Source: Bacteroidetes bacterium GWF2_38_335 (GTDB lineage Bacteria; Bacteroidota; Bacteroidia; Bacteroidales; GWF2-38-335). From it: 64,000 bases of DNA. The notes beneath the pieces are model-generated. The model saw nothing but the letters and a program-made list of their open reading frames with translations. It was not told the origin of the DNA and searched no databases. This document shows positions 1 through 64,000 of this stretch, one piece after another. Positions within the stretch are counted from its first letter, which is position 1. Each line of letters begins with the position of its first letter. The translations under genes and the position numbers were made by a program. Location: positions 1-64,000 of the forward strand of contig MEOH01000007.1 in assembly GCA_001769535.1 (NCBI GenBank). The letters run 5' to 3'.

Positions 1-1
1 T

Positions 2-3000
2 CTGACAGCAGGCACCTGGACCGTTACCGTAACTGATGCCAACTCATGTACAAGTTCATCTAACGTGACCATCACCCAACCGGCAGCGTTGACAGCCAGC
101 ATCACTGCTCAGACCAACGTAAGCTGTTTCGGCGGATCAAACGGTTCGGCCACAGCAACCCCGGTAGGAGGTACCGCACCATATACCTATTTATGGAATG
201 ATCCGGCACCGGCCCAGACCACAGCCACAGCAACTGCTCTGACTGCAGGCACCTGGACAGTGACCGTGACTTCAACAGGAGGATGTACCACAACAACCAG
301 TGCAACCATAACCCAGCCTGCATCAGCGTTGACATCGAGCATTTCAGCCCAGACCAACGTAAGCTGCTTTGGTGGATCAAACGGTTCGGCCACAGTAACA
401 GCAACAGGCGGCACAGCACCTTATGGTTATTTATGGAACGATCCGGCACCAGCTCAGACCACAGCCACTTGTACTGCTCTGACAGCAGCCACCTGGACAG
501 TGACCGTTACCGATGCCAACTCATGTACCAGCACATCAAACGTCACAATTACACAACCAACAGCTTTGACTGCAAGTATTACAGCCCAAACCAATGTTAG
601 TTGTAATGGTGGTACAAACGGCACTGCAACAGTAACAGCAGCAGGTGGAACCGCACCCTATACATATTTATGGAATGACCCGGCACCGGCCCAGACTACA
701 GCCACAGCAACTTCTCTGATTGCAGGAACATGGACCGTGACTGTTACCAGCACTGGCGGATGTACAGCGACAGCCAGTGTAACAATTACCCAGCCGGCAG
801 TACTCGCAGTTGTCATGACAGGCGCCAATGCTTCTTGTAATGGAACCTGCAATGGAACCGGAATTGCGACACCTTCAGGTGGAACATCACCATATAATTA
901 TTCATGGAATGATCCGGGTTTCCAGACAGCCGCAACAGCAACTGGCTTGTGTGCAGGAACATTTAATGTTACTGTAACTGATGCCAATAGTTGTACCGTT
1001 TCCGGAATAAGAACTGTAACTCAGCCATCTGCAATTGTTCTTAGCACTTCTACAGTAAGTGCAACCTGTGGCAATTCAGACGGTTCTGCAACAGTAACTG
1101 CTTCAGGCGGAACATCACCATACACATATTTATGGAACGATCCGGCACCCGCACAAACAACACCGACTGCAACAGGTCTGGCTTCAGGTTCATATTCAGT
1201 AACAGTTACAGATAATGTTGGATGTACAGCATCTGCCACTGCTAATATCAGTGATGCCGGAGCACCTACAGCCACAATTTCTTCTTCTGCAAATGCCAGT
1301 TGTAATGGTGTTTGTGATGGAACAGCCGCTGTTACAGTTATTGGAGGTACAGCACCATACAATTATTTATGGTCAACCGGAGGAACAGGAAATTCAGTTT
1401 CCGGCCTTTGTGACGGAACAGTATCTGTAAACGTTACAGATGCTATTGGTTGCAACGCTTCGGCTTCAGTTGTTATTACTGAACCTGCTGTTTTGGTTGC
1501 AACTGTAACTGCAAGCACCAATGCAACATGTAATGGAACTTGCAATGGTACAGCCACCGTAAGTGTATCAGGCGGAACAACAACATACAATTATTTGTGG
1601 GATAATGGCCAGACTGTTGCCAATGCAACCGCATTATGTGCAGGAACTCATGCGGTAACAGTAACCGATTCTCATGGATGTACTGCTTCTGCTACCAGAG
1701 TTATCACTCAGCCGGCAGCATTGACTGCATCAACCACTGCTACCAATGTTTCTTGTAATGGAGGCGCAAATGGCACAGCCACAGTAACAGCAGCAGGCGG
1801 AACATCACCCTATACCTATTTATGGAATGACCCGGCTCCGGTCCAGACAACTCCAACAGCTTCTGCTTTAACAGCCGGAACATGGTCAGTTACCGTAACA
1901 GATGCAAATGGCTGTACAACATCAGTCAGTGCTACTGTTAACCAACCCGCTGCATTGACAGCCGGTACAACTTCAACCAATGTTTCCTGCTTTGGCGGAG
2001 CAAATGGAAGTGCAACAGTAACTGCAGCCGGAGGAACGTCACCATATTCTTATTTATGGAATGACCCGGCACCTGCTCAAACAACACCAACAGCAACTGC
2101 ATTAACTTCAGGAACCTGGACAGTGACCATTACAGATGCTAACAGTTGTACAACTTCAGCAAATGCAATAATTACACAACCTTCTGCATTGACATCAGCT
2201 ATTTCAGCTCAAGCCAATGTAAGCTGCTTTGGCGGAGCAAATGGAAGTGCAACAGTGACAGCATCAGGTGGAACATCACCATATTCTTATTTATGGAATG
2301 ATCCGGCACCTGCTCAAACAACTCCGACAGCAACTGCTTTGACTGCAGGAACATACGGAGTGACTGTAACCGATTTCAATAGTTGTACTTCAACTACAAG
2401 TGTTGTGATTACACAGCCCGCAGTTCTTACTGCCACTACAACGGTTACCAATGTATCATGTAATGGTGGGGCAAATGGAACAGCAACTATAACAGCAACA
2501 GGCGGTACATCACCATATAATTATTTATGGAATGATCCGGCACCGGTACAAACAACAGCTACATGCACAGGTTTATCATCTGGTAGCTGGTGTTATACAG
2601 TTACAGACGTTAATGGTTGCTGGTATGCTTCGTGTGTTACTATCACTCAGCCTGCCGCATTACTTGCTACAGCAACAAGTACCAATGTGTCATGCAACGG
2701 TGGATCAAACGGAACAGCCACTGCTTCTGTATCGGGCGGAACATCACCATATAACTATGTGTGGAATGATCCGGCACCGGCCCAGACAACTGTCACCGCA
2801 ACTGCTCTGACAGCTGGAACATGGACAGTAACAGCAACTGACGCCAATGGATGTACTGCTTCAGCAAACACAACAATTACCCAGCCATCAGCCTTGACAG
2901 CTACAATTACATCTACAGTAAACGTTACTGTAGCCGGTGGAAGTGATGGTTCTGCGACTGTGACTGCATCAGGCGGAACATCTCCATATAGTTATTTATG

Positions 3001-5875
3001 GAATGATCCTGCTCCGGCACAAACCACAGCAACAGCAACAGGTTTGATCTCAGGTACCTATACTGTTACCGTTACAGATGCCAATGGTTGTACAACAACA
3101 GCTAGTGCTACTATTAATGAACCTGGGGTTCTTATTGTTAGTATAACAGCATCAACTAACGTAACTTGCTCTGGTGCATGTAATGGTACTATATCTGCTT
3201 GGGCAAGTGGTGGTATTACTCCATATGGATATTCATGGTCAAATAGTTCAACCAGTCCAGATTTGACTGGATTGTGTGCTGGAACATATTCAGTAACCGT
3301 AACTGATGCAAACTTTGTTACTGCTTCGGCTAGTGTTACAATTACCGAACCCTCTGTACTTGATGCAACAACAACAGTAACCAATGTATTATGTAATGGT
3401 GGGTTTACCGGTTCAGCTTCAGTTTCATCAACTGGTGGTACTCCTGGTTATTCATACTTGTGGTCAGAAGGAACTGCTTCTTCTCTTATCAATGGTATTC
3501 AGGCCGGAACTTATTCAGTTGTCGTAACTGATGCCAGCGGTTGTACAGTGGAAAGAACAGCTATCGTTACCGAGCCCGCTGCTTTGTCGCTGACTGTAAC
3601 AGGAACAAATATGACCTGCTTCGGAATCTGCGACGGTACCGCAACAGCTTCTGTATCCGGTGGAACAGTTCCTTATTCATATTTATGGACTGATCCTTCA
3701 GTAACTACTTTACTTTCTGTATTTAACCTCTGTGCCGGTTTGGTTACAGTGAATATCACCGACGGAAACGGATGTGTAACTTCAGGAAACTATACAGTTA
3801 TTGAACCTGCTGATATGGTACTTACCATGAGCGGATCTGACGAAACCTGCAGCAATGCCAATGGTACTGCTTCTGCTTCGGTTACCGGAGGAACTCCGAT
3901 ATACACTTATTTATGGGATGGAGGTGCCGTAACCGATAATATTACTGGTCTGGTTGCAGGAGTTTACAATGTTACTGTTACTGATGCAAACGCTTGTGTC
4001 AAAACAGGAACTTATACTGTGAACAATCATGCCGCTCCGGTTTTAAGTATCAGTGGATTATCCAATGTTTCATGTTTTGGAATCTGCGACGGTGCAGCAA
4101 CTGTTGATATAACAGGAGGAACCTTGCCGGTTTCTTATTCATGGTCTAACGGTACGCTCACTGCAACCGATAATGCGCTTTGTGCAGGTACTTACAGTGT
4201 TGTTGTTACTGATGCCAGTGGTTGTACATCAACAACCGATGTAACTATTACTGAACCTGCTGAGCTTATTGCAGGTGTTACAACAACCGATGTAACTTGT
4301 TACGGAGAGCTGAATGGCGAGGCAATACTTACAGTGACCGGTGGCACACCAACTTACACCTACTCATGGTCAACCGGTGGATCAGCAGTGACCGAAAGCG
4401 GTTTGGCTGCAGGAACATATGATGTTACTGTGGTTGATGCCAATGGATGTTCAGATGTTGTAACATTTGATATCCTTACACCTGCCGAACTGGTTGCAAA
4501 TATGTTATACACCGATATTACCTGTTTTGCTGATAACAACGGAACAGCATCTGTTTCAGTAACAGGAGGAGTATCGCCATACTATTATGAATGGTCAACC
4601 GGTTCAACTGCTGATAATATTTCAGCACTGGGTGCCGGATTGGTTAGCTTGACAGTTACTGATGATTCGGGTTGTTCAGTTATTAATACAGTAACCATCA
4701 ATGAGCCTGCACCTGTTATTGCTTCAATTCTTTCGTTAACAGATGTGGTTTGCTACGGTGAATGCAATGGCTCATCAGAGCTACAGGTAACAGGAGGTGT
4801 TCTTCCATATACCTACATATGGGATGATCCTGCAGCACAAACCGATGCGCTTGCTACAGGTTTATGTGCAGGTGAATACAATCCCGTAGTTACTGATGCC
4901 AATGGTTGTTCAGCAACACAGATGGTGCTTGTATACCAACCGGATGAGATTGTAATTTATCCTGTTGTTACTGATGCCAATTGCAGCATGAGCGACGGAG
5001 CAATTTCATTGTCAGTTATTGGTGGCGATGGTTCTTTCTCATATTTCTGGGCAGGAGGCGAAACTACCAGTGACCTTACAGGTATCCCTTCAGGATTGTA
5101 CTATGTGACTGTTGAAGATGGAGCACTGTGTGCTGCAGAAGCAGAAATTACAGTTAATGATATCGGCGGAGCAACCATTTCAGTCAACGTAATCAATGCT
5201 GGTTGCTTTGGCGAAAGTACAGGTGAAGCTTCTCTGACCATTACTGGCGGAACAGAACCATTTACTTACAACTGGTCAACCGGCTCAACAGATGCAACAG
5301 TTACCGGATTGGCAGCAGGATCATATTCAGTAACAGTTACTGATGATGCAGGCTGTGAAGCATTCGAATCATTTGATGTAACAGAACCTGAACAATTGGT
5401 GCTTACAATGAGCTCAACCGATGAAGATCCTGTTGGTGCTTTAAATGGTACTGCAACTGTTACAATCAGCGGAGGTACACCGGCATTTATCATCCAATGG
5501 AGCAATGGTGAAAATACTGAAACTATTGGCGGACTTGCAACAGGATGGTATTATGTGACTGTTATCGATTCATACAGCTGTACCTTGACAGACTCCGTAT
5601 TAGTTGATTTTGGTATTTCAGTTGCCGAAACAGAAACCGGTTCGGGATACAGAATCTATCCAAACCCGACCAATGGTCTTTTAAAAGTTGAGTTATACTC
5701 AATGAATGTAAACACCATTGAAGTAATGGATGTTGTTGGAAAACGGGTATTGGTTTTAGAGGAAGTAAATGTTATTACTGAAATTGATTTATCAAAATTT
5801 GATGGAGGCGTATATTTTATCAACTTATATTCGGGGGATAGAAAGTACACAAACAAAATAATTTTAAAACAATAA
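2..5875 (+). CDS. Giant SprB-repeat surface protein with T9SS sorting domain (5' end missing)
   Basis: The reading frame is open to the left edge, so this is the C-terminal part of a larger protein; the GTG at 65 is internal to a repeat. About 24 tandem units of roughly 75-80 residues are visible, each with a pattern like NVSC-NGG-NGTATV-GGT-PY-Y-WND, then a second Cys near TDANGC, and ending ITQP or ITEP. This is the SprB repeat of Bacteroidota adhesins. The last ~80 residues (YPNPTNG, then VYFINLYSG, then KIILKQ) form a type A T9SS C-terminal sorting domain, so the protein should be exported through the outer membrane and anchored or released at the cell surface. Most units carry two Cys, which could pair in an exported protein. 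The first ten or so units are nearly identical at DNA level, the last ten are diverged. Likely role: adhesion or gliding; the ligand is unknown. Confidence 0.92.
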   Translation: MTAGTWTVTVTDANSCTSSSNVTITQPAALTASITAQTNVSCFGGSNGSATATPVGGTAPYTYLWNDPAPAQTTATATALTAGTWTVTVTSTGGCTTTTSATITQPASALTSSISAQTNVSCFGGSNGSATVTATGGTAPYGYLWNDPAPAQTTATCTALTAATWTVTVTDANSCTSTSNVTITQPTALTASITAQTNVSCNGGTNGTATVTAAGGTAPYTYLWNDPAPAQTTATATSLIAGTWTVTVTSTGGCTATASVTITQPAVLAVVMTGANASCNGTCNGTGIATPSGGTSPYNYSWNDPGFQTAATATGLCAGTFNVTVTDANSCTVSGIRTVTQPSAIVLSTSTVSATCGNSDGSATVTASGGTSPYTYLWNDPAPAQTTPTATGLASGSYSVTVTDNVGCTASATANISDAGAPTATISSSANASCNGVCDGTAAVTVIGGTAPYNYLWSTGGTGNSVSGLCDGTVSVNVTDAIGCNASASVVITEPAVLVATVTASTNATCNGTCNGTATVSVSGGTTTYNYLWDNGQTVANATALCAGTHAVTVTDSHGCTASATRVITQPAALTASTTATNVSCNGGANGTATVTAAGGTSPYTYLWNDPAPVQTTPTASALTAGTWSVTVTDANGCTTSVSATVNQPAALTAGTTSTNVSCFGGANGSATVTAAGGTSPYSYLWNDPAPAQTTPTATALTSGTWTVTITDANSCTTSANAIITQPSALTSAISAQANVSCFGGANGSATVTASGGTSPYSYLWNDPAPAQTTPTATALTAGTYGVTVTDFNSCTSTTSVVITQPAVLTATTTVTNVSCNGGANGTATITATGGTSPYNYLWNDPAPVQTTATCTGLSSGSWCYTVTDVNGCWYASCVTITQPAALLATATSTNVSCNGGSNGTATASVSGGTSPYNYVWNDPAPAQTTVTATALTAGTWTVTATDANGCTASANTTITQPSALTATITSTVNVTVAGGSDGSATVTASGGTSPYSYLWNDPAPAQTTATATGLISGTYTVTVTDANGCTTTASATINEPGVLIVSITASTNVTCSGACNGTISAWASGGITPYGYSWSNSSTSPDLTGLCAGTYSVTVTDANFVTASASVTITEPSVLDATTTVTNVLCNGGFTGSASVSSTGGTPGYSYLWSEGTASSLINGIQAGTYSVVVTDASGCTVERTAIVTEPAALSLTVTGTNMTCFGICDGTATASVSGGTVPYSYLWTDPSVTTLLSVFNLCAGLVTVNITDGNGCVTSGNYTVIEPADMVLTMSGSDETCSNANGTASASVTGGTPIYTYLWDGGAVTDNITGLVAGVYNVTVTDANACVKTGTYTVNNHAAPVLSISGLSNVSCFGICDGAATVDITGGTLPVSYSWSNGTLTATDNALCAGTYSVVVTDASGCTSTTDVTITEPAELIAGVTTTDVTCYGELNGEAILTVTGGTPTYTYSWSTGGSAVTESGLAAGTYDVTVVDANGCSDVVTFDILTPAELVANMLYTDITCFADNNGTASVSVTGGVSPYYYEWSTGSTADNISALGAGLVSLTVTDDSGCSVINTVTINEPAPVIASILSLTDVVCYGECNGSSELQVTGGVLPYTYIWDDPAAQTDALATGLCAGEYNPVVTDANGCSATQMVLVYQPDEIVIYPVVTDANCSMSDGAISLSVIGGDGSFSYFWAGGETTSDLTGIPSGLYYVTVEDGALCAAEAEITVNDIGGATISVNVINAGCFGESTGEASLTITGGTEPFTYNWSTGSTDATVTGLAAGSYSVTVTDDAGCEAFESFDVTEPEQLVLTMSSTDEDPVGALNGTATVTISGGTPAFIIQWSNGENTETIGGLATGWYYVTVIDSYSCTLTDSVLVDFGISVAETETGSGYRIYPNPTNGLLKVELYSMNVNTIEVMDVVGKRVLVLEEVNVITEIDLSKFDGGVYFINLYSGDRKYTNKIILKQ

Positions 5876-5880
5876 ATAAA

Positions 5881-5913
5881 AAAAGAGGCGGTCAGTGACC
5901 GCCTCTTTTTTTT
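5881..5913. terminator. Bidirectional rho-independent terminator
   Basis: The stem GAGGCGGT / ACCGCCTC with loop CAGTG is flanked by an A run on the left and a T run on the right. It lies 5 bases after the stop of the SprB-repeat gene and faces the convergent YjbQ-family gene, so it can end both transcripts. Confidence 0.85.
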
Positions 5914-5975
5914 AGTATCAAGTAATAAGTATCAAGAAACAAGAAACAAGAAACAAGAAACAAGAAACAAGAAAC
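5913..5975. repeat. Intergenic tandem heptamer array
   Basis: Nine head-to-tail 7-mers in strict phase: three variants (TAGTATC, AAGTAAT, AAGTATC) followed by six perfect AAGAAAC units. It starts at the terminator T-tract and lies between two convergent genes. The same heptamer in reverse complement (GTTTCTT) forms the array at 18534-18617. No spacers, so not CRISPR. Confidence 0.85.
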
Positions 5976-5998
5976 AAGGGGAGTTTCTATAAAAAAAA

Positions 5999-6415
5999 TT
6001 ACTCTCCAATAATTTTAACTAAAATCCGTTTTCTTCTTTTCCCATCAAATTCACCGTAAAATATCTGTTCCCAGGGACCAAAATCAAGTTTCCCGTTGGT
6101 TATGGCTACCACCACCTCACGGCCCATTATGGTGCGTTTTAAATGGGCATCACCGTTATCTTCAAAGGAGTTGTGCTTGTATTGTGAATGGGGCTTCTCA
6201 GGAGCTAATTTTTCGAGCCATACTTCAAAATCATGATGCAGTCCGGATTCATCGTCATTGATAAAAACACTGGCGGTGATATGCATGGCATTTACAAGAC
6301 ATAAACCTTCCCGGATACCACTTTCATTCAGGCATAATTCAATGTATGGCGTGATATTGATCAATTCGCGCCTTTTTTCAATGTTAAACCAAAGCTCTTT
6401 TCTGTATGATTTCAT
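5999..6415 (-). CDS. YjbQ/UPF0047 family protein
   Basis: At 138 residues this is the full length of the YjbQ (UPF0047) family, a small trimeric enzyme for which E. coli YjbQ has shown thiamine-phosphate-synthase side activity; the true cellular role is unsettled. Family signatures seen are [15 protein letters not shown] with the conserved His, the [13 protein letters not shown] segment, [14 protein letters not shown] with its metal-binding-type His/Glu/Asp cluster, and [13 protein letters not shown] near the C-terminus. It is monocistronic or follows the MFS gene on the same strand, 14 bases away, so co-transcription is possible. Start ATG at 6415 fits the family N-terminus. Confidence 0.88.
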
Positions 6416-6429
6416 AGTTCTTCAATTTG

Positions 6430-7689
6430 TTAAATATTGTACTTTTTCATTGAATAATAAAGGATTAAACAGCTAATTGTCAGAAATATAATGCCGGATA
6501 TAAAATTTATCGAATAATTAAAATTCTTAAGTATTTCAATTCCGATTATCGGAAATATCAATGCTCTTATTCCGGTAAGTGACATGTGAATTGATTGGTA
6601 ATCGGCGGCATCTTTGTCTTTGCAAAAATATGCTGAACCAATACTCCACAATATTCCGTTTGTTGCAGTGAAAACACCAAAGAACAGCAAAGAAATCACA
6701 ATGGTTATGTGCATTTCCAATCCAAATAAACGGAAGGTCTGGTCGAAATACTGGGTCAATCCAATAAATAATATATATACTGCCAATGACAAAAAGCTAA
6801 TAATTCCCAGTTTTCGTGGATCCATTTTATCAACCACTCTGGCAAATATCGGTGTCAGACCAATTGCAAAAATCCACCTTAGATTTTCATAAACAGATAA
6901 TGTTGTGTAATTTAATTTGAGGTATTCACCCATAAAAATTTTGATAACGGAATCGGTGATCATAAATGCTATCCCATAGAAAACAAAACCTATCTCAAAA
7001 TCTCTGTAGGGCTTGTTTTTACTTAATATTTGCCACATTTTTTTTAGGTGAAAAATGAGTTTCTGGTAGATTGTACCTTTTACTTCAGGATCATAAGTTT
7101 TGAAATCAATGAGCGTAAGTGTGTATATGGAAATAAATCCCAAGAGTCCGGTGACAGGATAAATAATGGTATAAGCATTATTATTGAAATCAAGCATTAT
7201 TCCAAAAACCAGCGTGGCAAGCAAGGTGGAACCATTTCGCACCATATTTGAGTAGCTGAATAACCTGCCAAAGTTTTCTTTTGAATAATTGGTCTTTAAT
7301 GCGAGATTGATCACAGGCATAAAAAACGGCTGCGATATAAAGTAAAGAAGGAAAATTAATAAAAAAAGGTGTGGAAACAGGTCTTTTCCCTGGTTGTCAA
7401 TTAAAGGAAAAAAAGCGAACAGCAACATCGGTGCTCTGGTTATTAAAGACATGATATTCAGCATCCTCTTGATATTCTTGCTGTTCTTCATCAGGATGTT
7501 AAACAAAACAGTTAAAACCATGATTCCCCACGTAATGGTAAAAAGATACCCTACCTGGTCTTCGGTTCCATTGAGACTCTTTAATAAAACGAAAGCATTG
7601 AGCGCAATCACGCCTCTTGTGATTCCTTCGGCAGTAGAAAAAAACAAGTGAAGTTTGAAAACCTTCTTTTCTGTAATTGAAAGCGCCAT
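6430..7689 (-). CDS. MFS-type multi-pass transporter
   Basis: The 419-residue product has about twelve hydrophobic segments in two halves separated by a basic loop (around residues 200-220, with KLIFHLKKMW), the size and layout of a major facilitator superfamily permease. The first helix (ITRGVIALNAFVLLKSL) and an acidic/basic loop after helix 2-3 (MKNSKNIKRM) fit the fold. No substrate-specific motif is recognised. A perfect TAnnTTTG -7 box lies just upstream. The YjbQ-family gene follows 14 bases downstream on the same strand and may share its transcript. Confidence 0.75.
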   Translation of the reverse strand: MALSITEKKVFKLHLFFSTAEGITRGVIALNAFVLLKSLNGTEDQVGYLFTITWGIMVLTVLFNILMKNSKNIKRMLNIMSLITRAPMLLFAFFPLIDNQGKDLFPHLFLLIFLLYFISQPFFMPVINLALKTNYSKENFGRLFSYSNMVRNGSTLLATLVFGIMLDFNNNAYTIIYPVTGLLGFISIYTLTLIDFKTYDPEVKGTIYQKLIFHLKKMWQILSKNKPYRDFEIGFVFYGIAFMITDSVIKIFMGEYLKLNYTTLSVYENLRWIFAIGLTPIFARVVDKMDPRKLGIISFLSLAVYILFIGLTQYFDQTFRLFGLEMHITIVISLLFFGVFTATNGILWSIGSAYFCKDKDAADYQSIHMSLTGIRALIFPIIGIEILKNFNYSINFISGIIFLTISCLILYYSMKKYNI

Positions 7690-7703
7690 AAAAGTAAATT
7701 ATG

Positions 7704-7711
7704 CAAATATA
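7704..7711 (-). promoter_or_regulatory. Putative -7 box for MFS gene
   Basis: Minus-strand TATATTTG matches the Bacteroidota -7 consensus TAnnTTTG and lies 14 bases before the start codon. No convincing -33 TTTG is seen. Confidence 0.4.
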
Positions 7712-7793
7712 AGTATTGAAAAAATTATTCTTTGTATAAAAAATGTTTACTGTGGAATAATATTATCGTATGAAAAACTGAAAAACCTACGGG

Positions 7794-8414
7794 ATGAAAA
7801 TATTTTACTTTTTTATATTGTGTTTTTTGCTTTTCTCATGTCAGAAGGAATATGATGACTATAACAAACTTGAGAAAAGAGATGACTTTTATTATCTCGG
7901 TAAATCAAAAGAACCCTACACCGGAACCTGTGCCGCGTACCATGAAAACGGACAAATGAGTATCATTGCAGATTTTGTAGATGGCAAAAGACATGGAGAT
8001 GGTGCGGCATGGTATTCAAACGGACAGCAGGAGTATGAAGGTACTTACGAAGATGGTACACGTCATGGAAAATTTACCGGTTGGTATGAAAATGGACAGG
8101 TTGCTGTGATCAAACATTACAAACATGATACACTTGACGGGGATTGGAAATTTTGGTATGAAAATGGAATGGTCAAGGAATTCGGTCATTATAAAAACAA
8201 TGAAAGGGTAGGGAAGTGGTTCTGGTATTATGAAAATTCAAATCCATGGATTGAGGTTGCATTTGTTAACGGCAAAGAAAATGGTGATTGGAAAATGTGG
8301 CATCAGAACGAAAAACTCAAGGAATCAGGTAATTATAATATGGGAAACAAAACAGGAACCTGGATTCAGTTTGAGGCAAATGGTGATACTTTAAAGGTTG
8401 AAAACTTCGATTAA
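7794..8414 (+). CDS. MORN-repeat lipoprotein (YwqK-like)
   Basis: This 206-residue protein opens with a short signal sequence ending in the lipobox LFSC (MKIFYFFILCFLLFSC), predicting a lipoprotein. The rest is built of about six MORN_2 units of 23 residues, e.g. GTCAAYHENGQMSI, GAAWYSNGQQEYEG, GKFTGWYENGQVAV, GDWKFWYENGMVKEFG. Such proteins are often labelled 'antitoxin YwqK' by homology, but no toxin gene is adjacent, so that name is not supported here. Probable periplasmic or outer-membrane-attached scaffold of unknown partner. The same repeat type occurs in the larger protein at 50589-52562. Confidence 0.85.
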   Translation: MKIFYFFILCFLLFSCQKEYDDYNKLEKRDDFYYLGKSKEPYTGTCAAYHENGQMSIIADFVDGKRHGDGAAWYSNGQQEYEGTYEDGTRHGKFTGWYENGQVAVIKHYKHDTLDGDWKFWYENGMVKEFGHYKNNERVGKWFWYYENSNPWIEVAFVNGKENGDWKMWHQNEKLKESGNYNMGNKTGTWIQFEANGDTLKVENFD

Positions 8415-8439
8415 AAATAGAAAAGCCAGAAAAAAGTTC

Positions 8440-9456
8440 TTATTTTTTCAAACAAGTCAACACCGGATCCACTTCATGAAGCGTGAAACCCATTTGCTCC
8501 GAAGCAGCCCTGCATCCGCCAAAACACTTATCAAATAAATCACAGCCATTGCAGAATTCGGGAACAATATCTGTCCAGCCTTTCAGATATTCTGATTTAA
8601 AAATAGTTTCAAAATTTTCTTTAAAAATATTTCCCAATACAATGGGAGAGTGGTTGCACATTCTGATATTTCCTTCAATATCAAGCGTAATGGGCTTGTT
8701 CAAAACATTCGATGAACATGGTGCCCATGCAATTTTCGGATATTGTTTAAAATCTACAAGGCAAATTGGTGTGCAAACATTTGATGACAGCTTCATTCCG
8801 GTTTCCTCAGCAGCCTCGTTTGCCAGCCGGAATGCCTCGTTCAATTCCTCTTTTGTGGTAACCAATTCATTAATATAGGACAACCCGGTTCCCCCGATAT
8901 TATACCGGTTCAGCATCACCCTGTTAACACCTATTGATCTGATAAACTTCAGAGTTTCTTTTATTTCCTTATAATTGATTTTGGTGATGACGATGACACA
9001 TACCACATTTCCACCCAATGATAAAATATCTTTCACCGACTGAACGGATTTTTCCCAGGAACCTTTAATCTGGCTTAAATTATCATGATTTTCCGGGATA
9101 TTTGAATGTATAGGAAGCTCAAAAAGTTCGCAACCCAGACGTATTAGCATGTGGTAGTCTTCCTTTTTGCCTCCGTTGCCGTTTGTAATTATAGAAACGT
9201 ATTTTTTTCTTAGCCGTGTGAAAAGTACAAGTTCCTGAAACCTCTCTGAAATTAGCGGCTCACCTCCGGTAAAGGTGACCTGCTCCACATCGGCTAATCT
9301 GAACAAACGCTTTAATGCCCTTCTGGCTTTTCGATAGGAGTTTTTTGGTTCATCTACTTCGCCCGGTCGTTTCCATATATTATAACAATATTTGCAGTTG
9401 AGGTTACAAACTGAGGTGGTTTCGAAAATTATAAAAGGTAATTTTTGTTTTTTCAT
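8440..9456 (-). CDS. Radical SAM enzyme with SPASM-like C-terminus
   Basis: Residues 17-24 carry the CxxxCxxC motif (CNLNCKYC) that holds the SAM-binding 4Fe-4S cluster, followed by FTGGEPL, the SAM-binding GGE motif. The C-terminal 90 residues hold a Cys-rich region (APCSS, RMCNHSP, CNGCDLFDKCFGGCRA) like SPASM/twitch domains that bind auxiliary clusters in peptide-modifying enzymes. Length 338 is normal. Its start overlaps the stop of the upstream lipoprotein-like gene by four bases, so the two are translationally coupled. In Bacteroidota, radical SAM/SPASM enzymes paired with a small lipoprotein are known (rSAM/lipoprotein systems); a maturase acting on the neighbour is an inference. Confidence 0.88.
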   Translation of the reverse strand: MKKQKLPFIIFETTSVCNLNCKYCYNIWKRPGEVDEPKNSYRKARRALKRLFRLADVEQVTFTGGEPLISERFQELVLFTRLRKKYVSIITNGNGGKKEDYHMLIRLGCELFELPIHSNIPENHDNLSQIKGSWEKSVQSVKDILSLGGNVVCVIVITKINYKEIKETLKFIRSIGVNRVMLNRYNIGGTGLSYINELVTTKEELNEAFRLANEAAEETGMKLSSNVCTPICLVDFKQYPKIAWAPCSSNVLNKPITLDIEGNIRMCNHSPIVLGNIFKENFETIFKSEYLKGWTDIVPEFCNGCDLFDKCFGGCRAASEQMGFTLHEVDPVLTCLKK

Positions 9457-9974
9457 TTGATCTCCAGGATGTTTAAGACGTATTTTGCGTCATAACTGTA
9501 TTCATCCGGTCTTCCGGAATAAAAAAGCAAATCATACAATCCGTAAAGTGAATCATTCAGGGTAATCTCAAAATCTTCCATGTCGCTGTTATAAGCTCCG
9601 TCTAATGCTTCAATTTTTCCCGATTGATATATCAATTCATCCCTTATAATCCGGTAATAAAAACCTGAAGCTACAGGATTTGAAATATACCCTGTAATTT
9701 TATTGGTTTCATTTAAAAGAATATTGATGGAGTCATTTTCAGTATTTAAAAAGAATTCATTTGGTGGCAGTTCTTGTGCCGGTTCATAGCATGTAACGCA
9801 GCTTTGAAAAGTCAGGGAAATTGATGTTAATGCTATAATTGCTGCTCCCAGGTGAAGTTTTCTTTTAAGCAACCGGGCATTTTTCGGATTTATAAAAAGC
9901 AAAAAGCTGATCACAACAAAGGCAACCGATAAAGCTGGTAAAACAATATAACCAAAAACTTTTTCCTTTTCCAT
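9453..9974 (-). CDS. Putative lipoprotein partnered with radical SAM enzyme
   Basis: About 173 residues from the ATG at 9974; an upstream ATG at 10016 in the same frame would add 14 residues of poor signal character. Two hydrophobic segments are visible: an N-terminal helix (VFGYIVLPALSVAFVVISF), a basic stretch (KNARLLKRKLH), then a second ending LTFQSC-VTC, which resembles a lipobox and has a second Cys three residues later. The remainder is a beta-rich ~110-residue domain with a regular NDSLYGLYDLLFYSG region, reminiscent of a small Ig-like or carboxypeptidase-like fold. It is the first gene of the pair with the radical SAM enzyme (ATGA overlap). Function unknown; it may be the enzyme's substrate. 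Confidence 0.7.
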   Translation of the reverse strand: MEKEKVFGYIVLPALSVAFVVISFLLFINPKNARLLKRKLHLGAAIIALTSISLTFQSCVTCYEPAQELPPNEFFLNTENDSINILLNETNKITGYISNPVASGFYYRIIRDELIYQSGKIEALDGAYNSDMEDFEITLNDSLYGLYDLLFYSGRPDEYSYDAKYVLNILEIK

Positions 9975-10089
9975 GGGATTTTTGTTTATCCAAAGATAAA
10001 AAAAACGAGCGAACACACAAAAAATTATTTAAAATGAATCTAAATTAGAATTTATTTTGTATATTGCAGCAAAAATAAAGTACTCTGAT

Positions 10090-10614
10090 ATGAAAAAAAC
10101 AGCAATAATTTATTGGCCCTATAAAGGAGCAACCGAAAAGGCTGCAATTAAAATACATGCGGCACTTGGAAAAGAAAAATCTGAAATTTTTAAGCTTAGT
10201 GAAGTTGATTTTTCAGTTTTTTCAAACTACGATCAGTTTATTATTGGAGGTTCCACAGTGGGAGCCGACAACTGGCAGGATGCTTATAAAGGTGAACAGT
10301 GGGGACCATTTTCGAAAAGTTTGAATGATAACAAAGTGAGCTTAAAAGGCAAAAAAATAGCTCTTTTTGGAATGGGAAATCAGGTATTATATCCCGAGCA
10401 TTTTGTAAATGACATGAAGCTTTTACATGATTATTTTTCTTCACTTGACGCTGCCATTATTGGCTCATGGCCGGTAGAAGGTTATGAACATACCGACTCG
10501 AAAGCCATTTCAGGTGGTCATTTTATCGGACTTGCTCTTGATGAGGATACTCAGCCCGAATTGACCGATTCGCGTATTGCCGGATGGTTAAAGCAATTGG
10601 AAGGGGAGTTTTAA
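10090..10614 (+). CDS. Flavodoxin
   Basis: This 174-residue protein has the alpha/beta flavodoxin layout: first strand plus phosphate-binding loop AIIYWPYKGATEKAA (where the classic T/S-x-T-G-x-T is relaxed), strand and loop QFIIGGSTVGADNWQD (FMN-isoalloxazine loop), GKKIALFGMGNQVLYPEHF (third loop), and the C-terminal SWPVEGYEH and GLALDEDTQPELT segments typical of long-chain flavodoxins. It should act as a cytosolic FMN one-electron carrier, perhaps induced when iron is limiting. An in-frame upstream ATG at 10057 lacks homology; the ATG at 10090 begins MKKTAIIYW as in the family. No obvious operon partner. Confidence 0.92.
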   Translation: MKKTAIIYWPYKGATEKAAIKIHAALGKEKSEIFKLSEVDFSVFSNYDQFIIGGSTVGADNWQDAYKGEQWGPFSKSLNDNKVSLKGKKIALFGMGNQVLYPEHFVNDMKLLHDYFSSLDAAIIGSWPVEGYEHTDSKAISGGHFIGLALDEDTQPELTDSRIAGWLKQLEGEF

Positions 10615-10628
10615 CAAAGATGAAAAAT

Positions 10629-10647
10629 CCACCTTCTAAAAAGGTGG
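10629..10647. terminator. Weak hairpin after flavodoxin
   Basis: Stem CCACCTT / AAGGTGG with loop CTAAA begins 15 bases after the flavodoxin stop. It lacks a clear T run, so it may be a weak terminator or an mRNA 3' stabiliser. Confidence 0.35.
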
Positions 10648-10689
10648 TTATGTATTAATGGCTTGGTCAAATAAATGATATTGATTTAA

Positions 10690-10759
10690 GAACAAGGAAC
10701 ACCGATTTTAGATTTATGAACATAAAACTTCTAAAATCGAATATCGATGTTCCTCGTTC
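10690..10759. repeat. Imperfect inverted repeat, intergenic
   Basis: The left arm holds GAAC-AA-GGAACA and GATTTTAGA; the right arm holds TCTAAAATC and TGTTCC-TC-GTTC. The arms pair over two blocks separated by unpaired bases. It lies between convergent flavodoxin and DUF6485 genes, in a 177-base gap with no gene. It resembles dispersed intergenic repeats of Bacteroidota; no transposase is near. Confidence 0.6.
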
Positions 10760-10791
10760 GATATTCCTTTAATAAATAATTGTTTCTGTAA

Positions 10792-10998
10792 TTATTTCTC
10801 AGATCTTTTTTGCTTATATATTCTGATGAAATTTTCGATTGACCGGTCGTAGGTTTTTTCGATATCATCAGGGAAATAACAGGCAGGTAATTCACCGGCT
10901 TTACGGTGGTAATGCAAGCAATCACAGCAAATTCCCTTGCGACTACAGGGATAAGTGCAATTGCATTTTGTTGTATTGGATGATTGTTTACAGTCCAT
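10792..10998 (-). CDS. Cys-rich small protein, DUF6485-like
   Basis: A 68-residue protein from the ATG at 10998 (a GTG seven codons upstream is possible). It has eight Cys, seven of them in its first half, spaced [22 protein letters not shown], then [17 protein letters not shown] and a conserved [10 protein letters not shown] tail. This pattern matches DUF6485, a family of likely metal-binding small proteins in anaerobic Bacteroidota and Firmicutes with no known role. The Cys count suggests an iron-sulfur or zinc site. It lies 60 bases beyond the urocanate hydratase start... stop side, i.e. just upstream of an unrelated same-strand gene end, and may be monocistronic. Confidence 0.75.
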
Positions 10999-11057
10999 AG
11001 TATAAAGGTTTTCAGCCACAAATAATCATTTATCTGATTGTTTGTGGCTGAATATTT

Positions 11058-13064
11058 TTAGAATAAATTCTCAAGTATCTTGTCATCAGCAATATTAGGC
11101 ACGGTTACTTTCAATCCGGGTGTCCGCTCCATCTCACGCTTAATAGCAAATATAGCACCTTCATTTCTGGCCCAGCTTCTTCTTGCAATTCCGTTGTTTA
11201 CATCCCAATGCAGCATCATTCTGAGTCTGCGGTCAGCATCATCAGAACCGTCGAGTAGCATTCCGAATCCTCCGTTGATTACTTCGCCCCAGCCAACGCC
11301 TCCGCCATTATGAATTGAAACCCATGTGGCGCCACGGAATGAATCACCGATTACATTTTGAATGGCCATATCGGCAGTAAAACAACTGCCATCGTAAATA
11401 TTTGAGGTTTCCCTGAATGGAGAATCGGTTCCTGAAACATCGTGATGATCGCGGCCAAGAACAACCGGAGCAGATATTTTACCATCCTTAATGGCTTTAT
11501 TGAATGCAGCAGCGATTTTTGTTCTTCCCTCAGCATCGGCATATAGGATGCGTGCCTGCGATCCAACAACTAGTTTATTTTCTTTGGCTCCTTTGATCCA
11601 TTTGATGTTGTCTTTCATCTGTTGTGAAATCTCTTTAGGCGCAGTGGCTGAGATTTCTGAGAGTACTTCCATGGCAATTTTATCGGTCATATCAAGATCT
11701 TCGGGTTTTGAGGATGTGCACACCCAACGGAACGGACCAAATCCGTAATCAAAGCACATGGGTCCCATAATATCCTGAACATAAGATGGATATTTAAACG
11801 ATCCGTCTTCTTTTGTGATTTCAGCTCCGGCACGGCTTGATTCAAGCAAAAACGCATTGCCATAATCAAAGAAATACATGCCTTTAGAGGTAAGCTTGTT
11901 AATAGCTGCAACATGGCGGCACAAAGACTTTTGAAGGTATTCCTTGAATTTAGCCGGGTTTTCTGCCATCATTTTATTGGATTCCTCATAACTTAGTCCG
12001 GCCGGATAATACCCGCCTGCCCAGGGGTTGTGAAGTGAGGTCTGGTCTGATCCCAGGTCAATATAAATATTTCTTTCAGCCATTCTTTCCCACAGGTCAA
12101 CAACATTGCCCAAAAATGCTATTGAGCGGGCCTGGTTGTTTTCTCTGTATTTAAGAGCGGCATCAATTGTTTTATCAACATCTTCAATAACTTCATCTAC
12201 CCAGCCCTGTTCATGGCGTTTATAGGCTGCCTTTGGATTTATTTCAGCAGTGATGCTTACCACACCTGCAATATTTCCCGCTTTTGGCTGCGCGCCGCTC
12301 ATTCCGCCCAAACCGGCTGTTACAAAAATCCTTGTCTTGTTTTCTTCGCCGGGTTTTGAAATCATCCTGCAGGCATTCAGAACGGTGATTGTTGTTCCGT
12401 GGACAATTCCCTGCGGACCGATGTACATAAATGATCCGGCGGTCATCTGACCGTATTGTGTTACGCCCAAAGCGTTGAATTTTTCCCAGTCATCGGGTTT
12501 GGAGTAGTTTGGAATCATCATGCCGTTGGTTACAACAACGCGCGGAGCGTCTTTGTGTGAAGGAAAAACGCCCATGGGGTGACCCGAGTACATAACCAGG
12601 GTTTGTTCATCGGTCATTTCAGCAAGATATTTCATTGCCAGACGGTATTGTGCCCAGTTTTGGAAAACTGCTCCGTTTCCGCCATAAGTAATCAGCTCAT
12701 GGGGATGCTGAGCCACGGCATAATCAAGGTTGTTACTGAGCATCAGCATGATGGCTGCTGCCTGTTTTGATTTATGCGGAAAATCGTTAATTGATCGGGC
12801 ATATATTTTATAATCGGGTCTCAGCCGGTACATATAAATTCTGCCGTAAGTTTTAAGCTCAACGGCAAATTCTTTGGCAAGTTCTTCGTGCTGCGAATTG
12901 GGGAAATATCTGAGGGCATTTTTAACAGCCAGTTTCTTTTCTTTCAGCGTCAGTATATCTTTCCTTTTCGGAGCATGGTTTATGGTGCTGTCGTAAGGTT
13001 TTTGTTGTGGCAATATTTGTGGAATGCCTTCAAGAATTTCGTTATGAAAATTATATGTGCTCAT
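11058..13064 (-). CDS. hutU: Urocanate hydratase
   Basis: Urocanase adds water to urocanate to give imidazolonepropionate in histidine breakdown, using tightly bound NAD as an electrophile. At 668 residues it is of the long type found in Bacteroidota and eukaryotes rather than the ~557-residue proteobacterial form. Seen are TYGGNGAVFQNWAQY near residue 125, MYSGHPMGVFPS, the glycine-rich GLGGMSGAQPKAG NAD region, and DYGFGPFRWVCTSS, whose Cys is the conserved active-site-region residue. The other hut genes (hutH, hutI, ftcD) are not in the window. It lies alone, with a 59-base gap to the DUF6485 gene downstream. Confidence 0.96.
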   Translation of the reverse strand: MSTYNFHNEILEGIPQILPQQKPYDSTINHAPKRKDILTLKEKKLAVKNALRYFPNSQHEELAKEFAVELKTYGRIYMYRLRPDYKIYARSINDFPHKSKQAAAIMLMLSNNLDYAVAQHPHELITYGGNGAVFQNWAQYRLAMKYLAEMTDEQTLVMYSGHPMGVFPSHKDAPRVVVTNGMMIPNYSKPDDWEKFNALGVTQYGQMTAGSFMYIGPQGIVHGTTITVLNACRMISKPGEENKTRIFVTAGLGGMSGAQPKAGNIAGVVSITAEINPKAAYKRHEQGWVDEVIEDVDKTIDAALKYRENNQARSIAFLGNVVDLWERMAERNIYIDLGSDQTSLHNPWAGGYYPAGLSYEESNKMMAENPAKFKEYLQKSLCRHVAAINKLTSKGMYFFDYGNAFLLESSRAGAEITKEDGSFKYPSYVQDIMGPMCFDYGFGPFRWVCTSSKPEDLDMTDKIAMEVLSEISATAPKEISQQMKDNIKWIKGAKENKLVVGSQARILYADAEGRTKIAAAFNKAIKDGKISAPVVLGRDHHDVSGTDSPFRETSNIYDGSCFTADMAIQNVIGDSFRGATWVSIHNGGGVGWGEVINGGFGMLLDGSDDADRRLRMMLHWDVNNGIARRSWARNEGAIFAIKREMERTPGLKVTVPNIADDKILENLF

Positions 13065-13231
13065 TTTTTAAAATTTTTGTAAAAATAGTAAAATGCCTGT
13101 TTATTTTAAACTGCTGCGAATGAATTTGCAGAATTTTTCGGAAGTGCATTTTTTTCAACCGAAACCCGGTATCTTATAAAAAAAAAAGCTGCCAACCAAA
13201 CGGAAGACAGCCTTAATATTTTAAAAGATAA

Positions 13232-13819
13232 TTATTTAATTGTTATCGATTTAGCCATTGCATACAGGGTTGAAATCTGTTCGGGAGTCAGATTTACGAA
13301 AGTGTCAGATTCCACTTTGTAATTTGAATCTTTGCCTTTAAGGATCATGGCAAAATTATAAACAAGTGTTTCATCAGATTTGTTCATGGCTTCATAAACA
13401 ACACCGTTTTCATCTTCTACAAGAAATCTTTTAAATTCAAGAAACATGTTTTTTTCAATTTCTTCCTTCACTTTTGCAAAATCAACTGCAGTTTTTGAGA
13501 TATAAAATTTAATATCAGAGCTGGAGTCAAACTGGATTACGATTTGCTGTTGTTTTCCTTCGTCAGTTTGCAATTCGGAAGTGTAAATATAAGCTTCGGC
13601 AGGGCATTTAACAGCAGCATCCAATCCGAATTCTTTCAGTTCCTTATCAACAAAACCATCGGGAATAACCGGGTTGATTGTAACTTCGGGTCCTTCGGTT
13701 TTTTGTTCAGTGGTATCTTTCTTTTCTTTGTTTTCTTCCTTTTTGCTGTCGCCGCATGATGAGATGATAATTGCAGAAGCAACCAAAAGAATCATAAAAA
13801 ATTTTGCAATCATGGCCAT
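13232..13819 (-). CDS. Lipoprotein of unknown function
   Basis: From the ATG at 13819 (another at 13813) the 195-residue product has a signal sequence MIAKFFMILLVASAIIISSC with lipobox ISSC, then a charged linker rich in Lys/Glu/Asp, then a ~150-residue globular domain with alternating beta segments (e.g. IVIQFDSSSDIKFYISK, VYEAMNKSDETLVYNFAMILKG). An in-frame start further upstream would disrupt the signal peptide. No family recognised; anchoring in the periplasm is predicted from the lipobox. The small lipoprotein at 14826-15233 has a similar signal and charged linker but is not clearly homologous in the rest. Confidence 0.8.
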   Translation of the reverse strand: MAMIAKFFMILLVASAIIISSCGDSKKEENKEKKDTTEQKTEGPEVTINPVIPDGFVDKELKEFGLDAAVKCPAEAYIYTSELQTDEGKQQQIVIQFDSSSDIKFYISKTAVDFAKVKEEIEKNMFLEFKRFLVEDENGVVYEAMNKSDETLVYNFAMILKGKDSNYKVESDTFVNLTPEQISTLYAMAKSITIK

Positions 13820-13941
13820 ATAGTTTTTAGTTAATATTAAAATCAATATGCAAAAAAAGTAAAAAAAGATGAGATAATGAACTGCTTTCAATCATTTTTA
13901 TACACTGATTTGGGATTATTATGAACTAGTATGGGTGTGAA

Positions 13942-13977
13942 AATCCGCGAAAATCAGTCCAATCCGCGTCATCAGTG
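13942..13977. repeat. Two-unit 19-base degenerate tandem repeat
   Basis: AATCCGCG-AAAATCAGT-CC is followed at once by AATCCGCG-TCATCAGTG in the gap before the sirtuin gene. This type of AATCCGCG phrase is commonly seen as dispersed intergenic sequence; no gene content. Confidence 0.5.
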
Positions 13978-14029
13978 TTCCATTTGATTATAATAAAATT
14001 ATTATCTTTAAAAACTAAAAAAAACAAAT

Positions 14030-14767
14030 ATGGATCAAATCAAAAAAGCCGCTGAATTAATCAGAAAATCAAAGCATACAACGGTTTTTACCGGGGCCGG
14101 AATTTCTGTTGAGAGTGGAATTCCTGCATTCAGGGGCCCTGGCGGGTTGTGGACAAAATATGACCCCAAAGTGCTTGAGCTTTCTTATTTTCATTCAAAT
14201 ACAAAGGAATCGTGGACTTTGATAAAAGAGGTTTTTTATGATTTTTTTGGACAGGGAAAACCAAACGGAGCACATATTGCCATTGCAAAACTTGAACAAA
14301 TGGGCTATGTGAAAACAGTGATTACTCAGAATATTGATAACCTGCATCAGGAGGCCGGGAGCAAAAAAGTTTATGAATATCATGGAACTTCAAAGTACCT
14401 TGTATGCGAAAAATGCGGGGCAAGGTACGATGTGTCGGATGTAAACCTGAACTCACTGCCTCCCTTATGCGATTGTGGGTATTATCTGAAACCCGATTTT
14501 ATTTTCTTTGGTGAAGGAATTCCTGAAAAAGCTGCTCTGGGTTCAGAGAATGAAGCCCGGATTGCTGACGTTTTTCTGGTAATAGGAACCACCGGTGAAG
14601 TAATGCCTGCCTGCATGATCCCATACAAGGCAAAAGAAAATAATGCTAAAATAATTGAGATCAACCCCGAAACATCATCCTTTACCAAATACATAACCGA
14701 CATTCACCTGAAAGGTAAAGCTGTTGAAATTATGAATGCTCTTTATAATGAGATTGTTGGAAAATAA
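14030..14767 (+). CDS. NAD-dependent protein deacylase, sirtuin
   Basis: This 245-residue Sir2-family enzyme would remove acyl groups from lysines using NAD, giving O-acyl-ADP-ribose and nicotinamide. Seen are the NAD-binding GAGISVESGIPAFRG (residues 22-36), TQNIDNLHQEAG (99-110) with the conserved Asn and Asp, catalytic His118 in YEYHGT, and a zinc site of four Cys: CEKC (126, 129) and CDC (147, 149). The C-terminal GTTGEVMPA and the EINPE stretch complete the Rossmann NAD site. Length fits the bacterial CobB class. It has a near-consensus -7 box (TATCTTTA, 14003-14010) with TTTG 16 bases upstream. The next gene has its own promoter. Confidence 0.94.
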   Translation: MDQIKKAAELIRKSKHTTVFTGAGISVESGIPAFRGPGGLWTKYDPKVLELSYFHSNTKESWTLIKEVFYDFFGQGKPNGAHIAIAKLEQMGYVKTVITQNIDNLHQEAGSKKVYEYHGTSKYLVCEKCGARYDVSDVNLNSLPPLCDCGYYLKPDFIFFGEGIPEKAALGSENEARIADVFLVIGTTGEVMPACMIPYKAKENNAKIIEINPETSSFTKYITDIHLKGKAVEIMNALYNEIVGK

Positions 14768-14768
14768 C

Positions 14769-14776
14769 TATATTTG
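14769..14776 (+). promoter_or_regulatory. Putative -7 box for small lipoprotein gene
   Basis: TATATTTG matches TAnnTTTG and lies just after the sirtuin stop, 49 bases before the lipoprotein ATG, supporting separate transcription. Confidence 0.5.
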
Positions 14777-14825
14777 CATTTAAATAACTTTTTAAACGGA
14801 CAATTTAAAACTAAAAAACAAGAAA

Positions 14826-15233
14826 ATGAAAAAACTTTTATCAATTATGGTTCTTGCACTTGCAGTTGTATTCATTACTTCATGCGGTGACAAAAAAGAA
14901 GAAAAAAAAGACGATAAAAAAACTGACACAGTTGCTACTGACACAGTAAAAGCTGAAGAAGCTCCTATCGTTGTTTCTCCCGAAATGGAAGAATTTATGG
15001 GAATGTTCGATGGAACTTACCAGAAAGTTGAAGAAGCTATTGCAAAATTTGCTTCAACCGAAGAAATGAAAGAAGACGAAATGGGTATGTATGACATGAG
15101 CGAACCCGGAATCGTTTCAGCCGAAGGTGACTGTTACGTAATGGAAGCCAAAGCCGGTATGACAATCCGTGTTTACAAACTTTGCTGGGCTGATGGCAAA
15201 ATCGCTTCAATCGAATTTATTGAAATGAAGTAA
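14826..15233 (+). CDS. Small acidic lipoprotein
   Basis: A 135-residue protein with signal MKKLLSIMVLALAVVFITSC (lipobox ITSC), then a Lys/Glu/Asp-rich linker with two TDTV motifs, then an acidic ~75-residue domain (MEEFMGMFDGTYQKVEEAI, EGDCYVMEAKAGMTIRVYKLCW) with two Cys. No family recognised. Codon usage is biased to preferred-looking codons and the gene is followed by a strong terminator, suggesting a well-expressed single-gene unit. Likely an abundant cell-envelope lipoprotein of unknown role. Confidence 0.85.
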   Translation: MKKLLSIMVLALAVVFITSCGDKKEEKKDDKKTDTVATDTVKAEEAPIVVSPEMEEFMGMFDGTYQKVEEAIAKFASTEEMKEDEMGMYDMSEPGIVSAEGDCYVMEAKAGMTIRVYKLCWADGKIASIEFIEMK

Positions 15234-15251
15234 TTTTTATTACTGAAAAAG

Positions 15252-15281
15252 AAAATCCCGGTTATGCCGGGATTTTTTTTT
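15252..15281. terminator. Terminator after small lipoprotein gene
   Basis: Stem AAATCCCGG / CCGGGATTT with loop TTATG, then a T run on the plus strand. It lies 19 bases after the stop, between convergent genes. Confidence 0.85.
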
Positions 15282-15335
15282 GATATAATTTTTTTTACCT
15301 CTGAATTAGTAATTATCAGATTCGATTTTTTATAA

Positions 15336-16391
15336 TTATTGTTTAGCCAGTTGATCATTAATAATAAAATAAGTCATTCCAACTCTTATGCCCTCAGTAT
15401 AAGTAACTACAAAAGCATCTTCATAACCAGTTTCTTTCAGTATTTTTAATGAATGTCTTGCCACATCAACTGAATTATAGTCGCCAACCATAATTTTTGT
15501 ATATCCATTTACTGTATTTTCCATTGTTATCGGGTTAATTCCAAAAAAAGCGTCTTCGTCGATATCGCCTATAAATGCTCCAATTTGAACCTTGTAAGTG
15601 TTTTTTATTTCGGGTAAATTTTCATTAATGGTTTCTTCTTCGTCCTGGTATGTGAAATCAATTTCTGCTTTTTCCTTTATCGTGAACTCGGTAAGCAATG
15701 ATTGGTCAAGTTTATTATTATTGAATTCAGAAAGATTGGCAGAATAATCCAAATTTGCCAACCAAGTTGGTTCAATTTCATAATCAAATCCAATTAAAAG
15801 ACTTATTGCTATTTCCTGTATCTGTATGGCTTTTTCTTCTGCTTTTTCAGCTTCAAAAAGTGATGCAATAGATTTGCTGTAAGTATCATTTTCATATGCT
15901 TTTTCAATCATGTTTTTTGACTTGTCATACAAATCTTGAGACTGAATAATCAGTTCCTTTGCTGCTCTTTTATTATCAGATTTGTTTTCAATAATTAATT
16001 CATCAATTAATTTTTTGTAAAGATTATATGTTAAATCGTTAGCTAATTCAATGTATTCAAGCGATTCAAATTGAGCTGTAAATGCAATATATTCTAGTTT
16101 TTCTGCTTTTTTCAGTGCCCGTGAATGAAGATCATTATAATTTTTTGATAAAAAAGCAATTTCTTTAATCTGATTTACTTCAATAAAAGTGTTATTTGCC
16201 ATGTTAAGTAGTCTAACAGACTCATTTTTCATTTCATTATTCTGATTCAGAATATATAAATCTTCATCTGAGAGAGAAATGCCAGTTATTATTTTATACT
16301 GATTGCTTTTTGAAAAGGAAGGATTCTGCGATAGCCCCTGATTATAAAGAAAAATTGCTGATAATGCGAGGATAAATAGTTGAGTTTTCAT
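15336..16391 (-). CDS. Secreted helical protein with C-terminal SPOR domain
   Basis: The 351-residue product has a signal peptide (MKTQLFILALSAIFLYNQGLSQ), then ~200 residues that look mainly helical, rich in Glu/Lys/Ala and Leu (possible coiled coil, e.g. around EAEKAEEKAIQIQEIA), then an acidic linker and a C-terminal ~75-residue SPOR domain (TYKVQIGAFIGDI, later AFVVTYTEGIRV). SPOR domains bind glycan strands of peptidoglycan stripped of stem peptides, so the protein probably works at the cell wall or division site. A perfect -7 box lies 32 bases upstream. Monocistronic, convergent with the small lipoprotein gene. The gene is more AT-rich than its neighbours. Confidence 0.75.
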   Translation of the reverse strand: MKTQLFILALSAIFLYNQGLSQNPSFSKSNQYKIITGISLSDEDLYILNQNNEMKNESVRLLNMANNTFIEVNQIKEIAFLSKNYNDLHSRALKKAEKLEYIAFTAQFESLEYIELANDLTYNLYKKLIDELIIENKSDNKRAAKELIIQSQDLYDKSKNMIEKAYENDTYSKSIASLFEAEKAEEKAIQIQEIAISLLIGFDYEIEPTWLANLDYSANLSEFNNNKLDQSLLTEFTIKEKAEIDFTYQDEEETINENLPEIKNTYKVQIGAFIGDIDEDAFFGINPITMENTVNGYTKIMVGDYNSVDVARHSLKILKETGYEDAFVVTYTEGIRVGMTYFIINDQLAKQ

Positions 16392-16422
16392 TTGGTTGGA
16401 TTTTTATGGTTTATCAATATAA

Positions 16423-16430
16423 CAAAGGTA
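16423..16430 (-). promoter_or_regulatory. Putative -7 box for SPOR-domain gene
   Basis: Minus-strand TACCTTTG matches TAnnTTTG, 32 bases before the start codon. Confidence 0.45.
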
Positions 16431-16511
16431 ATTTACAGAGGATTTCAATAATATAGGCCAATTACCTTTTACTTCAATGAAAACACTTAATTATATAAGC
16501 AAAAACACTTA

Positions 16512-16985
16512 TTATACCCCGCAATGGCAATTAGCCCTAGCTTCTGAAAGTGGCTTTTTTACTCTTCTTAAAAATTTTGTTTTGATGTATTTCCTTAATT
16601 CCTCAGGTTCGGGGTTTGATTTATTTTCAAATAACTCAACATATCGGACAGGAGAGTAATGATAATATCCCAGTCGTTTTCCATCGGCATCTTTTTCCTT
16701 ATTCCTCAGAGTATACAAAAGGTAATAATGATCAACCAGAAATTGATTCAGACTGTCTGCAACAACTGTGGTACGGTATTTACGTTCTCCTTTATAAATG
16801 GACATCATTTCAAATTCAATAAAAAAATACTCTTTTTCTGCCCTGAATTCTGACTGGTATCCAACCACTTTGCCGGCAAATACAAATCTGCTGCTGTCGA
16901 ATGACTTTATTGCAACAGAGTCTGACTGGCCTTTCATTCCTGAAAAAGCAAGCAAAATAATCCATATAGTGAGGAAGTTTTTCAA
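16512..16985 (-). CDS. Small secreted protein, function unknown
   Basis: A 157-residue product beginning at a TTG codon that overlaps the stop of the upstream hydrolase gene by four bases (TTGA), so translation is coupled. TTG is chosen because it gives a full signal peptide (MKNFLTIWIILLAFSGMKGQ); the next Met is inside that signal. The mature part is a ~130-residue beta-rich domain with FVFAGKVVGYQSEF and YFFIEFEMMSIYKGE, and ends in a Cys pair CHC. No family recognised with confidence. Likely periplasmic and a partner or accessory of the hydrolase made from the same mRNA. Confidence 0.75.
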   Translation of the reverse strand: MKNFLTIWIILLAFSGMKGQSDSVAIKSFDSSRFVFAGKVVGYQSEFRAEKEYFFIEFEMMSIYKGERKYRTTVVADSLNQFLVDHYYLLYTLRNKEKDADGKRLGYYHYSPVRYVELFENKSNPEPEELRKYIKTKFLRRVKKPLSEARANCHCGV

Positions 16986-18520
16986 TCTTTCTTTTTAAAC
17001 TCAAGTTCGGTAAAATAGAAATCGGGATTGGGAACGTCTATTTTCATTTCTTCCACTTTACCGTCCTGATTGATAATAAAATTTACTTTTCCGGTGGGCA
17101 ATGAGGGAAATGCATTGAATTTTACAGTGAAAATATCGTATTGCCAATGTTCCAAAACCGATTCGAATTCGGGTGCCGGAATAAATTGCACTTTCAGTTT
17201 TCCTTTTTCCAGGGTTACTTTTGCATCGCCGTAAAGCTCTCCTCCGTATGTTCCAACATAACTTTCGAGTGGCAGGGTTGGCTTGGAGTTTTTATTACGG
17301 GCTTTTTCTTCTTCTTCCTGTTTTTTCTTGTCTTCTTCTTTGTTTCTTTTTACAAAGTCAGCAACGATCTTGCCGTAATCAAGCCCTTTGTTTTCAAGAA
17401 AAACATCAATTACCGTGTACATCAGGAAATAGGGGAGGTAGTTGTTTGAATTGGTGAGGATGACAAATCCCAGTTTTTCTTCAGGAACCATGGCTACCTG
17501 CGAAATCATTCCATCAAGTCCGCCACTGTGATTGACAACCTTTTTACCCAGATAATCAAATAAATCCCAGCCCATTCCATACAAATGAAAGTGTTTTGTA
17601 GGAAAGAAATATTTATCGGTTCCCGAAATGGTATTGACCATCTGTGCACTCCACATTTCTTCCTGTGTTTCTTTTGAAAAATATTTTTTGCCATCAAGCG
17701 TACCATTTGAAAGCTGCAGTTTTATCCATTTGGACATATCGGTAACAGTCGAATTGATTCCGCCGGCAGCAGCAATGTTATCCCATGAAATATATTTCAG
17801 TTTTGTTATTTTGTCGTTTACCCAGTCGTGGGGCTGCGCCAGATTGGTGATATTTTTATGCTCCCTGATGGTAGAATTGGTAGTGGCCATTCCAAGTGGT
17901 GTAAAGAAAGTCTGTTTCAGATAGTCATCCAGACTAATACCCGTAACAGCCGGAATTATTTCACCTGCAGTAAGAAACATCAGGTTTGAATAACCGTAAT
18001 GAGCCCTGAATCCATAAACAGGTTTTAAAAACCTTGCTCTTTTGATAATGTCTTCGCGCGAATAGGAAGTGGAATGCCACAGCAGGTCGCCGCTGAAAGT
18101 TTCGAAACCGGCTCTGTGACACAGCAGATCGCGTATGGTCATGTTCTCACTCACATACGGATCGTATAGCTGAAAATAAGGAAGATATTTTCTGACCTTA
18201 TCATCCCATGAAATTTTTCCTTCATCCACAAGGGTTGCCAGCGAGGCCGAAACAAAAGCCTTGGTGTTGGATGCGATGCCAAACATGGTGTTTTCATCCA
18301 CTTTTTCGGGTTTACCGGTTTCACGAACACCATATCCTTTGGTGAAAATTACTTCGCCGTCTTTCACTATCCCAATGGCCATACCCGGAATGCCCCAGTC
18401 GGTCATTGCTTTTACAATATATTTATCAATGGAATCAAGTTTTGTTTTGTAATCAGCATTCTGCGATTTTGCTGAAATTAAAAACAAAGACACAATAATT
18501 AATACAAATACTTTTTTCAT
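16982..18520 (-). CDS. Serine beta-lactamase-like hydrolase (class C fold)
   Basis: This 512-residue secreted protein starts at the ATG at 18520 with signal peptide MKKVFVLIIVSLFLISAKSQ; the frame stays open to a GTG at 18640, but that extension is translated heptamer repeat. The catalytic triad motifs of the beta-lactamase/PBP4-like family are clear: S84-x-x-K87 in IASNTKA, Y177-S-N179, and H331-S-G-G. A Lys/Glu-rich linker near residue 430 leads to a C-terminal beta domain of DUF3471 type. Members include peptidases and esterases acting on D-amino acid peptides; true beta-lactamase activity is not implied. It lies downstream of gldB and is coupled to the small secreted gene after it. Confidence 0.9.
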   Translation of the reverse strand: MKKVFVLIIVSLFLISAKSQNADYKTKLDSIDKYIVKAMTDWGIPGMAIGIVKDGEVIFTKGYGVRETGKPEKVDENTMFGIASNTKAFVSASLATLVDEGKISWDDKVRKYLPYFQLYDPYVSENMTIRDLLCHRAGFETFSGDLLWHSTSYSREDIIKRARFLKPVYGFRAHYGYSNLMFLTAGEIIPAVTGISLDDYLKQTFFTPLGMATTNSTIREHKNITNLAQPHDWVNDKITKLKYISWDNIAAAGGINSTVTDMSKWIKLQLSNGTLDGKKYFSKETQEEMWSAQMVNTISGTDKYFFPTKHFHLYGMGWDLFDYLGKKVVNHSGGLDGMISQVAMVPEEKLGFVILTNSNNYLPYFLMYTVIDVFLENKGLDYGKIVADFVKRNKEEDKKKQEEEEKARNKNSKPTLPLESYVGTYGGELYGDAKVTLEKGKLKVQFIPAPEFESVLEHWQYDIFTVKFNAFPSLPTGKVNFIINQDGKVEEMKIDVPNPDFYFTELEFKKKD

Positions 18521-18533
18521 AATCGTTTTTTTT

Positions 18534-18617
18534 GTTTCCAGTTTCCAGTTTCTTGTTTCCAGTTTCTTGTTTCTGGTTTCTTGTTTTTTGTTTCTTGTTT
18601 TTTGTTTTTTGTTTCTG
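18534..18617. repeat. Tandem heptamer array between gldB and hydrolase genes
   Basis: Twelve 7-mers in unbroken phase (GTTTCCA, GTTTCTT, GTTTCTG, GTTTTTT variants). In reverse complement the unit is AAGAAAC, the same as the array at 5913-5975. It lies between the gldB stop and the hydrolase start codon, so it would form part of the hydrolase mRNA leader. Boundaries may be off by one base. Confidence 0.8.
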
Positions 18618-18652
18618 GTTCCACAGTTTAACTTATCCACCCATCCACCTTC

Positions 18653-19660
18653 CTACAACGGATCATACTTCGAGAGTTGTAGAATACTCTGGTAATCATC
18701 ATCTTCCATCAGATCCTGCAGGGTAACACTTTCATTGTTTTTCATATAGCTTTTTACAATCTGCCAGCCAATCCACACGCCTGCTTTTCCTGGTGATTCT
18801 TTGGAGAAATTGATGGTAAATGGACCTTCGCCCACGTATTTTTTAATAGTCATCATATCTGTGATGAAAAGTTGTTTGTAATCGAGTAGATAGCTCCACA
18901 TATCATCTTCGCTTGCATTTATCCATTCCCATTGTTCTTCATTATAACCGATGATGAGATTTTCGGGCTCATCGGGCATCATGGCTTCAACAAAATACAG
19001 TATTTTGCCTTCATAAATCATATTGCTGATCAGATTGTCAATGGAATCATTAAATGGAAATTCCTTATATGCAATGGCCTGCATGGCGTCGGGAACAATT
19101 TTATCCTTATGCATATTGGCAATGGTAAAGGCAGGAATTCCCATGCTTTTATACACCTCATAATCTTTACCAAGATAACGGTCAAGTCCGATTCCGATCA
19201 TATTGCCAGATGTAAAAGCAGAAAGATTAAAACCGCTTACATAAGTATAAATTTCAGGAATTGGTTTGTCGGGCCAATAATATTTGTAGTGCTTAAAGGC
19301 ATCCGTTAGTTTGGTTTCAAGATAATCATCGGTATAATAAATTTTGCTGATGGCCTTGTAAGCCTCTTTGGTCATCGGATATTCCATGAAATCATGAAGT
19401 CTGACCAAATATCCGCTGTCAGACGACGGACCCACACTGATGAGGTTTATATTAAACATTTCAAAAAATTCGGGATATTTTTCCCCGAGTTTAATCACTT
19501 CGCTATCACTTTTTTTGTACGCATCAAGCAAATCACGGTCAAAACGGTTTATTTTCACTTCAGCCTCAATATCAGAAACATCCACGTCAAGCGGATCGCT
19601 GCTTCCACATCCTGAGAAAATCAAAACCATCAAAGAAATTAAAATTGGATAAGTCTTCAT
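18653..19660 (-). CDS. gldB: Gliding motility lipoprotein GldB
   Basis: This 335-residue protein has a lipoprotein signal (ISLMVLIFSGC) and the body of GldB: INRFDRDLLDA near residue 38, YPEFFEMFNINLISVG, a WPDKPIPEIYTYVSGFNLSA core, IGIGLDRYLGKDYEVY, and a C-terminal PGKAGVWIGWQIVKSYMKN. GldB is needed for gliding in Flavobacterium johnsoniae and is also conserved in non-gliding Bacteroidota, where its role is unclear. It sits first in a minus-strand run with the beta-lactamase-like hydrolase 132 bases downstream, separated by the heptamer array. Confidence 0.9.
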   Translation of the reverse strand: MKTYPILISLMVLIFSGCGSSDPLDVDVSDIEAEVKINRFDRDLLDAYKKSDSEVIKLGEKYPEFFEMFNINLISVGPSSDSGYLVRLHDFMEYPMTKEAYKAISKIYYTDDYLETKLTDAFKHYKYYWPDKPIPEIYTYVSGFNLSAFTSGNMIGIGLDRYLGKDYEVYKSMGIPAFTIANMHKDKIVPDAMQAIAYKEFPFNDSIDNLISNMIYEGKILYFVEAMMPDEPENLIIGYNEEQWEWINASEDDMWSYLLDYKQLFITDMMTIKKYVGEGPFTINFSKESPGKAGVWIGWQIVKSYMKNNESVTLQDLMEDDDYQSILQLSKYDPL

Positions 19661-19700
19661 TTTTTATTTAATCATTTTTTTATGTTTCTCAATATAATTA

Positions 19701-19708
19701 TATCTTTG
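19701..19708 (+). promoter_or_regulatory. Putative -7 box for outer-membrane barrel gene
   Basis: TATCTTTG matches TAnnTTTG, 27 bases before the ATG. Confidence 0.5.
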
Positions 19709-19735
19709 TGATAAATAATTTTAAATGGTAAAACT

Positions 19736-20416
19736 ATGAAAAAGTACTTATTTCTTGCAATATTATTTGTGTTTATTGTAAAAGTAAATTATTCACAGGT
19801 CAGTTTTTCATTAGATGCTGCTCCTCAGTTATCATGGATGAAATCTGATAAATCAGTTGTTGAATCAGATGGGGCCAAATTTGGCTTTAAATTCGGACTA
19901 AACCTTGACTTTTTCTTCAACGAAGGAAAAAATTATGCTTTTTGTACCGGAATCAAGATCAATAATATGGCCGGAGCATTAAAATACAATATTGCCGATA
20001 CATTATTATTATTTTATCACGACGGAGCACTTGACTCTTTGCCAGTTGGCTCAGTGATTGACTACAAACTGCAATATCTTGAAATACCACTTGGATTAAA
20101 ATTCAAAACAAATGAAATTGGTTACATTACCTATTTTGCTCAAATTGGTATTTCTCCACTTATCAACATTGGAGCAAGTGGAAACGGAAGTCATGCAGAT
20201 ATGAGTTTCGATAAACATAAGATCAATGAAGAAGTCAGATTGTTTGGCATGGGTTACCATATTGGAGCCGGAATGGAATACAGTCTTGGCGGTGAAACTT
20301 CTTTTCTTGCAGGATTCACTTATACCAATGGTTTTATGGATGTTACCAGCAACGACCAGATCAAGGATAAAACTATTCTGAACAGTGTATCACTGAATGT
20401 TGGGATAAAATTTTAA
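19736..20416 (+). CDS. Outer-membrane beta-barrel protein (PorT-like family)
   Basis: The 226-residue product has a signal peptide (MKKYLFLAILFVFIVKVNYSQ) followed by alternating amphipathic strands typical of the 8-strand outer-membrane barrel family OMP_b-brl_2 or PorT-like: FKFGLNLDFFFNEGKNYAFCTGIKI, LQYLEIPLGLKFKTNEIG, YFAQIGISPLINIGA, GMGYHIGAGMEYSLGGETSFLAGF, and a terminal VSLNVGIKF ending in Phe as expected for barrel insertion. True PorT is a T9SS component, but this length and the motif EIPLGLKF are shared by many paralogues, so the specific name is not given. Convergent with argS. Confidence 0.8.
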   Translation: MKKYLFLAILFVFIVKVNYSQVSFSLDAAPQLSWMKSDKSVVESDGAKFGFKFGLNLDFFFNEGKNYAFCTGIKINNMAGALKYNIADTLLLFYHDGALDSLPVGSVIDYKLQYLEIPLGLKFKTNEIGYITYFAQIGISPLINIGASGNGSHADMSFDKHKINEEVRLFGMGYHIGAGMEYSLGGETSFLAGFTYTNGFMDVTSNDQIKDKTILNSVSLNVGIKF

Positions 20417-20423
20417 TAATTTT

Positions 20424-20461
20424 GCCGCTAATGCGCGAATAAAAATTAGCGCATTAGCGGC
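20424..20461. repeat. 13-bp perfect inverted repeat between convergent genes
   Basis: GCCGCTAATGCGC pairs with GCGCATTAGCGGC across a 12-base AT-rich loop, 7 bases after the barrel gene stop. A related half (ATTAGCCCGTCAGCGG) follows at about 20476-20491. It may act as a terminator but lacks a clean T run, and its CGCTAATGCG phrase resembles dispersed intergenic repeats. Confidence 0.7.
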
Positions 20462-20499
20462 TAAAAATTGAATCATTAGCCCGTCAGCGGTAAAAAATT

Positions 20500-22263
20500 C
20501 TACATCCTTACCGGTACCTCAATCCCCAGCAACCACATTGCTTCTTTAATTATTCTCCCTGTTTGTTCAGATAAATACAGTCTGAAATTTCTCAATTCCC
20601 CGCTTTCTTTCAGGATAATAAAATCATGGTAAAACTGATTGTATTCTTTTGCAAGATCGTAGGCGTAATTGGCAATGATGGCCGGACTTAATTTCTGAGC
20701 AGATTCTTTTTTTACACTTTCAAACTGACGGAGCATTTTTATAAGGGAAATCTCTTTGTCATTGGGCGTGATTCCGGCGGGATATTGTTTGTATTCTAAA
20801 ATACCCTCGTCATCAGCTTTTGTTTTCAATGAGTTTATACGGGCGTAGGTGTATTGGATAAACGGACCGGTATTGCCGTTAAAGTCAATGGATTCTTTTG
20901 GGTTGAAAACCATGTTTTTCTTAGGATCCACCTTAAGAATGAAATATTTGAGTGCACCCAATCCGATTATTCTGAGAATATTTTCCTTTTCTTCGCTTGA
21001 AAAGTCCTCCAGTTTTCCCAATTCGGTTGACATTTCGCGGGCTGTTGCAACCATTTCATCAATCAGGTCATCGGCATCTACCACTGTACCTTCGCGCGAT
21101 TTCATTTTACCTTCGGGCAGTTCAACCATTCCATAGGAAAAATGGACAATATTTTTTGCCCAATCAAACCCAAGTTTTTCCAGAACGATTTTCAATACAT
21201 TAAAATGGTATATCTGTTCGTTTCCAACCACATAGATCATTTTTTCGGGTTTATACTCGTTGTATCGCATTTCGGCAGTGCCGATATCCTGAGTCATATA
21301 CACCGAAGTTCCGTCGGAACGAAGCAGCAATTTCTCATCAAGTTTGTTTTCGGTAAGGTCGGCCCAAACTGAGCCATCACTTTTTTTAATCAGCACATTA
21401 CTTTGAATCCCTTTCAGCACTGTGTCTTTCCCAAGTTTGTATGTTTCTGATTCGTAATATATTTTGTCGAATGAAATATCCAGGTTTCTGTAGGTGATGT
21501 CAAATCCGGCATAAACCCATCTGTTCATCATTTTCCAGATGGATATCACCTCTTTGTCATCATTTTCCCATTTCAGAAGCATTTCACGTGCTTCAAGTAT
21601 GAGTGGGGCTTTATTTTCAGCCTCTTCTTTTGTTAAACCCTGTGAAATGAGTTCTTCCTGTTGCTTCTTGTATTCCTTGTCAAAGAGGACATAAAAATCG
21701 CCAACAAGCTTGTCGCCCTTTTTTCCAGAGGTTTCAGGCGTGATTCCATTTCCCCATTTTTGCCAGGCCAGCATAGATTTGCAGATGTGGATGCCCCGGT
21801 CATTTACCAGATTTACTTTTTTTACGTCAAATCCATCAGCAAGCAATATTCGGGCAAGTGATTCGCCCAGTAAATTGTTGCGCACATGGCCCAGGTGAAG
21901 GGGTTTGTTGGTGTTTGGTGAAGAAAATTCAAGAACAACCGTTTCTTTTTTAACAGCAGTTTCTGTTTTATTTTCATAAAGTCCTTTCAACCAGTATTCC
22001 GAAGAAATTGAAATATTCAGGAATCCTTTTATAACATTGTATGAATCAACGATATCCAGATTTTCTTTCAAATATTTTCCGATCTCTTCTGCTGCAATTT
22101 CGGGAGATCTTTTCACCTGCTTAATAAAGGGAAAAACATTAACTGTGAGGTCGCCTGTAAACTCTTTCCTTGTTGCCTGTACCAATATCTGCTCGGGGTT
22201 TACATCCTCGTTGTACAGACTTTTTATTGCTTTAATTACATTTTTTTGCAGTATAATCTCCAT
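20500..22263 (-). CDS. argS: Arginyl-tRNA synthetase
   Basis: This class I synthetase charges tRNA-Arg. From the ATG at 22263 it is 587 residues, the normal length; 34 further in-frame codons upstream lie in the promoter region and do not match the family. The HIGH signature is HLGH (residues 123-126) in SSPNTNKPLHLGHVRNN, the KMSKS position reads KMKSREG as in many ArgRS, and the N-terminal Add1-type domain and C-terminal anticodon-binding helices (YARINSLKTKA, then EYNQFYHDF near the end) are present. The -7 box lies 18 bases upstream. Divergent from the glycosyltransferase gene. Confidence 0.97.
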   Translation of the reverse strand: MEIILQKNVIKAIKSLYNEDVNPEQILVQATRKEFTGDLTVNVFPFIKQVKRSPEIAAEEIGKYLKENLDIVDSYNVIKGFLNISISSEYWLKGLYENKTETAVKKETVVLEFSSPNTNKPLHLGHVRNNLLGESLARILLADGFDVKKVNLVNDRGIHICKSMLAWQKWGNGITPETSGKKGDKLVGDFYVLFDKEYKKQQEELISQGLTKEEAENKAPLILEAREMLLKWENDDKEVISIWKMMNRWVYAGFDITYRNLDISFDKIYYESETYKLGKDTVLKGIQSNVLIKKSDGSVWADLTENKLDEKLLLRSDGTSVYMTQDIGTAEMRYNEYKPEKMIYVVGNEQIYHFNVLKIVLEKLGFDWAKNIVHFSYGMVELPEGKMKSREGTVVDADDLIDEMVATAREMSTELGKLEDFSSEEKENILRIIGLGALKYFILKVDPKKNMVFNPKESIDFNGNTGPFIQYTYARINSLKTKADDEGILEYKQYPAGITPNDKEISLIKMLRQFESVKKESAQKLSPAIIANYAYDLAKEYNQFYHDFIILKESGELRNFRLYLSEQTGRIIKEAMWLLGIEVPVRM

Positions 22264-22280
22264 AATTGCATTATTTTTGA

Positions 22281-22288
22281 CAAAGATA
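22281..22288 (-). promoter_or_regulatory. Putative -7 box for argS
   Basis: Minus-strand TATCTTTG matches TAnnTTTG, 18 bases before the argS ATG; this placement excludes the upstream in-frame ATG as the start. Confidence 0.55.
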
Positions 22289-22320
22289 AAAAGACAGTCC
22301 GTTTTTTTTGCATGATTTTG

Positions 22321-22328
22321 TATTTTTG
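22321..22328 (+). promoter_or_regulatory. Putative -7 box for glycosyltransferase gene
   Basis: TATTTTTG matches TAnnTTTG and lies 15 bases before the TTG start. Confidence 0.45.
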
Positions 22329-22342
22329 AATGCACAACAAAA

Positions 22343-23467
22343 TTGGAAAGACATTTAAATATCATATCGTTTAATATTCCTTATCCTGCCGATTATGGCG
22401 GAGTGATAGATGTTTACTATAAAATCAAGTGGCTTTTTAAAAACGGGGTAAAAGTCCACCTGCATTGCTATGAATACGACAGGGAACCGGCTCCCGAGCT
22501 GGAGGAGATTTGTTCTTCGGTGCAATATTACCGCAGAAAAACAGGTTACAGATATTTTATGAAAAGCAGTCCGTATATCGTAAACACCCGTTTCTCTGAA
22601 GATCTGATTAAAAATATCGGATATAACAATTATCCCATTTTATTTGAGGGGTTGCATACCACTTCGATGCTCAACCACGAAGCTTTTTCAGGACGTAAAA
22701 AGATTGTGCGTACCCACAATGTGGAGCATAATTATTACAATCAACTGGCTGATATTGAAAAAAAATGGTCCAGAAGGATATTTTTCAGGAAAGAGGCGGT
22801 GAAACTTGAGCGACATGAGCGGATTCTTGTCGTTGCTGATGGAATTGCCGCTATTTCACCAAATGATTGTGGCTATTTTAATGATAAATATAAAAAAGCA
22901 ACTTTTATTCCGGCCTTTCATCCCAACGACAAAGTAAAATGCAAAGAGGGCAGGGGGAACTATATTTTGTACCATGGGAACTTGTCTGTGGGCGAGAATG
23001 TAAAAGCGGCAAACTATCTTATTGAATGTGTTTTTTCAAAACTTAAGGGTATTCCGGTTAAAATTGCCGGTAAAAATCCTGATAAGTCAATTTTTATCAA
23101 TGCAACAAAACATCTCAGGGATTACGAAATTGTAAGCAATCCTACCCATGAGCGCATGAATGATCTTATTGAAAATGCCCATATTAATATTTTGCCCACA
23201 TTTCAATCAACAGGTATCAAACTTAAACTGCTTGCAGCATTATTTTCGGGTAGGCATTGCATTGTCAATAAGGATATGGTCGATAATACCGGATTACAGG
23301 ATTTGTGCTCGGTTAAGGATACTCCCGATGATATGATCAAGGAAATTAACAGGTTATTTCATATAACTTTCACACATATGCAGATTGAATCGCGGACTGA
23401 AAAGCTTAATTTTGTTTTCAGCAACCAGATTAATGCAGATAAAATAATTGACCTGATTTACAGTTAA
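22343..23467 (+). CDS. Glycosyltransferase family 4-like
   Basis: The 374-residue product has the GT-B layout: N-terminal Rossmann half opening LNIISFNIPYPADYGGVIDVYYK, with the donor-independent glycine loop YGGV, and a C-terminal half with YHGNLSVGENVKAANYL (start of the donor domain), KIAGKNPD, and NILPTFQSTGIKLKLLAALFSGR, where the Glu of the usual E-x7-E motif is replaced by Thr/Gln (QSTGIKLKLLAA). Start is the TTG at 22343; no in-frame ATG or GTG gives the family N-terminus. Sugar and acceptor unknown. The next gene starts 16 bases later, so they probably form an operon. Confidence 0.78.
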   Translation: MERHLNIISFNIPYPADYGGVIDVYYKIKWLFKNGVKVHLHCYEYDREPAPELEEICSSVQYYRRKTGYRYFMKSSPYIVNTRFSEDLIKNIGYNNYPILFEGLHTTSMLNHEAFSGRKKIVRTHNVEHNYYNQLADIEKKWSRRIFFRKEAVKLERHERILVVADGIAAISPNDCGYFNDKYKKATFIPAFHPNDKVKCKEGRGNYILYHGNLSVGENVKAANYLIECVFSKLKGIPVKIAGKNPDKSIFINATKHLRDYEIVSNPTHERMNDLIENAHINILPTFQSTGIKLKLLAALFSGRHCIVNKDMVDNTGLQDLCSVKDTPDDMIKEINRLFHITFTHMQIESRTEKLNFVFSNQINADKIIDLIYS

Positions 23468-23483
23468 TATAAATAAAGACCTG

Positions 23484-24851
23484 ATGTCAAGGATATTTTC
23501 AGTATTTGTCTTTGCGATTTCAATATTCTGTGGTTATTCACAGCACAACATTACATTTAAAATAAACGGAGTAAAAAATGTACCGCTTACCATCGGATAT
23601 CATTATGGCAGTGAAGTTGTACGAAAATACACTGTAGATCTCGATAAAACAGGTAAAGGTGTTTTTTCGGGTGACACACCGATACCCGGAGGCATTTACC
23701 TCGCCATTCTTCCCGATAACAACTTTTTTGAGTTTCTGATGACAGATGACCGTGAGTTTACCCTCGAAACGGATACCTCACATTTTGTTTTGGCAATGAA
23801 AGTCATCGGCAGTGATGATAATACCATGTTTAATGATTATCAGAAATTCATGCTCGGTCAGAAAAAAAAGTCTATTGATCTGCAATTAAGAATGAGACAA
23901 AATCCTGATTCGGCTGTTTTTATCAGGGAGTCATTGAAGAAAATCACTGAAGAAAATACCATTTCATGGAAAAAAATTGTTGCGGCGCACCCTGAATCTT
24001 TCTTATCCTCCATATTTATGGCCATGACCGATCCTGAAGTTCCTGAAAAAAACCAACTGGATACAAACCGGAATTATGAAGTAGAATATGTGAAAAATCA
24101 TTATTGGGATAATTTCAGGTTTTCGGATGAAAAACTGTTATATACTCCGGTTTTCTACAAAAGACTGGATCATTATTTTACTGGAATGATTAAGTCTGAT
24201 CCAGATACCATTATTTCGGAAGGCTACCGGTTTTTGGATAAATTGAAATCTTATCCGATATTTTACAGATATACAGCAGGTTATTTATTGAATTACTACG
24301 CAGATTACAATCAAGGTAATTTGGATAAGGTTTTCGTGACTTTTGCCACTGATTTGTTTTTAACAGGCAAAGTGCCGGTTGATTCGGCAGATTTTTCAGC
24401 CATACTGCAACAAACACTTCAGATGGCCCCTGTGATGTATGGAAATGTGGCAAAGGATATCAGTCTGGAATCGCCCGACGGTAAACAATATTCATTGCTT
24501 GAAACAAAAGCAGAGTACACTGCAGTTTTCTTCTATGAAACCGACTGTGCCTATTGTGTTTACGAAACACCCCGGTTAAAAAGTTTGTATGATAAGTACA
24601 AAAACAAGAGTTTTGAAGTTTTTGCTGTTTACACTCAATCTGATAAAGATGCGTGGATAAAATATATAAATGATTTTGGTCTGACCTGGATTAACACCTG
24701 GGATCCTGAAAACCGGTCGGAGTATCGTTATAAATTCTGGGTCGACGAAACCCCGATAATTTACCTGCTAAACAACCGCAAAGAAATAATTGCCAAAAAG
24801 ATTGATACGGCTGAACTTGAAAGGTTGCTTAAAATAAACCTTGGTGAATAG
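23484..24851 (+). CDS. Secreted thioredoxin-fold oxidoreductase (TlpA-like, DUF4369/DUF5106 type)
   Basis: This 455-residue protein has a signal peptide (MSRIFSVFVFAISIFCGYSQ), an N-terminal beta domain like DUF4369 (residues ~21-130), a helical middle like DUF5106, and a C-terminal thioredoxin-like domain with active-site C355-A-Y-C358 in FFYETDCAYCVYE and the cis-Pro region VDETPIIYLLN. Such proteins act in the periplasm as thiol-disulfide oxidoreductases, commonly as reductants for cytochrome maturation or surface proteins. It is the second gene after a glycosyltransferase, a pairing whose meaning is not clear from sequence. Confidence 0.85.
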   Translation: MSRIFSVFVFAISIFCGYSQHNITFKINGVKNVPLTIGYHYGSEVVRKYTVDLDKTGKGVFSGDTPIPGGIYLAILPDNNFFEFLMTDDREFTLETDTSHFVLAMKVIGSDDNTMFNDYQKFMLGQKKKSIDLQLRMRQNPDSAVFIRESLKKITEENTISWKKIVAAHPESFLSSIFMAMTDPEVPEKNQLDTNRNYEVEYVKNHYWDNFRFSDEKLLYTPVFYKRLDHYFTGMIKSDPDTIISEGYRFLDKLKSYPIFYRYTAGYLLNYYADYNQGNLDKVFVTFATDLFLTGKVPVDSADFSAILQQTLQMAPVMYGNVAKDISLESPDGKQYSLLETKAEYTAVFFYETDCAYCVYETPRLKSLYDKYKNKSFEVFAVYTQSDKDAWIKYINDFGLTWINTWDPENRSEYRYKFWVDETPIIYLLNNRKEIIAKKIDTAELERLLKINLGE

Positions 24852-24896
24852 TTGGTTTGTATTTGTACTTCCGCATCCCAGCCAAACACGTTATAT

Positions 24897-24926
24897 TAAA
24901 GCCCCCTCGTTTTTGAGCAGGCTTTA
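24897..24926. terminator. Putative bidirectional terminator hairpin
   Basis: TAAAGCC pairs with GGCTTTA, with an inner CTC / GAG step around a T-rich loop; T-rich sequence follows on both strands. It overlaps the stop codon of the convergent minus-strand gene. Confidence 0.5.
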
Positions 24927-25535
24927 TTTGATATAAAAATCCATCATCTTTTTATCCCCGATGCGGCCGATCAGGTTGTCGCCGATGTGAAGGGGGCCGA
25001 CGCCGGCCGGGGTGCCGGTATAAATTAGGTCGCCGATTTTGATGGTGACAAATTGTGAAATATGGGCGATGAGCCGGTCAACACCAAAAATCATATCACG
25101 GGTATTGGCCTTTTGTACTGTTTTTCCGTTTATGTCGAGTGAAAAATCTATGTCCTGAATATTTGGGTAATTCGAAAGTTTTACAAACTTGCTTATGGGC
25201 GCAGCATTGTCAAAGGACTTGCATATTTCCCATGGCAGTCCCTTTTGCTTGCATTTTTCCTGCAGGTCGCGGGCTGTAAGGTCAATTCCCAGTGCGATTT
25301 CATCGTAGTACCTCTTTGCAAACTTTTCAGAGATGTTCTTTCCAACACGACTAATTTTTACAACTATCTCAACTTCGTAATGAAGGTTTTTGGTAAACTC
25401 AGGGTAATAAAAAGGTTTGTTGTTGGTGAGCAATGCCGTATCGGGCATCATAAAAAACATGGGCTCAGCAGGAACATCATTTTTGAGTTCCTTTGCATGG
25501 TCAAGGTAGTTTCTTCCGATTCCGAATATCTTCAT
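24924..25535 (-). CDS. Fumarylacetoacetate hydrolase family protein
   Basis: A 203-residue single-domain FAH-family protein; members hydrolyse or decarboxylate acylpyruvates and oxaloacetate. Seen are GIGRNYLDHAKEL at the N-terminus, the metal-binding motif HYEVEIVVKI (Glu residues), LGIDLTARDLQ with Asp, KGLPWEICKSFDNAAPIS, and TGTPAGVGPL near the C-terminus. The length fits the short bacterial form (YcgM-like). It starts three bases after the exonuclease stop and is last in a four-gene run, whose mixed contents suggest transcription convenience, not pathway. Confidence 0.92.
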   Translation of the reverse strand: MKIFGIGRNYLDHAKELKNDVPAEPMFFMMPDTALLTNNKPFYYPEFTKNLHYEVEIVVKISRVGKNISEKFAKRYYDEIALGIDLTARDLQEKCKQKGLPWEICKSFDNAAPISKFVKLSNYPNIQDIDFSLDINGKTVQKANTRDMIFGVDRLIAHISQFVTIKIGDLIYTGTPAGVGPLHIGDNLIGRIGDKKMMDFYIK

Positions 25536-25538
25536 AGC

Positions 25539-26306
25539 TTATTTGTTCATTCCCCTTAACTTGATGCTTGTCATGATTTTCTTTGTGTACAAGGGAAAAT
25601 CACCATTAAGAATCCAACCGTAATAACCGGGGTCTTTATCAAAAATACTGGTAACGGACATCCCTTTGTATTTTCCGAAATTGAATACTTCAACACCGTT
25701 TTCGTCATAAATGATTCTCCCTGCAAAATCAACATTTTTGTTTTGTGAAGAGAATTCATTTAAAAATACTACGTCTTTTTCCAGTTCTTTGTATTTGTCC
25801 AACTGGGCGTTAAGTATTTCCCATGTGGCTTTTACATCGGCTTCGGCGCTGTGGGCATCATTATGGTCTTTGTTACAATAAAATTTGTATGCGGCAGAAA
25901 GTGTGCGTTGTTCCATTTTGTGAAAGATCACCTGCACATCGATAAATTTTCTTTTTTTCATGTCAAAGTCAATCTCTGCCCTGATAAACTCTTCTGCAAG
26001 CAGGGGAAAGTCGAATTTATTGGAATTATAGCCTGCAAGATCACACCCTTCGAGCATGCGGGCAATAACTTTTCCCACCTCTTTAAAAGTGGGTTCGTTT
26101 TTTACATCCTCGTCTGTGATTCCGTGAATCTCGGTGGATTTGGGTGGAATAGGTATTGTGGGATTAATTCGGAACGTTTTAATTTCTTCGTGGCCGTTTG
26201 GCATTACCTTTAGAATGCAAATCTCTACAATGCGGTCAGCTGCCACATTAATCCCCGTTGTTTCCAAATCAATAAAAGCAATGGGGTTTTTAAGTTGTAA
26301 ATTCAT
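25539..26306 (-). CDS. DEDDh 3'-5' exonuclease (DnaQ-like)
   Basis: A 255-residue protein with the DEDDh fold of polymerase III epsilon and RNase T: D13-L-E15 in FIDLETTG (Exo I), the NKFDFPLLAEEF region (Exo II Asp), and HSAEADVKATWEIL (Exo III His/Asp). An additional C-terminal ~85-residue piece contains VFNFGKYKGMSVTSIF, a motif also seen in exodeoxyribonuclease X-like proteins (putative quorum-sensing-regulated-factor/ Exo X C-terminal). It probably removes 3' nucleotides in repair or RNA processing. Located two genes downstream of dnaN's terminator, in a run with PD40 proteins. Confidence 0.88.
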   Translation of the reverse strand: MNLQLKNPIAFIDLETTGINVAADRIVEICILKVMPNGHEEIKTFRINPTIPIPPKSTEIHGITDEDVKNEPTFKEVGKVIARMLEGCDLAGYNSNKFDFPLLAEEFIRAEIDFDMKKRKFIDVQVIFHKMEQRTLSAAYKFYCNKDHNDAHSAEADVKATWEILNAQLDKYKELEKDVVFLNEFSSQNKNVDFAGRIIYDENGVEVFNFGKYKGMSVTSIFDKDPGYYGWILNGDFPLYTKKIMTSIKLRGMNK

Positions 26307-26323
26307 TTTATAATTAAAAATGG

Positions 26324-27913
26324 TTAGAAAGTTCTCTTTTTGGGTGTGGTTTCTGTTTTAACCTTGGGTCGAAGGAAAACATCCATCTGGGTAAAGTTTT
26401 CACCTGCGCTTACTTCAGTTACTTCGAGCGGACGGATATAATCTTCAATTTTCTCACCTTTTATTTTAAGTTCGTATTTGCCCGGAGGTAGCGAAATAAC
26501 ATAGTTTCCGGTATTTGGATTGACAAGATATTGTCCAAACGGATTGTCATTTCCTTCAAGAAATACTTCGATTGTAATTGATTTGTCAAAATCCAGAACC
26601 GGAATTTGCTTAGTGTCCTGTACCTTGATGGTGCCGGTATACAAGTAATCCATCCGTGGCTGGTCATTGAAAACCACCTTATAAATATCAAGGTTTCCAA
26701 AACCACCTTCCCTGAAACTGGCAACATAGGCAAACCTTTTATTGTCGGGAAATGAAATATTCAGATTGTCATAAGTATCATTTATGGGGTATCCGAAATT
26801 TTTCGGAGTTGACCAGGCAAATTTATCACCTTTGCGTGTGCAGGAAAAAATATCGTAACCACCCATTGAATTATATCCTGTTGATGCAAAATATAAATTT
26901 TTGCTGTCATAGGAAATGCTCGGGTAGTTTTCATCAGCCACTGTGTTGATGCCGGGACCAAGATTTATGGGGATTCCGAAGGTACCATCAGGTAGTTTGG
27001 CTGAATAATACAGATCAAATCCGCCAAATCCGCCCGGCCTGTCGCTGGCAAAGATAAGAGTGTCGCCCGAAAAAGTCATGGTGGCGCCACCTTCTTTATA
27101 CTTGGTGTTGATTACATCGCCGGCACTGAAAACGTCCTTATAAGTACCGGCTTTTTTATTGATGTAGAAAATATCAAAATAGGCATTGAAATGGTCATAG
27201 GTTAAAATCAGTGTTTCACCATTTTTGGCATATCCCACACAAAGTTCATTTTCATCAGTGTTGATTTTGCTGCTGAGGGATTTCATAGGCTGCCATGATC
27301 CTGCAACCACATCACAATGAAATACATTTGAGATAAGCATCTGGTAATCGTAGCTGTATTTTTTATTTGATGTAAACACCAGATGTGTTTCGTCAAAATT
27401 AACAAAAGGAAGAAAGTCGGATCTTTTTGTGTTGATATTTTTCCCAAGATTTATGAAGGTAACGTCTAAAGGACTTTTTATCAATTCTTCAGCATTGGTG
27501 CAGTTTACTAAGTACTTTTTCGATTCTTCAACCAATTCACCTAAAGCATCTTTTGATTTAATGTATTCTTCGAACTTGGCTTTTGCCTTTTCAAATTCAT
27601 GTTTATGAAAAAGGGCCAGCGCATAATAATAATGTGTATCGAAAGGATAATTTTTCTGATTCATGGCAATTTCAAGATATTTTAATGCCTGTGATTTGTC
27701 GTCATCTGTTTTCAGATAACAAATGGCAATACGGTAATTTACCACAACATCCTGTGCATCGCGCTTCCATATTTTCAGATACTGCTCGCGGGCAACATCG
27801 AAATTATCTGCGTCGAAATTGGCATCTGCCTCGGCTCTGTCCTGACTCTGTAAAACCATTGAAAAAAGGAAAGCAGGAATAATGAGTATGTATTTTAATT
27901 TATTGTAATTCAT
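26324..27913 (-). CDS. TPR and PD40 beta-propeller surface/periplasmic protein A
   Basis: About 529 residues from the ATG at 27913, giving signal peptide ending VLQSQ; an ATG at 27931 would add a basic hexapeptide. N-terminal TPR-type helices (e.g. NYRIAICYLKTDDDKSQALKYLEIA) are followed by a six-blade-like series of PD40 units (DFLPFVNFDETHLVFTSNKK, LIFASDRPGGFGGFDLYY, NLYFASTGYNSMGGYDIF) and a C-terminal beta domain with NPNTGNYVISLPPGKYEL, similar to a carboxypeptidase-regulatory-like fold. The layout resembles T9SS protein PorE but without the OmpA C-terminal domain. It is adjacent to and clearly homologous with the next gene. Confidence 0.82.
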   Translation of the reverse strand: MNYNKLKYILIIPAFLFSMVLQSQDRAEADANFDADNFDVAREQYLKIWKRDAQDVVVNYRIAICYLKTDDDKSQALKYLEIAMNQKNYPFDTHYYYALALFHKHEFEKAKAKFEEYIKSKDALGELVEESKKYLVNCTNAEELIKSPLDVTFINLGKNINTKRSDFLPFVNFDETHLVFTSNKKYSYDYQMLISNVFHCDVVAGSWQPMKSLSSKINTDENELCVGYAKNGETLILTYDHFNAYFDIFYINKKAGTYKDVFSAGDVINTKYKEGGATMTFSGDTLIFASDRPGGFGGFDLYYSAKLPDGTFGIPINLGPGINTVADENYPSISYDSKNLYFASTGYNSMGGYDIFSCTRKGDKFAWSTPKNFGYPINDTYDNLNISFPDNKRFAYVASFREGGFGNLDIYKVVFNDQPRMDYLYTGTIKVQDTKQIPVLDFDKSITIEVFLEGNDNPFGQYLVNPNTGNYVISLPPGKYELKIKGEKIEDYIRPLEVTEVSAGENFTQMDVFLRPKVKTETTPKKRTF

Positions 27914-27946
27914 ATGCTTAGTTTTTCTCATGATATTACGTATAAA

Positions 27947-29512
27947 CTAGTTTTTTGTTGTCAGGTAAACAGCCTTTTCAATTTCATTAACAAATTGGTT
28001 GCGGTCGCCAATGGAAAATGCTTCCTCATGGGTTTCAAAACCTTCGTATTCAACTTTTAATGTATAAGATCCGGGGGGCAGGATGGCTACAAAATTACCC
28101 GTTCCCGGTTTTGGCAGATACATTCCATAAAGGTTCCCGAATTTGTCATAAATTTCAATAACCAAATCGCTCGATTCGCCTGAAAAAGATTTGGAAGATT
28201 CTGGTCCGCCAAAACGAATTTCACCTTTGATCAGGGTGCGTTCAATGTCCACATCATTGTAAATCAGCCGATAGATGTCATAACCACCGAAGCCTTCTTT
28301 TCTGATTGATGAAACATATGCATATCTTTTGTTTTTCGGAAAAGATATTGTCTTGTCATCATCAGAGGTGTTGATCGGGTAGCCCAGATTCAGGGGTTTT
28401 GTCCATGCCTGACTGGTAGTATTCCAGTAAGTAACGAAAAGGTCATAACCACCGATGCTGTTGTGTCCTTTGGATGCAAAATACAGTTCGGTTCCTTCGG
28501 CTGAGATATTTGGAAATGCATCATCGTATGGAGTATTGATGGCAAGGTTCTCAGGGTCTCCCCATGTTCCGTTGGGAAGCTTTTTGATCATGTAAATATC
28601 CAACCCGCCTTTTCCATATGGTGATTCGGCAGAAACGAAAATGGATGTGCCGTCGCCATTAATACAACAGCCTGTTTCACGGGATTTGGTATTGATTATA
28701 TTGAGTAATTCCTTGTCTTTTTCATTGATTCTTAACTCACGTGTTTTTTTCTCAGCCAGATTGATGTCTGAATAGTCGCCGTCAACGCTGTTGCAGATAA
28801 ATACTTTTTTGCCGTTGGGGGTAATTGAAACAGGTTCTTCATTGTCGAAGGTGTTTACATTTTTATCGCTTGTGGCAAAAGTCCAACTGCCTTTTTCAGG
28901 ATGAGAAACAAAAACGTTTACCTCAAAAGTACCATATAATTCGTCATATTTTTTATTGGATGCAAATACCAGGTAACTTTCATCTTCGGGAACAAAAGGG
29001 TTAAAGTCGTCAAGGGTTGAGTTGACTTTATCGCCCAGGTTTTCGAAGGTCACATTTACAGGCTGCGACATTATTTCCTTGGAATTGTATGCCTGTTTAA
29101 TAAAACGCTCGCTTTCGTTAAGGAAAATCTCTTTTGTTTTGGCTCCCGACTTATATTCCATAAAGCACTCAACGGCTTTGGAATATTCATAAATATATAA
29201 ATAGGCCCTTCCAAGGTAATAGTGTTTTTCAGGTTCAACAGATTCCAGTTTCACTGCTTTTTCAAGCAATTTGACAGCAAGATCCCTTTTTCTGTTTGTT
29301 TCAATATAACATACGCCAAGAGGAAAAAAATATTCAGGATTGACTGTGTCCAGCTTATAAAGCCGTTCAAATTCTTTAACTGCAAGCCCATATTCACCTT
29401 GTGCAAAATGATCCTGACCTTTTTTCAGTAGGTCTTTTACAAAGGGATCTTCCTGAGAGAATGAAACAGCTGCGATAAAAAAAAGAGCAAGTGCAATAAT
29501 CTTTTTAGCCAT
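27947..29512 (-). CDS. TPR and PD40 beta-propeller surface/periplasmic protein B
   Basis: A 521-residue paralogue of the downstream protein: signal peptide MAKKIIALALFFIAAVSFSQ, TPR-like helices (ALAVKLLEKAVKL-type units at ~20-130), PD40 units (FNPFVPEDESYLVFASNKK, IFVSAESPYGKGGLDIYM, LYFASKGHNSIGGYDLF), and a C-terminal domain with KPGTGNFVAILPPGSYTLKV. The shared KHGHNS/GYNSMGGYD-type motif and final domain show a tandem duplication. Both lack an OmpA domain, so neither is full PorE. Likely outer-membrane-linked proteins of unknown binding partner. The gene follows the dnaN terminator by 14 bases with no clear promoter between. Confidence 0.82.
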   Translation of the reverse strand: MAKKIIALALFFIAAVSFSQEDPFVKDLLKKGQDHFAQGEYGLAVKEFERLYKLDTVNPEYFFPLGVCYIETNRKRDLAVKLLEKAVKLESVEPEKHYYLGRAYLYIYEYSKAVECFMEYKSGAKTKEIFLNESERFIKQAYNSKEIMSQPVNVTFENLGDKVNSTLDDFNPFVPEDESYLVFASNKKYDELYGTFEVNVFVSHPEKGSWTFATSDKNVNTFDNEEPVSITPNGKKVFICNSVDGDYSDINLAEKKTRELRINEKDKELLNIINTKSRETGCCINGDGTSIFVSAESPYGKGGLDIYMIKKLPNGTWGDPENLAINTPYDDAFPNISAEGTELYFASKGHNSIGGYDLFVTYWNTTSQAWTKPLNLGYPINTSDDDKTISFPKNKRYAYVSSIRKEGFGGYDIYRLIYNDVDIERTLIKGEIRFGGPESSKSFSGESSDLVIEIYDKFGNLYGMYLPKPGTGNFVAILPPGSYTLKVEYEGFETHEEAFSIGDRNQFVNEIEKAVYLTTKN

Positions 29513-29525
29513 GGTTGGTGATTTT

Positions 29526-29554
29526 AAAAAAAAAGGAGATTCAGTGAATCTCCC
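29526..29554 (-). terminator. Rho-independent terminator of dnaN
   Basis: On the minus strand GGAGATTC pairs with GAATCTCC around loop ACT, preceded by GGG and followed by a run of nine U (the A run at 29526-29534). It lies 7 bases after the dnaN stop. Confidence 0.85.
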
Positions 29555-29560
29555 GTTATT

Positions 29561-30691
29561 TTATGAATTGATCATCATCGGCATCAGGAGCATGAGTACG
29601 TCCTCGTGCTCATTATCCTTTTCCAGCGGAGTAAGCAGTCCGGCCCGAGTAGGATCCGAAAGTTCCATAACCGCTTCGGATGAAGATAAATTTGACAATA
29701 TTTCAATAAGGAATATGGATTTGAATCCGATTTCCATTTCGTCGCCATCATATTGACAATTAACTCTTTCATGTGCTGAAATAGCAAAATCAATGTCCTG
29801 CGCCGATATTTTCAACTGATTTCCGTTAAGTTCGAGTTTCACCAGATTGCTGGCGGGGTTTGAGAAAATAGATACCCTTTTGAGTGTATTGTAAAATTCA
29901 ACTCTGTCGATAATCAGTTTGTTTGGGTTTTCCTGTGGAATCACAGAATTGTAACTTGGATAATTGCCTTCAACGAGTCTGCAAATCAATTTGAAGTTGG
30001 TAAGTGAGAAAAACGCATTTTTATCATCAAACTCTATCAGTACCTGGTTTTCTTCTTTTGGCAGAATAGCTTTCAGAAGTGATGCCGGTTTTTTAGGAAG
30101 GATGAATGATGCGGTTATGCCAGATTCAATATCTTTTCTTTTGTATCTGACTAGTTTGTGTGCGTCTGAAGCAACAAAGGTGATTTCTTCTTCAGTAATT
30201 TCAAAGAAAATACCGTTCATAACCGGACGAAGTTCATCGTCGGCTGTGGCGAAGAGGGTTTTGAGAATTCCCTGGTTCAGTACATCAGCTTTTACAGTTA
30301 TTTTGGATGACTTGTCCACTTTAATAGTTGGCATTTGCGGAAAATCACCGCCATTTTGACCTTTAATCTGATATTTACCATTTTCAGTGGTAACTTCGAC
30401 ATTTAAGGTGTCAACATCAATGTTAAAGGAAAGGGGAAGATCTGAAAACTCCTTCAGTATATCATTAAGTCTTTTTGCTTCAATGGCAATAACTCCTTCT
30501 CCCTTGGCATTTTCAAGTTTTATGCTGGTGGTGAATGTTGTCTCCAGATCAGAGGCAGTAATCACCAATTCATTATCACTCAGGTCAAATAAATAATTGT
30601 CCAGTATGGGCAATGTGTTTTTTGAACTGATTACCTTTCCGACCGCCTGCAGGTGGCTCAACAATAAAGAACTTGATATTACAAAATTCAT
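29561..30691 (-). CDS. dnaN: DNA polymerase III beta subunit (sliding clamp)
   Basis: The 376-residue product matches the three-domain beta clamp that encircles DNA and tethers polymerases and repair factors. Seen are MNFVISSSLLLSHLQAVGKVI at the start, NTLPILDNYLFDL, the internal VKADVLNQGILKTLFA, GNYPSYNSVIP, and the C-terminal VLMLLMPMMI. The standard dnaA neighbour is absent; in Bacteroidota dnaN often lies by gldF/gldG, as here. It has its own -7 box at 30724-30731 and a strong terminator, so it forms a single-gene unit. Confidence 0.97.
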   Translation of the reverse strand: MNFVISSSLLLSHLQAVGKVISSKNTLPILDNYLFDLSDNELVITASDLETTFTTSIKLENAKGEGVIAIEAKRLNDILKEFSDLPLSFNIDVDTLNVEVTTENGKYQIKGQNGGDFPQMPTIKVDKSSKITVKADVLNQGILKTLFATADDELRPVMNGIFFEITEEEITFVASDAHKLVRYKRKDIESGITASFILPKKPASLLKAILPKEENQVLIEFDDKNAFFSLTNFKLICRLVEGNYPSYNSVIPQENPNKLIIDRVEFYNTLKRVSIFSNPASNLVKLELNGNQLKISAQDIDFAISAHERVNCQYDGDEMEIGFKSIFLIEILSNLSSSEAVMELSDPTRAGLLTPLEKDNEHEDVLMLLMPMMINS

Positions 30692-30723
30692 TTTCAGTGG
30701 GTTTTAAAATTTAACGTAATTTT

Positions 30724-30731
30724 CAAAATTA
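30724..30731 (-). promoter_or_regulatory. Putative -7 box for dnaN
   Basis: Minus-strand TAATTTTG matches TAnnTTTG, 33 bases before the dnaN ATG. Confidence 0.45.
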
Positions 30732-30860
30732 TCATAAACTCCAGTTTGTATGGACTATCAAGGTTTTTAGATATCAACAAATAGGGAATTTTTATTAACA
30801 CTTAGCAGAGATGACACCGCTTTAAGTACCAATACCTAAACCCCGGCCTGAGCGTTGGAG

Positions 30861-31883
30861 TTATTCAAGAAACATTTCAATATCCGGGGTAAGCGGATCG
30901 AATACAAAATATTGTAAGATGATCAAGCCGTGTTTGTCGGTATAGCCAAAGGCTCTGTCGGGGTCCCATTGCATTTCTTTTCCTTCTTCATCCAAAAGTC
31001 CGTCGCCCGGCCTTCTAAACATTTTGATGATGTTTTTTTTGCCTTTGTTGTCGGTGAGGGTAATTACTTTTAAGGGTTTGCTTTTTATCACTGAATCAAC
31101 TTGTTGTGGACTAAGTGAAACCACAATGCTTTCGTAAAACACTTTTTTGTATCCGGCAAGTAATTTTTTGACCATTATGGTATCAAATGCGGGGAAATTT
31201 TTTCCTGATACAGAAGAAAGTTCAAAGCGGTTATTTCCCAGATTGGATGCGATGTATGATCTGTCCGGATTTTCTCCATCTTCAATTTTTAATGATTTGA
31301 TTTCCTCAAATTTATATTTGAAAATGGATTTTTCTTTCCATTCTTCTACGTCACAAAAGAATCTTGAAGACAAAAAGCCGGTAAAACCGGGTATGTGCGT
31401 AATCTGTGGCTCGCAAGCCATCAAACCGTCTATTTCCATGAGCATGAAAGTGCCAAATTGATCTTTTGTTGCACCACCCACGTACCATGTTTTAATTAGT
31501 CCGTTTTTATCGTAAATCTCCACTTTCGTTGATCTGCCGGCCATGTTTCTAACAATGGTATTGTGCGAGGATTTTGATACCGGCATTTTAATTTCAATCC
31601 GGCAGATGGTTTTAAGAATATTGAAAATTGCATCTTTTCTTGCCGGGTATTTGCCATTTACAAGCCATCCATCCTTTGATCTTTCCAAAGTCACTGATTT
31701 TCCTGATTTTTCTGCAATAAAAATTTTTGTCACAGAGGCTGTGTCTTTTACCGCAAACTGCTTAAATTCTTCACCGTTACCACAATCATCAGATGATGTT
31801 TTTCCGTAAAATTTAAGAAAATATACTACCAGTCCGGCCAGAACCAGCACAATAATTAAAAGAATAATGTTTTGTTTTTTCAC
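30861..31883 (-). CDS. DUF4340 protein of the Gld ABC transporter cluster
   Basis: A 340-residue membrane-anchored protein: one N-terminal helix (NIILLIIVLVLAGLVVYFLKFYG) then a periplasmic beta-rich region that fits DUF4340, a family common beside gldG-like ABC genes (e.g. GSGKSVTLERSKDGWLVNGKY, IRNMAGRSTKVEIYDKNG, VGGATKDQFGTFML). DUF4340 proteins are thought to work with the GldG-type substrate-binding part of the exporter. The gene starts 15 bases after the gldG stop, so the three genes gldF, gldG and this one are one unit. Confidence 0.85.
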   Translation of the reverse strand: MKKQNIILLIIVLVLAGLVVYFLKFYGKTSSDDCGNGEEFKQFAVKDTASVTKIFIAEKSGKSVTLERSKDGWLVNGKYPARKDAIFNILKTICRIEIKMPVSKSSHNTIVRNMAGRSTKVEIYDKNGLIKTWYVGGATKDQFGTFMLMEIDGLMACEPQITHIPGFTGFLSSRFFCDVEEWKEKSIFKYKFEEIKSLKIEDGENPDRSYIASNLGNNRFELSSVSGKNFPAFDTIMVKKLLAGYKKVFYESIVVSLSPQQVDSVIKSKPLKVITLTDNKGKKNIIKMFRRPGDGLLDEEGKEMQWDPDRAFGYTDKHGLIILQYFVFDPLTPDIEMFLE

Positions 31884-31898
31884 GACAGTAATTATTTG

Positions 31899-33716
31899 TT
31901 AGTTACCGGCAGGTGCCGAAAATTTTCTTTTTCTGAAAAATGTAAATATAAATCCAAAGACTATGATAATAAGTATTGGAAGCACCGAATTGATTACCTG
32001 CCATTTAAATCGGTCTTTGGTGATGGTCATCTTATTTAAAAACCTTTGTTTGAATTTTTTTGTGCGCAACCCCATATATCCGGTATCTCCAACCAGGTAA
32101 TTTACTGCATTCATTACAAATTCCTTGTTTCCTTTGTACACAACGTTGTTCGACCGGTCGGCACCAAGGGGCAGGGGATAGGGATTGCCGCTGTTAAGGC
32201 GGTAATAATTTTTGATTATGTCGCCATCGCCCACAACAATCATGCTGGTTTCCACACTGTTTGGCAGAAATGCTATTTCTTTGCTGTTGGCAATTTCAGG
32301 TGGGATGCGGTTTTTATAGAGAGATTCAAATTTTCCTTCAAGTAAAACAGCAATTGGCAAATCATGTTCCTTAAATCCAATATCCATTGGGTTTTTATAG
32401 AGGTATTCAACAGTTATTTCAACGGGAGTGATAAATGCATCAGAGTTTTGTGAGGTTTTTAGCAAAATGGTCTTTTTTATTGATGGGGATTCACCAACAG
32501 TATCGACAACTGATGGAAATTCAGTTTTGATATAGTCAATGTCCTTTGTAATAACATGCTCGTTTCCTGAAGAAATCAATGGATAATAGTACCATGGGCG
32601 GGGGTCATAACGCGGTGGATTGGTGTTTGAAACTGGAATGGGAATAAATCCACATTGTTTATCAATGATGATATTCGGATTGATTCTGGCTCCGTATTTA
32701 TATAACTGGTCAGCAAGATTGACATCTTTTGCCATTCCAATGGTAATCGGAGAAAATGACAGGCTGTCTTCGTTTGGTTCTACATGGTCGATGAACCATA
32801 AAATTTTTCCACCCCGCATGATATATTGGTCCAGTATAAACTTATCTCTTTCGCTATAAGCCGAATCGGGCTTTGCAATAACAAGTACATCATATTTATT
32901 TATAACCCTGTATTTATCAGGTCCAACTGAATCTCTCATCGTTAAACTGCTGAGGTTTTCATCCAGCTTCACTCTTACCACATCATAATAACTTACCAGT
33001 TCATAAAAAATATCGGCCACGGCTATCTCGGGCAACTCGCCATGTCCTTCCAAAAAAGCAACAGTCCTTTTTGTTTTTGTGGTGAGTTTCCTGATAGCTG
33101 TAATGAATTTATATTCTAACCGCTGAACACAATTATTCAGTGTTGCACGGTCAAGTTCGCCTGGATTTCGGGTGTAATCATCTTCTCCGTCAATGAGGTT
33201 GACAGATATTTCTTTGTCGCGATATCTTAGTATGGCTGCGGGATAAACAACTTTTTGTTCCCAATTTTCTTCAGAATCTATTCCTTTTACATATTCATAG
33301 CGAATCCCTTTTTTAAAGAGTTGCATGTGTATGTCGTTTTTCTCTTTGGGATTGGTTGTGTTTTCAAGCGGATCAAATACTGTATATTGAATATTGTTTC
33401 CGGAATAGGCAATAAGGTTGTCGAAAAATTCTTTTGTTGCTTTTTTCAGCCTGTTGTAACCCGGAGGTATGTCTCCTTCCAGTAAAAGCTCAATGTAAAC
33501 CACATCATCCAGATTTTCAATCAGGTCAATGGTTTCGTCTGATAATGTATATCTTTTATCTGTGGTGAGGTCTATTCTTGTGAAAACATACTGCCCCAGG
33601 ATGTTTAACAGTGCAATAATAGCCAGAACAAGTACCAACTGAATAAGGTTGTTGGTGCGTAAACTTCTTTTGCTGTTTATTTTTTTTGCTTCTGCCATTT
33701 TTTCTTCTTTTACCAT
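31899..33716 (-). CDS. gldG: Gliding motility ABC transporter substrate-binding protein GldG
   Basis: At 605 residues this is the normal GldG size. An N-terminal helix (LIQLVLVLAIIALLNILGQYVF), a large extracytoplasmic domain with RIDLTTDKRYTLSDET, GHGELPEIAVADIFYEL, YDVLVIAKPDSAYSE, and a C-terminal helix (VLPILIIIVFGFIFTFFRKRK) mark it as the GldG family, partner of GldF and the ATPase GldA in an ABC exporter needed for gliding. The ATG at 33716 overlaps gldF by seven bases; a second ATG at 33698 is possible. gldA is not adjacent. Confidence 0.95.
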   Translation of the reverse strand: MVKEEKMAEAKKINSKRSLRTNNLIQLVLVLAIIALLNILGQYVFTRIDLTTDKRYTLSDETIDLIENLDDVVYIELLLEGDIPPGYNRLKKATKEFFDNLIAYSGNNIQYTVFDPLENTTNPKEKNDIHMQLFKKGIRYEYVKGIDSEENWEQKVVYPAAILRYRDKEISVNLIDGEDDYTRNPGELDRATLNNCVQRLEYKFITAIRKLTTKTKRTVAFLEGHGELPEIAVADIFYELVSYYDVVRVKLDENLSSLTMRDSVGPDKYRVINKYDVLVIAKPDSAYSERDKFILDQYIMRGGKILWFIDHVEPNEDSLSFSPITIGMAKDVNLADQLYKYGARINPNIIIDKQCGFIPIPVSNTNPPRYDPRPWYYYPLISSGNEHVITKDIDYIKTEFPSVVDTVGESPSIKKTILLKTSQNSDAFITPVEITVEYLYKNPMDIGFKEHDLPIAVLLEGKFESLYKNRIPPEIANSKEIAFLPNSVETSMIVVGDGDIIKNYYRLNSGNPYPLPLGADRSNNVVYKGNKEFVMNAVNYLVGDTGYMGLRTKKFKQRFLNKMTITKDRFKWQVINSVLPILIIIVFGFIFTFFRKRKFSAPAGN

Positions 33717-34441
33717 TTTCTGCTTTCTAGAACAAGTTTAGTAAACACAATAAATAAACCAATTACACTAATGAAATAGATCATATCTCGTGAGTCAATT
33801 ACTCCCCGGCTGATTGAAAAATAATGGTCGTTGATGCCCAGTCCCATTATAAACTCCTGAACCTCATAATTGCCTATGATGCTGCTCATGGCATCGAATC
33901 CGTAATAAAAGAAAAAGGAAAGTATAATGGATATGATCAGCGAAACAATCTGGTTATCGGTTATTGATGAACAAAAAACACCGATGGCAACATAAACCGC
34001 TGCTAAAAAAAACAAGCCAATGTATGAACCCCATGTTCCGCCGGAGTCCAGACTGCCAACCGGTTCTCCAAGCATGTAAATGCTGTAATAGAAAATCAAT
34101 GTTGGTAAAAGTGCAATCACAACCAATGTAAGTCCGGCAAGGTATTTTGCCATAATTATTTTCAGGTCACTAATGGGCCTGGTGAAAAGAAGTTCAATGG
34201 TTCCCGATCTTTTTTCTTCGGCAAAAAGACGCATGGTGATTGCCGGAATAAGAATCAGGAAAAACCAGGGTGCCATTAGGAAGAGGGTGTCCAGACTGGC
34301 AATTCCTCCGTCAAGAATGTTCATTTCACCCGGAAGGATCCATATAAAAAAGCTGTTCAGCAAGAGAAAGACCACGATGGCGATGTAGCCGGTCAGTGAA
34401 TTTAGAAAGCTCCTGATCTCTTTTAGGAAAAGTGTATACAT
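33710..34441 (-). CDS. gldF: Gliding motility ABC transporter permease GldF
   Basis: This 243-residue permease has six transmembrane helices and the ABC-2 layout of GldF: opening LFLKEIRSFLNSLTGYIAIVVF, then ITMRLFAEEKRSGTIELLFTRPI (the coupling-helix region EERSGTIE), then VYVAIGVFCSSITDNQIV. It forms the membrane channel of the Gld ABC system with GldG and GldA. It is first in the unit gldF-gldG-DUF4340; a -7 box lies 21 bases upstream. GldF/G presence supports a gliding-type or T9SS-rich envelope but does not prove motility. Confidence 0.95.
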   Translation of the reverse strand: MYTLFLKEIRSFLNSLTGYIAIVVFLLLNSFFIWILPGEMNILDGGIASLDTLFLMAPWFFLILIPAITMRLFAEEKRSGTIELLFTRPISDLKIIMAKYLAGLTLVVIALLPTLIFYYSIYMLGEPVGSLDSGGTWGSYIGLFFLAAVYVAIGVFCSSITDNQIVSLIISIILSFFFYYGFDAMSSIIGNYEVQEFIMGLGINDHYFSISRGVIDSRDMIYFISVIGLFIVFTKLVLESRKW

Positions 34442-34461
34442 TTTTCAAATTTTTGAACCTG

Positions 34462-34469
34462 CAAATTTA
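34462..34469 (-). promoter_or_regulatory. Putative -7 box for gldF operon
   Basis: Minus-strand TAAATTTG matches TAnnTTTG, 21 bases before the gldF ATG. Confidence 0.45.
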
Positions 34470-34620
34470 AACTAATTTTCGGTAAAATATAAAATCTTGC
34501 AGGCAATGAACAATGCATATGTTAAAAGATATTAATGTCGAATCATGTAATTTGTTATTATTCAATGCCGTGTACTTATCAATATGAATAATCTCAGGAA
34601 AATATAAAAAAAATGGACCA

Positions 34621-36150
34621 TTATGGAATCCTTATTCCTATAACCATCACATCATCAATTTGTTCGAAATTACCTTTCCAGTCCGTGAAGTGTAAATCCA
34701 CTTGCGAAAATTGTTCTGAAACCGGCAGTTGGGAAACCCGAACCAGCAGTTCGTAAAATGCTTTGTATTTGAGTTTTTTTCCTTCTTCCCCGCCAAACTG
34801 GTCGGCAAACCCGTCTGAAAAAAGATACAGCATACTGCCTTTTTCAGGCATCAATTCATGGTTTGTGTAGTTGTGGTTTTCTCCCTTGAAGCTGATCCCG
34901 ATGGGTATTTTATCAGCTTTTATCTCCATAATGTTGTTTTTGTGAATAATGACAAGCGGATTATATGCACCCGAAAATTCAAGTTTGCCGGTTTTTTTAT
35001 CAATTGCACAAAGGGTGATATCCATCCCGTCTTTTACTCCGCCTGTCTCGCCCGACTGTCTGAGTGTTTTAGCAACCTCATGGCTCAAAAATGCAAGTAT
35101 TTCGGATGGCTTGTAAATTTTCTCATGTTTTATTGCCTGATCAAGTGAGTTATACCCGATAACAGACATTATTGCTCCGGGAACCCCGTGCCCTGTGCAA
35201 TCAACAGCTGCAATAAATATTTTTTCATTGGTTTCTTCGAAGTAGAAAAAGTCACCGCTCACTACATCTTTCGGTTTGTAAAAAACAAAGTTCCCGGGAA
35301 GGATTTTATTAATGAGTTCGGGTGGAGGGAGCATGGCAGACTGAATTCTGAACGCATAATTGATACTGTCTGTTATTTCTTTTTTCTGTTCCTCGATGTG
35401 TTCTTTTTGAGAAGTCACCAGATCCCGTTGGGCTGCAATTTCATCTCTTTGCGCTTCAATTTCATCACGCTGACTTTCGATTTCTTCTTTTTGTTGCTTC
35501 AGTTCAACGTTGGCCTGCTGAATCTCATCACGGGCAATCATCAGTTCTTCATTATAAATAACAGAGCTGATAATATAACCTGTAACCCATATATTAAATG
35601 CTCCGGATATCATAATGAATATAGAGGAATATGCAAGCGTGAGCCAGGGTGCTCCGGCAAGCAGGAATAGCGTGGTGTTTAAGGCCAGACTAAGTAAACT
35701 GCTGTAAATTACAACCGATTTATTTCCTCTCAGGATACTTAAGGAATTAAAGAAAATAAAAAAGATCGTGGTCATTATAACTATTTCCGAAGTGGTTATG
35801 TTATCAGACAATTCACTGTATAAAGTTGTTAATCCGGCAAGGAACGTAACGGAAATATCTATTGTAACAGTTCTATATTTAAGAAAGTAGTAATATTTGC
35901 CCGAGATGGTCTGCTTGTTAATTGTATAAAATCCGAGAAAAATAAAAACAAGCACTGAAAAATCCATTATATACAGGTTCATGTCGCTTACACCTGATGA
36001 GAAAAGCATGATCAGGTCTGAAATAATAATTGAAAAAACAAAAATCAGTCTGAAAAAATTAATCAGTCGCTCAATTTTCATTTCCCTTTTTTGTAAGGCC
36101 TGTATTACGGCAGAATTGCTTACATGAGGATTTTTGAAAAAATTGTTCAT
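34621..36150 (-). CDS. Membrane PP2C-type phosphatase (SpoIIE family)
   Basis: The 509-residue protein has ~6 transmembrane helices (residues ~30-195), a coiled coil (200-265) made of EIESQRDEIEAQRDEIAAQ heptads, and a SpoIIE/PP2C phosphatase domain: YKPKDVVSGDFFYF (~292-306, metal Asp), AVDCTGHGVPGAIMSVIG (~325-342), LYLFSDGFADQFGG and DDVMVIGI near the end. Such enzymes dephosphorylate anti-anti-sigma or other Ser/Thr-phosphoproteins in response to a membrane or coiled-coil input; no STAS or kinase partner is in the window. The start overlaps the stop of the small secreted gene upstream (ATGA). Confidence 0.9.
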   Translation of the reverse strand: MNNFFKNPHVSNSAVIQALQKREMKIERLINFFRLIFVFSIIISDLIMLFSSGVSDMNLYIMDFSVLVFIFLGFYTINKQTISGKYYYFLKYRTVTIDISVTFLAGLTTLYSELSDNITTSEIVIMTTIFFIFFNSLSILRGNKSVVIYSSLLSLALNTTLFLLAGAPWLTLAYSSIFIMISGAFNIWVTGYIISSVIYNEELMIARDEIQQANVELKQQKEEIESQRDEIEAQRDEIAAQRDLVTSQKEHIEEQKKEITDSINYAFRIQSAMLPPPELINKILPGNFVFYKPKDVVSGDFFYFEETNEKIFIAAVDCTGHGVPGAIMSVIGYNSLDQAIKHEKIYKPSEILAFLSHEVAKTLRQSGETGGVKDGMDITLCAIDKKTGKLEFSGAYNPLVIIHKNNIMEIKADKIPIGISFKGENHNYTNHELMPEKGSMLYLFSDGFADQFGGEEGKKLKYKAFYELLVRVSQLPVSEQFSQVDLHFTDWKGNFEQIDDVMVIGIRIP

Positions 36151-36587
36151 TGATACTTTAAAGGCTTTTTTTCTTCAAATTTTTCTATAACAAGTCCTTT
36201 GGATTTATTCCCGACATGGTATTCGATCAGTCCTTCTCCCTGAAATTCGGGTATTGAAATTTTTTCTTTTTCTTCAGTTTGTTTGTAATCAGGCAAAATC
36301 CTTCGGGTGGCGGTAATGACTACTGTATCACCTTTTTCGGGAGTTTCCTGTATACCGGGTTTTGAACCGTATTTGTTGACTTTTATTTCAAGCTTCTCAT
36401 TTCCAGTCCATAAAACGTCAAAATTTGTATTGGATGAATTCAGTTTTAAAATAATCTTGTAATTCACGCCCGAACCTCCACTGCTGATTCCGGCTGTCCA
36501 CTTCTGTGATTCGGCCGAAATCAGCTCAGGGTTTACATTTCCACATAAAATATAGAACGGAATCAATAGTCCGGCAATATATTTCAT
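36147..36587 (-). CDS. Small secreted protein between T9SS protein and phosphatase
   Basis: This 146-residue product has a signal-type N-terminus (MKYIAGLLIPFYILCGNVNP, possibly lipidated at the Cys of ILCG, though the lipobox is weak). The mature part is beta-rich with WTAGISSGGSGVNYKIILKLN, WTGNEKLEIKVNK, then an acidic/Lys tail (QTEEKEKISIPEF). No family is recognised. Its start overlaps the stop of the BNR/T9SS gene by one base (TAATG) and its stop overlaps the phosphatase start by four, so the three are translated together. Possibly a ligand or sensor partner of the phosphatase; inference only. Confidence 0.75.
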   Translation of the reverse strand: MKYIAGLLIPFYILCGNVNPELISAESQKWTAGISSGGSGVNYKIILKLNSSNTNFDVLWTGNEKLEIKVNKYGSKPGIQETPEKGDTVVITATRRILPDYKQTEEKEKISIPEFQGEGLIEYHVGNKSKGLVIEKFEEKKPLKYQ

Positions 36588-39367
36588 TATTTTTTGATTA
36601 TTTTTTTAGTATAATGTGTGTTATTAAATTCAACCTGCACAATATAGGTTCCGTTTGCAAATCCCGAAAGATCAATTTCACGGCTTATTTTCCCATTCGG
36701 TGAAGTCAGGGTCAAAATCTTGTTTCCTGTTGCTGAGAAAATGGTGATATTTACATTTTTCGTTGTATTTACTTCACCTTTGATCATGAATTTGCCATCA
36801 TTTGGATTGGGATAAATGGTAATAGCATCATTATCGCCAAGCTGTGTAATCCCGTTTTCATAAACATACAGGTCGGTTTCCCAAAATCCCCGGCCATAAG
36901 TGGCTGCTCTTAATTTTTGAGCACCATAGTGAATTTCAAGTTCATTGACCACAACGTTTGGCAGTCCTTCGCTGTAAGAAATCCAGTAAGCTGATGGATT
37001 TGCGGTCTGAATGGAATCATTGGTATAGAATACGCCAATATCGGTTCCCACATAAAGTGCTCCGGTATATCCGCCATACTCGCATGCAATGGTGTTAGCC
37101 GAAATATTGGGAAGATTGGAGGAAATGTTTGTCCAGGTGTCTCCTGCATTTAGCGAGAGATAAACTTTGTTGCCATCGGCATATCCCGAGAAGGTTACCC
37201 AAACTTTTTCAGGATTGGTTTCGTCAACAGCAATATACGTTAATTTCTGTGAGCTTATCGGCAATCCGGCACTCACACCTTCCCAGGTGCCGCCGCCATT
37301 TTTGGTGCGGAGCATGGTTCCCGGACGGTAAGCATAGATGTATTTTGTATTGGCCGGAGCCACAGCCAGAGCCCTGAATGAATTGGAGTTGGCTATATCG
37401 CCGAGTTGTTCCCATGTTGCTCCACCGTCACCTGATCTCCATACATTGTTAAATGCGGTGTAAATGGTATCGGGTGCTGTTGGATGCATCACAAATGGAG
37501 TAACCCAATCGCCTGTTTCGCCTGCTCCCTGTGTGATGGCTGAATCAAGTCCGGACACATAATTGACGCCTCCGTCAATTGATTTGCTTAACGCTCCGTT
37601 GTAATTGGTAGCGTAAATAATATTTGGATCGGTATGGCTAATCATACATTCCATTCCGTCGCCTCCCAATGTGTTAACCCAGTTTCCTTCCTTGTAAAGG
37701 TGAGTTCCGTTGTCCTGTGAGCCTCCGATAACCATATCGGCCACAGAGCGACTGAGACCAAGACGGTAATATTCGGTATTGTGCACACCGGCTGATTTGT
37801 AAGTCCAGGTGGTTGGCAGCTCATAGCAACCGGGAATAATAACATCTTCGATTTCATCTGCGTCATCCGGAATGGGAAAGGTGATGCATCCGTTCATCAT
37901 CAGCCAGGTGAGATCAAGGTTTCCTATCTGAAGGTCTTCAGTTTTGTAAATGCCACCGTCGGTTCCCTGATAGAAATGGCCGGTGAGCGGATTGAAAGCT
38001 GAGCAGTGCTGGTCGGCATGGATGCTTTCTCCGAACACTTTGATCCACATGCTGACAAGGTCCCAGGTTGTTCCGCCGTTTGAGCTTCCCCACATATTTA
38101 CTCCGCCGCTGTAAACTTTTGAGGCATTAGTGGGGTGCACAATAAGAGTTAAATCATAATCACCCTGACCGGCATTGTCGTCAAATCCGGTGACATCGGC
38201 AAATTCACCGCCATCGGCCCATCCCATAACGTTGGGTTCGGTTGCCATTTCGGTCCATGAAGTTCCGCCGTTAGTTGTCTTGTAAAAAGCGTGCAGTGCT
38301 CCGCTTGAATTGGTAGCAATGGCATAGACAATATTTGTGTCCGAAGGAGCAGCGGCAAGTTCAATTCTGATGACAGTAGAAGGAATTCCTGTTTCCAGTT
38401 CGTTCCAGGTATTTCCAAAGTCAATTGATTTATAGATGCGTTTACTTACCAGATCGGCACTATTATAAAAAGTTGAAGCGTAAATAGTGTTTTTATTTGT
38501 TGGATTAGGTTCAATATCAATATAAAGCTTGTCCGAAGTTTTTGTCCATGTTGCACCGCCATCATTGGAAACGTGAATGCCACATGGTCCGCCGGCCATA
38601 AGGTGATTTGAATTGGAAGGATCAACAATGATAGCTCTGATCAGCGAATTATCTTCATCAGTAAGTTCAAATGACAGTCCGGTTGTATTCCATGTTTCCC
38701 CTCCGTCGGTTGTTTTGATGATTCCAACCCCGTATTGGGTAATTCTTCCCTGTTGAATGGTTGGGAATCCAATGTAATCAATATCTCCGGTGGCAACATA
38801 AATGATATCAGGATTTGAGGGGTCAACAGCTATGGCTGAAACGCGCATTATCGGGGCATCGTCGGTAAGGCAAGTCCATGTATTTCCATCGTCGGTAGTT
38901 TTCCAAACACCGCCCTGAGAGGCTCCAATGAACATGATGCTGTCATCTGTGGGATGAAAGGTCATGCAGTTGATACGGCCCATACCGTGAATACTTGTTG
39001 CTTCAGGAGATGGCGGAAGTGAAGTAGGGGCTATTGAAACCCAGTTTGCGGTTTTATACTGATCGCGGTTTTTTGGAAAATTGCGGTTAAAACGTTCCCA
39101 TTCTTTCCAGTTTATTGAAGGATCGGGAAGAAAACCGTTTTCATCCATGCGCTGTCCATAAAACCATTCCCATCTTTTATATCTTTTCCATCCTTTTAAA
39201 TCGCTGATGTCTTTTCCTTCAGACCAAAGTTTGAAAGCGTTCTGGATATCATAAAAACTGACATTCAGGGGATCAGCAGGTTTGAAATATTCGGGCTGAA
39301 GCCATTGCTGTGCGGATAAAGTGCCCGAGAAGGCAGCTACTAAAACAAAAAGTATAAATTTTTTCAT
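36587..39367 (-). CDS. T9SS-sorted BNR/VPS10-type beta-propeller protein
   Basis: About 926 residues from ATG 39367 (another ATG six bases upstream). Signal peptide MKKFILFVLVAAFSGTLSAQ, then repeated BNR/sortilin-like blades with Asp-box motifs (GGVWKTTDDGNTWTCL, IIKTTDGGETWNTTG, HVSNDGGATWTKTS, FYKTTNGGTSWTEM, VWRSGDGGATWEQLG) as in two-propeller xyloglucanases and sortilins, and a C-terminal T9SS type A sorting domain (IYPNPNDGKFMIKG, GTYIVQVEF, KKIIKK). It is exported to the surface. Catalytic acids of a glycosidase cannot be assigned by eye, so enzyme activity is unproven. First gene of the operon with the small secreted protein and SpoIIE phosphatase. Confidence 0.88.
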   Translation of the reverse strand: MKKFILFVLVAAFSGTLSAQQWLQPEYFKPADPLNVSFYDIQNAFKLWSEGKDISDLKGWKRYKRWEWFYGQRMDENGFLPDPSINWKEWERFNRNFPKNRDQYKTANWVSIAPTSLPPSPEATSIHGMGRINCMTFHPTDDSIMFIGASQGGVWKTTDDGNTWTCLTDDAPIMRVSAIAVDPSNPDIIYVATGDIDYIGFPTIQQGRITQYGVGIIKTTDGGETWNTTGLSFELTDEDNSLIRAIIVDPSNSNHLMAGGPCGIHVSNDGGATWTKTSDKLYIDIEPNPTNKNTIYASTFYNSADLVSKRIYKSIDFGNTWNELETGIPSTVIRIELAAAPSDTNIVYAIATNSSGALHAFYKTTNGGTSWTEMATEPNVMGWADGGEFADVTGFDDNAGQGDYDLTLIVHPTNASKVYSGGVNMWGSSNGGTTWDLVSMWIKVFGESIHADQHCSAFNPLTGHFYQGTDGGIYKTEDLQIGNLDLTWLMMNGCITFPIPDDADEIEDVIIPGCYELPTTWTYKSAGVHNTEYYRLGLSRSVADMVIGGSQDNGTHLYKEGNWVNTLGGDGMECMISHTDPNIIYATNYNGALSKSIDGGVNYVSGLDSAITQGAGETGDWVTPFVMHPTAPDTIYTAFNNVWRSGDGGATWEQLGDIANSNSFRALAVAPANTKYIYAYRPGTMLRTKNGGGTWEGVSAGLPISSQKLTYIAVDETNPEKVWVTFSGYADGNKVYLSLNAGDTWTNISSNLPNISANTIACEYGGYTGALYVGTDIGVFYTNDSIQTANPSAYWISYSEGLPNVVVNELEIHYGAQKLRAATYGRGFWETDLYVYENGITQLGDNDAITIYPNPNDGKFMIKGEVNTTKNVNITIFSATGNKILTLTSPNGKISREIDLSGFANGTYIVQVEFNNTHYTKKIIKK

Positions 39368-39430
39368 AATCATGGGTTTTTATTGATTATAAAAGTAGGG
39401 ATTTTTTTTAAATTGACAAATTAAGATTAC

Positions 39431-39665
39431 AGTTCCCAAGTCGGGAGACTTGGGAGAGCAGCGTTAGTGGTTTTTGTAGACTGCCCCAAAGGGGCAAAAG
39501 CAACAACATAGGGCAACGCCCTATGAAAAGAGGTGTGATAATAACCGCCGCTTGAAAAGGCAAAAAAGAAAGAAAAATTCAATAAGCGGCGGAATGTGAA
39601 AATAACACTGATAAACAAATTCAAAGTCAACTACCCCCATGCAGGGAGACTTGAGAGTGGGAAGG
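39431..39665. repeat. Multi-hairpin intergenic element
   Basis: Four perfect hairpins in a row: TCCCAAGTC/GACTTGGGA (39434-39455), GCCCC/GGGGC (39483-39495), CATAGGGC/GCCCTATG (39507-39525), and CCGCCGCTT/AAGCGGCGG with a 30-base purine-rich loop (39545-39592). The end repeats the GGGAGACTTG phrase of the first hairpin. No convincing gene (a 67-codon frame on the minus strand is just these hairpins translated). It fills most of the 299-base gap between the BNR gene promoter side and the AT-rich membrane gene. Confidence 0.75.
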
Positions 39666-39666
39666 A

Positions 39667-40113
39667 TTATCTAAAAAATTTATATAGCCAATCAAGAAAA
39701 CCAAATTCCTTTAGTAAATATACCAACATATAAAATATAACAATAAGCCACTTAACCTTATCAAAAACAATAAGAATTTCTTTTAATGCAAAAACCTTAA
39801 AAGATATAATTATTGCATAAAAAAAAGGAATAAGAATAAACGTTAAATCCATATCCCCATTGGCTCCTCCCCAAATGTCAAATTTAACGGTAATCGTTAG
39901 GATACTTAAAAAACCAGCTACAGCAAAAAATGGAACTAATAATACTTTAAAAACCAAGACTGTAATATTATTATTTACTTTATAAAAAAAAGTAATCAAT
40001 AGGGAGATAACAATAGCATATAGTAAATAATAATCAAATAACATAGGATTAACAAGCAGTATCAGTGCATTAAAAATTACTATGAAATATGAAAATATAA
40101 TTCTTTCCTTCAT
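39667..40113 (-). CDS. AT-rich small multi-pass membrane protein
   Basis: A 148-residue protein with about four to five transmembrane segments (FSYFIVIFNALILLVNPML, YLLYAIVISLLITFFYKV, VLLVPFFAVAGFLSILTI, LTFILIPFFYAIIISFKV, WLIVIFYMLVYLLKEFG). No conserved motif or family is recognised. Base composition is clearly more AT-rich than flanking genes and the gene abuts the multi-hairpin element, so acquisition is possible. It could be an orphan membrane protein; function unknown. Confidence 0.65.
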   Translation of the reverse strand: MKERIIFSYFIVIFNALILLVNPMLFDYYLLYAIVISLLITFFYKVNNNITVLVFKVLLVPFFAVAGFLSILTITVKFDIWGGANGDMDLTFILIPFFYAIIISFKVFALKEILIVFDKVKWLIVIFYMLVYLLKEFGFLDWLYKFFR

Positions 40114-40137
40114 TTATAATGTTTTGAATTGATTTTG

Positions 40138-40506
40138 CTACTTCTTAAAAATAAAATAAACAGCCAGCACCAAAAACACAAACCCGATGACATGGTTTAA
40201 CCTGAAAGTTTCGTTTTTAAAGAAAAGGAGCGTAAAAGCCACAAAAACAATCAGCGTGATGACTTCCTGAATGACCTTCAGTTCAACCAGTGAAAAAGGT
40301 CCGCCATTGGCTTTATACCCGATTCTATTGGCAGGCACCTGAAAAAAATACTCGAAAAGAGCCAGTCCCCAGCTTATCAACACAATGGCAATCAACCCCA
40401 GATTTTCAAACCACTTAAGTTCTTTGAATTTTAAATGACCGTACCAGGCCATGGTCATGAATGTGTTGGATAAAATGAGCAGCAGAATTGTGTATAAACC
40501 TTTCAT
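40138..40506 (-). CDS. DMT-like DUF486 membrane protein
   Basis: A 122-residue protein with four transmembrane segments, matching DUF486, small members of the drug/metabolite transporter fold. Typical stretches are SNTFMTMAWYGHLKF, LISWGLALFEYFFQVPANRIGYKANGGPFSLVELKVIQEV and the C-terminal GFVFLVLAVYFIF. The QVPANRIGY and FSLVELKVIQE motifs are characteristic. Function is unknown in the family. A perfect -7 box lies upstream. The AT-rich membrane gene follows 24 bases downstream. Confidence 0.9.
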   Translation of the reverse strand: MKGLYTILLLILSNTFMTMAWYGHLKFKELKWFENLGLIAIVLISWGLALFEYFFQVPANRIGYKANGGPFSLVELKVIQEVITLIVFVAFTLLFFKNETFRLNHVIGFVFLVLAVYFIFKK

Positions 40507-40528
40507 GATTCATCAGTTTATTGATGGG

Positions 40529-40536
40529 CAAATGTA
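40529..40536 (-). promoter_or_regulatory. Putative -7 box for DUF486 gene
   Basis: Minus-strand TACATTTG matches TAnnTTTG, 23 bases before the ATG. Confidence 0.45.
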
Positions 40537-40601
40537 TTAATAAATGCAAAAAAAAATAAAATGACGACAATTAAAAGAGCTTTCTATTATATATTTCCAG
40601 G

Positions 40602-41381
40602 TTACTTCCTAATCCTCACATAAATATGCTTGATATGCGATTTCTCCACTTCTTTTTCATCAATTTCAAAATGCTCTGACAGTGATTTTATCAGTGGGGT
40701 GAGTTTCATAAAACCATAATTTCTCGGGTCAAAATCGGGCTTTTTCTTGATGATCAGTCCGCCCACCTCAGCCATTGACGCCCATCCTGATTCGTTGCCC
40801 AAATCTTCGACAGTCTTTTTCAATAGATGAATAATATTATTATTTACGCGCTCCACCCTTGGCTTGTGCTCTTTTGGCGCGGCAACCTGCTCACTTTTTG
40901 AAGTCTTTGTTTTATCTTTTTTAATGGAACTTGTCTTTGCCCGCTCCAGTATTTCGATGTAGATAAACTTATCACAGGCTACAATAAATGGATTGGGAGT
41001 TTTTTTCTCACCAATTCCGATAACCAGCATACCCGATTCTCTCAGCCGCGTTGCCAACCGTGTAAAATCGCTGTCGCTCGAAACGAGGCAAAACCCATCA
41101 ACTTTTTGTAAGTGCAAAATATCCATGGCATCGATGATCATGGCCGAGTCTGTGGCGTTTTTTCCGCTGGTATAGGAATATTGCTGAACAGGGGTTATGG
41201 CGTGTTCCAGCAGCGACTGCTTCCATCCTGAAATGGTGGGCTTTGTCCAGTCACCATAAATTCTTTTGATGGAAGGAACACCAAGCTTGGCAATCTCATC
41301 GAGCATGCCTTTAATGTTTGAATAGGGTATGTTGTCGGCATCTATCAGTACCGCAAGTCGTAGATCGTTTTTTTCCTGCAT
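40602..41381 (-). CDS. NYN-domain ribonuclease-like protein with OST-HTH/LOTUS domain
   Basis: A 259-residue protein. Residues ~8-150 form a NYN (LabA-like PIN-fold) domain with acidic residues at AVLIDADNIPYSN, ATDSAMIIDAMDIL and LVSSDSDFTRLATRLRE, where three or four Asp would bind metal. A basic linker follows, then ~80 residues (NNNIIHLLKKTVEDLGNESGWASMAEVGGLI...KPDFDPRNYGF) that fit OST-HTH/LOTUS, an RNA-binding domain. The pairing is conserved in many bacteria as a putative RNase; biological role not settled, and roles in RNA quality control or defence are proposed. Confidence 0.9.
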   Translation of the reverse strand: MQEKNDLRLAVLIDADNIPYSNIKGMLDEIAKLGVPSIKRIYGDWTKPTISGWKQSLLEHAITPVQQYSYTSGKNATDSAMIIDAMDILHLQKVDGFCLVSSDSDFTRLATRLRESGMLVIGIGEKKTPNPFIVACDKFIYIEILERAKTSSIKKDKTKTSKSEQVAAPKEHKPRVERVNNNIIHLLKKTVEDLGNESGWASMAEVGGLIIKKKPDFDPRNYGFMKLTPLIKSLSEHFEIDEKEVEKSHIKHIYVRIRK

Positions 41382-41507
41382 GGATTTTAATTTTGATGTT
41401 GGCTAAATAACCAAACTAATTTTCATAAAGATAGACTATTAAATTGAATTTAAAAAAACAGGTTGAGATCATCATATTTCAAACAAGATCACAAAAAACA
41501 TTTGCTT

Positions 41508-42515
41508 TCATTCTTCCTGCTTGTTATTTATTAATTCTTTTAATTCATTTTTACCTGGCAAAACTGTCAGGTATTTACTTGCAAATATTTGTTCGTTGTT
41601 TTCAGGCAGGGTAATTTCAACAAGCGCATCGTTCTTCTTTTTACAAAGGATAATTCCTATTGTTTTATTTTCAGTGTCTAGCTTCACAAATCTGTCATAA
41701 TAGTTAACATACATTTGCATTTGCCCAAGGTCCTGATGAGTAATTTCTCCAATTTTAAGGTCAATCAGGACAAAGCACTGAAGCAGGCGGTTATAGAAAA
41801 CCAAATCAATGCGAAAATGTTTGTCATCATAGGTGAACCTGACTTGTCGACCGACAAAAGTGTAGCCTTTTCCTAATTCAAGTAAAAAATGTTCTATTTT
41901 GTCAATTAATTTTTGTTCTAAGTCATTTTCAGAATATTTTGTTTCTTCGGGTAAGCCTAAAAATTCTAAAATATATGGGTCTTTTAACGAGTCTTGTGCT
42001 TTCTCTATAATTTGCCCCTTTTCAGATAGTTTTTTTACTTCATTTTTGTTTCTGCTCAATACTAATCTTTCATATAAGGCAGTGTCAAATTGTCTTTGCA
42101 ATTCTCGTATACTCCAGTTGTTCCCGGCTGATTCAATTTCATAAAATTTTCTCTCTTCCTCGTTGTCAATTCTCATTAACATCAGATAATGTGACCAACT
42201 CAATCTGAATTCGTCAGACACTGTCTGACCTTTTGAGTATTTAAGGTAGAATGTCCTCATTTGCTTAAGGTTAGTAGTGGAAAAGCCTTTCCCGAAATCA
42301 CTTGTTAACTTGCGTGATAATTCGGGAATTAAGCTTTGACCATATTCTGCTTTGGATTTACCTTTTTGTTCTTCTTCAACAATAAGCCTTCCTATTTCAA
42401 AATATGTATTGACAATTGTTTTGTTTACCGATTGGACAACAGCTATCCTTGCCAGCTTTAGCAAATCCGAAACCCTGTCATAAAAATTGCCTTTATCAAT
42501 ATTTGATTTACTCAT
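41508..42515 (-). CDS. YhcG-like PD-(D/E)XK nuclease domain protein
   Basis: The 335-residue protein has an N-terminal DUF1016 domain (YFEIGRLIVEEEQKG, QSLIPELSRKLTSDFGKGFSTTNLKQMRTFY, SWSHYLMLMRI) and a C-terminal PD-(D/E)XK fold: FRIDLVFYNRLLQCFVLIDLKIG, where the Asp, then D-x-K, form the active site. YhcG relatives are seen at mobile and defence loci and in toxin-antitoxin or DNA repair contexts; the real activity is not firmly known. A perfect -7 box sits upstream. No methylase, integrase or partner gene is adjacent. Confidence 0.9.
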   Translation of the reverse strand: MSKSNIDKGNFYDRVSDLLKLARIAVVQSVNKTIVNTYFEIGRLIVEEEQKGKSKAEYGQSLIPELSRKLTSDFGKGFSTTNLKQMRTFYLKYSKGQTVSDEFRLSWSHYLMLMRIDNEEERKFYEIESAGNNWSIRELQRQFDTALYERLVLSRNKNEVKKLSEKGQIIEKAQDSLKDPYILEFLGLPEETKYSENDLEQKLIDKIEHFLLELGKGYTFVGRQVRFTYDDKHFRIDLVFYNRLLQCFVLIDLKIGEITHQDLGQMQMYVNYYDRFVKLDTENKTIGIILCKKKNDALVEITLPENNEQIFASKYLTVLPGKNELKELINNKQEE

Positions 42516-42538
42516 ATTGTATGGTGTTTATAATTCAA

Positions 42539-42546
42539 CAAAAATA
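42539..42546 (-). promoter_or_regulatory. Putative -7 box for YhcG-like gene
   Basis: Minus-strand TATTTTTG matches TAnnTTTG, 23 bases before the ATG. Confidence 0.45.
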
Positions 42547-42825
42547 GTAAAATATAAAAATAAATAAAATTATGATGTTTATTTGTAATGGCTTTGAATA
42601 ATAATTGGCTTTCAGAGTGACAATTTGTTAATTCCATATATAGATTAACCCTTCGTGTCAGAGAATGTTTCTGTCATAGATATCTTACAATAAAAAAGTA
42701 GAATAAAATGGTTTATCAGTCCAGTCAATTAAAAGTATATTAAATGGTGGTAATTTCAAATGAATATATCAATCGCATATTCTTAATTATTTATTTTTTA
42801 TTCAGACAATAATAAAATGTTTACT

Positions 42826-42833
42826 TATTTTTG
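42826..42833 (+). promoter_or_regulatory. Putative -7 box for GH38 gene
   Basis: TATTTTTG matches TAnnTTTG, 25 bases before the ATG. Confidence 0.45.
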
Positions 42834-42858
42834 AATCACAAATTTCAAGTGATTTATT

Positions 42859-45800
42859 ATGAAAATAACATTTCTTTTTCCGTTTTTATTTCTGCTGGTT
42901 TCTTTACCTGCTTTTTCCCAGTCGGTTTTCAACGATGATGACCTGCTTGTCAATGGTTTTTCTGCAAAAATTTCAGGCACCGATTACGACTATCATTCCT
43001 GCGTTCCTGGTTTGCGTGCCAGTCTGATCGTTAGGGCAACCGGAGGAAAAGATTTTATGGAGTGGCAAACTGATGTTCCGGGAAATACATCAGGAAAAAA
43101 GTACGCTGCTTTTGTCTGGATAGCTGCTTTGGGCTCAGGACCCGGAAAAGCTGCAATGGATCTGACTGCCGATGATAAATGGAAATTCACTTTTTATACC
43201 GATGGCAAAGCCAAATGGGAAGTGAAAAATGATGATGGTTCCTCACTCTCTTTCAACTCAATTTTTCTCGACCAGTACGGAGACCATCATGGATACATGA
43301 TTCTCAGAATTCCTGTGGAAAAAATTCAGTCGGGAAAGCCAGTGAATATCAAAGTTACTGGCAGCAAGTCAAACCTCAGCTCCTGGTACATGACCTATAA
43401 AATGCAGGTAAAGACTGAAGTTAGAATCAGAACTTTTTCTGCCATCCTGAAAAATAAGGGAAACCCGTTACAACTTGTTGAAGCCGGTATTTTCTACTTT
43501 GACCGGCCTGCCGAATCTGTTATCTATGCCGACAACAAACCCATTGATACCGTTGATTTAAAGTTTGGCTACAATTCTGTTAACATCGGTATTCCTCCCT
43601 CAGAAAAACCAAAAAAAGTAAAGATTTCCATCAAAACGGGTGACCTTTCATTTGAAAAAGCCGTTATGATCAAGCCGGTAAGGAAATGGACGGTTGACCT
43701 CATCCAGCATGCCCATACGGATATTGGTTATACCAGATCGCAGACTGAAATTCTGGCCGAACATCTCAGGTATATTGATTATGCGCTTGACTATTGTGAT
43801 CTGACCGATGATTATCCCGAAAACGCAAAATTCCGCTGGACTTGCGAAGCTTCCTGGGCTGTTGATGAATATCTCAAATGTCGCCCCGAAGCCCAGGTTA
43901 AACGGCTGGTTAAAAGAATCAAAGAGGGCAGGATAGAGGTAACCGGAATGTATTTCAATTTTGACGAGATACCCGATGAACAGATTCTGGCCGCTTCCAT
44001 TGCCGCTGTTGCCAACATTAAAAAGCTGGGAGTACCTGTGGAACTGGCCATGCAAAATGACGTGAACGGAATTGGCTGGTGCTTCAGCGAGTTTTTCCCC
44101 GAAATGGGCATCAAATATCTGAACATGGGAACGCATGGTCACAGGGCGCTGATCAGCTTTGATAAACCAACATTGTTCTGGTGGGAATCTCCCTCGGGAA
44201 AAAGAACCCTGACTTTCAGGGCCGAACACTATATGACCGGAAATACCGTGCTTGAAATTCATACCGGTGATTTCGACAAGTTTAAGGTGAACCTTTTTAA
44301 CTATCTGGCTTCGCTTGAACTGAAAGATTATAAATACAATGAGATTGCCATTCAGCATTCGGGCTATATGACCGACAATTCACCACCGTCAACCACTGCT
44401 TCTGATATCATTAAAAAGTGGAATGAAGTTTTTGAATGGCCAAAGATTACCACATCACTTGCAGGAACATTCTTTAGCAATATGGAGAAAAATTATTCGG
44501 CCGAATTTCCGGTTATCAGGGGTGCTTGGCCCGACTGGTGGACCGATGGGTTTGGTGCTTCGGCTCGTGAGGTGGCAACAACACGTAAGGCATCTGCTTC
44601 GCTTTCGGCTAATTTGTCCGGACTTTCCATGGCTGCACTATCCGGAATGAAGTTGCCGGAACAGATGGATGAAAAAATTAAGCTTGCCCTCGAAGCACTG
44701 CTGTTTTATACCGAGCATACCACCGGATATTCAGAGTCGGTCCGCGAACCTTTTTCACTTCCGACCATGGAACAGAGGGCTCTCAAGGAATCTTATGCGT
44801 GGGAAGCAAACCGCCGGAATGCCGGAATAGGAGAGGAGACCATGGGATTGCTCCAGACACTTTTCCAAAGGGAAAAAGATCCTGTTTTTGTCGTTTTTAA
44901 TACGCTTAACTGGGTGCGGTCCGGAGTAACCACAGTGTATATTGACCACCAGATAGTGCCGCGCGGAATGACAGCCGGAATCTTTGACAAAGAGGGAAAC
45001 AGGCTTCCCGTTCAGGCATTAAACCACCGGTCGGATGGAACTTACTGGAGTATTTATATTTCTGACATACCGGCTTTTGGCTTTAAAAAATATTCCATAA
45101 GACCTGTTGAGAATATTTCAGATGAAATTTCAGATAAAACCACAACTGTACTCGAAAACAAGTGGTACAAAATGGTTGCCGATTTAAAAAAGGGTGCGTT
45201 AAATTCCATAACCGATAAAGATTCGGGTTTGGAACTCATTGATGCCAAGGCAAAATACCAGCTTGGTGAGTTTATTCTTGAACAGCTGGCAAACAGAGAG
45301 CAAATGGAAGGCAAAAAGCTCAACGACTTTAAAAGATTACCACTCGATACCATTTGGTTTGATTCGCAGATTTCAGGGGAAATATGGAACAGTATCAAAT
45401 TCTACGGAGAGTCTGTTACAGCTGAAGGTCCGCGTGGATTCACCATTGAATACCGACTGTACAATCAGGAAAAACGAATTGAAGTTGCCTGCTCAATCAT
45501 TAAAAAAAGCATCACAGACCCCGAAAGCTTTTATATTGCTTTCCCCTTTGATGTTAAGGACGGCAAGCATTTTATCGAAGTTCCGGGCGGGATAATCCAG
45601 CCGGATAAAGATCAGATTCCGGGCTCCTCAAACGACTGGTACACCATACAGGGTTTTTCGGCAGTGAGAAATGCCACATCACAAATTGTTTTCAGTTGCA
45701 ATGAAATGCCATTGATTCAACCGGGAAACATCAACACCGGCAGATATGCCTATACAGTCAGTTCACGCCCAACCCATTTGTTTTCATGGCCCATGAACAA

Positions 45801-46224
45801 TTACTGGACCACCAATTTCAATGCCGATCAGCGGGGTGGACATGCATGGTCATACTTTATCACAAGTTCTCAGGATGTTTCAAATGACTTTGCCACTCAG
45901 TTTGGCTGGGGTAATAAAATACCATTCCTGACACGAATTATTCCGGGTGGCGGAACAGCCCAAAACAAAGATTCGGATTCTTTTATCAAGGGATGGCCGG
46001 CCGGAACGGTTTTGGTTTCATCAGTACCCGAGGATGATGGCGCAAGTCTGAAAATGCATGTCAGGGAAACTGCCGGAAAAATAACTGTTTTTGAACCGGT
46101 GAACAGTCGGACAGGCAAACCCTTCAAAGTGATCCGGACAGATTCAAACGGAATATCCCTTGAAAAGCAAACTTCAGATTTAAAGCCCTTTGAATCGGCA
46201 TTCTTTAAACTGACAATTCAATAA
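42859..46224 (+). CDS. Glycoside hydrolase family 38-like alpha-mannosidase
   Basis: This 1121-residue secreted protein (signal MKITFLFPFLFLLVSLPAFSQ) has an N-terminal beta-sandwich region (~1-270), then the GH38 catalytic barrel opening WTVDLIQHAHTDIGYTRSQ (zinc HxHxD-type motif, residues ~283-293), with FRWTCEASWAVDEYL, IEVTGMYFNFDEIP, and QNDVNGIGWCFSEFFPEMG (~397-413) holding the nucleophile-region Asp, then the C-terminal beta domains of the family. GH38 enzymes cleave alpha-mannosides of N-glycans with retention. It heads a five-gene plus-strand run with a HEAT protein, a membrane protein, a sugar-kinase-like protein and a GH109 protein. Confidence 0.92.
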   Translation: MKITFLFPFLFLLVSLPAFSQSVFNDDDLLVNGFSAKISGTDYDYHSCVPGLRASLIVRATGGKDFMEWQTDVPGNTSGKKYAAFVWIAALGSGPGKAAMDLTADDKWKFTFYTDGKAKWEVKNDDGSSLSFNSIFLDQYGDHHGYMILRIPVEKIQSGKPVNIKVTGSKSNLSSWYMTYKMQVKTEVRIRTFSAILKNKGNPLQLVEAGIFYFDRPAESVIYADNKPIDTVDLKFGYNSVNIGIPPSEKPKKVKISIKTGDLSFEKAVMIKPVRKWTVDLIQHAHTDIGYTRSQTEILAEHLRYIDYALDYCDLTDDYPENAKFRWTCEASWAVDEYLKCRPEAQVKRLVKRIKEGRIEVTGMYFNFDEIPDEQILAASIAAVANIKKLGVPVELAMQNDVNGIGWCFSEFFPEMGIKYLNMGTHGHRALISFDKPTLFWWESPSGKRTLTFRAEHYMTGNTVLEIHTGDFDKFKVNLFNYLASLELKDYKYNEIAIQHSGYMTDNSPPSTTASDIIKKWNEVFEWPKITTSLAGTFFSNMEKNYSAEFPVIRGAWPDWWTDGFGASAREVATTRKASASLSANLSGLSMAALSGMKLPEQMDEKIKLALEALLFYTEHTTGYSESVREPFSLPTMEQRALKESYAWEANRRNAGIGEETMGLLQTLFQREKDPVFVVFNTLNWVRSGVTTVYIDHQIVPRGMTAGIFDKEGNRLPVQALNHRSDGTYWSIYISDIPAFGFKKYSIRPVENISDEISDKTTTVLENKWYKMVADLKKGALNSITDKDSGLELIDAKAKYQLGEFILEQLANREQMEGKKLNDFKRLPLDTIWFDSQISGEIWNSIKFYGESVTAEGPRGFTIEYRLYNQEKRIEVACSIIKKSITDPESFYIAFPFDVKDGKHFIEVPGGIIQPDKDQIPGSSNDWYTIQGFSAVRNATSQIVFSCNEMPLIQPGNINTGRYAYTVSSRPTHLFSWPMNNYWTTNFNADQRGGHAWSYFITSSQDVSNDFATQFGWGNKIPFLTRIIPGGGTAQNKDSDSFIKGWPAGTVLVSSVPEDDGASLKMHVRETAGKITVFEPVNSRTGKPFKVIRTDSNGISLEKQTSDLKPFESAFFKLTIQ

Positions 46225-46225
46225 T

Positions 46226-46744
46226 ATGGAAATGATTAAAGAAATTTTAGGTGATAAATCGCTAAAAGCCAAAGAAAGAAATGAAAAACTCGCTTCCCTT
46301 TTGCTTGAGGAAAAAATATCTGCGGATGAAATTCTGAAATATACATCCGGACTTAAAAAAGATGCTGATAAAGCCACCTGCATTGAGGCGGTGGAATATG
46401 CCACGCAGCAAAAGCCCGGATTGGCAACTGCAAAAACACTTGATTTTGTTAGTCAAACTCTAACTGAAAAGGCACCACGGATTAAATGGGAATCGGCAAG
46501 GGTAATTGGAAATATTGCACATCTGTTTCCTTCAAAAATGGAAAAGCCGGTTGCAAACCTTCTGGAAAATACGGCACATCCCGGAACAGTAGTCAGATGG
46601 AGTGCAGCATTTGCCCTTTCCAGAATTTATCTGATGAAAACAAAATACAATGCCGATCTTGAAAAAGTGTTCAGATCTGTCATCGAAAGTGATGAAAAAA
46701 ACAGCATAAAGAAAATTTACATTACCGCACTTAAAAAGAAATAA
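46226..46744 (+). CDS. HEAT-repeat-like protein
   Basis: A 172-residue helical protein with no signal peptide, starting one base after the GH38 stop and ending one base before the next ATG. Paired helices such as MEKPVANLLENTAHPGTVV and VRWSAAFALSRIYLMKTKYN, plus IKWESARVIGNIAHLFPS, fit HEAT/ARM repeats, often used for protein-protein contacts. Family and role are not known; the packing in the operon suggests a link to the glycan genes. Confidence 0.75.
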   Translation: MEMIKEILGDKSLKAKERNEKLASLLLEEKISADEILKYTSGLKKDADKATCIEAVEYATQQKPGLATAKTLDFVSQTLTEKAPRIKWESARVIGNIAHLFPSKMEKPVANLLENTAHPGTVVRWSAAFALSRIYLMKTKYNADLEKVFRSVIESDEKNSIKKIYITALKKK

Positions 46745-46745
46745 T

Positions 46746-47069
46746 ATGGATACTTCAGATATATTAACAGCTTTGGCAATAGGAATTGCAGCCGGAATTA
46801 TCGATGTGGTGCCTATGATTATTCAAAAACTGAACAGGACTGCCTGCGCATCAGCTTTTATGCAATGGGTGTTTCTTGGGCTGGTGATCCCATTTGTGGC
46901 ATGGAACATTGAACCCTGGCTAAAAGGAATTATTATTGCCGAACTGGCACTGATTCCGGTTTTAATCATTGTTTCATCAGCCGACAAAAAGGCCATCATT
47001 CCCATGTTGATTTTTTCGGCAATACTTGGAGCCGGAGTAGGTTTTGCAGGTGATTATTTTATTGGTTGA
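46746..47069 (+). CDS. Small membrane protein of glycan cluster
   Basis: A 107-residue protein with four predicted transmembrane segments: ILTALAIGIAAGIIDVVPMII, ASAFMQWVFLGLVIPFVAW, IIIAELALIPVLIIVSSAD and AIIPMLIFSAILGAGVGFAG. It starts one base after the HEAT gene stop. A family is not recognised. It might assist sugar uptake or membrane localisation of neighbours, but that is only positional inference. Confidence 0.75.
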   Translation: MDTSDILTALAIGIAAGIIDVVPMIIQKLNRTACASAFMQWVFLGLVIPFVAWNIEPWLKGIIIAELALIPVLIIVSSADKKAIIPMLIFSAILGAGVGFAGDYFIG

Positions 47070-47071
47070 GA

Positions 47072-48154
47072 ATGGAAAAGCTAATTGGTATTGCAATTAA
47101 ATTCGATTTTGGTGAAACTGTAAAATCAATTGTCAGATTTGGTTCGGGGCACATCAATGATACCTATCTGGTTGATACAACGGGTAAAAAATTCATATTG
47201 CAGAAAGTAAACACGGCCATTTTTAAAAATATTGAAAATCTTACTTCAAACATTCTGGTAATAACAGATCATTACAACAGGAAAATTGCAACTGCCGATT
47301 ATAGAGACCTTTCATTGAAACCCCTTTATCTGATACCATGTAAGGAAGGGAATTACTTTTTCAGGGACGATAATAACGGATGCTGGCGGATGTTCAATTA
47401 CATTGAAAAAAGCATTTGCTACGACCGCATTGACAGTGAGAAAAAAGCTTATAATGCTGCCCATACTTTTGGACTGTTTCAGAAAATTCTTTCAGATCTG
47501 GATCCAAAACTGATACATGAAATAATTCCTGATTTCCATAATATGAAATCGCGATATAAAAATTTCCTGAAAGTAGTTAAAGAAAACCCTGTTAACCGTT
47601 TAAATTCGGTTAAAAAGGAAGTGCAGTTTGTTGAAAACAGGATAGCTGAAATGATTTCATTGCAGCAACTGATTGATGACGGTAAAATTCCTATCAGGAT
47701 TACCCACAACGACACAAAAATCAATAATATTCTGTTTGATGAAAACGACAATGCCCTTAGCGTCATTGATCTGGATATCGTCATGCCCGGCTCGGTGCTG
47801 TTTGATTTTGGTGATGCCATCAGAACAGGCGCTGCAATGGCTGATGAGGATGAACAGGATCTGACCAAGGTTGGTATTGACATTGGTTTGTTTGAAGCAT
47901 ATGTTAAGGGATATTTGTATTCAACCAAACAGTTTCTTGTTTCAGAGGAAATATCAAATCTTGCTTTTTCTGCAAAATATATGACTTTTATTATGGGGTT
48001 AAGGTTTCTGACCGATTATTTAGATGGCGATAAATACTACAAAATCCATCATTCAAACCATAATTTGCACAGAGTCTGTGCACAATTCAGGCAAGTCGAA
48101 ATCCTGGAAAACAATTTTGAAATAATGAAAGGAATTGTACAATCATCCCAATAA
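47072..48154 (+). CDS. Sugar kinase, aminoglycoside-phosphotransferase fold (N-acetylhexosamine-kinase-like)
   Basis: From ATG 47072 this is 360 residues (a TTG six bases upstream also fits). The kinase fold of APH/NahK enzymes is shown by the nucleotide-loop-like FGSGHINDTYLV, the Brenner motif HNDTKINNILFDENDN (catalytic Asp and Asn) and VIDLDIVMPGSVLFDFGDAIRTG (metal-binding Asp). NahK-type kinases phosphorylate free GlcNAc or GalNAc at C1. Together with GH38 and GH109 neighbours this points to salvage of N-acetylhexosamines freed from glycans. The start abuts the membrane-protein stop. Confidence 0.85.
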   Translation: MEKLIGIAIKFDFGETVKSIVRFGSGHINDTYLVDTTGKKFILQKVNTAIFKNIENLTSNILVITDHYNRKIATADYRDLSLKPLYLIPCKEGNYFFRDDNNGCWRMFNYIEKSICYDRIDSEKKAYNAAHTFGLFQKILSDLDPKLIHEIIPDFHNMKSRYKNFLKVVKENPVNRLNSVKKEVQFVENRIAEMISLQQLIDDGKIPIRITHNDTKINNILFDENDNALSVIDLDIVMPGSVLFDFGDAIRTGAAMADEDEQDLTKVGIDIGLFEAYVKGYLYSTKQFLVSEEISNLAFSAKYMTFIMGLRFLTDYLDGDKYYKIHHSNHNLHRVCAQFRQVEILENNFEIMKGIVQSSQ

Positions 48155-48172
48155 ACTTTAACCCTGTACCCT

Positions 48173-48220
48173 TGTCACCCCGTCACTCCATCACCCCATC
48201 ACCCCGTCACCCCGTCACCT
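48173..48220. repeat. Octamer tandem repeat upstream of GH109 gene
   Basis: Six head-to-tail 8-mers (TGTCACCC then C[G/A]TCACCC or CGTCACTC/CCT variants) between the kinase-like gene and the GH109 gene. The array ends at the TTG of the -33 box of the next promoter. No spacers. Confidence 0.85.
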
Positions 48221-48250
48221 TGTATCTTTCCCCTCAAACCATTATATTTG
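48220..48250 (+). promoter_or_regulatory. Bacteroidota-type promoter of GH109 gene
   Basis: -33-type TTG at 48220-48222 and -7 TATATTTG at 48243-48250, with a 20-base spacer, 21 bases before the ATG. This is the best-formed promoter in the window. Confidence 0.6.
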
Positions 48251-48271
48251 TGAAAACTAAAAATTTCTGTT

Positions 48272-49624
48272 ATGAAAAAACTGTTTTTCCTTTCTTTCCT
48301 GCTGATCAATGTATTGGCATTTTCCCAAACTCAGAAGTTTATTGAGTTTCCTGTACCTGAGCGTCCTGCCGGACAAACAGATGTCTTAAAACTGAAGTGC
48401 GAACCCATCGACACTGTTCGGATTGCCTTTATTGGCCTCGGAATGCGCGGAAACGAAGCTGTACGCAGATATATGTATGTCGAGGGTGTTGAAGTGGTTG
48501 CTTTGTGCGACATGCTTCCCGAACGCGTTGACTCTTGTCAGGCAATACTGAAAAAAAACAACAGGCCTGCTGCTGCTTCCTATTCAGGAAAGGACAGTTG
48601 GAAAAAGGCCGTTGAGCGTGAAGATGTTGATCTGGTTTATATTTGTACCGATTGGCTTTCACATACCGATATAGCTGTGTATGCCATGGAACATGGGAAA
48701 CATGCTGCTGTTGAGGTTCCGGCTGCCACCAATCTGAAAGATTGCTGGAGACTGGTAAATACTTCCGAAAAAACCCGCAGACATTGCATTATGTTGGAAA
48801 ATTGCTGCTACGACTTTTTTGAAATGGCCACATTGAATATGGCCCAGCAGGGTGTTTTTGGTGAAGTGATGCATTGTGAGGCCGCATATATTCACGATCT
48901 CAGATGGCTCAATTTTGATGAAAAAACCGGTTACTGGGATATGTGGCGGTTAAAATATAATACCGGACATACAGGAAATCCATATCCTACACACGGTTTA
49001 GGTCCCGTTTGCCAGATTCTCAACATCCATCGTGGCGACAAAATGGATTACCTGGTCTCCATGTCTACCAATCAGGTTGGAATGACCGAATATGCAAAGG
49101 AAAAGTTTGGCGAGAAATCAGAATACAGCAAAACCAATTACAAGCTGGGCGACATGAACACCACCATCATCCGCACGGCTAAAGGTAAAACCATCATGGT
49201 ACAGCATGACGTAACCAGTCCGCGCCCCTACAGCCGCCTGCACACAGTAAGCGGAACAAAAGCATTTGCTCAAAAATACCCTTATGAACTTATTGCGCTG
49301 GAGCCAAACGGACATTCATTTTTGAATCAGCAGCAAATGGACTCGGTGCTTACCAAATATGAGCATCCCTTTTCAAAAGAGATAGGAGAATTGGCGCGCA
49401 AAGTGGGCGGACATGGCGGAATGGATTTTATCATGGATTACAGGCTCATTTACTGCCTCCGAAAAGGTTTGCCACTGGATGAAGATGTATATGATGCAGC
49501 CGAATGGTCATGCATAGTTGAGCTTTCGGAACAGTCGGTGCTAAACAATTCCGCTCCGGTAAAAATTCCCGATTTCACCCGCGGGGCATGGGATAAGCTG
49601 AAGGGGTTGACGTTTGCAGAGTAG
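48272..49624 (+). CDS. Glycoside hydrolase family 109-like protein (alpha-N-acetylgalactosaminidase type)
   Basis: A 450-residue secreted Gfo/Idh/MocA-fold protein. Signal [20 protein letters not shown]-terminal Rossmann NAD site [15 protein letters not shown] (~55-70), then [54 protein letters not shown], a stretch typical of GH109, and [23 protein letters not shown]109 enzymes use NAD in an oxidation/elimination mechanism to release alpha-GalNAc from glycans such as blood-group A. It has its own promoter but sits after the kinase-like gene in the glycan run. Confidence 0.93.
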
Positions 49625-49964
49625 GGATTAATGGAAATCATTTTTGATAAAATAAAAACAGGTTTTGATGATGCCATATAATTCCGCCGCAAAAAGCATC
49701 TTTTATTTAAAACTGTATTCGTGCGGCGGTTTTTCCTATTTATAGCCATTTTCTACAAAGAGTAAGGTGCTCTGCACCTTTTTTATTCATAAGGTGCAGA
49801 GCACCTTACTCTCTGTAGAATGTTAGTTTTTAAGTATAAAAACGCCGCGCGGGAATATCTTTGTAGGATATTTTTTTTTGCGGCGGAAATGAAAACAAAT
49901 CTCATGCAGGAGAAAATGAAGAATTGTAAAATACCGAATCCCAAAACCGTTGTTTAAGATTAAT
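49625..49964. other. 340-base intergenic region after GH109 gene
   Basis: Holds the 207-bp nested palindromic element and short AT-rich flanks on each side. No gene seen. Confidence 0.7.
49682..49888. repeat. Nested palindromic element, MITE-like, 207 bp
   Basis: Outer perfect 14-bp terminal inverted repeats TTCCGCCGCAAAAA / TTTTTGCGGCGGAA; inner imperfect pair GCGGCGGTTTTT / AAAAACGCCGC; and a central 29-bp arm pair (49752-49780 and 49791-49819, one mismatch) that starts TCTACA and ends GCACCTT around a 10-base loop. Each central arm contains its own AAGGTGC-TCT-GCACCTT palindrome. No open frame inside. It fills most of the gap after the GH109 gene. Confidence 0.85.
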
Positions 49965-50432
49965 CTATTGAACTTTTTTGTAATTCAATGTATTGCCTCT
50001 TCCCATATAAGAAAGAGATAAAGTAGTTTCATTTAATTCAAGGATGTACCAGCATAAATCAGAAGCTTTGCATGTGATGTATCTGTCCTTTTCACCTTCG
50101 GTTTTATTATCCTTATTAAAATCATTAAGGCATTTGTCAGATAAAACAAATTCTTCACTGTCCCATTCGTCCATTCCGGCAGCAATTTCCTTTCGAAGGT
50201 TATTTTCAAAAACCACAAAATTGGTTTTGTCTTCAGTGTGTTGCCATTTACCTTGAAGTAAATCATAATTCGAAACCTCTGATGAAGCTTCTTCCTTCAG
50301 CTCATCAGTTGATTCCTTTGTTTGTTCGGTTGCACCTTTTGATTGTTTTTCCTTTTCAGAGTTTTTATTGCAATTTGTAAACATGATTGATGTAAATAAA
50401 ATTGCAATTGATAATGATAGTATTTTTTTCAT
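49965..50432 (-). CDS. Lipoprotein of unknown function
   Basis: A 155-residue protein with signal MKKILSLSIAILFTSIMFTNC (lipobox FTNC), a Lys/Glu/Ser-rich linker and a ~100-residue domain (NYDLLQGKWQHTEDKTNFVVFENN, YITCKASDLCWYILELNETTLSLSYMGRGNTLNYKKV), a lipocalin-like pattern with GKW near the start and two Cys. Family not assigned with confidence; periplasmic or surface lipoprotein. A -7 box lies 36 bases upstream. Confidence 0.75.
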   Translation of the reverse strand: MKKILSLSIAILFTSIMFTNCNKNSEKEKQSKGATEQTKESTDELKEEASSEVSNYDLLQGKWQHTEDKTNFVVFENNLRKEIAAGMDEWDSEEFVLSDKCLNDFNKDNKTEGEKDRYITCKASDLCWYILELNETTLSLSYMGRGNTLNYKKVQ

Positions 50433-50467
50433 TTTTTTGTTGTTAAATGATTTTATTAAAACCCCGG

Positions 50468-50475
50468 CAAAAGTA
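50468..50475 (-). promoter_or_regulatory. Putative -7 box for lipoprotein gene
   Basis: Minus-strand TACTTTTG matches TAnnTTTG, 36 bases before the ATG. Confidence 0.45.
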
Positions 50476-50588
50476 TATAAATATTAGTTCTCGGAAGGGT
50501 CGAATTTAAAAAAATTGTTTTATTGATGCCTTGTCAGCTTATGGCGGTTAAGACTCTTTATTATTTTGAGTTTTGAAATAAATGCAGA

Positions 50589-52562
50589 CTAATTACTGTA
50601 TTCCAATAATCTGATTTTTTTGATTAGGATCCCGTTTTTATATATTTCCTTCATAACTTTGTCGCCGTTGGAACTGCAGATTATTTGAACACCTTCTTTT
50701 TTGTCGTTTTTGAAGTAAGCAGTTGAAGAGATGTTCCCATTCTCATTGTACCAAATCCATTGACCTTCTCTTTTACCTTTTACTACATTTCCATAGCAAA
50801 AAAGCAATCCTGAGGGGTAAGATGTGGTTTGCTGGCCGGTCATTTCACCTTTAATATACCTTTGTTCCTGGAGAATTACTCCGGTTGGGTAATAAATAGT
50901 CCACAAACCATCCCTGACACCTTCTTTAATTTCTCCATTTTCGGTTACAAGAGTATCAGTAAAATTATAGGAATTGTAAATGCCTGTTCCGTCAATAACC
51001 TCTTCAGTGCCATCTCGACCCCAGGAATTTTTTATAAATAATAGACCATTTTTGTATTCATGTTCAGCCATTTTTTTTCCGTTGTCATGATAGTACATCC
51101 ATACTCCTGTTCTTACCCCTCCTGACACATTTCCTGTTATTACCAACTTTCCGTTTTCTGAATATGATTTATAGCTTCCGTTCCTGTCTGTGACCAGATG
51201 ATTGCCCTTTTGATCCCAATAATCCAGAATTATAGGTTCATCTGAGTCCTTGTGCATCAAAATAGCTGAGATTTTACCGTTTCTGTAATAATATATCCAT
51301 TTGTCAGTTTTTAGATCATCTTTCATTTTTCCTGTTGCTGATAACTTTCCGTTATCGTAATAGAAATTCCAGATGCTGTCGTAATGGTTTTCAATATAAT
51401 TGCCAATTTCTGAAATATTTCCATTCTCGTACCAGCTTTTCCATATACCGTTTTTTCTGCCATTAATGTAACTTCCGGAATCCATGGGCGTTTTATTGTT
51501 GTAATAACTGAACCAGACTCCCTCTTCCAAACCATCCTTGAAGTTGCCGATAGCCAGCAATGTACCTGCTTCATCAAACCACATCCATGTGCTGTCCTGA
51601 ATTCCTTCTTTGTAATAACCTGTCGATTGAACACTGTCATTTTCATAATAATAAGTCCATTTTCCCTCTTCTTTTCCCCTGAAAGTTTTGCCTTCAGACC
51701 TATAGGGAGATTCTTTATTGCCCTGACCATTATAAATAGGATTATCACCGGAAATTACTTCAGGTTCCTGAGAAAAATAGGATTCACTGTTTAAAGTAAG
51801 GAAAAATGAAATAAAAAATATTGCCGATCCAATTATCGAAACAACATATAAGGGTGAACGGAGAAAATTAAATGCCGGAGTTCCGTCATATTTTGAACTT
51901 TTAAAGGCAATCTGTTCTCTGACAGTGACTTTTCTGAAAGCAAATTTATATCCTTCGGCAACGGCTATACCGTAGAAAAATATTTCGACCGGACTGAATG
52001 TTTCGACAAGAGCTTCAATTAAAATCTGGAAGTTAACAAATGAAACAACCTCAATAATACTTAAATTTCCTTCTTCTGCTGCCAGTCCGATCAAAGTCAG
52101 TATATTACCTAACAAGCAACCAAAAACCGAAAGGACTGCCCCAAGATATCCAAATTTTTTATCCACCCCTAAACCAAAAAACTGAATCGAATATCCGACA
52201 ATAAATCCAACACCAATTGCCATATAACCAATTTGGAATTTGGTTGCAACTGTTACAGCAGCCCAAAGAAATGCGCTGATTATTGCTGCAAATATTCCTC
52301 CGGCTACAGCGTATGAAAAATTCTGGTGTATTTTTAATATTTCCCGGAAATTGTCATCAAGTTTAATGAGAATTTCTTCATTGGTTTCTCCCGGTACTTC
52401 TTCAGGGACATCCTCTTTAACAGATTCGTCCGCCTTAAAATTTGAACAAGATGATTCAAAATCAGCTATTTTGCCTGTTACACTGCAGATTAATCCCTGC
52501 ATTGGATCAAATTTTCTGTTCAAACATTTTTTACAGAAATAAAGATGTTCTTTCCTGGTCAT
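50589..52562 (-). CDS. Zinc-ribbon, four-helix membrane and MORN-repeat fusion protein
   Basis: A 657-residue protein in three parts. Residues ~8-45 carry a Cys-rich motif (FCKKCLNRKFDPMQGLICSV...SSCSNF) of the kind seen at the start of many Bacteroidota membrane proteins. Then ~4-5 transmembrane segments (~80-250: GGIFAAIISAFLWAAV, YMAIGVGFIVGYSIQFF, LGAVLSVFGCLLGNILTLI). From ~280 to the end are about 14 MORN_2-type units (GKWTYYYENDSVQSTG, GVWFSYYNNK, GIWKSWYENGNISEIG). MORN repeats may bind partners or lipids. The layout is like a sensor or scaffold; function unknown. -7 box 64 bases upstream. Confidence 0.8.
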   Translation of the reverse strand: MTRKEHLYFCKKCLNRKFDPMQGLICSVTGKIADFESSCSNFKADESVKEDVPEEVPGETNEEILIKLDDNFREILKIHQNFSYAVAGGIFAAIISAFLWAAVTVATKFQIGYMAIGVGFIVGYSIQFFGLGVDKKFGYLGAVLSVFGCLLGNILTLIGLAAEEGNLSIIEVVSFVNFQILIEALVETFSPVEIFFYGIAVAEGYKFAFRKVTVREQIAFKSSKYDGTPAFNFLRSPLYVVSIIGSAIFFISFFLTLNSESYFSQEPEVISGDNPIYNGQGNKESPYRSEGKTFRGKEEGKWTYYYENDSVQSTGYYKEGIQDSTWMWFDEAGTLLAIGNFKDGLEEGVWFSYYNNKTPMDSGSYINGRKNGIWKSWYENGNISEIGNYIENHYDSIWNFYYDNGKLSATGKMKDDLKTDKWIYYYRNGKISAILMHKDSDEPIILDYWDQKGNHLVTDRNGSYKSYSENGKLVITGNVSGGVRTGVWMYYHDNGKKMAEHEYKNGLLFIKNSWGRDGTEEVIDGTGIYNSYNFTDTLVTENGEIKEGVRDGLWTIYYPTGVILQEQRYIKGEMTGQQTTSYPSGLLFCYGNVVKGKREGQWIWYNENGNISSTAYFKNDKKEGVQIICSSNGDKVMKEIYKNGILIKKIRLLEYSN

Positions 52563-52625
52563 AAAGTTTGTAATAAAAAGTGCATATTCTCATTACACCA
52601 CTATTCTCAAAAATTCATTCGTTTT

Positions 52626-52633
52626 CAAATATA
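52626..52633 (-). promoter_or_regulatory. Putative -7 box for MORN fusion gene
   Basis: Minus-strand TATATTTG matches TAnnTTTG, 64 bases before the ATG. Confidence 0.4.
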
Positions 52634-52867
52634 ATGAAAATACTTTAAAATAGTAAATGACTATCGGTTTACTTTAATAATTGAAATTTAATTCAGTTGC
52701 CCTTATCTTATATTTTTCTGATGTCGGCCAATTATGTTTTTTATACTATTGGGTATTGCTGAAAAACTGATATCAAATTGATATATAGATTTTTATTATT
52801 GATTTGTATATTAATAAATGCAAGGTTTTAAGAGTTTTTCTTCCTTTTTTCCTTGCATTAGAAAATC

Positions 52868-52960
52868 GTTTTCATTTGCGCCGCAAAAGTAACCATCTTT
52901 CTTATAATGTTTTCGGGCGGTGGTTTTTCCGATTCACACCTATTTCCTACAAATTTAAAC
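52868..52960. repeat. Diverged half copy of the palindromic element
   Basis: Begins GTTTTCATTT-GCGCCGCAAAA, matching the reverse complement of the right end of the 49682-49888 element (GTTTTCATTT-CCGCCGCAAAA), then GGGCGGTGGTTTTTCC and TTTCCTACAAA, matching the inner GCGGCGGTTTTTCC and TTTTCTACAAA of the left half. Only one arm is present, so it is a solo or decayed unit. Confidence 0.65.
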
Positions 52961-53061
52961 AATTAATATTGTTTTATTCTGCCATACCTAAAACCTCTTT
53001 ATAAACAACAATAATAGGAATGTTAAAATAAAGTCATTAAGTGTAATGATAATAAAAATTA

Positions 53062-53892
53062 TTAATCGTCTTGATTAGTCAAATCAAGAGGTTTGTAATT
53101 TTTATCCCTTTGTTGGTTTATATGATTGCATATTTTTTTGATAAGCAATTCAATCTTTTTAGCCGGAAATTCCTGGTATGAGCTGAAAAGATGATTATTG
53201 TGTCTGTAATCACTTCTGACGGGTAAATAAATATCAGTAAACGTACAATCATTTATATAACAAGTAATTGAAGATGAGGTTCCGACAATTCTGAAATTTT
53301 GAATTTCACTTATTTCAATTGAGTTTTCAGGACAATATATGGATTTGCAAGTTATTAGCATGCCCAACTCCCGATCGCCAGAGTCAAGATACTTAATATA
53401 AAGTAATGGCGCTTCTATTAATGCTTGAAAAGCAAAGGATTCAGAAATAAATTTATATTGCAATTCATCAATTCCGTCAAAATAGTGAAAATATTCATAA
53501 TCGGGCATACTTTCTCTTTCCTTGGAAATCATTCTGAATAATTCTCTGTCCTGCATTTGAATATACCTTAGCTTGAGTGCATCAGGTAAAAATTTGTCAT
53601 GCCCGGTTTTGTAAATCAGGTCTAGTAATTCAAATGTAATAAAGAAATCATAATTGAATATACAATCATTGTTTTGAAATGTAATTACAATAAAACCATC
53701 TTCAGCCAATAATTGAATCTTAGAAATTGATGAAATGGGAATAGTCTCATTGTATTCATTAAATGAAAAACTTAATTGATCCGGGTAAAAAATTATTTCA
53801 ACATAAACATCCTCGCCCTGATACTTTTTTTCTATTAACTTGTCAAGCGATTCAACGCCTGCAATGTATAAGAATTTGAATTTTGTTTCCAT
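53062..53892 (-). CDS. Hypothetical protein, no family recognised
   Basis: A 276-residue protein with no signal peptide or transmembrane helix. It has two similar-looking beta-rich halves (VYVEIIFYPDQLSFSFNEYN, VITFQNNDCIFNYDFFITFEL; then LYIKYLDSGDRELGMLI, SITCYINDCTFTDIYLPV), each followed by a helical C-terminal part. A DFF/DIY acidic aromatic flavour is seen but no known catalytic motif. AT-rich and in the accessory stretch with the repeat element. Function unknown; could be cytoplasmic. Confidence 0.65.
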   Translation of the reverse strand: METKFKFLYIAGVESLDKLIEKKYQGEDVYVEIIFYPDQLSFSFNEYNETIPISSISKIQLLAEDGFIVITFQNNDCIFNYDFFITFELLDLIYKTGHDKFLPDALKLRYIQMQDRELFRMISKERESMPDYEYFHYFDGIDELQYKFISESFAFQALIEAPLLYIKYLDSGDRELGMLITCKSIYCPENSIEISEIQNFRIVGTSSSITCYINDCTFTDIYLPVRSDYRHNNHLFSSYQEFPAKKIELLIKKICNHINQQRDKNYKPLDLTNQDD

Positions 53893-54051
53893 TTAATTTG
53901 GTTTTTTACTTCTTATAAATGTACTTCTAATTCCTCATTTTTTGAAATAAAAATGCAAATTACTATGCTTTACTTTTAATAATATGAGATGTCCACTTAT
54001 ACAACCATTTAATATGGTTTGAAAACTCAGTTAACTGTTTCAGAAAACGAT

Positions 54052-54999
54052 TTATTTTCGAATACTTTTAACAATGTAGATGGGCCTTTTTCTGATTTCG
54101 TGAAGTGCTTTTTCGAAATATAACGACAGAACGGTAATGATAGAAAACAAAACCGAAAAGGAAAATGAAAGAAAAAGTACAATGGTTGTGTATCCTGAAG
54201 GGGGCGTTTCAAAGAAAAAATAAGCGTAAAGACTATATGCCCCGAAAACAAGAGTGAACAGAATAAATAAGGCCGAGAAAACAATTGCCAACCGGAGAGG
54301 TTTATCAGAAAAAGAAAAAACCGCATTGATAGCAAGTTTAAGCAACCGTTTGAAAGAGTAGTGGGTTTTTCCGTGCTGCCGGTCGGGAGCCTCGAAGCTA
54401 ACTATGTCCTTTGTGAAGCCTACCGATTGAATATACCCTCTGATAAACCGGTTGTTTTCTCTGAAATTTTCTCTTAATACTGTAGCTACCTGACGTGATA
54501 CAAGAAAAAAATCGGTAGAGTTTTTATTGAACTTAAATGTTGAGACAGAATTTAAAAACCTGTAAAATACACCTGAAAATATTTTTGAAAAAAAGCCGGC
54601 ATCGTTCCTTGAGGTTCTTTCTGTAAGTACAATATCTGAACCATTTAAAAAACTTTTGATCATATCACCCAATTTTGATGGGGGATGCTGACCATCAGCA
54701 TCCATGCAGATCACTGCATCGCCAGTCGAATGATCAATTCCGGCAATCATTGCAGCTTCATGACCATAGTTTTTTGAAAATTCAATACCTGTATGGTTGG
54801 TGTTTTCTGCTTTTACAGAATTAATTATTAAGTCAATTTCTTTTTGCGATTTATCTGTGCTTCCATCATTTACCCAAAGAATTTCAAACTTGTATTGTGG
54901 CATTTTTTTTAAATCATCAACAAGCGACCTGCCGAAATCTGGCAATCCTTTTTCTTCATTGTAAACTGAAATTACGACTGATATGGTTTTCTGATCCAT
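54052..54999 (-). CDS. Family 2 glycosyltransferase, polyprenyl-phosphate type (GtrB/DPM1-like)
   Basis: A 315-residue protein. The N-terminal GT-A domain has VVISVYNEEKGLPDFG, ILWVNDGSTDKS, GYGHEAAMIAGIDHSTGDAVICMDADGQHPP with the DxD metal motif (DADGQ), and ESRQVATVLR-like. Two C-terminal transmembrane helices (LAIVFSALFILFTLVFGAYSLYAYFF, LFLSFSFSVLFSIITVLSLYF) follow. This is the GtrB/dolichol-phosphate-mannose-synthase type, moving a sugar to a polyprenyl phosphate. A perfect -7 box lies upstream. No flippase or partner is adjacent. Confidence 0.9.
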   Translation of the reverse strand: MDQKTISVVISVYNEEKGLPDFGRSLVDDLKKMPQYKFEILWVNDGSTDKSQKEIDLIINSVKAENTNHTGIEFSKNYGHEAAMIAGIDHSTGDAVICMDADGQHPPSKLGDMIKSFLNGSDIVLTERTSRNDAGFFSKIFSGVFYRFLNSVSTFKFNKNSTDFFLVSRQVATVLRENFRENNRFIRGYIQSVGFTKDIVSFEAPDRQHGKTHYSFKRLLKLAINAVFSFSDKPLRLAIVFSALFILFTLVFGAYSLYAYFFFETPPSGYTTIVLFLSFSFSVLFSIITVLSLYFEKALHEIRKRPIYIVKSIRK

Positions 55000-55040
55000 T
55001 TTGTTTATATTAATTCCTGAGAAATAATCAGTAGGTATGA

Positions 55041-55048
55041 CAAAAATA
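55041..55048 (-). promoter_or_regulatory. Putative -7 box for glycosyltransferase gene
   Basis: Minus-strand TATTTTTG matches TAnnTTTG, 42 bases before the ATG. Confidence 0.4.
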
Positions 55049-55231
55049 CCAAAAAAAAGGAGGAAACAAAAATCATGTATTTTTCTATGAGATAACTTTC
55101 CATAAAACTTTTTATCCTTCGCAAATCATACCAGATAAGGCTTTTAAAATATTTTGACAAACAACTATAACATTTACAAGATTATTTTCGTTTATAAAAT
55201 TGTAACATTGATCCTAAAAAACCTAACACTC

Positions 55232-56596
55232 ATGGAAAGAAAAATAATATTCGCCGTTTTTTTTGCATTAGCCGGCTTTTTGCTGGTTACCTGCAAAACT
55301 GAAAAAAACACCGCGGCTGTCTCTACAGTCCTTTCCCCTGCTTTTGAAGGCGTGGATGTGAAGTTTTCCCCATTTAATCTTGATGCAAATAAAGGTGGGG
55401 TAATCCATCTTGACAATGGTGGTTCAATTGTAGTGCCCCCGGATGCTTTTGTTGATGCTTCGGGCGAATCGGTTACCGGTACGGTGAAAATTGATTTCCG
55501 TGAATTTCATAATGCCTATGATATAATTTTGGCCGGAATTCCAATGTCATACGATAGTGCAGGTGTGAAATATGATTTTGAAACTGCGGGAATGTTTGAC
55601 ATACGCGGTTATGCGGGTAATTCGGAAATTTTTATCCGCGAAGGATCAAAAATCAGTGTTAACCTGGCTTCCTTCAATCAGGGTGAAGATTTTGGTTTTT
55701 ATGCTCTTGATGAGAAATCGGGAGACTGGCAGTATATTACAACCGGCAGGTCTGAAATTAATGTTACAAAGAAAAGAGTTCTGGACTCACTGTCTGCTCT
55801 GGGCGACAAACCTGTGAAACCGCTCAAATATGAAAAGGGTGGCACGTATCTTGATTTTAAAGTGTTTTATAATCAGTTTCCTGAACTTAAGGAACTGGGA
55901 TCGGTAATCTGGAAATATACAGGAACGGTTGACAGGGAAGATCCATCAAAAAATAAGTGGATTTATCGTGAAAAATGGGCTAGCATGGACCTGATTCCCT
56001 ATAATTCTGAAGCCGGTCAGTATAAACTTAAACTCACAAGCAACCAAAAAGCTTTTGAAACAACCATCTCGGCTGTGCTTATTGGCGATGATTTCAATGC
56101 TGCCATGGAAATTTTTCAGGAACAAATGGGTATGTATAGGGAAAAATTTACCGAAAGGGTTCAAAAAGAGGAAATGGCAAATTTGCAAGCCGATATTCTT
56201 CGCTCTTATGATATCTCTTCATTTGGTATTTATAACTGGGATCGATATATGAAACAACCATCGGTTATTGCTGTGAAAGCTGATTTTAAATTTGATGCCG
56301 AAATTCCTGATAAAAACGACATCATCATTTATCTGATTTCTGACAACGAAAAATCCCTGGTTAAATATGCCTATTCCGATTGGGATAAATTTGCCTTTAA
56401 ACCCGATAATACCAATAAACTTGTTGCCGTTATTCCGGGTAATAAAATTGCCGTATTCACCATCAGGGATTTTGAGAATATTAATACAGATGAAATTAAA
56501 GCACAGAAAAGTCCGGTCTATACTTTCAATATGAAAACCATTGAAAGAAAAATTGAAAAACCTGAGGATTTTCTGATTATAATGAAAAGTGTCTGA
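55232..56596 (+). CDS. Lipoprotein with ZU5-like N-terminal domain
   Basis: From ATG 55232 the product is 454 residues; a more upstream ATG would bury the signal. Signal FAVFFALAGFLLVTC with lipobox VTC. Residues ~55-170 (GVIHLDNGGSIVVPPDAFVD, GTVKIDFREFHNAYDIILAGIPM, DFETAGMFDIRGYAG) look like the ZU5-type domain seen in some Bacteroidota surface proteins. A second half contains a long amphipathic region with FTERVQKEEMANLQADILRSYDISSFGIYNWDRYM. The next gene begins 11 bases after its stop, so they form an operon with the WG-repeat protein. Periplasmic or surface role unknown. Confidence 0.75.
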   Translation: MERKIIFAVFFALAGFLLVTCKTEKNTAAVSTVLSPAFEGVDVKFSPFNLDANKGGVIHLDNGGSIVVPPDAFVDASGESVTGTVKIDFREFHNAYDIILAGIPMSYDSAGVKYDFETAGMFDIRGYAGNSEIFIREGSKISVNLASFNQGEDFGFYALDEKSGDWQYITTGRSEINVTKKRVLDSLSALGDKPVKPLKYEKGGTYLDFKVFYNQFPELKELGSVIWKYTGTVDREDPSKNKWIYREKWASMDLIPYNSEAGQYKLKLTSNQKAFETTISAVLIGDDFNAAMEIFQEQMGMYREKFTERVQKEEMANLQADILRSYDISSFGIYNWDRYMKQPSVIAVKADFKFDAEIPDKNDIIIYLISDNEKSLVKYAYSDWDKFAFKPDNTNKLVAVIPGNKIAVFTIRDFENINTDEIKAQKSPVYTFNMKTIERKIEKPEDFLIIMKSV

Positions 56597-56607
56597 TCTT
56601 TCTGTAA

Positions 56608-59600
56608 ATGAAACTTTTAAGGATAATATTACTATTTATCCCTGCTTTTTTCTTGCTTGAATGTGCAGGGCAAAAATCCGGTGATTTTTTCGGGTATCTT
56701 CCCGTTAAAACCAACGGAAAGACTGCTCTCATTGATAAAACCGGAAATATCGTTTTTCCTGCACATTACGATAATATTTATCCTTTTGATGGTGACAATC
56801 TTATTAAAATTGAGTTGAACGGACTTTTCGGACTTGCAGACAGTTCTCTCAAAATAATTATGCATCCTGCTTTTTCGGAACTCCGGTTTTTAAAGGGAAA
56901 TTATGTGTTGGCAGGAAACAATCAAAACTTTTCCATTCTTGACATTCTGAAAGGAAATATGATTCAAATCGGAGATTCTGTTTCTGAGGTTAAATATTTA
57001 ACTGATGATGTATTTATCGTGAAAAAAAACAGCAAATGGTCAGCTGTTCGGATTAACGGAAAAACGATTGAAGGCAAAGACTGGAATGAAATAAAACCTC
57101 TTTTTTCCTGCATTGTCGCTTCTAAAAACAACAAATATGGTTTGTTTACTATTGATGGGAAAGAAATTTTACCTGTTGTTTACTCATCTGTTACATCGTT
57201 GGAAAAAATAGCTGTGCTGGTAAGAGATTCGCAGGGATTTATGATTGCCGATACTGCAGGAGCCTTCTTTGACACCACCCGCTGGGATGACGTAAAAGCC
57301 GAAGGAAAATGCATCCGTCTTAAAAAAGATACCAATGCCGGCCTTTTTTCTGTCCCCGCAAAGAAAATGATTATTGAACCCGGTCAGTTTTCTGATTTTG
57401 AATTTTTCAGTGCAGACCTCTTTCTTGTACACCGTAATGGCAAAAAAGGATTGATTAACAGTCTGGGTACCCAAATTATTCCCGTCAATGCCAATGTTAT
57501 TGACTATTTCGAAAATTCATATTTTTTAGTCCAGATGGATGCCGGCTATGGGTTGTATTCTGTCAATGGCAACAAAATTATTGATTGCAAACATGATATG
57601 ATCATTAAGAACGAAAACTTCTTTATCTGCAATGATTTAACATCCTACTCAGTTTATTCAATTTCCGGACAGGAATTGTGGACTGGTTTGGCTGATGATA
57701 TCTTTTGCAAGGGACGTACAGTGAAAATTTACAATGGCGATGCAATTACATTGATAAATGTTAAAACCAACGGCGAGGAATCGGCCCGCGAAACTTTTGA
57801 AGAAGTGGGCAGGATCAATGTGGATAAAAATGCTTCAAATCTCACAAATTTATTTGCCAATGCTTCGCGCAGGGTAAATATAAATCTGAACAGACGAGAT
57901 GGAAATTGGTTTTATGTTGATACGCTTGGAAGGTGGGGACTAAAAAACGACAAGGACAGCATAATTATGAAGCCCCTTTATTTACAGATATACCGAAATC
58001 TGGTAAATGACAGTATGGTTATCGTTATGAGACGCTATTCCATTGAAAATTCTTTTTTTATCAGATATGGTGTTGTAAATGAAAAAACCGGAAAATTCGT
58101 TACGCCTCTGGTTATTTATGATATTGTTACCGATGATTTAAGAAAAAAGACTTATGCCCGCTGTCTTCTTAAAGATAATTCCTTTGCCATGCTTCATAAA
58201 AACGGAAGGTTGGGAAAATCAAGGTATGCGTATATCGGCGATTCTTATGATGGCATGGCACTTTTTAATATTTATGGGGATATTGATAAAAGATACCGCA
58301 CTTCCGTTTGGGAAGCTTTTACCATCAGCTCTTTTGAAGCATACCTGAGAAATTTTATTACATCAGGCAAATGGGGATATATTGGCGATAATTCCGAAAT
58401 AAAGATAGATGCGCAGTTCGATTATGCCGAACGGTTTATAAATAAAACTGCAATAGTAAATAAAAATGGTTACACCGGAATTATAACTCCCGATACGGTT
58501 TTGCTGGCTTTTAAATATAATACTATTGAAAGGATAGCCGGAATGGGTGACAGCTTGTTTTTTCTGAGGAATTTTAACCGCGAATATGGATTGTCGGATG
58601 AGTCGGGAACCTACTTAACTGACTGTTCTTTTGATTATATTGAAGATTATTCCGAAAACAGGATGAAATATTATAATAACGGGTTGTTTGGATTTCTCGA
58701 TCAAAATGGCAAAACAGTCATTGAAGCTCAGTTTGCAAAGGCTGAAAAATTTTCAGAGGGACTGGCAGCTGTGTCAAATGGAATGAAATACGGATTCGCA
58801 GATACGCTGGGAAATCTGAATATTGATTACAGTTTTAAGAAACCGGGACAATTTCATGAAGGCATTTGTGTTGTTCCGAAAGGAGCTGGTTACGGATATA
58901 TCAATACAAATGGAGATTATATTAACCAGATTGTATATCGTAAATGCAACGATTTTTCGAATGGATTGGGTGTGGTAATTTATCAGGGAAAATATGGCGC
59001 TGTGGATAAATCCGGAAAAGAAATTATCAAACCTGTCTATGCATCACTTTCGGATTTTGATCAGCAGGGCTATGCTAGGTTTAAAAAGAAAGATAAATAC
59101 GGTATCATCGACGCTGCCGGAAAAGTAATTATTCCTGCACGCTATTCAAAATTGGGCATGCCTTCTGAAGGATTGATGAGCTTCAGCGATGATGTTTATA
59201 CCGGTTTTATGACTATGGATAAAAAAATAAAAATTCCGGCTGCATACAAAAGTGCAAATGACTTTAAACAAAGCAGATCTCTGGTGAGGGATGGCAGCAG
59301 ATATGGCTATATTGATACTTCGGGGCAAATGGTGATACCGGCGGGTTATTCCAAAGCCGAGGACTTTTTTCATGGCTGTGCGGTTGTGAAAGGTAAGAAT
59401 TGGGGAATGATCGGACTATCTGGTGATACGCTGATCAGCTTTGAATACGGAAAAATAACCAGGGTACATGATACTTTGTTTCTTGCTGATAACAATGACA
59501 GCATTTTCCTTTTTGACGCATTTGGCAGAAAATTAACCGGAGTAGATAATGATTATTTAATCTCAGGTGTTTCATCTAACCTTCTGATTCTATACAAATA

Positions 59601-59865
59601 CCGCCAGGGCTATTCGGCTGTATCATTTTCGGGTGATGAAGTGTATAAAATGAATTATTCTGAACTTACCTGGATTGGCGATAGGTTTTTCAGATATCAG
59701 TCCATGAGCAACAACGGATTGGCCGATAGCAAGGGAAATGTCATTGTTGAACCTGAATTCGAAAAAATCGAATGGTTTGGTGATAATATCTTTAAAATAT
59801 CCAAGGGCGAAGAATATGGCTATCTTTCTAAAGATAAAACATGGATATGGAAACCAAGTAAATAA
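56608..59865 (+). CDS. Large WG-repeat secreted protein
   Basis: At 1085 residues this protein has a signal-type N-terminus (LLRIILLFIPAFFLLEC, which could be a lipobox LLEC) and then WG-type repeats along its length: LIDKTGNIVFPAHYDNIYPF, KYGLFTIDGKEILPVVYSSV, KKGLINSLGTQIIPVN, LFGFLDQNGKTVIEAQF, KYGAVDKSGKEIIKPVYAS, KYGIIDAAGKVIIPARYSK, RYGYIDTSGQMVIPAGYSK. WG repeats form beta structures in adhesins and inhibitory proteins; no catalytic domain is apparent. Operon with the preceding lipoprotein. Unusual in its length and in having no T9SS tail. Confidence 0.9.
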   Translation: MKLLRIILLFIPAFFLLECAGQKSGDFFGYLPVKTNGKTALIDKTGNIVFPAHYDNIYPFDGDNLIKIELNGLFGLADSSLKIIMHPAFSELRFLKGNYVLAGNNQNFSILDILKGNMIQIGDSVSEVKYLTDDVFIVKKNSKWSAVRINGKTIEGKDWNEIKPLFSCIVASKNNKYGLFTIDGKEILPVVYSSVTSLEKIAVLVRDSQGFMIADTAGAFFDTTRWDDVKAEGKCIRLKKDTNAGLFSVPAKKMIIEPGQFSDFEFFSADLFLVHRNGKKGLINSLGTQIIPVNANVIDYFENSYFLVQMDAGYGLYSVNGNKIIDCKHDMIIKNENFFICNDLTSYSVYSISGQELWTGLADDIFCKGRTVKIYNGDAITLINVKTNGEESARETFEEVGRINVDKNASNLTNLFANASRRVNINLNRRDGNWFYVDTLGRWGLKNDKDSIIMKPLYLQIYRNLVNDSMVIVMRRYSIENSFFIRYGVVNEKTGKFVTPLVIYDIVTDDLRKKTYARCLLKDNSFAMLHKNGRLGKSRYAYIGDSYDGMALFNIYGDIDKRYRTSVWEAFTISSFEAYLRNFITSGKWGYIGDNSEIKIDAQFDYAERFINKTAIVNKNGYTGIITPDTVLLAFKYNTIERIAGMGDSLFFLRNFNREYGLSDESGTYLTDCSFDYIEDYSENRMKYYNNGLFGFLDQNGKTVIEAQFAKAEKFSEGLAAVSNGMKYGFADTLGNLNIDYSFKKPGQFHEGICVVPKGAGYGYINTNGDYINQIVYRKCNDFSNGLGVVIYQGKYGAVDKSGKEIIKPVYASLSDFDQQGYARFKKKDKYGIIDAAGKVIIPARYSKLGMPSEGLMSFSDDVYTGFMTMDKKIKIPAAYKSANDFKQSRSLVRDGSRYGYIDTSGQMVIPAGYSKAEDFFHGCAVVKGKNWGMIGLSGDTLISFEYGKITRVHDTLFLADNNDSIFLFDAFGRKLTGVDNDYLISGVSSNLLILYKYRQGYSAVSFSGDEVYKMNYSELTWIGDRFFRYQSMSNNGLADSKGNVIVEPEFEKIEWFGDNIFKISKGEEYGYLSKDKTWIWKPSK

Positions 59866-59883
59866 CCTGCCAATCAGGGTTCA

Positions 59884-62610
59884 CTATTTTGCTTTTTTTA
59901 TCGAAACCGCAGATAATTTAAATGGTGCAATCTTTGAAAACGGATCCAGTTCATCGCGTGTCAGACTGTTTACCAATGACTCGCCATAATGCCAGGGCAT
60001 AAACAATTCCCCGATGGCTACTCCGTCTGTGATCTCAACTGTCGTTTCCAATACCCCTCTGATGTTTGTCAGCTTAACCCGGTCACCGTTTTTAAGTTTG
60101 TTTTTCTCTGCATCCACAGGATGTATTAAAACGTATGATTTGTTCGCAAAAGCGGTAAGCGATTTATTTTTTCGCGACATCGTTGAGGAGTGATATTGAT
60201 AAAGTATCCTTCCCGAATTCAGAATGTATGGGTATTCCGGACTGGCTTTTTCGCTTTGTTCGGCATAATCAACCGGATTTAATTTTGCTTTGCCATTTGG
60301 GGTATTGAATTTTTCCAGAAACAAGGTACTTGTTCCGGGATGGTTTTTATCCGGACACGGCCACTGAATACTTCCCTTTTCCAAACGTTTATAACTGATT
60401 CCGGCCATGATCGGAGTGACTTTTGCTATTTCATCAAATATTTCGGAAGCGTTTTTGTAATTTCCGATTTCTGTACCCATTCTTTTTGAAATTTCCAATA
60501 GAATTTTCCAGTCTTCTCTTGCTTCACCCGGCATTTCTACTGCTTTTCTTACCCGTAATACGCGCCGGTCTGAATTCACAAATGTTCCTTCTTTTTCGGC
60601 GAAGGATGAGGCGGGCAAAATCACATCTGCATAGGGTGTTGTTTCGGTGTGGAAAATATCCTGAACAACCAGAAATTCAAGTTTCTTAACCGAAGCAATG
60701 GTGTGATTAAGATTGGGATCGGTTACCATCGGATTTTCTCCCATGATGAACATTCCCCTGATCTTGCCATCGTGCGCGGCTTTCATTATCTCTACGGTGG
60801 TCAGACCAGCTTTGCCGGAAAGCTTTTCAAAGGGCACTTTCCATATTTTGGCCACTTTTTTTCGGTTTTCCTCATTGCCGATGGGAATATATCCGGGATA
60901 ATTAAGCGGAGATACACCAACATCTGTGGCTCCCTGTACATTGTTTTGTCCACGGGGCGGATTGATTCCGCAGCGCTCACGGCCAATCTGACCGGTGATG
61001 AAACACATATTCAGCAAAGAAAAAACATTATGGGTGCCCGTAACCTGCTGACTCATGCCCATTCCGGTTGCAATCATCGCAGTGGGAGCGAGGGCGTACA
61101 TTTTTGATGCTTCGTATAGTTTTTTTGCCGGAACGCCGGTTATTTTCTCAACCATCTTCGGATTGTATTTCTTAACCAGTTTTCTGAGCTCCTCAAAAGC
61201 TTCCATCCCACGGTCAATCCTTTTTTCGATAAATTCTTTGTTAAACCAGCCCTCTTTTATGATGATGTGCATCATTCCGTTTAGCAAAGCTACATCAGTA
61301 CCCAGTTTTGGCTGCAGCCAGATTTTTGCGTATTTAACCAGCGGAGTCCATCTGGGATCACAAACAATGATGTTCATTCCTTTTTTAGCACCACGTTTCA
61401 CGTATGTTGCCGTTATCGGATGGGTTTCGATGATGTTGTTGCCGGTAACGAAAAGGCAATCAGTGGTTTCGAAATCTTCAATGGAATTGCTTCCGGCTCC
61501 GTCACCAATAGATCTGAGCATGGCTGTGACCGTGGAGGCGTGGCACAAGCGTGTGCAATAGTCCATGTTGTTGGTTCCGAATGCCACACGCATCATTTTC
61601 TGGAAAATATAATTGTCTTCGTTGGTGCATTTGGCCGATGAATATCCGGCAATGGAATCGTTTCCGTATTTTTCCTTTATTTCATTGAATTTTTTGGCGA
61701 TGAGATCTAGTGCTTCGTCCCATGTGGCGTTTACAAATTTGCCCTTCTTTTTGATCAACGGAGTAGTAAGTCTTTCATTACTGCCAACAAAATCATAACC
61801 GAAACGTCCTTTCACACAAAGCCGGCCGTCATTCGGACTAACCCCCTCGATGCCGTTTGATCGCACGATTTTTCCGTTTTGCACGAACAATTCAATCTGG
61901 CATCCCACACCGCAATACGGACAGGTGGTTTTGACTTTTCTTTCAATTTTATCGAGATTTATTTCGTTGCGATGGGGTTTTTCAACCAGCGCACCTGTGG
62001 GACACAACTGAACACACTCGCCACAGCCGTCACACTCTGAATTGCTCCAGATGCCTGTTCCTGCAATGATATAGGATTCAAGACCTCTTTCATGAAAATT
62101 CAAAACGGATTTACCCTGAACTTCCTCGCAGGCCTTGATGCACCTGAAACATTTGATGCATTTTGAGCTGTCGTAGGTTAAAACGGGTGAGCTGTTGTCT
62201 GCTTTATGGTTGATGGCAGTTTTTAACGGTTTATGCTTGCGGGCCTTGATTTTGTCCAGACCATATTTTTCTTTCAGATTTTTCAGTTCATCCGGATAGG
62301 TGTGATCGTAGCTTTCATTGTGTTCGGCAAGCAGCAGACTCATTGTATGCATGCGATCCTGCTCCAGTTCTTCGTCAAAGGCAGTAACCTCCATTCCGTC
62401 GGTCACAGCAGTAGAGCAGGAAGTTACAAACCCCCGCATATTTTTAATTTTGGTGACACACAGTCGGCATGCCCCGGTAGGACTGAGTTTTCTGTGAAAA
62501 CAAAGGTTTGGAATTTCGATTTTATTTTCAAGGGCAACCTGCAAAAGATTTTTGCCCTCGGTGGTATTAATTTTTTTTCCGTCAATGGTAATGGAGATAT
62601 TCTTGCTCAT
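59884..62610 (-). CDS. fdhA: Formate dehydrogenase catalytic (alpha) subunit with NuoG-like N-terminus
   Basis: This 908-residue Mo/W-bis-MGD enzyme oxidises formate to CO2 (or the reverse) and passes electrons to a diaphorase. The N-terminal part has a [2Fe-2S] domain (Cys37, 48, 51, 65: CFHRKLSPTGACRLC... CS) and a region with CIKCFRCIKAC and CDGCGECVQLCPTGAL for 4Fe-4S clusters; then CPYCGVGCQ for the proximal 4Fe-4S, and TRLCHASTV with Cys356 as the metal ligand (codon at 61543-61545, Cys not Sec). A C-terminal molydopterin dinucleotide-binding domain (LNSGRILYQYHSST) closes the chain. Stop lies 5 bases before the NuoF-like gene. Confidence 0.93.
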   Translation of the reverse strand: MSKNISITIDGKKINTTEGKNLLQVALENKIEIPNLCFHRKLSPTGACRLCVTKIKNMRGFVTSCSTAVTDGMEVTAFDEELEQDRMHTMSLLLAEHNESYDHTYPDELKNLKEKYGLDKIKARKHKPLKTAINHKADNSSPVLTYDSSKCIKCFRCIKACEEVQGKSVLNFHERGLESYIIAGTGIWSNSECDGCGECVQLCPTGALVEKPHRNEINLDKIERKVKTTCPYCGVGCQIELFVQNGKIVRSNGIEGVSPNDGRLCVKGRFGYDFVGSNERLTTPLIKKKGKFVNATWDEALDLIAKKFNEIKEKYGNDSIAGYSSAKCTNEDNYIFQKMMRVAFGTNNMDYCTRLCHASTVTAMLRSIGDGAGSNSIEDFETTDCLFVTGNNIIETHPITATYVKRGAKKGMNIIVCDPRWTPLVKYAKIWLQPKLGTDVALLNGMMHIIIKEGWFNKEFIEKRIDRGMEAFEELRKLVKKYNPKMVEKITGVPAKKLYEASKMYALAPTAMIATGMGMSQQVTGTHNVFSLLNMCFITGQIGRERCGINPPRGQNNVQGATDVGVSPLNYPGYIPIGNEENRKKVAKIWKVPFEKLSGKAGLTTVEIMKAAHDGKIRGMFIMGENPMVTDPNLNHTIASVKKLEFLVVQDIFHTETTPYADVILPASSFAEKEGTFVNSDRRVLRVRKAVEMPGEAREDWKILLEISKRMGTEIGNYKNASEIFDEIAKVTPIMAGISYKRLEKGSIQWPCPDKNHPGTSTLFLEKFNTPNGKAKLNPVDYAEQSEKASPEYPYILNSGRILYQYHSSTMSRKNKSLTAFANKSYVLIHPVDAEKNKLKNGDRVKLTNIRGVLETTVEITDGVAIGELFMPWHYGESLVNSLTRDELDPFSKIAPFKLSAVSIKKAK

Positions 62611-62615
62611 TGTAA

Positions 62616-63860
62616 TTACTTGCTGATAAGTTCGTTTTTAAAATACCTTATTGCTGTGCTCACCGGAAGAACAGGGGATTGGCCAAGCGGACAAAGTGAG
62701 TTTCGGGCTATATATTTTGCTTCATTCAAAAGTTCATCCAGCACTGCATTTTTATCTTTTGATTTTTCAAGATCTTGCATTTGCAAAAGGAGTTGTTTAC
62801 ATCCAACCCTGCAGGGAACGCATTTTCCGCACGATTCGTGTTTGAAAAACCTGAGGATGGAATGTAACATTTCATAAATACTTCTTGACTCGTTCATGAC
62901 GATAATGGCGCCCGAGCCCATGGTGGTGTTTGTTGCGGCCAGACTGTCATAATCCATTGAAATGTCAAGCATTGAAGCATCGACAAACGTTCCGGCTGCA
63001 CCGCCCAGCAATACCGCTTTCGGATTTTTGCTTCCTAAAACTCCGCCGGCATGATTATAAATAAGTTCACGCAGTGTAATACCCAGATTGGCTTCGACCA
63101 TTCCCGGTTTTATCACATCACCCGAAATAGTGAAAAGCTTTGTACCAAAAGCATTTTTAACTCCGTATTTTTTATATTCTTTAGCTCCTTGGGCGATGAT
63201 AAACGGAATGTTGGCTAAAGTTTCAACATTGTTAACCAGGGTAGGTTTTCCAAAAATACCTTTTTGCGCAGGAAAAGGCGGTTTTATTCTGGGATGCCCG
63301 CGTTTGCCCTCGGCCGATTCAATCAGCGTAAGTTCTTCGCCACAGAGGTATGATCCTGCACCTTTTTTGATGGAGATATTCAGTGAAAAGTCAGTACCTT
63401 CGATATTTTCTCCTAAAAGCCCTTCCTTGTTGGCATCTTTGATGGCTTTCAGGATTTTTTTGATTGATTCGTAATATTCGCCGCGAATATAAATAATTGC
63501 TTCAGATGCGCCGATGGCATAAGCAGCAATGATAACCCCTTCGATAAGCAAATGCGGGTTGTTTTCCATGAGTAACCTGTCTTTGAACGTGCCGGGCTCG
63601 CCTTCGTCGGCATTGCAGATCACATATTTTTGATCAGAAATTTCCTTTGCAGTGAATCCCCATTTTGATCCGGTGGGGAATCCGGCACCGCCGCGGCCTC
63701 TCAATCCCGATTCTGAAACTTCATGGATGATATTGGCAGGTTTTATTTTCAGGGCTTTTTTCAGAGCCGAATATCCGCCATGTTCAATATAATCATTAAT
63801 AGAGGTTGGCGAAATTTTTCCGAAAAGTCCGGTAAGAATTTTATTTCTTTCCATTTGCAT
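62616..63860 (-). CDS. NuoF-like diaphorase subunit of formate dehydrogenase
   Basis: A 414-residue protein that binds FMN and NADH: SGLRGRGGAGFPTGSKWGF and NADEGEPGTFKDR (FMN site), GAGSYLCGEELTLIESAEGKRG (NADH site), and a C-terminal 4Fe-4S N3 motif SCGKCVPCRVGC. It passes electrons between NAD(H) and the catalytic subunit. It overlaps the NuoE-like gene by up to 20 bases. The short length without an extra N-terminal thioredoxin-like part matches HndC/HydB-like and NuoF forms, so electron bifurcation with ferredoxin is possible but not shown. Confidence 0.93.
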   Translation of the reverse strand: MQMERNKILTGLFGKISPTSINDYIEHGGYSALKKALKIKPANIIHEVSESGLRGRGGAGFPTGSKWGFTAKEISDQKYVICNADEGEPGTFKDRLLMENNPHLLIEGVIIAAYAIGASEAIIYIRGEYYESIKKILKAIKDANKEGLLGENIEGTDFSLNISIKKGAGSYLCGEELTLIESAEGKRGHPRIKPPFPAQKGIFGKPTLVNNVETLANIPFIIAQGAKEYKKYGVKNAFGTKLFTISGDVIKPGMVEANLGITLRELIYNHAGGVLGSKNPKAVLLGGAAGTFVDASMLDISMDYDSLAATNTTMGSGAIIVMNESRSIYEMLHSILRFFKHESCGKCVPCRVGCKQLLLQMQDLEKSKDKNAVLDELLNEAKYIARNSLCPLGQSPVLPVSTAIRYFKNELISK

Positions 63861-64000
63861 TATGCCTGTGTTTGTTAATTATTTCTTTGATTTTTTCAGC
63901 CGACAGTTCAGTGTAAACTTTATCATTTACCATGATAACCGGTCCGTTTCCGCATTGCCCAAGACATTCAGTCTCCTCAATGGTAAATTCATTGTTTTTG
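63841..64000 (-). CDS. NuoE-like [2Fe-2S] subunit (partial; continues past window)
   Basis: Only the C-terminal 53 codons are in the window. The stretch with ETECLGQCGNGPVIMVNDK holds the last two of four Cys that bind the [2Fe-2S] cluster in NuoE/HndA proteins, followed by VYTELSAEKIKEIINK. The TAA stop falls after the start of the NuoF-like gene, so the two overlap by about 14-20 bases and are translated together. The rest of the protein lies to the right of the window. Confidence 0.9.
   Translation of the reverse strand, partial: KNNEFTIEETECLGQCGNGPVIMVNDKVYTELSAEKIKEIINKHRHNANGKK

Follow-up and report, generated by a model that had tools for sequence, protein, structure and literature searches.

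What is the 207-bp palindrome at positions 49682-49888 of the DNA analysed here, a stretch of 64,000 nt from Bacteroidetes bacterium GWF2_38_335 (hereafter the window), and how could so ordered a structure have come to lie there? An earlier note, made from the letters alone, had described three nested levels of inverted repeats and had considered a non-autonomous mobile element, a cruciform-forming site or a structured RNA. The element contains two copies of a hairpin, which we call module A, in inverted orientation; between them lies a pair of short hairpins, likewise inverted, with a GGTGC/GCACC stem.

Anatomy of the palindrome and of its composite

The features of the locus are listed below with their coordinates and strands.

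48272..49624, plus strand: flanking gene, Gfo/Idh/MocA fold with a glycosyl hydrolase 109 C-terminal domain (Pfam PF21252, PF01408)
49673..49925, no strand: whole composite; left limit from the module A start (covariance model), right limit from the blast match of 49753-49925 to another copy
49673..49735, plus strand: left module A hairpin, with a CCGCCGC stem, a loop of about 30 nt and GCGGCGG (covariance model R1, E 1.3e-7)
49753..49778, plus strand: REP-like unit 1, CTACAAAGAGTAAGGTGCTCTGCACC (pattern match, 0 mismatches)
49793..49818, minus strand: REP-like unit 2, inverted (pattern match, 0 mismatches), pairing with unit 1 to form the 30-bp central stem (inverted repeat)
49837..49897, minus strand: right module A hairpin, inverted (R1, E 5.5e-7)
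49965..50432, minus strand: flanking convergent ORF of 155 aa, no family found (ORF call and Pfam)
52812..52929, plus strand: decayed left-half copy with no recognisable REP pair (blast 52812-52928; R1 at 52867-52929, E 2.6e-9; no downstream motif)

In an inverted-repeat search the outer arms (49682-49695 and 49875-49888) are 14 nt long and 100% complementary, just as the note had described them; what it had called terminal repeats are the outer arms of the two inverted module-A hairpins rather than established transposon ends. The central arms (49751-49780 and 49791-49820; 30 nt, 97% complementary, loop of 10 nt) are likewise nearly perfect and palindromic in themselves, each containing the near-palindrome AAGGTGC-NNN-GCACCTT. 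The inner pair that the note had also seen, GCGGCGG with CGCCGC, is imperfect, yet present in the fold. This RNA fold reaches -100.7 kcal/mol (z -13.8), a stability equalled by none of 200 shuffles, and the DNA fold of 49660-49930 has a z of -11.0; the nested palindrome is real and lies far beyond chance, as the note had maintained. The sequence would also allow extrusion of a cruciform. The palindrome encloses no ORF that reaches 70 aa, so that the note's statement that it holds no frame stands in this sense, but a mechanical 99-aa ORF (49450-49749, minus strand) does overlap its left part. In a permissive Rfam scan, the microRNA families proposed for the long hairpin all fell below their gathering scores and are attributed to chance.

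Module-A copies face each other at four unrelated places of the genome, on contigs C4, C7 (the window), C22 and C19. They are separated by 101-102 nt on C4, C7 and C22, and by 37 nt on C19, whose copy has lost most of its central hairpin pair. The blastn identity amounts to 82% over 231 nt between C22 and C4, 71% over 240 nt between C22 and C7, and 79% over 145 nt between C4 and C7, which indicates that the 207 bp are part of a composite present in several copies. Since the match to other copies extends rightward to 49925, the 207 bp given by the note as the extent of the element are not its natural limits, the composite enclosing them on both sides. The decayed half copy that had been reported 3 kb away is real (last line of the list), and includes a module A.

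Elsewhere in the window, a tandem 8-bp repeat of the CCCCGTCA type occupies 48161-48218, in the gap that precedes the Gfo/Idh/MocA gene starting at 48272, and a protein stretch with 13 SprB repeats, which point to Bacteroidota, is encoded at 116-3217, with a DNA period of about 234-240 bp. A weak module-A match on the minus strand at 39539-39604 (C7:39539, E 0.03) may be a decayed copy or due to chance.

Module A and the hairpins downstream of it

A first search of the 5.27-Mb genome with the 207-bp query, in which 40 of 59 candidates were scored, returned 79 matches at E up to 1, many of them both orientations of one place, and two building blocks emerge on reading these matches. Module A is a hairpin of about 50 nt, CATTTCCGCCG[C/G]AA...CGGCGGTTT. 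Cut with 6 nt on each side, 63 copies are all 61-63 nt long, and a covariance model (R1) built from 51 of them finds at least 108 places at E up to 0.1 in the genome. Four weak matches were left out (C29:11941, partial, E 5.4e-4; C4:1548; C16:173472; C7:39539), and the count used, about 104, is a lower bound because 150 of 5584 first-look candidates were scored. The note had set a single genomic copy against mobility; with the composite at four places and module A at about 104, its idea of a non-autonomous element is supported as far as an amplified, non-autonomous repeat is concerned, and gives way where it took the 14-bp repeats for the ends of the mobile unit.

In the stem of module A, 98.3% of cells are paired. 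The innermost pair is G-C in 30 copies, C-G in 17 and T-A in one, and carries most of the covariation; for two of the five measures, 38 and 40 of 500 shuffles score as high. With filters stricter than those of the own-genome search, a covariance search of 59 other genomes gave no module A in the one of the same genus and a single weak match (E 0.0018) among the 58 of the same order. A pattern search of named genomes, a set that may omit the window's own and near records, returned nine matches; all lie in stretches with an open frame of 141-218 aa and have loops unlike that of module A, and we regard them as chance.

Module A and the REP-like hairpins stand in a fixed order: a REP-like motif, of kinds picked post hoc from viewed sequences, follows within 150 nt in 94 of 102 scorable copies (two of the 104 being dropped for short flanks), as compared with 14/102 upstream and 2/102 in shuffled downstream sequence. 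A motif-free count of stems of at least 6 bp points the same way (74/102 downstream, 24 upstream). A looser motif, CTGAATTGA with two mismatches, was found downstream of 95 of 102 copies, but also upstream of 45 and in 26 shuffled sequences, and we therefore use the stricter count. The downstream hairpins belong to unrelated families: 56 are of the GGGGCTGAATT type, 17 of the GGTGC type, and the rest of the CCCCGG, CTCC or GGCAATTGCC types. Copies of module A that have no downstream motif look decayed.

The GGGGCTGAATT-type hairpin corresponds, above the gathering cut-off, to the Rfam family RF01687 (Acido-Lenti-1 RNA). At E up to 0.01, this family has 36 matches in the genome; 26 of them follow module A at 15-54 nt, always on its strand and at a near-constant distance (15-18 nt in 24 of the 26); counting the weak module A at C16:173472, located 16 nt from an RF01687 match, the total becomes 27/36. 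Both RF01687 and GGTGC units exist without module A as well.

Several copies show further nesting. At C10:187191-187664 (L123), three units of module A plus REP follow each other in direct tandem with a 206-bp period. In several of the class-2 copies L126, L132, L135, L138, L143, L154 and L155, the loop of the CCCCGG..CCGGGG hairpin seems to contain a further repeated, hairpin-rich stretch, CGCGTGTCGCTGAAGC...GGAGGCACAA, and a stretch related to it interrupts the 3' arm of module A in L152, L156 and L165, making hairpins within hairpins. Short satellite-like runs, e.g., GACTTTATGGACTTTCGACTTTA, lie to the right of many class-2 copies (L123, L125, L148 and others).

Hairpin families beside Y1 genes

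A pattern search (exact or with one mismatch) found 32 GGTGC units in the genome. Among 295 genomes of the same order, eight have the unit, the own genome included, the other seven with one or two copies each. Like REP and REPIN units, the GGTGC unit is short, palindromic and present in many intergenic copies, and it forms an inverted doublet in the window. In two of the other genomes (G526 and G373), a Y1 gene has GGTGC hairpins to either side. Across the 18 Y1 loci scored in the seven genomes, GGTGC-NNN-GCACC lies beside two, and one further locus has a reversed stem upstream with no GGTGC-NNN-GCACC. The own genome, a draft that is 96.7% complete, has four Y1_Tnp matches, none of them flanked by GGTGC hairpins; two have RF01687 at 68-69 nt.

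RF01687 is linked to Y1 genes in other genomes too. Among the matches listed at E up to 1e-4, the family occurs in 38 of 247 genomes of the phylum, including the own one. Distances were tested for 30 of the remaining 37 genomes, each of which has Y1 matches (78 strong ones in total): among the matches listed, 17 of 131 RF01687 matches, from 9 of the 30 genomes, are no more than 700 bp away from a strong Y1 match and adjoin 11 Y1 genes, where uniform placement would give 0.15, an expectation that would be several times higher for intergenic placement only and still far below 17. In G223 (L315, L316), RF01687 matches stand in opposite orientations on either side of a Y1 gene.

We scored 24 Y1 loci, of which 11 were chosen for their proximity to RF01687, four are from the own genome, eight were chosen away from RF01687, and one is L307. 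The same GC-rich 5-bp stem is present on both flanks in 14 of the 24, a number reached by none of 5000 permutations; mismatched pairs of flanks share a stem in 74 of 552 cases and 570 ordinary genes, all of the own genome, in 10. By group, the share is 7/11 near RF01687, 2/4 in the own genome and 4/8 not near RF01687. Further Y1 loci from the seven genomes give 12/18, or 11/17 distinct loci since L353 and L357 are the same ORF; L340 is the gene of L307, and leaving it out makes the count 10/16. For L326 and L354 no ORF was obtained.

The signature Y---Q--HH is carried by 21 of the 24 scored Y1 proteins and by 18 of 18 in the further set (two duplicates), with two own proteins deviating as Q--RH and Q--WH. 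Acido-Lenti-1 hairpins as well as GGTGC hairpins are found next to genes for proteins of this signature. None of the scored Y1 proteins has the NP of the Y---NP found in class 2. Judged by this motif, they would be of the type of TnpA-Y1 subclass 1.2. NCBIfam calls them IS200/IS605 transposases, not REP-associated ones, its REP model being weak on one of five; given this naming, we do not claim the name RAYT for them.

Origin of the composite and its relation to known systems

We consider it fairly probable that the element is a composite, REPIN/BIME-like non-autonomous passenger whose hairpins are spread by a Y1 (HUH) transposase. Its core would be the inverted doublet of REP-like units with the GGTGC/GCACC stem, enclosed by two module-A copies that face each other. 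A Y1 nuclease would bind such hairpins in single-stranded DNA, cut beside them and re-join them elsewhere; re-joined hairpins would then accumulate beside or within older ones, producing nested palindromes, and module A would either travel with the moving unit or serve as a favoured landing site. The anatomy, the copy number, the order and spacing, and the linkage of the hairpins to Y1 genes in other genomes are observed; the mobilisation by Y1 nucleases we infer, and the presence of the same hairpins on both sides of Y1 genes in relatives suggests how such repeats spread. Several observations speak against a REPIN/BIME-like passenger: the own draft has no GGTGC-flanked Y1 gene; in the seven other genomes with the unit, only two of the 18 scored Y1 loci have GGTGC-NNN-GCACC beside them; NCBIfam names the Y1 proteins as IS200/IS605 transposases; the tetranucleotide GT[AG]G is missing from the 5' foot of the hairpin in the GGTGC units, which carry GTAG at their far end, about 9 nt off the hairpin on its 3' side; the oriented local GC skew is positive at 44 of 104 copies and thus indicates no lagging-strand bias, in what is a weak test on a draft of 29 contigs; and a suggestive target duplication is seen at only one of the six copies that have both outer ends.

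A MITE and a structured RNA are both less supported than the REPIN/BIME-like passenger. The MITE would be a unit of about 345 bp with the ends GGGCCTGCTGATAAA and TTAACCAGCAGGCCC, moved by an ordinary transposase and carrying module A and the REP hairpins as cargo. Both ends, allowing up to four mismatches, are indeed present in six module-A copies, in four of them at near-constant distances from module A (-111 to -114 and +216 to +219), and one of the six is flanked by TAATTA on both sides. No target duplication is seen in the other five, however, the window copy has neither end and so lacks such terminal inverted repeats, and most module-A copies (the CCGCCGG class) have other flanks. We also rejected a transposon with GGGCCTGCTG ends, this pattern giving 12 matches, seven of them in known copies or fragments, against 5 in a backward control. 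All in all, a MITE seems unlikely. Slightly more doubtful still is the view of module A as a fixed landing place, be it a host hairpin or an old mobile one, next to which different REP families insert independently and with no joint movement. Several unrelated hairpin families after one and the same module, the 15-18 nt spacing of RF01687, and the existence of RF01687 and GGTGC units apart from module A would all fit such insertions, but the motif-less copies look decayed, no clean empty site was found among the copies in the genome, and composites have been copied whole to four places.

A structured RNA, a transcription terminator or a 3'-UTR element could explain the very stable fold, and the paired family RF01687 is classified as an sRNA in Rfam. 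With respect to neighbouring genes, as predicted by a crude ORF caller, the module-A copies in co-directional gaps are antisense in 31 cases and sense in 20; 22 others lie in divergent and 18 in convergent gaps, 9 overlap a mechanical ORF and 4 are at contig edges. This mixed context does not show the placement, sense after genes or in convergent gaps, of intrinsic terminators or 3'-UTR elements, and we rejected a terminator or leader function on this account. The window has no Rfam match at gathering score, and RF01687 adjoins Y1 genes far above expectation. The structured RNA put forward in the earlier note is hence not supported by orientation or by Rfam, and we hold an RNA-level role of any of these kinds to be very improbable.

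Extending the reading of a Y1-spread passenger, we give about even chances to a broader proposal: Y1 nucleases with Y---Q--HH (subclass 1.2) would each have a REP-like hairpin family of their own and make up a separate, second lineage of REP-spreading enzymes, the Acido-Lenti-1 "RNA" would be one such DNA repeat, and module A would be a new kind of accessory hairpin that combines with any REP family active at the time into nested palindromes. If true, an enzyme subclass described as having no IS behaviour would gain a concrete DNA partner, "mobile DNA repeat" would be the better description of Acido-Lenti-1, a candidate RNA in Rfam, and a single genome with about a hundred copies of interchangeable hairpins would offer a model for the nesting and spread of repeats. 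In the open PMC papers surveyed, we found no pairing of hairpin families with Y---Q--HH Y1 genes, no DNA-repeat view of Acido-Lenti-1 and no module A, nor any link of Acido-Lenti-1 or subclass 1.2 to REP-like repeats.

Nested REP-like repeats as such are of a kind already known. REP, REPIN and BIME repeats with their RAYT (TnpA-REP) proteins have reportedly been described by Ton-Hoang, Nunvar, and Bertels and Rainey. The composite resembles them in its short, palindromic, intergenic units, present in many copies and as inverted doublets, and in having the same hairpins on either side of a Y1 gene, here in other genomes. It differs in that GT[AG]G is absent from the foot of its hairpins, that the Y1 proteins carry Y---Q--HH instead of the Y---NP of class 2, and that module A comes before the units as an additional conserved hairpin. 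Such systems are treated in PMC6006769 and PMC3733652.

According to Quentin et al. (2018; PMC6006769), Y---Q--HH is the signature of TnpA-Y1 subclass 1.2, whose members occur mostly in Cyanobacteria and Bacteroidetes, have a low copy number, generally lack IS200 end structures and show no IS properties. The proteins described here share this motif, the low copy number and the phylum Bacteroidetes. They differ, in a comparison of motifs, by the hairpin families that flank many of their genes; neither the section of that paper on subclass 1.2 nor its REP section gives REP-like sequences for 1.2, and the latter does list partners of other subclasses. Weinberg et al. (2010; PMC2864571) presented Acido-Lenti-1 as a candidate RNA found in Acidobacteria and Lentisphaerae, and it has recently been proposed to help regulate proteases in Tannerella (PMC13298647). 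Many module-A copies are followed by a hairpin pair that exceeds the gathering cut-off of this family, but behaves here as a dispersed repeat and as a flank of Y1 genes; the window copy has GGTGC hairpins instead. Finally, the TIRYT/TIRtrons, and REP units joined to unrelated stem-loops, reported by Di Nocera et al. (2013; PMC3733652) come, in the passages concerned, from other taxa, with other sequences and no module A, yet they resemble our elements both in Y1 genes flanked by inverted repeats of a dispersed family and in their composite stem-loops.
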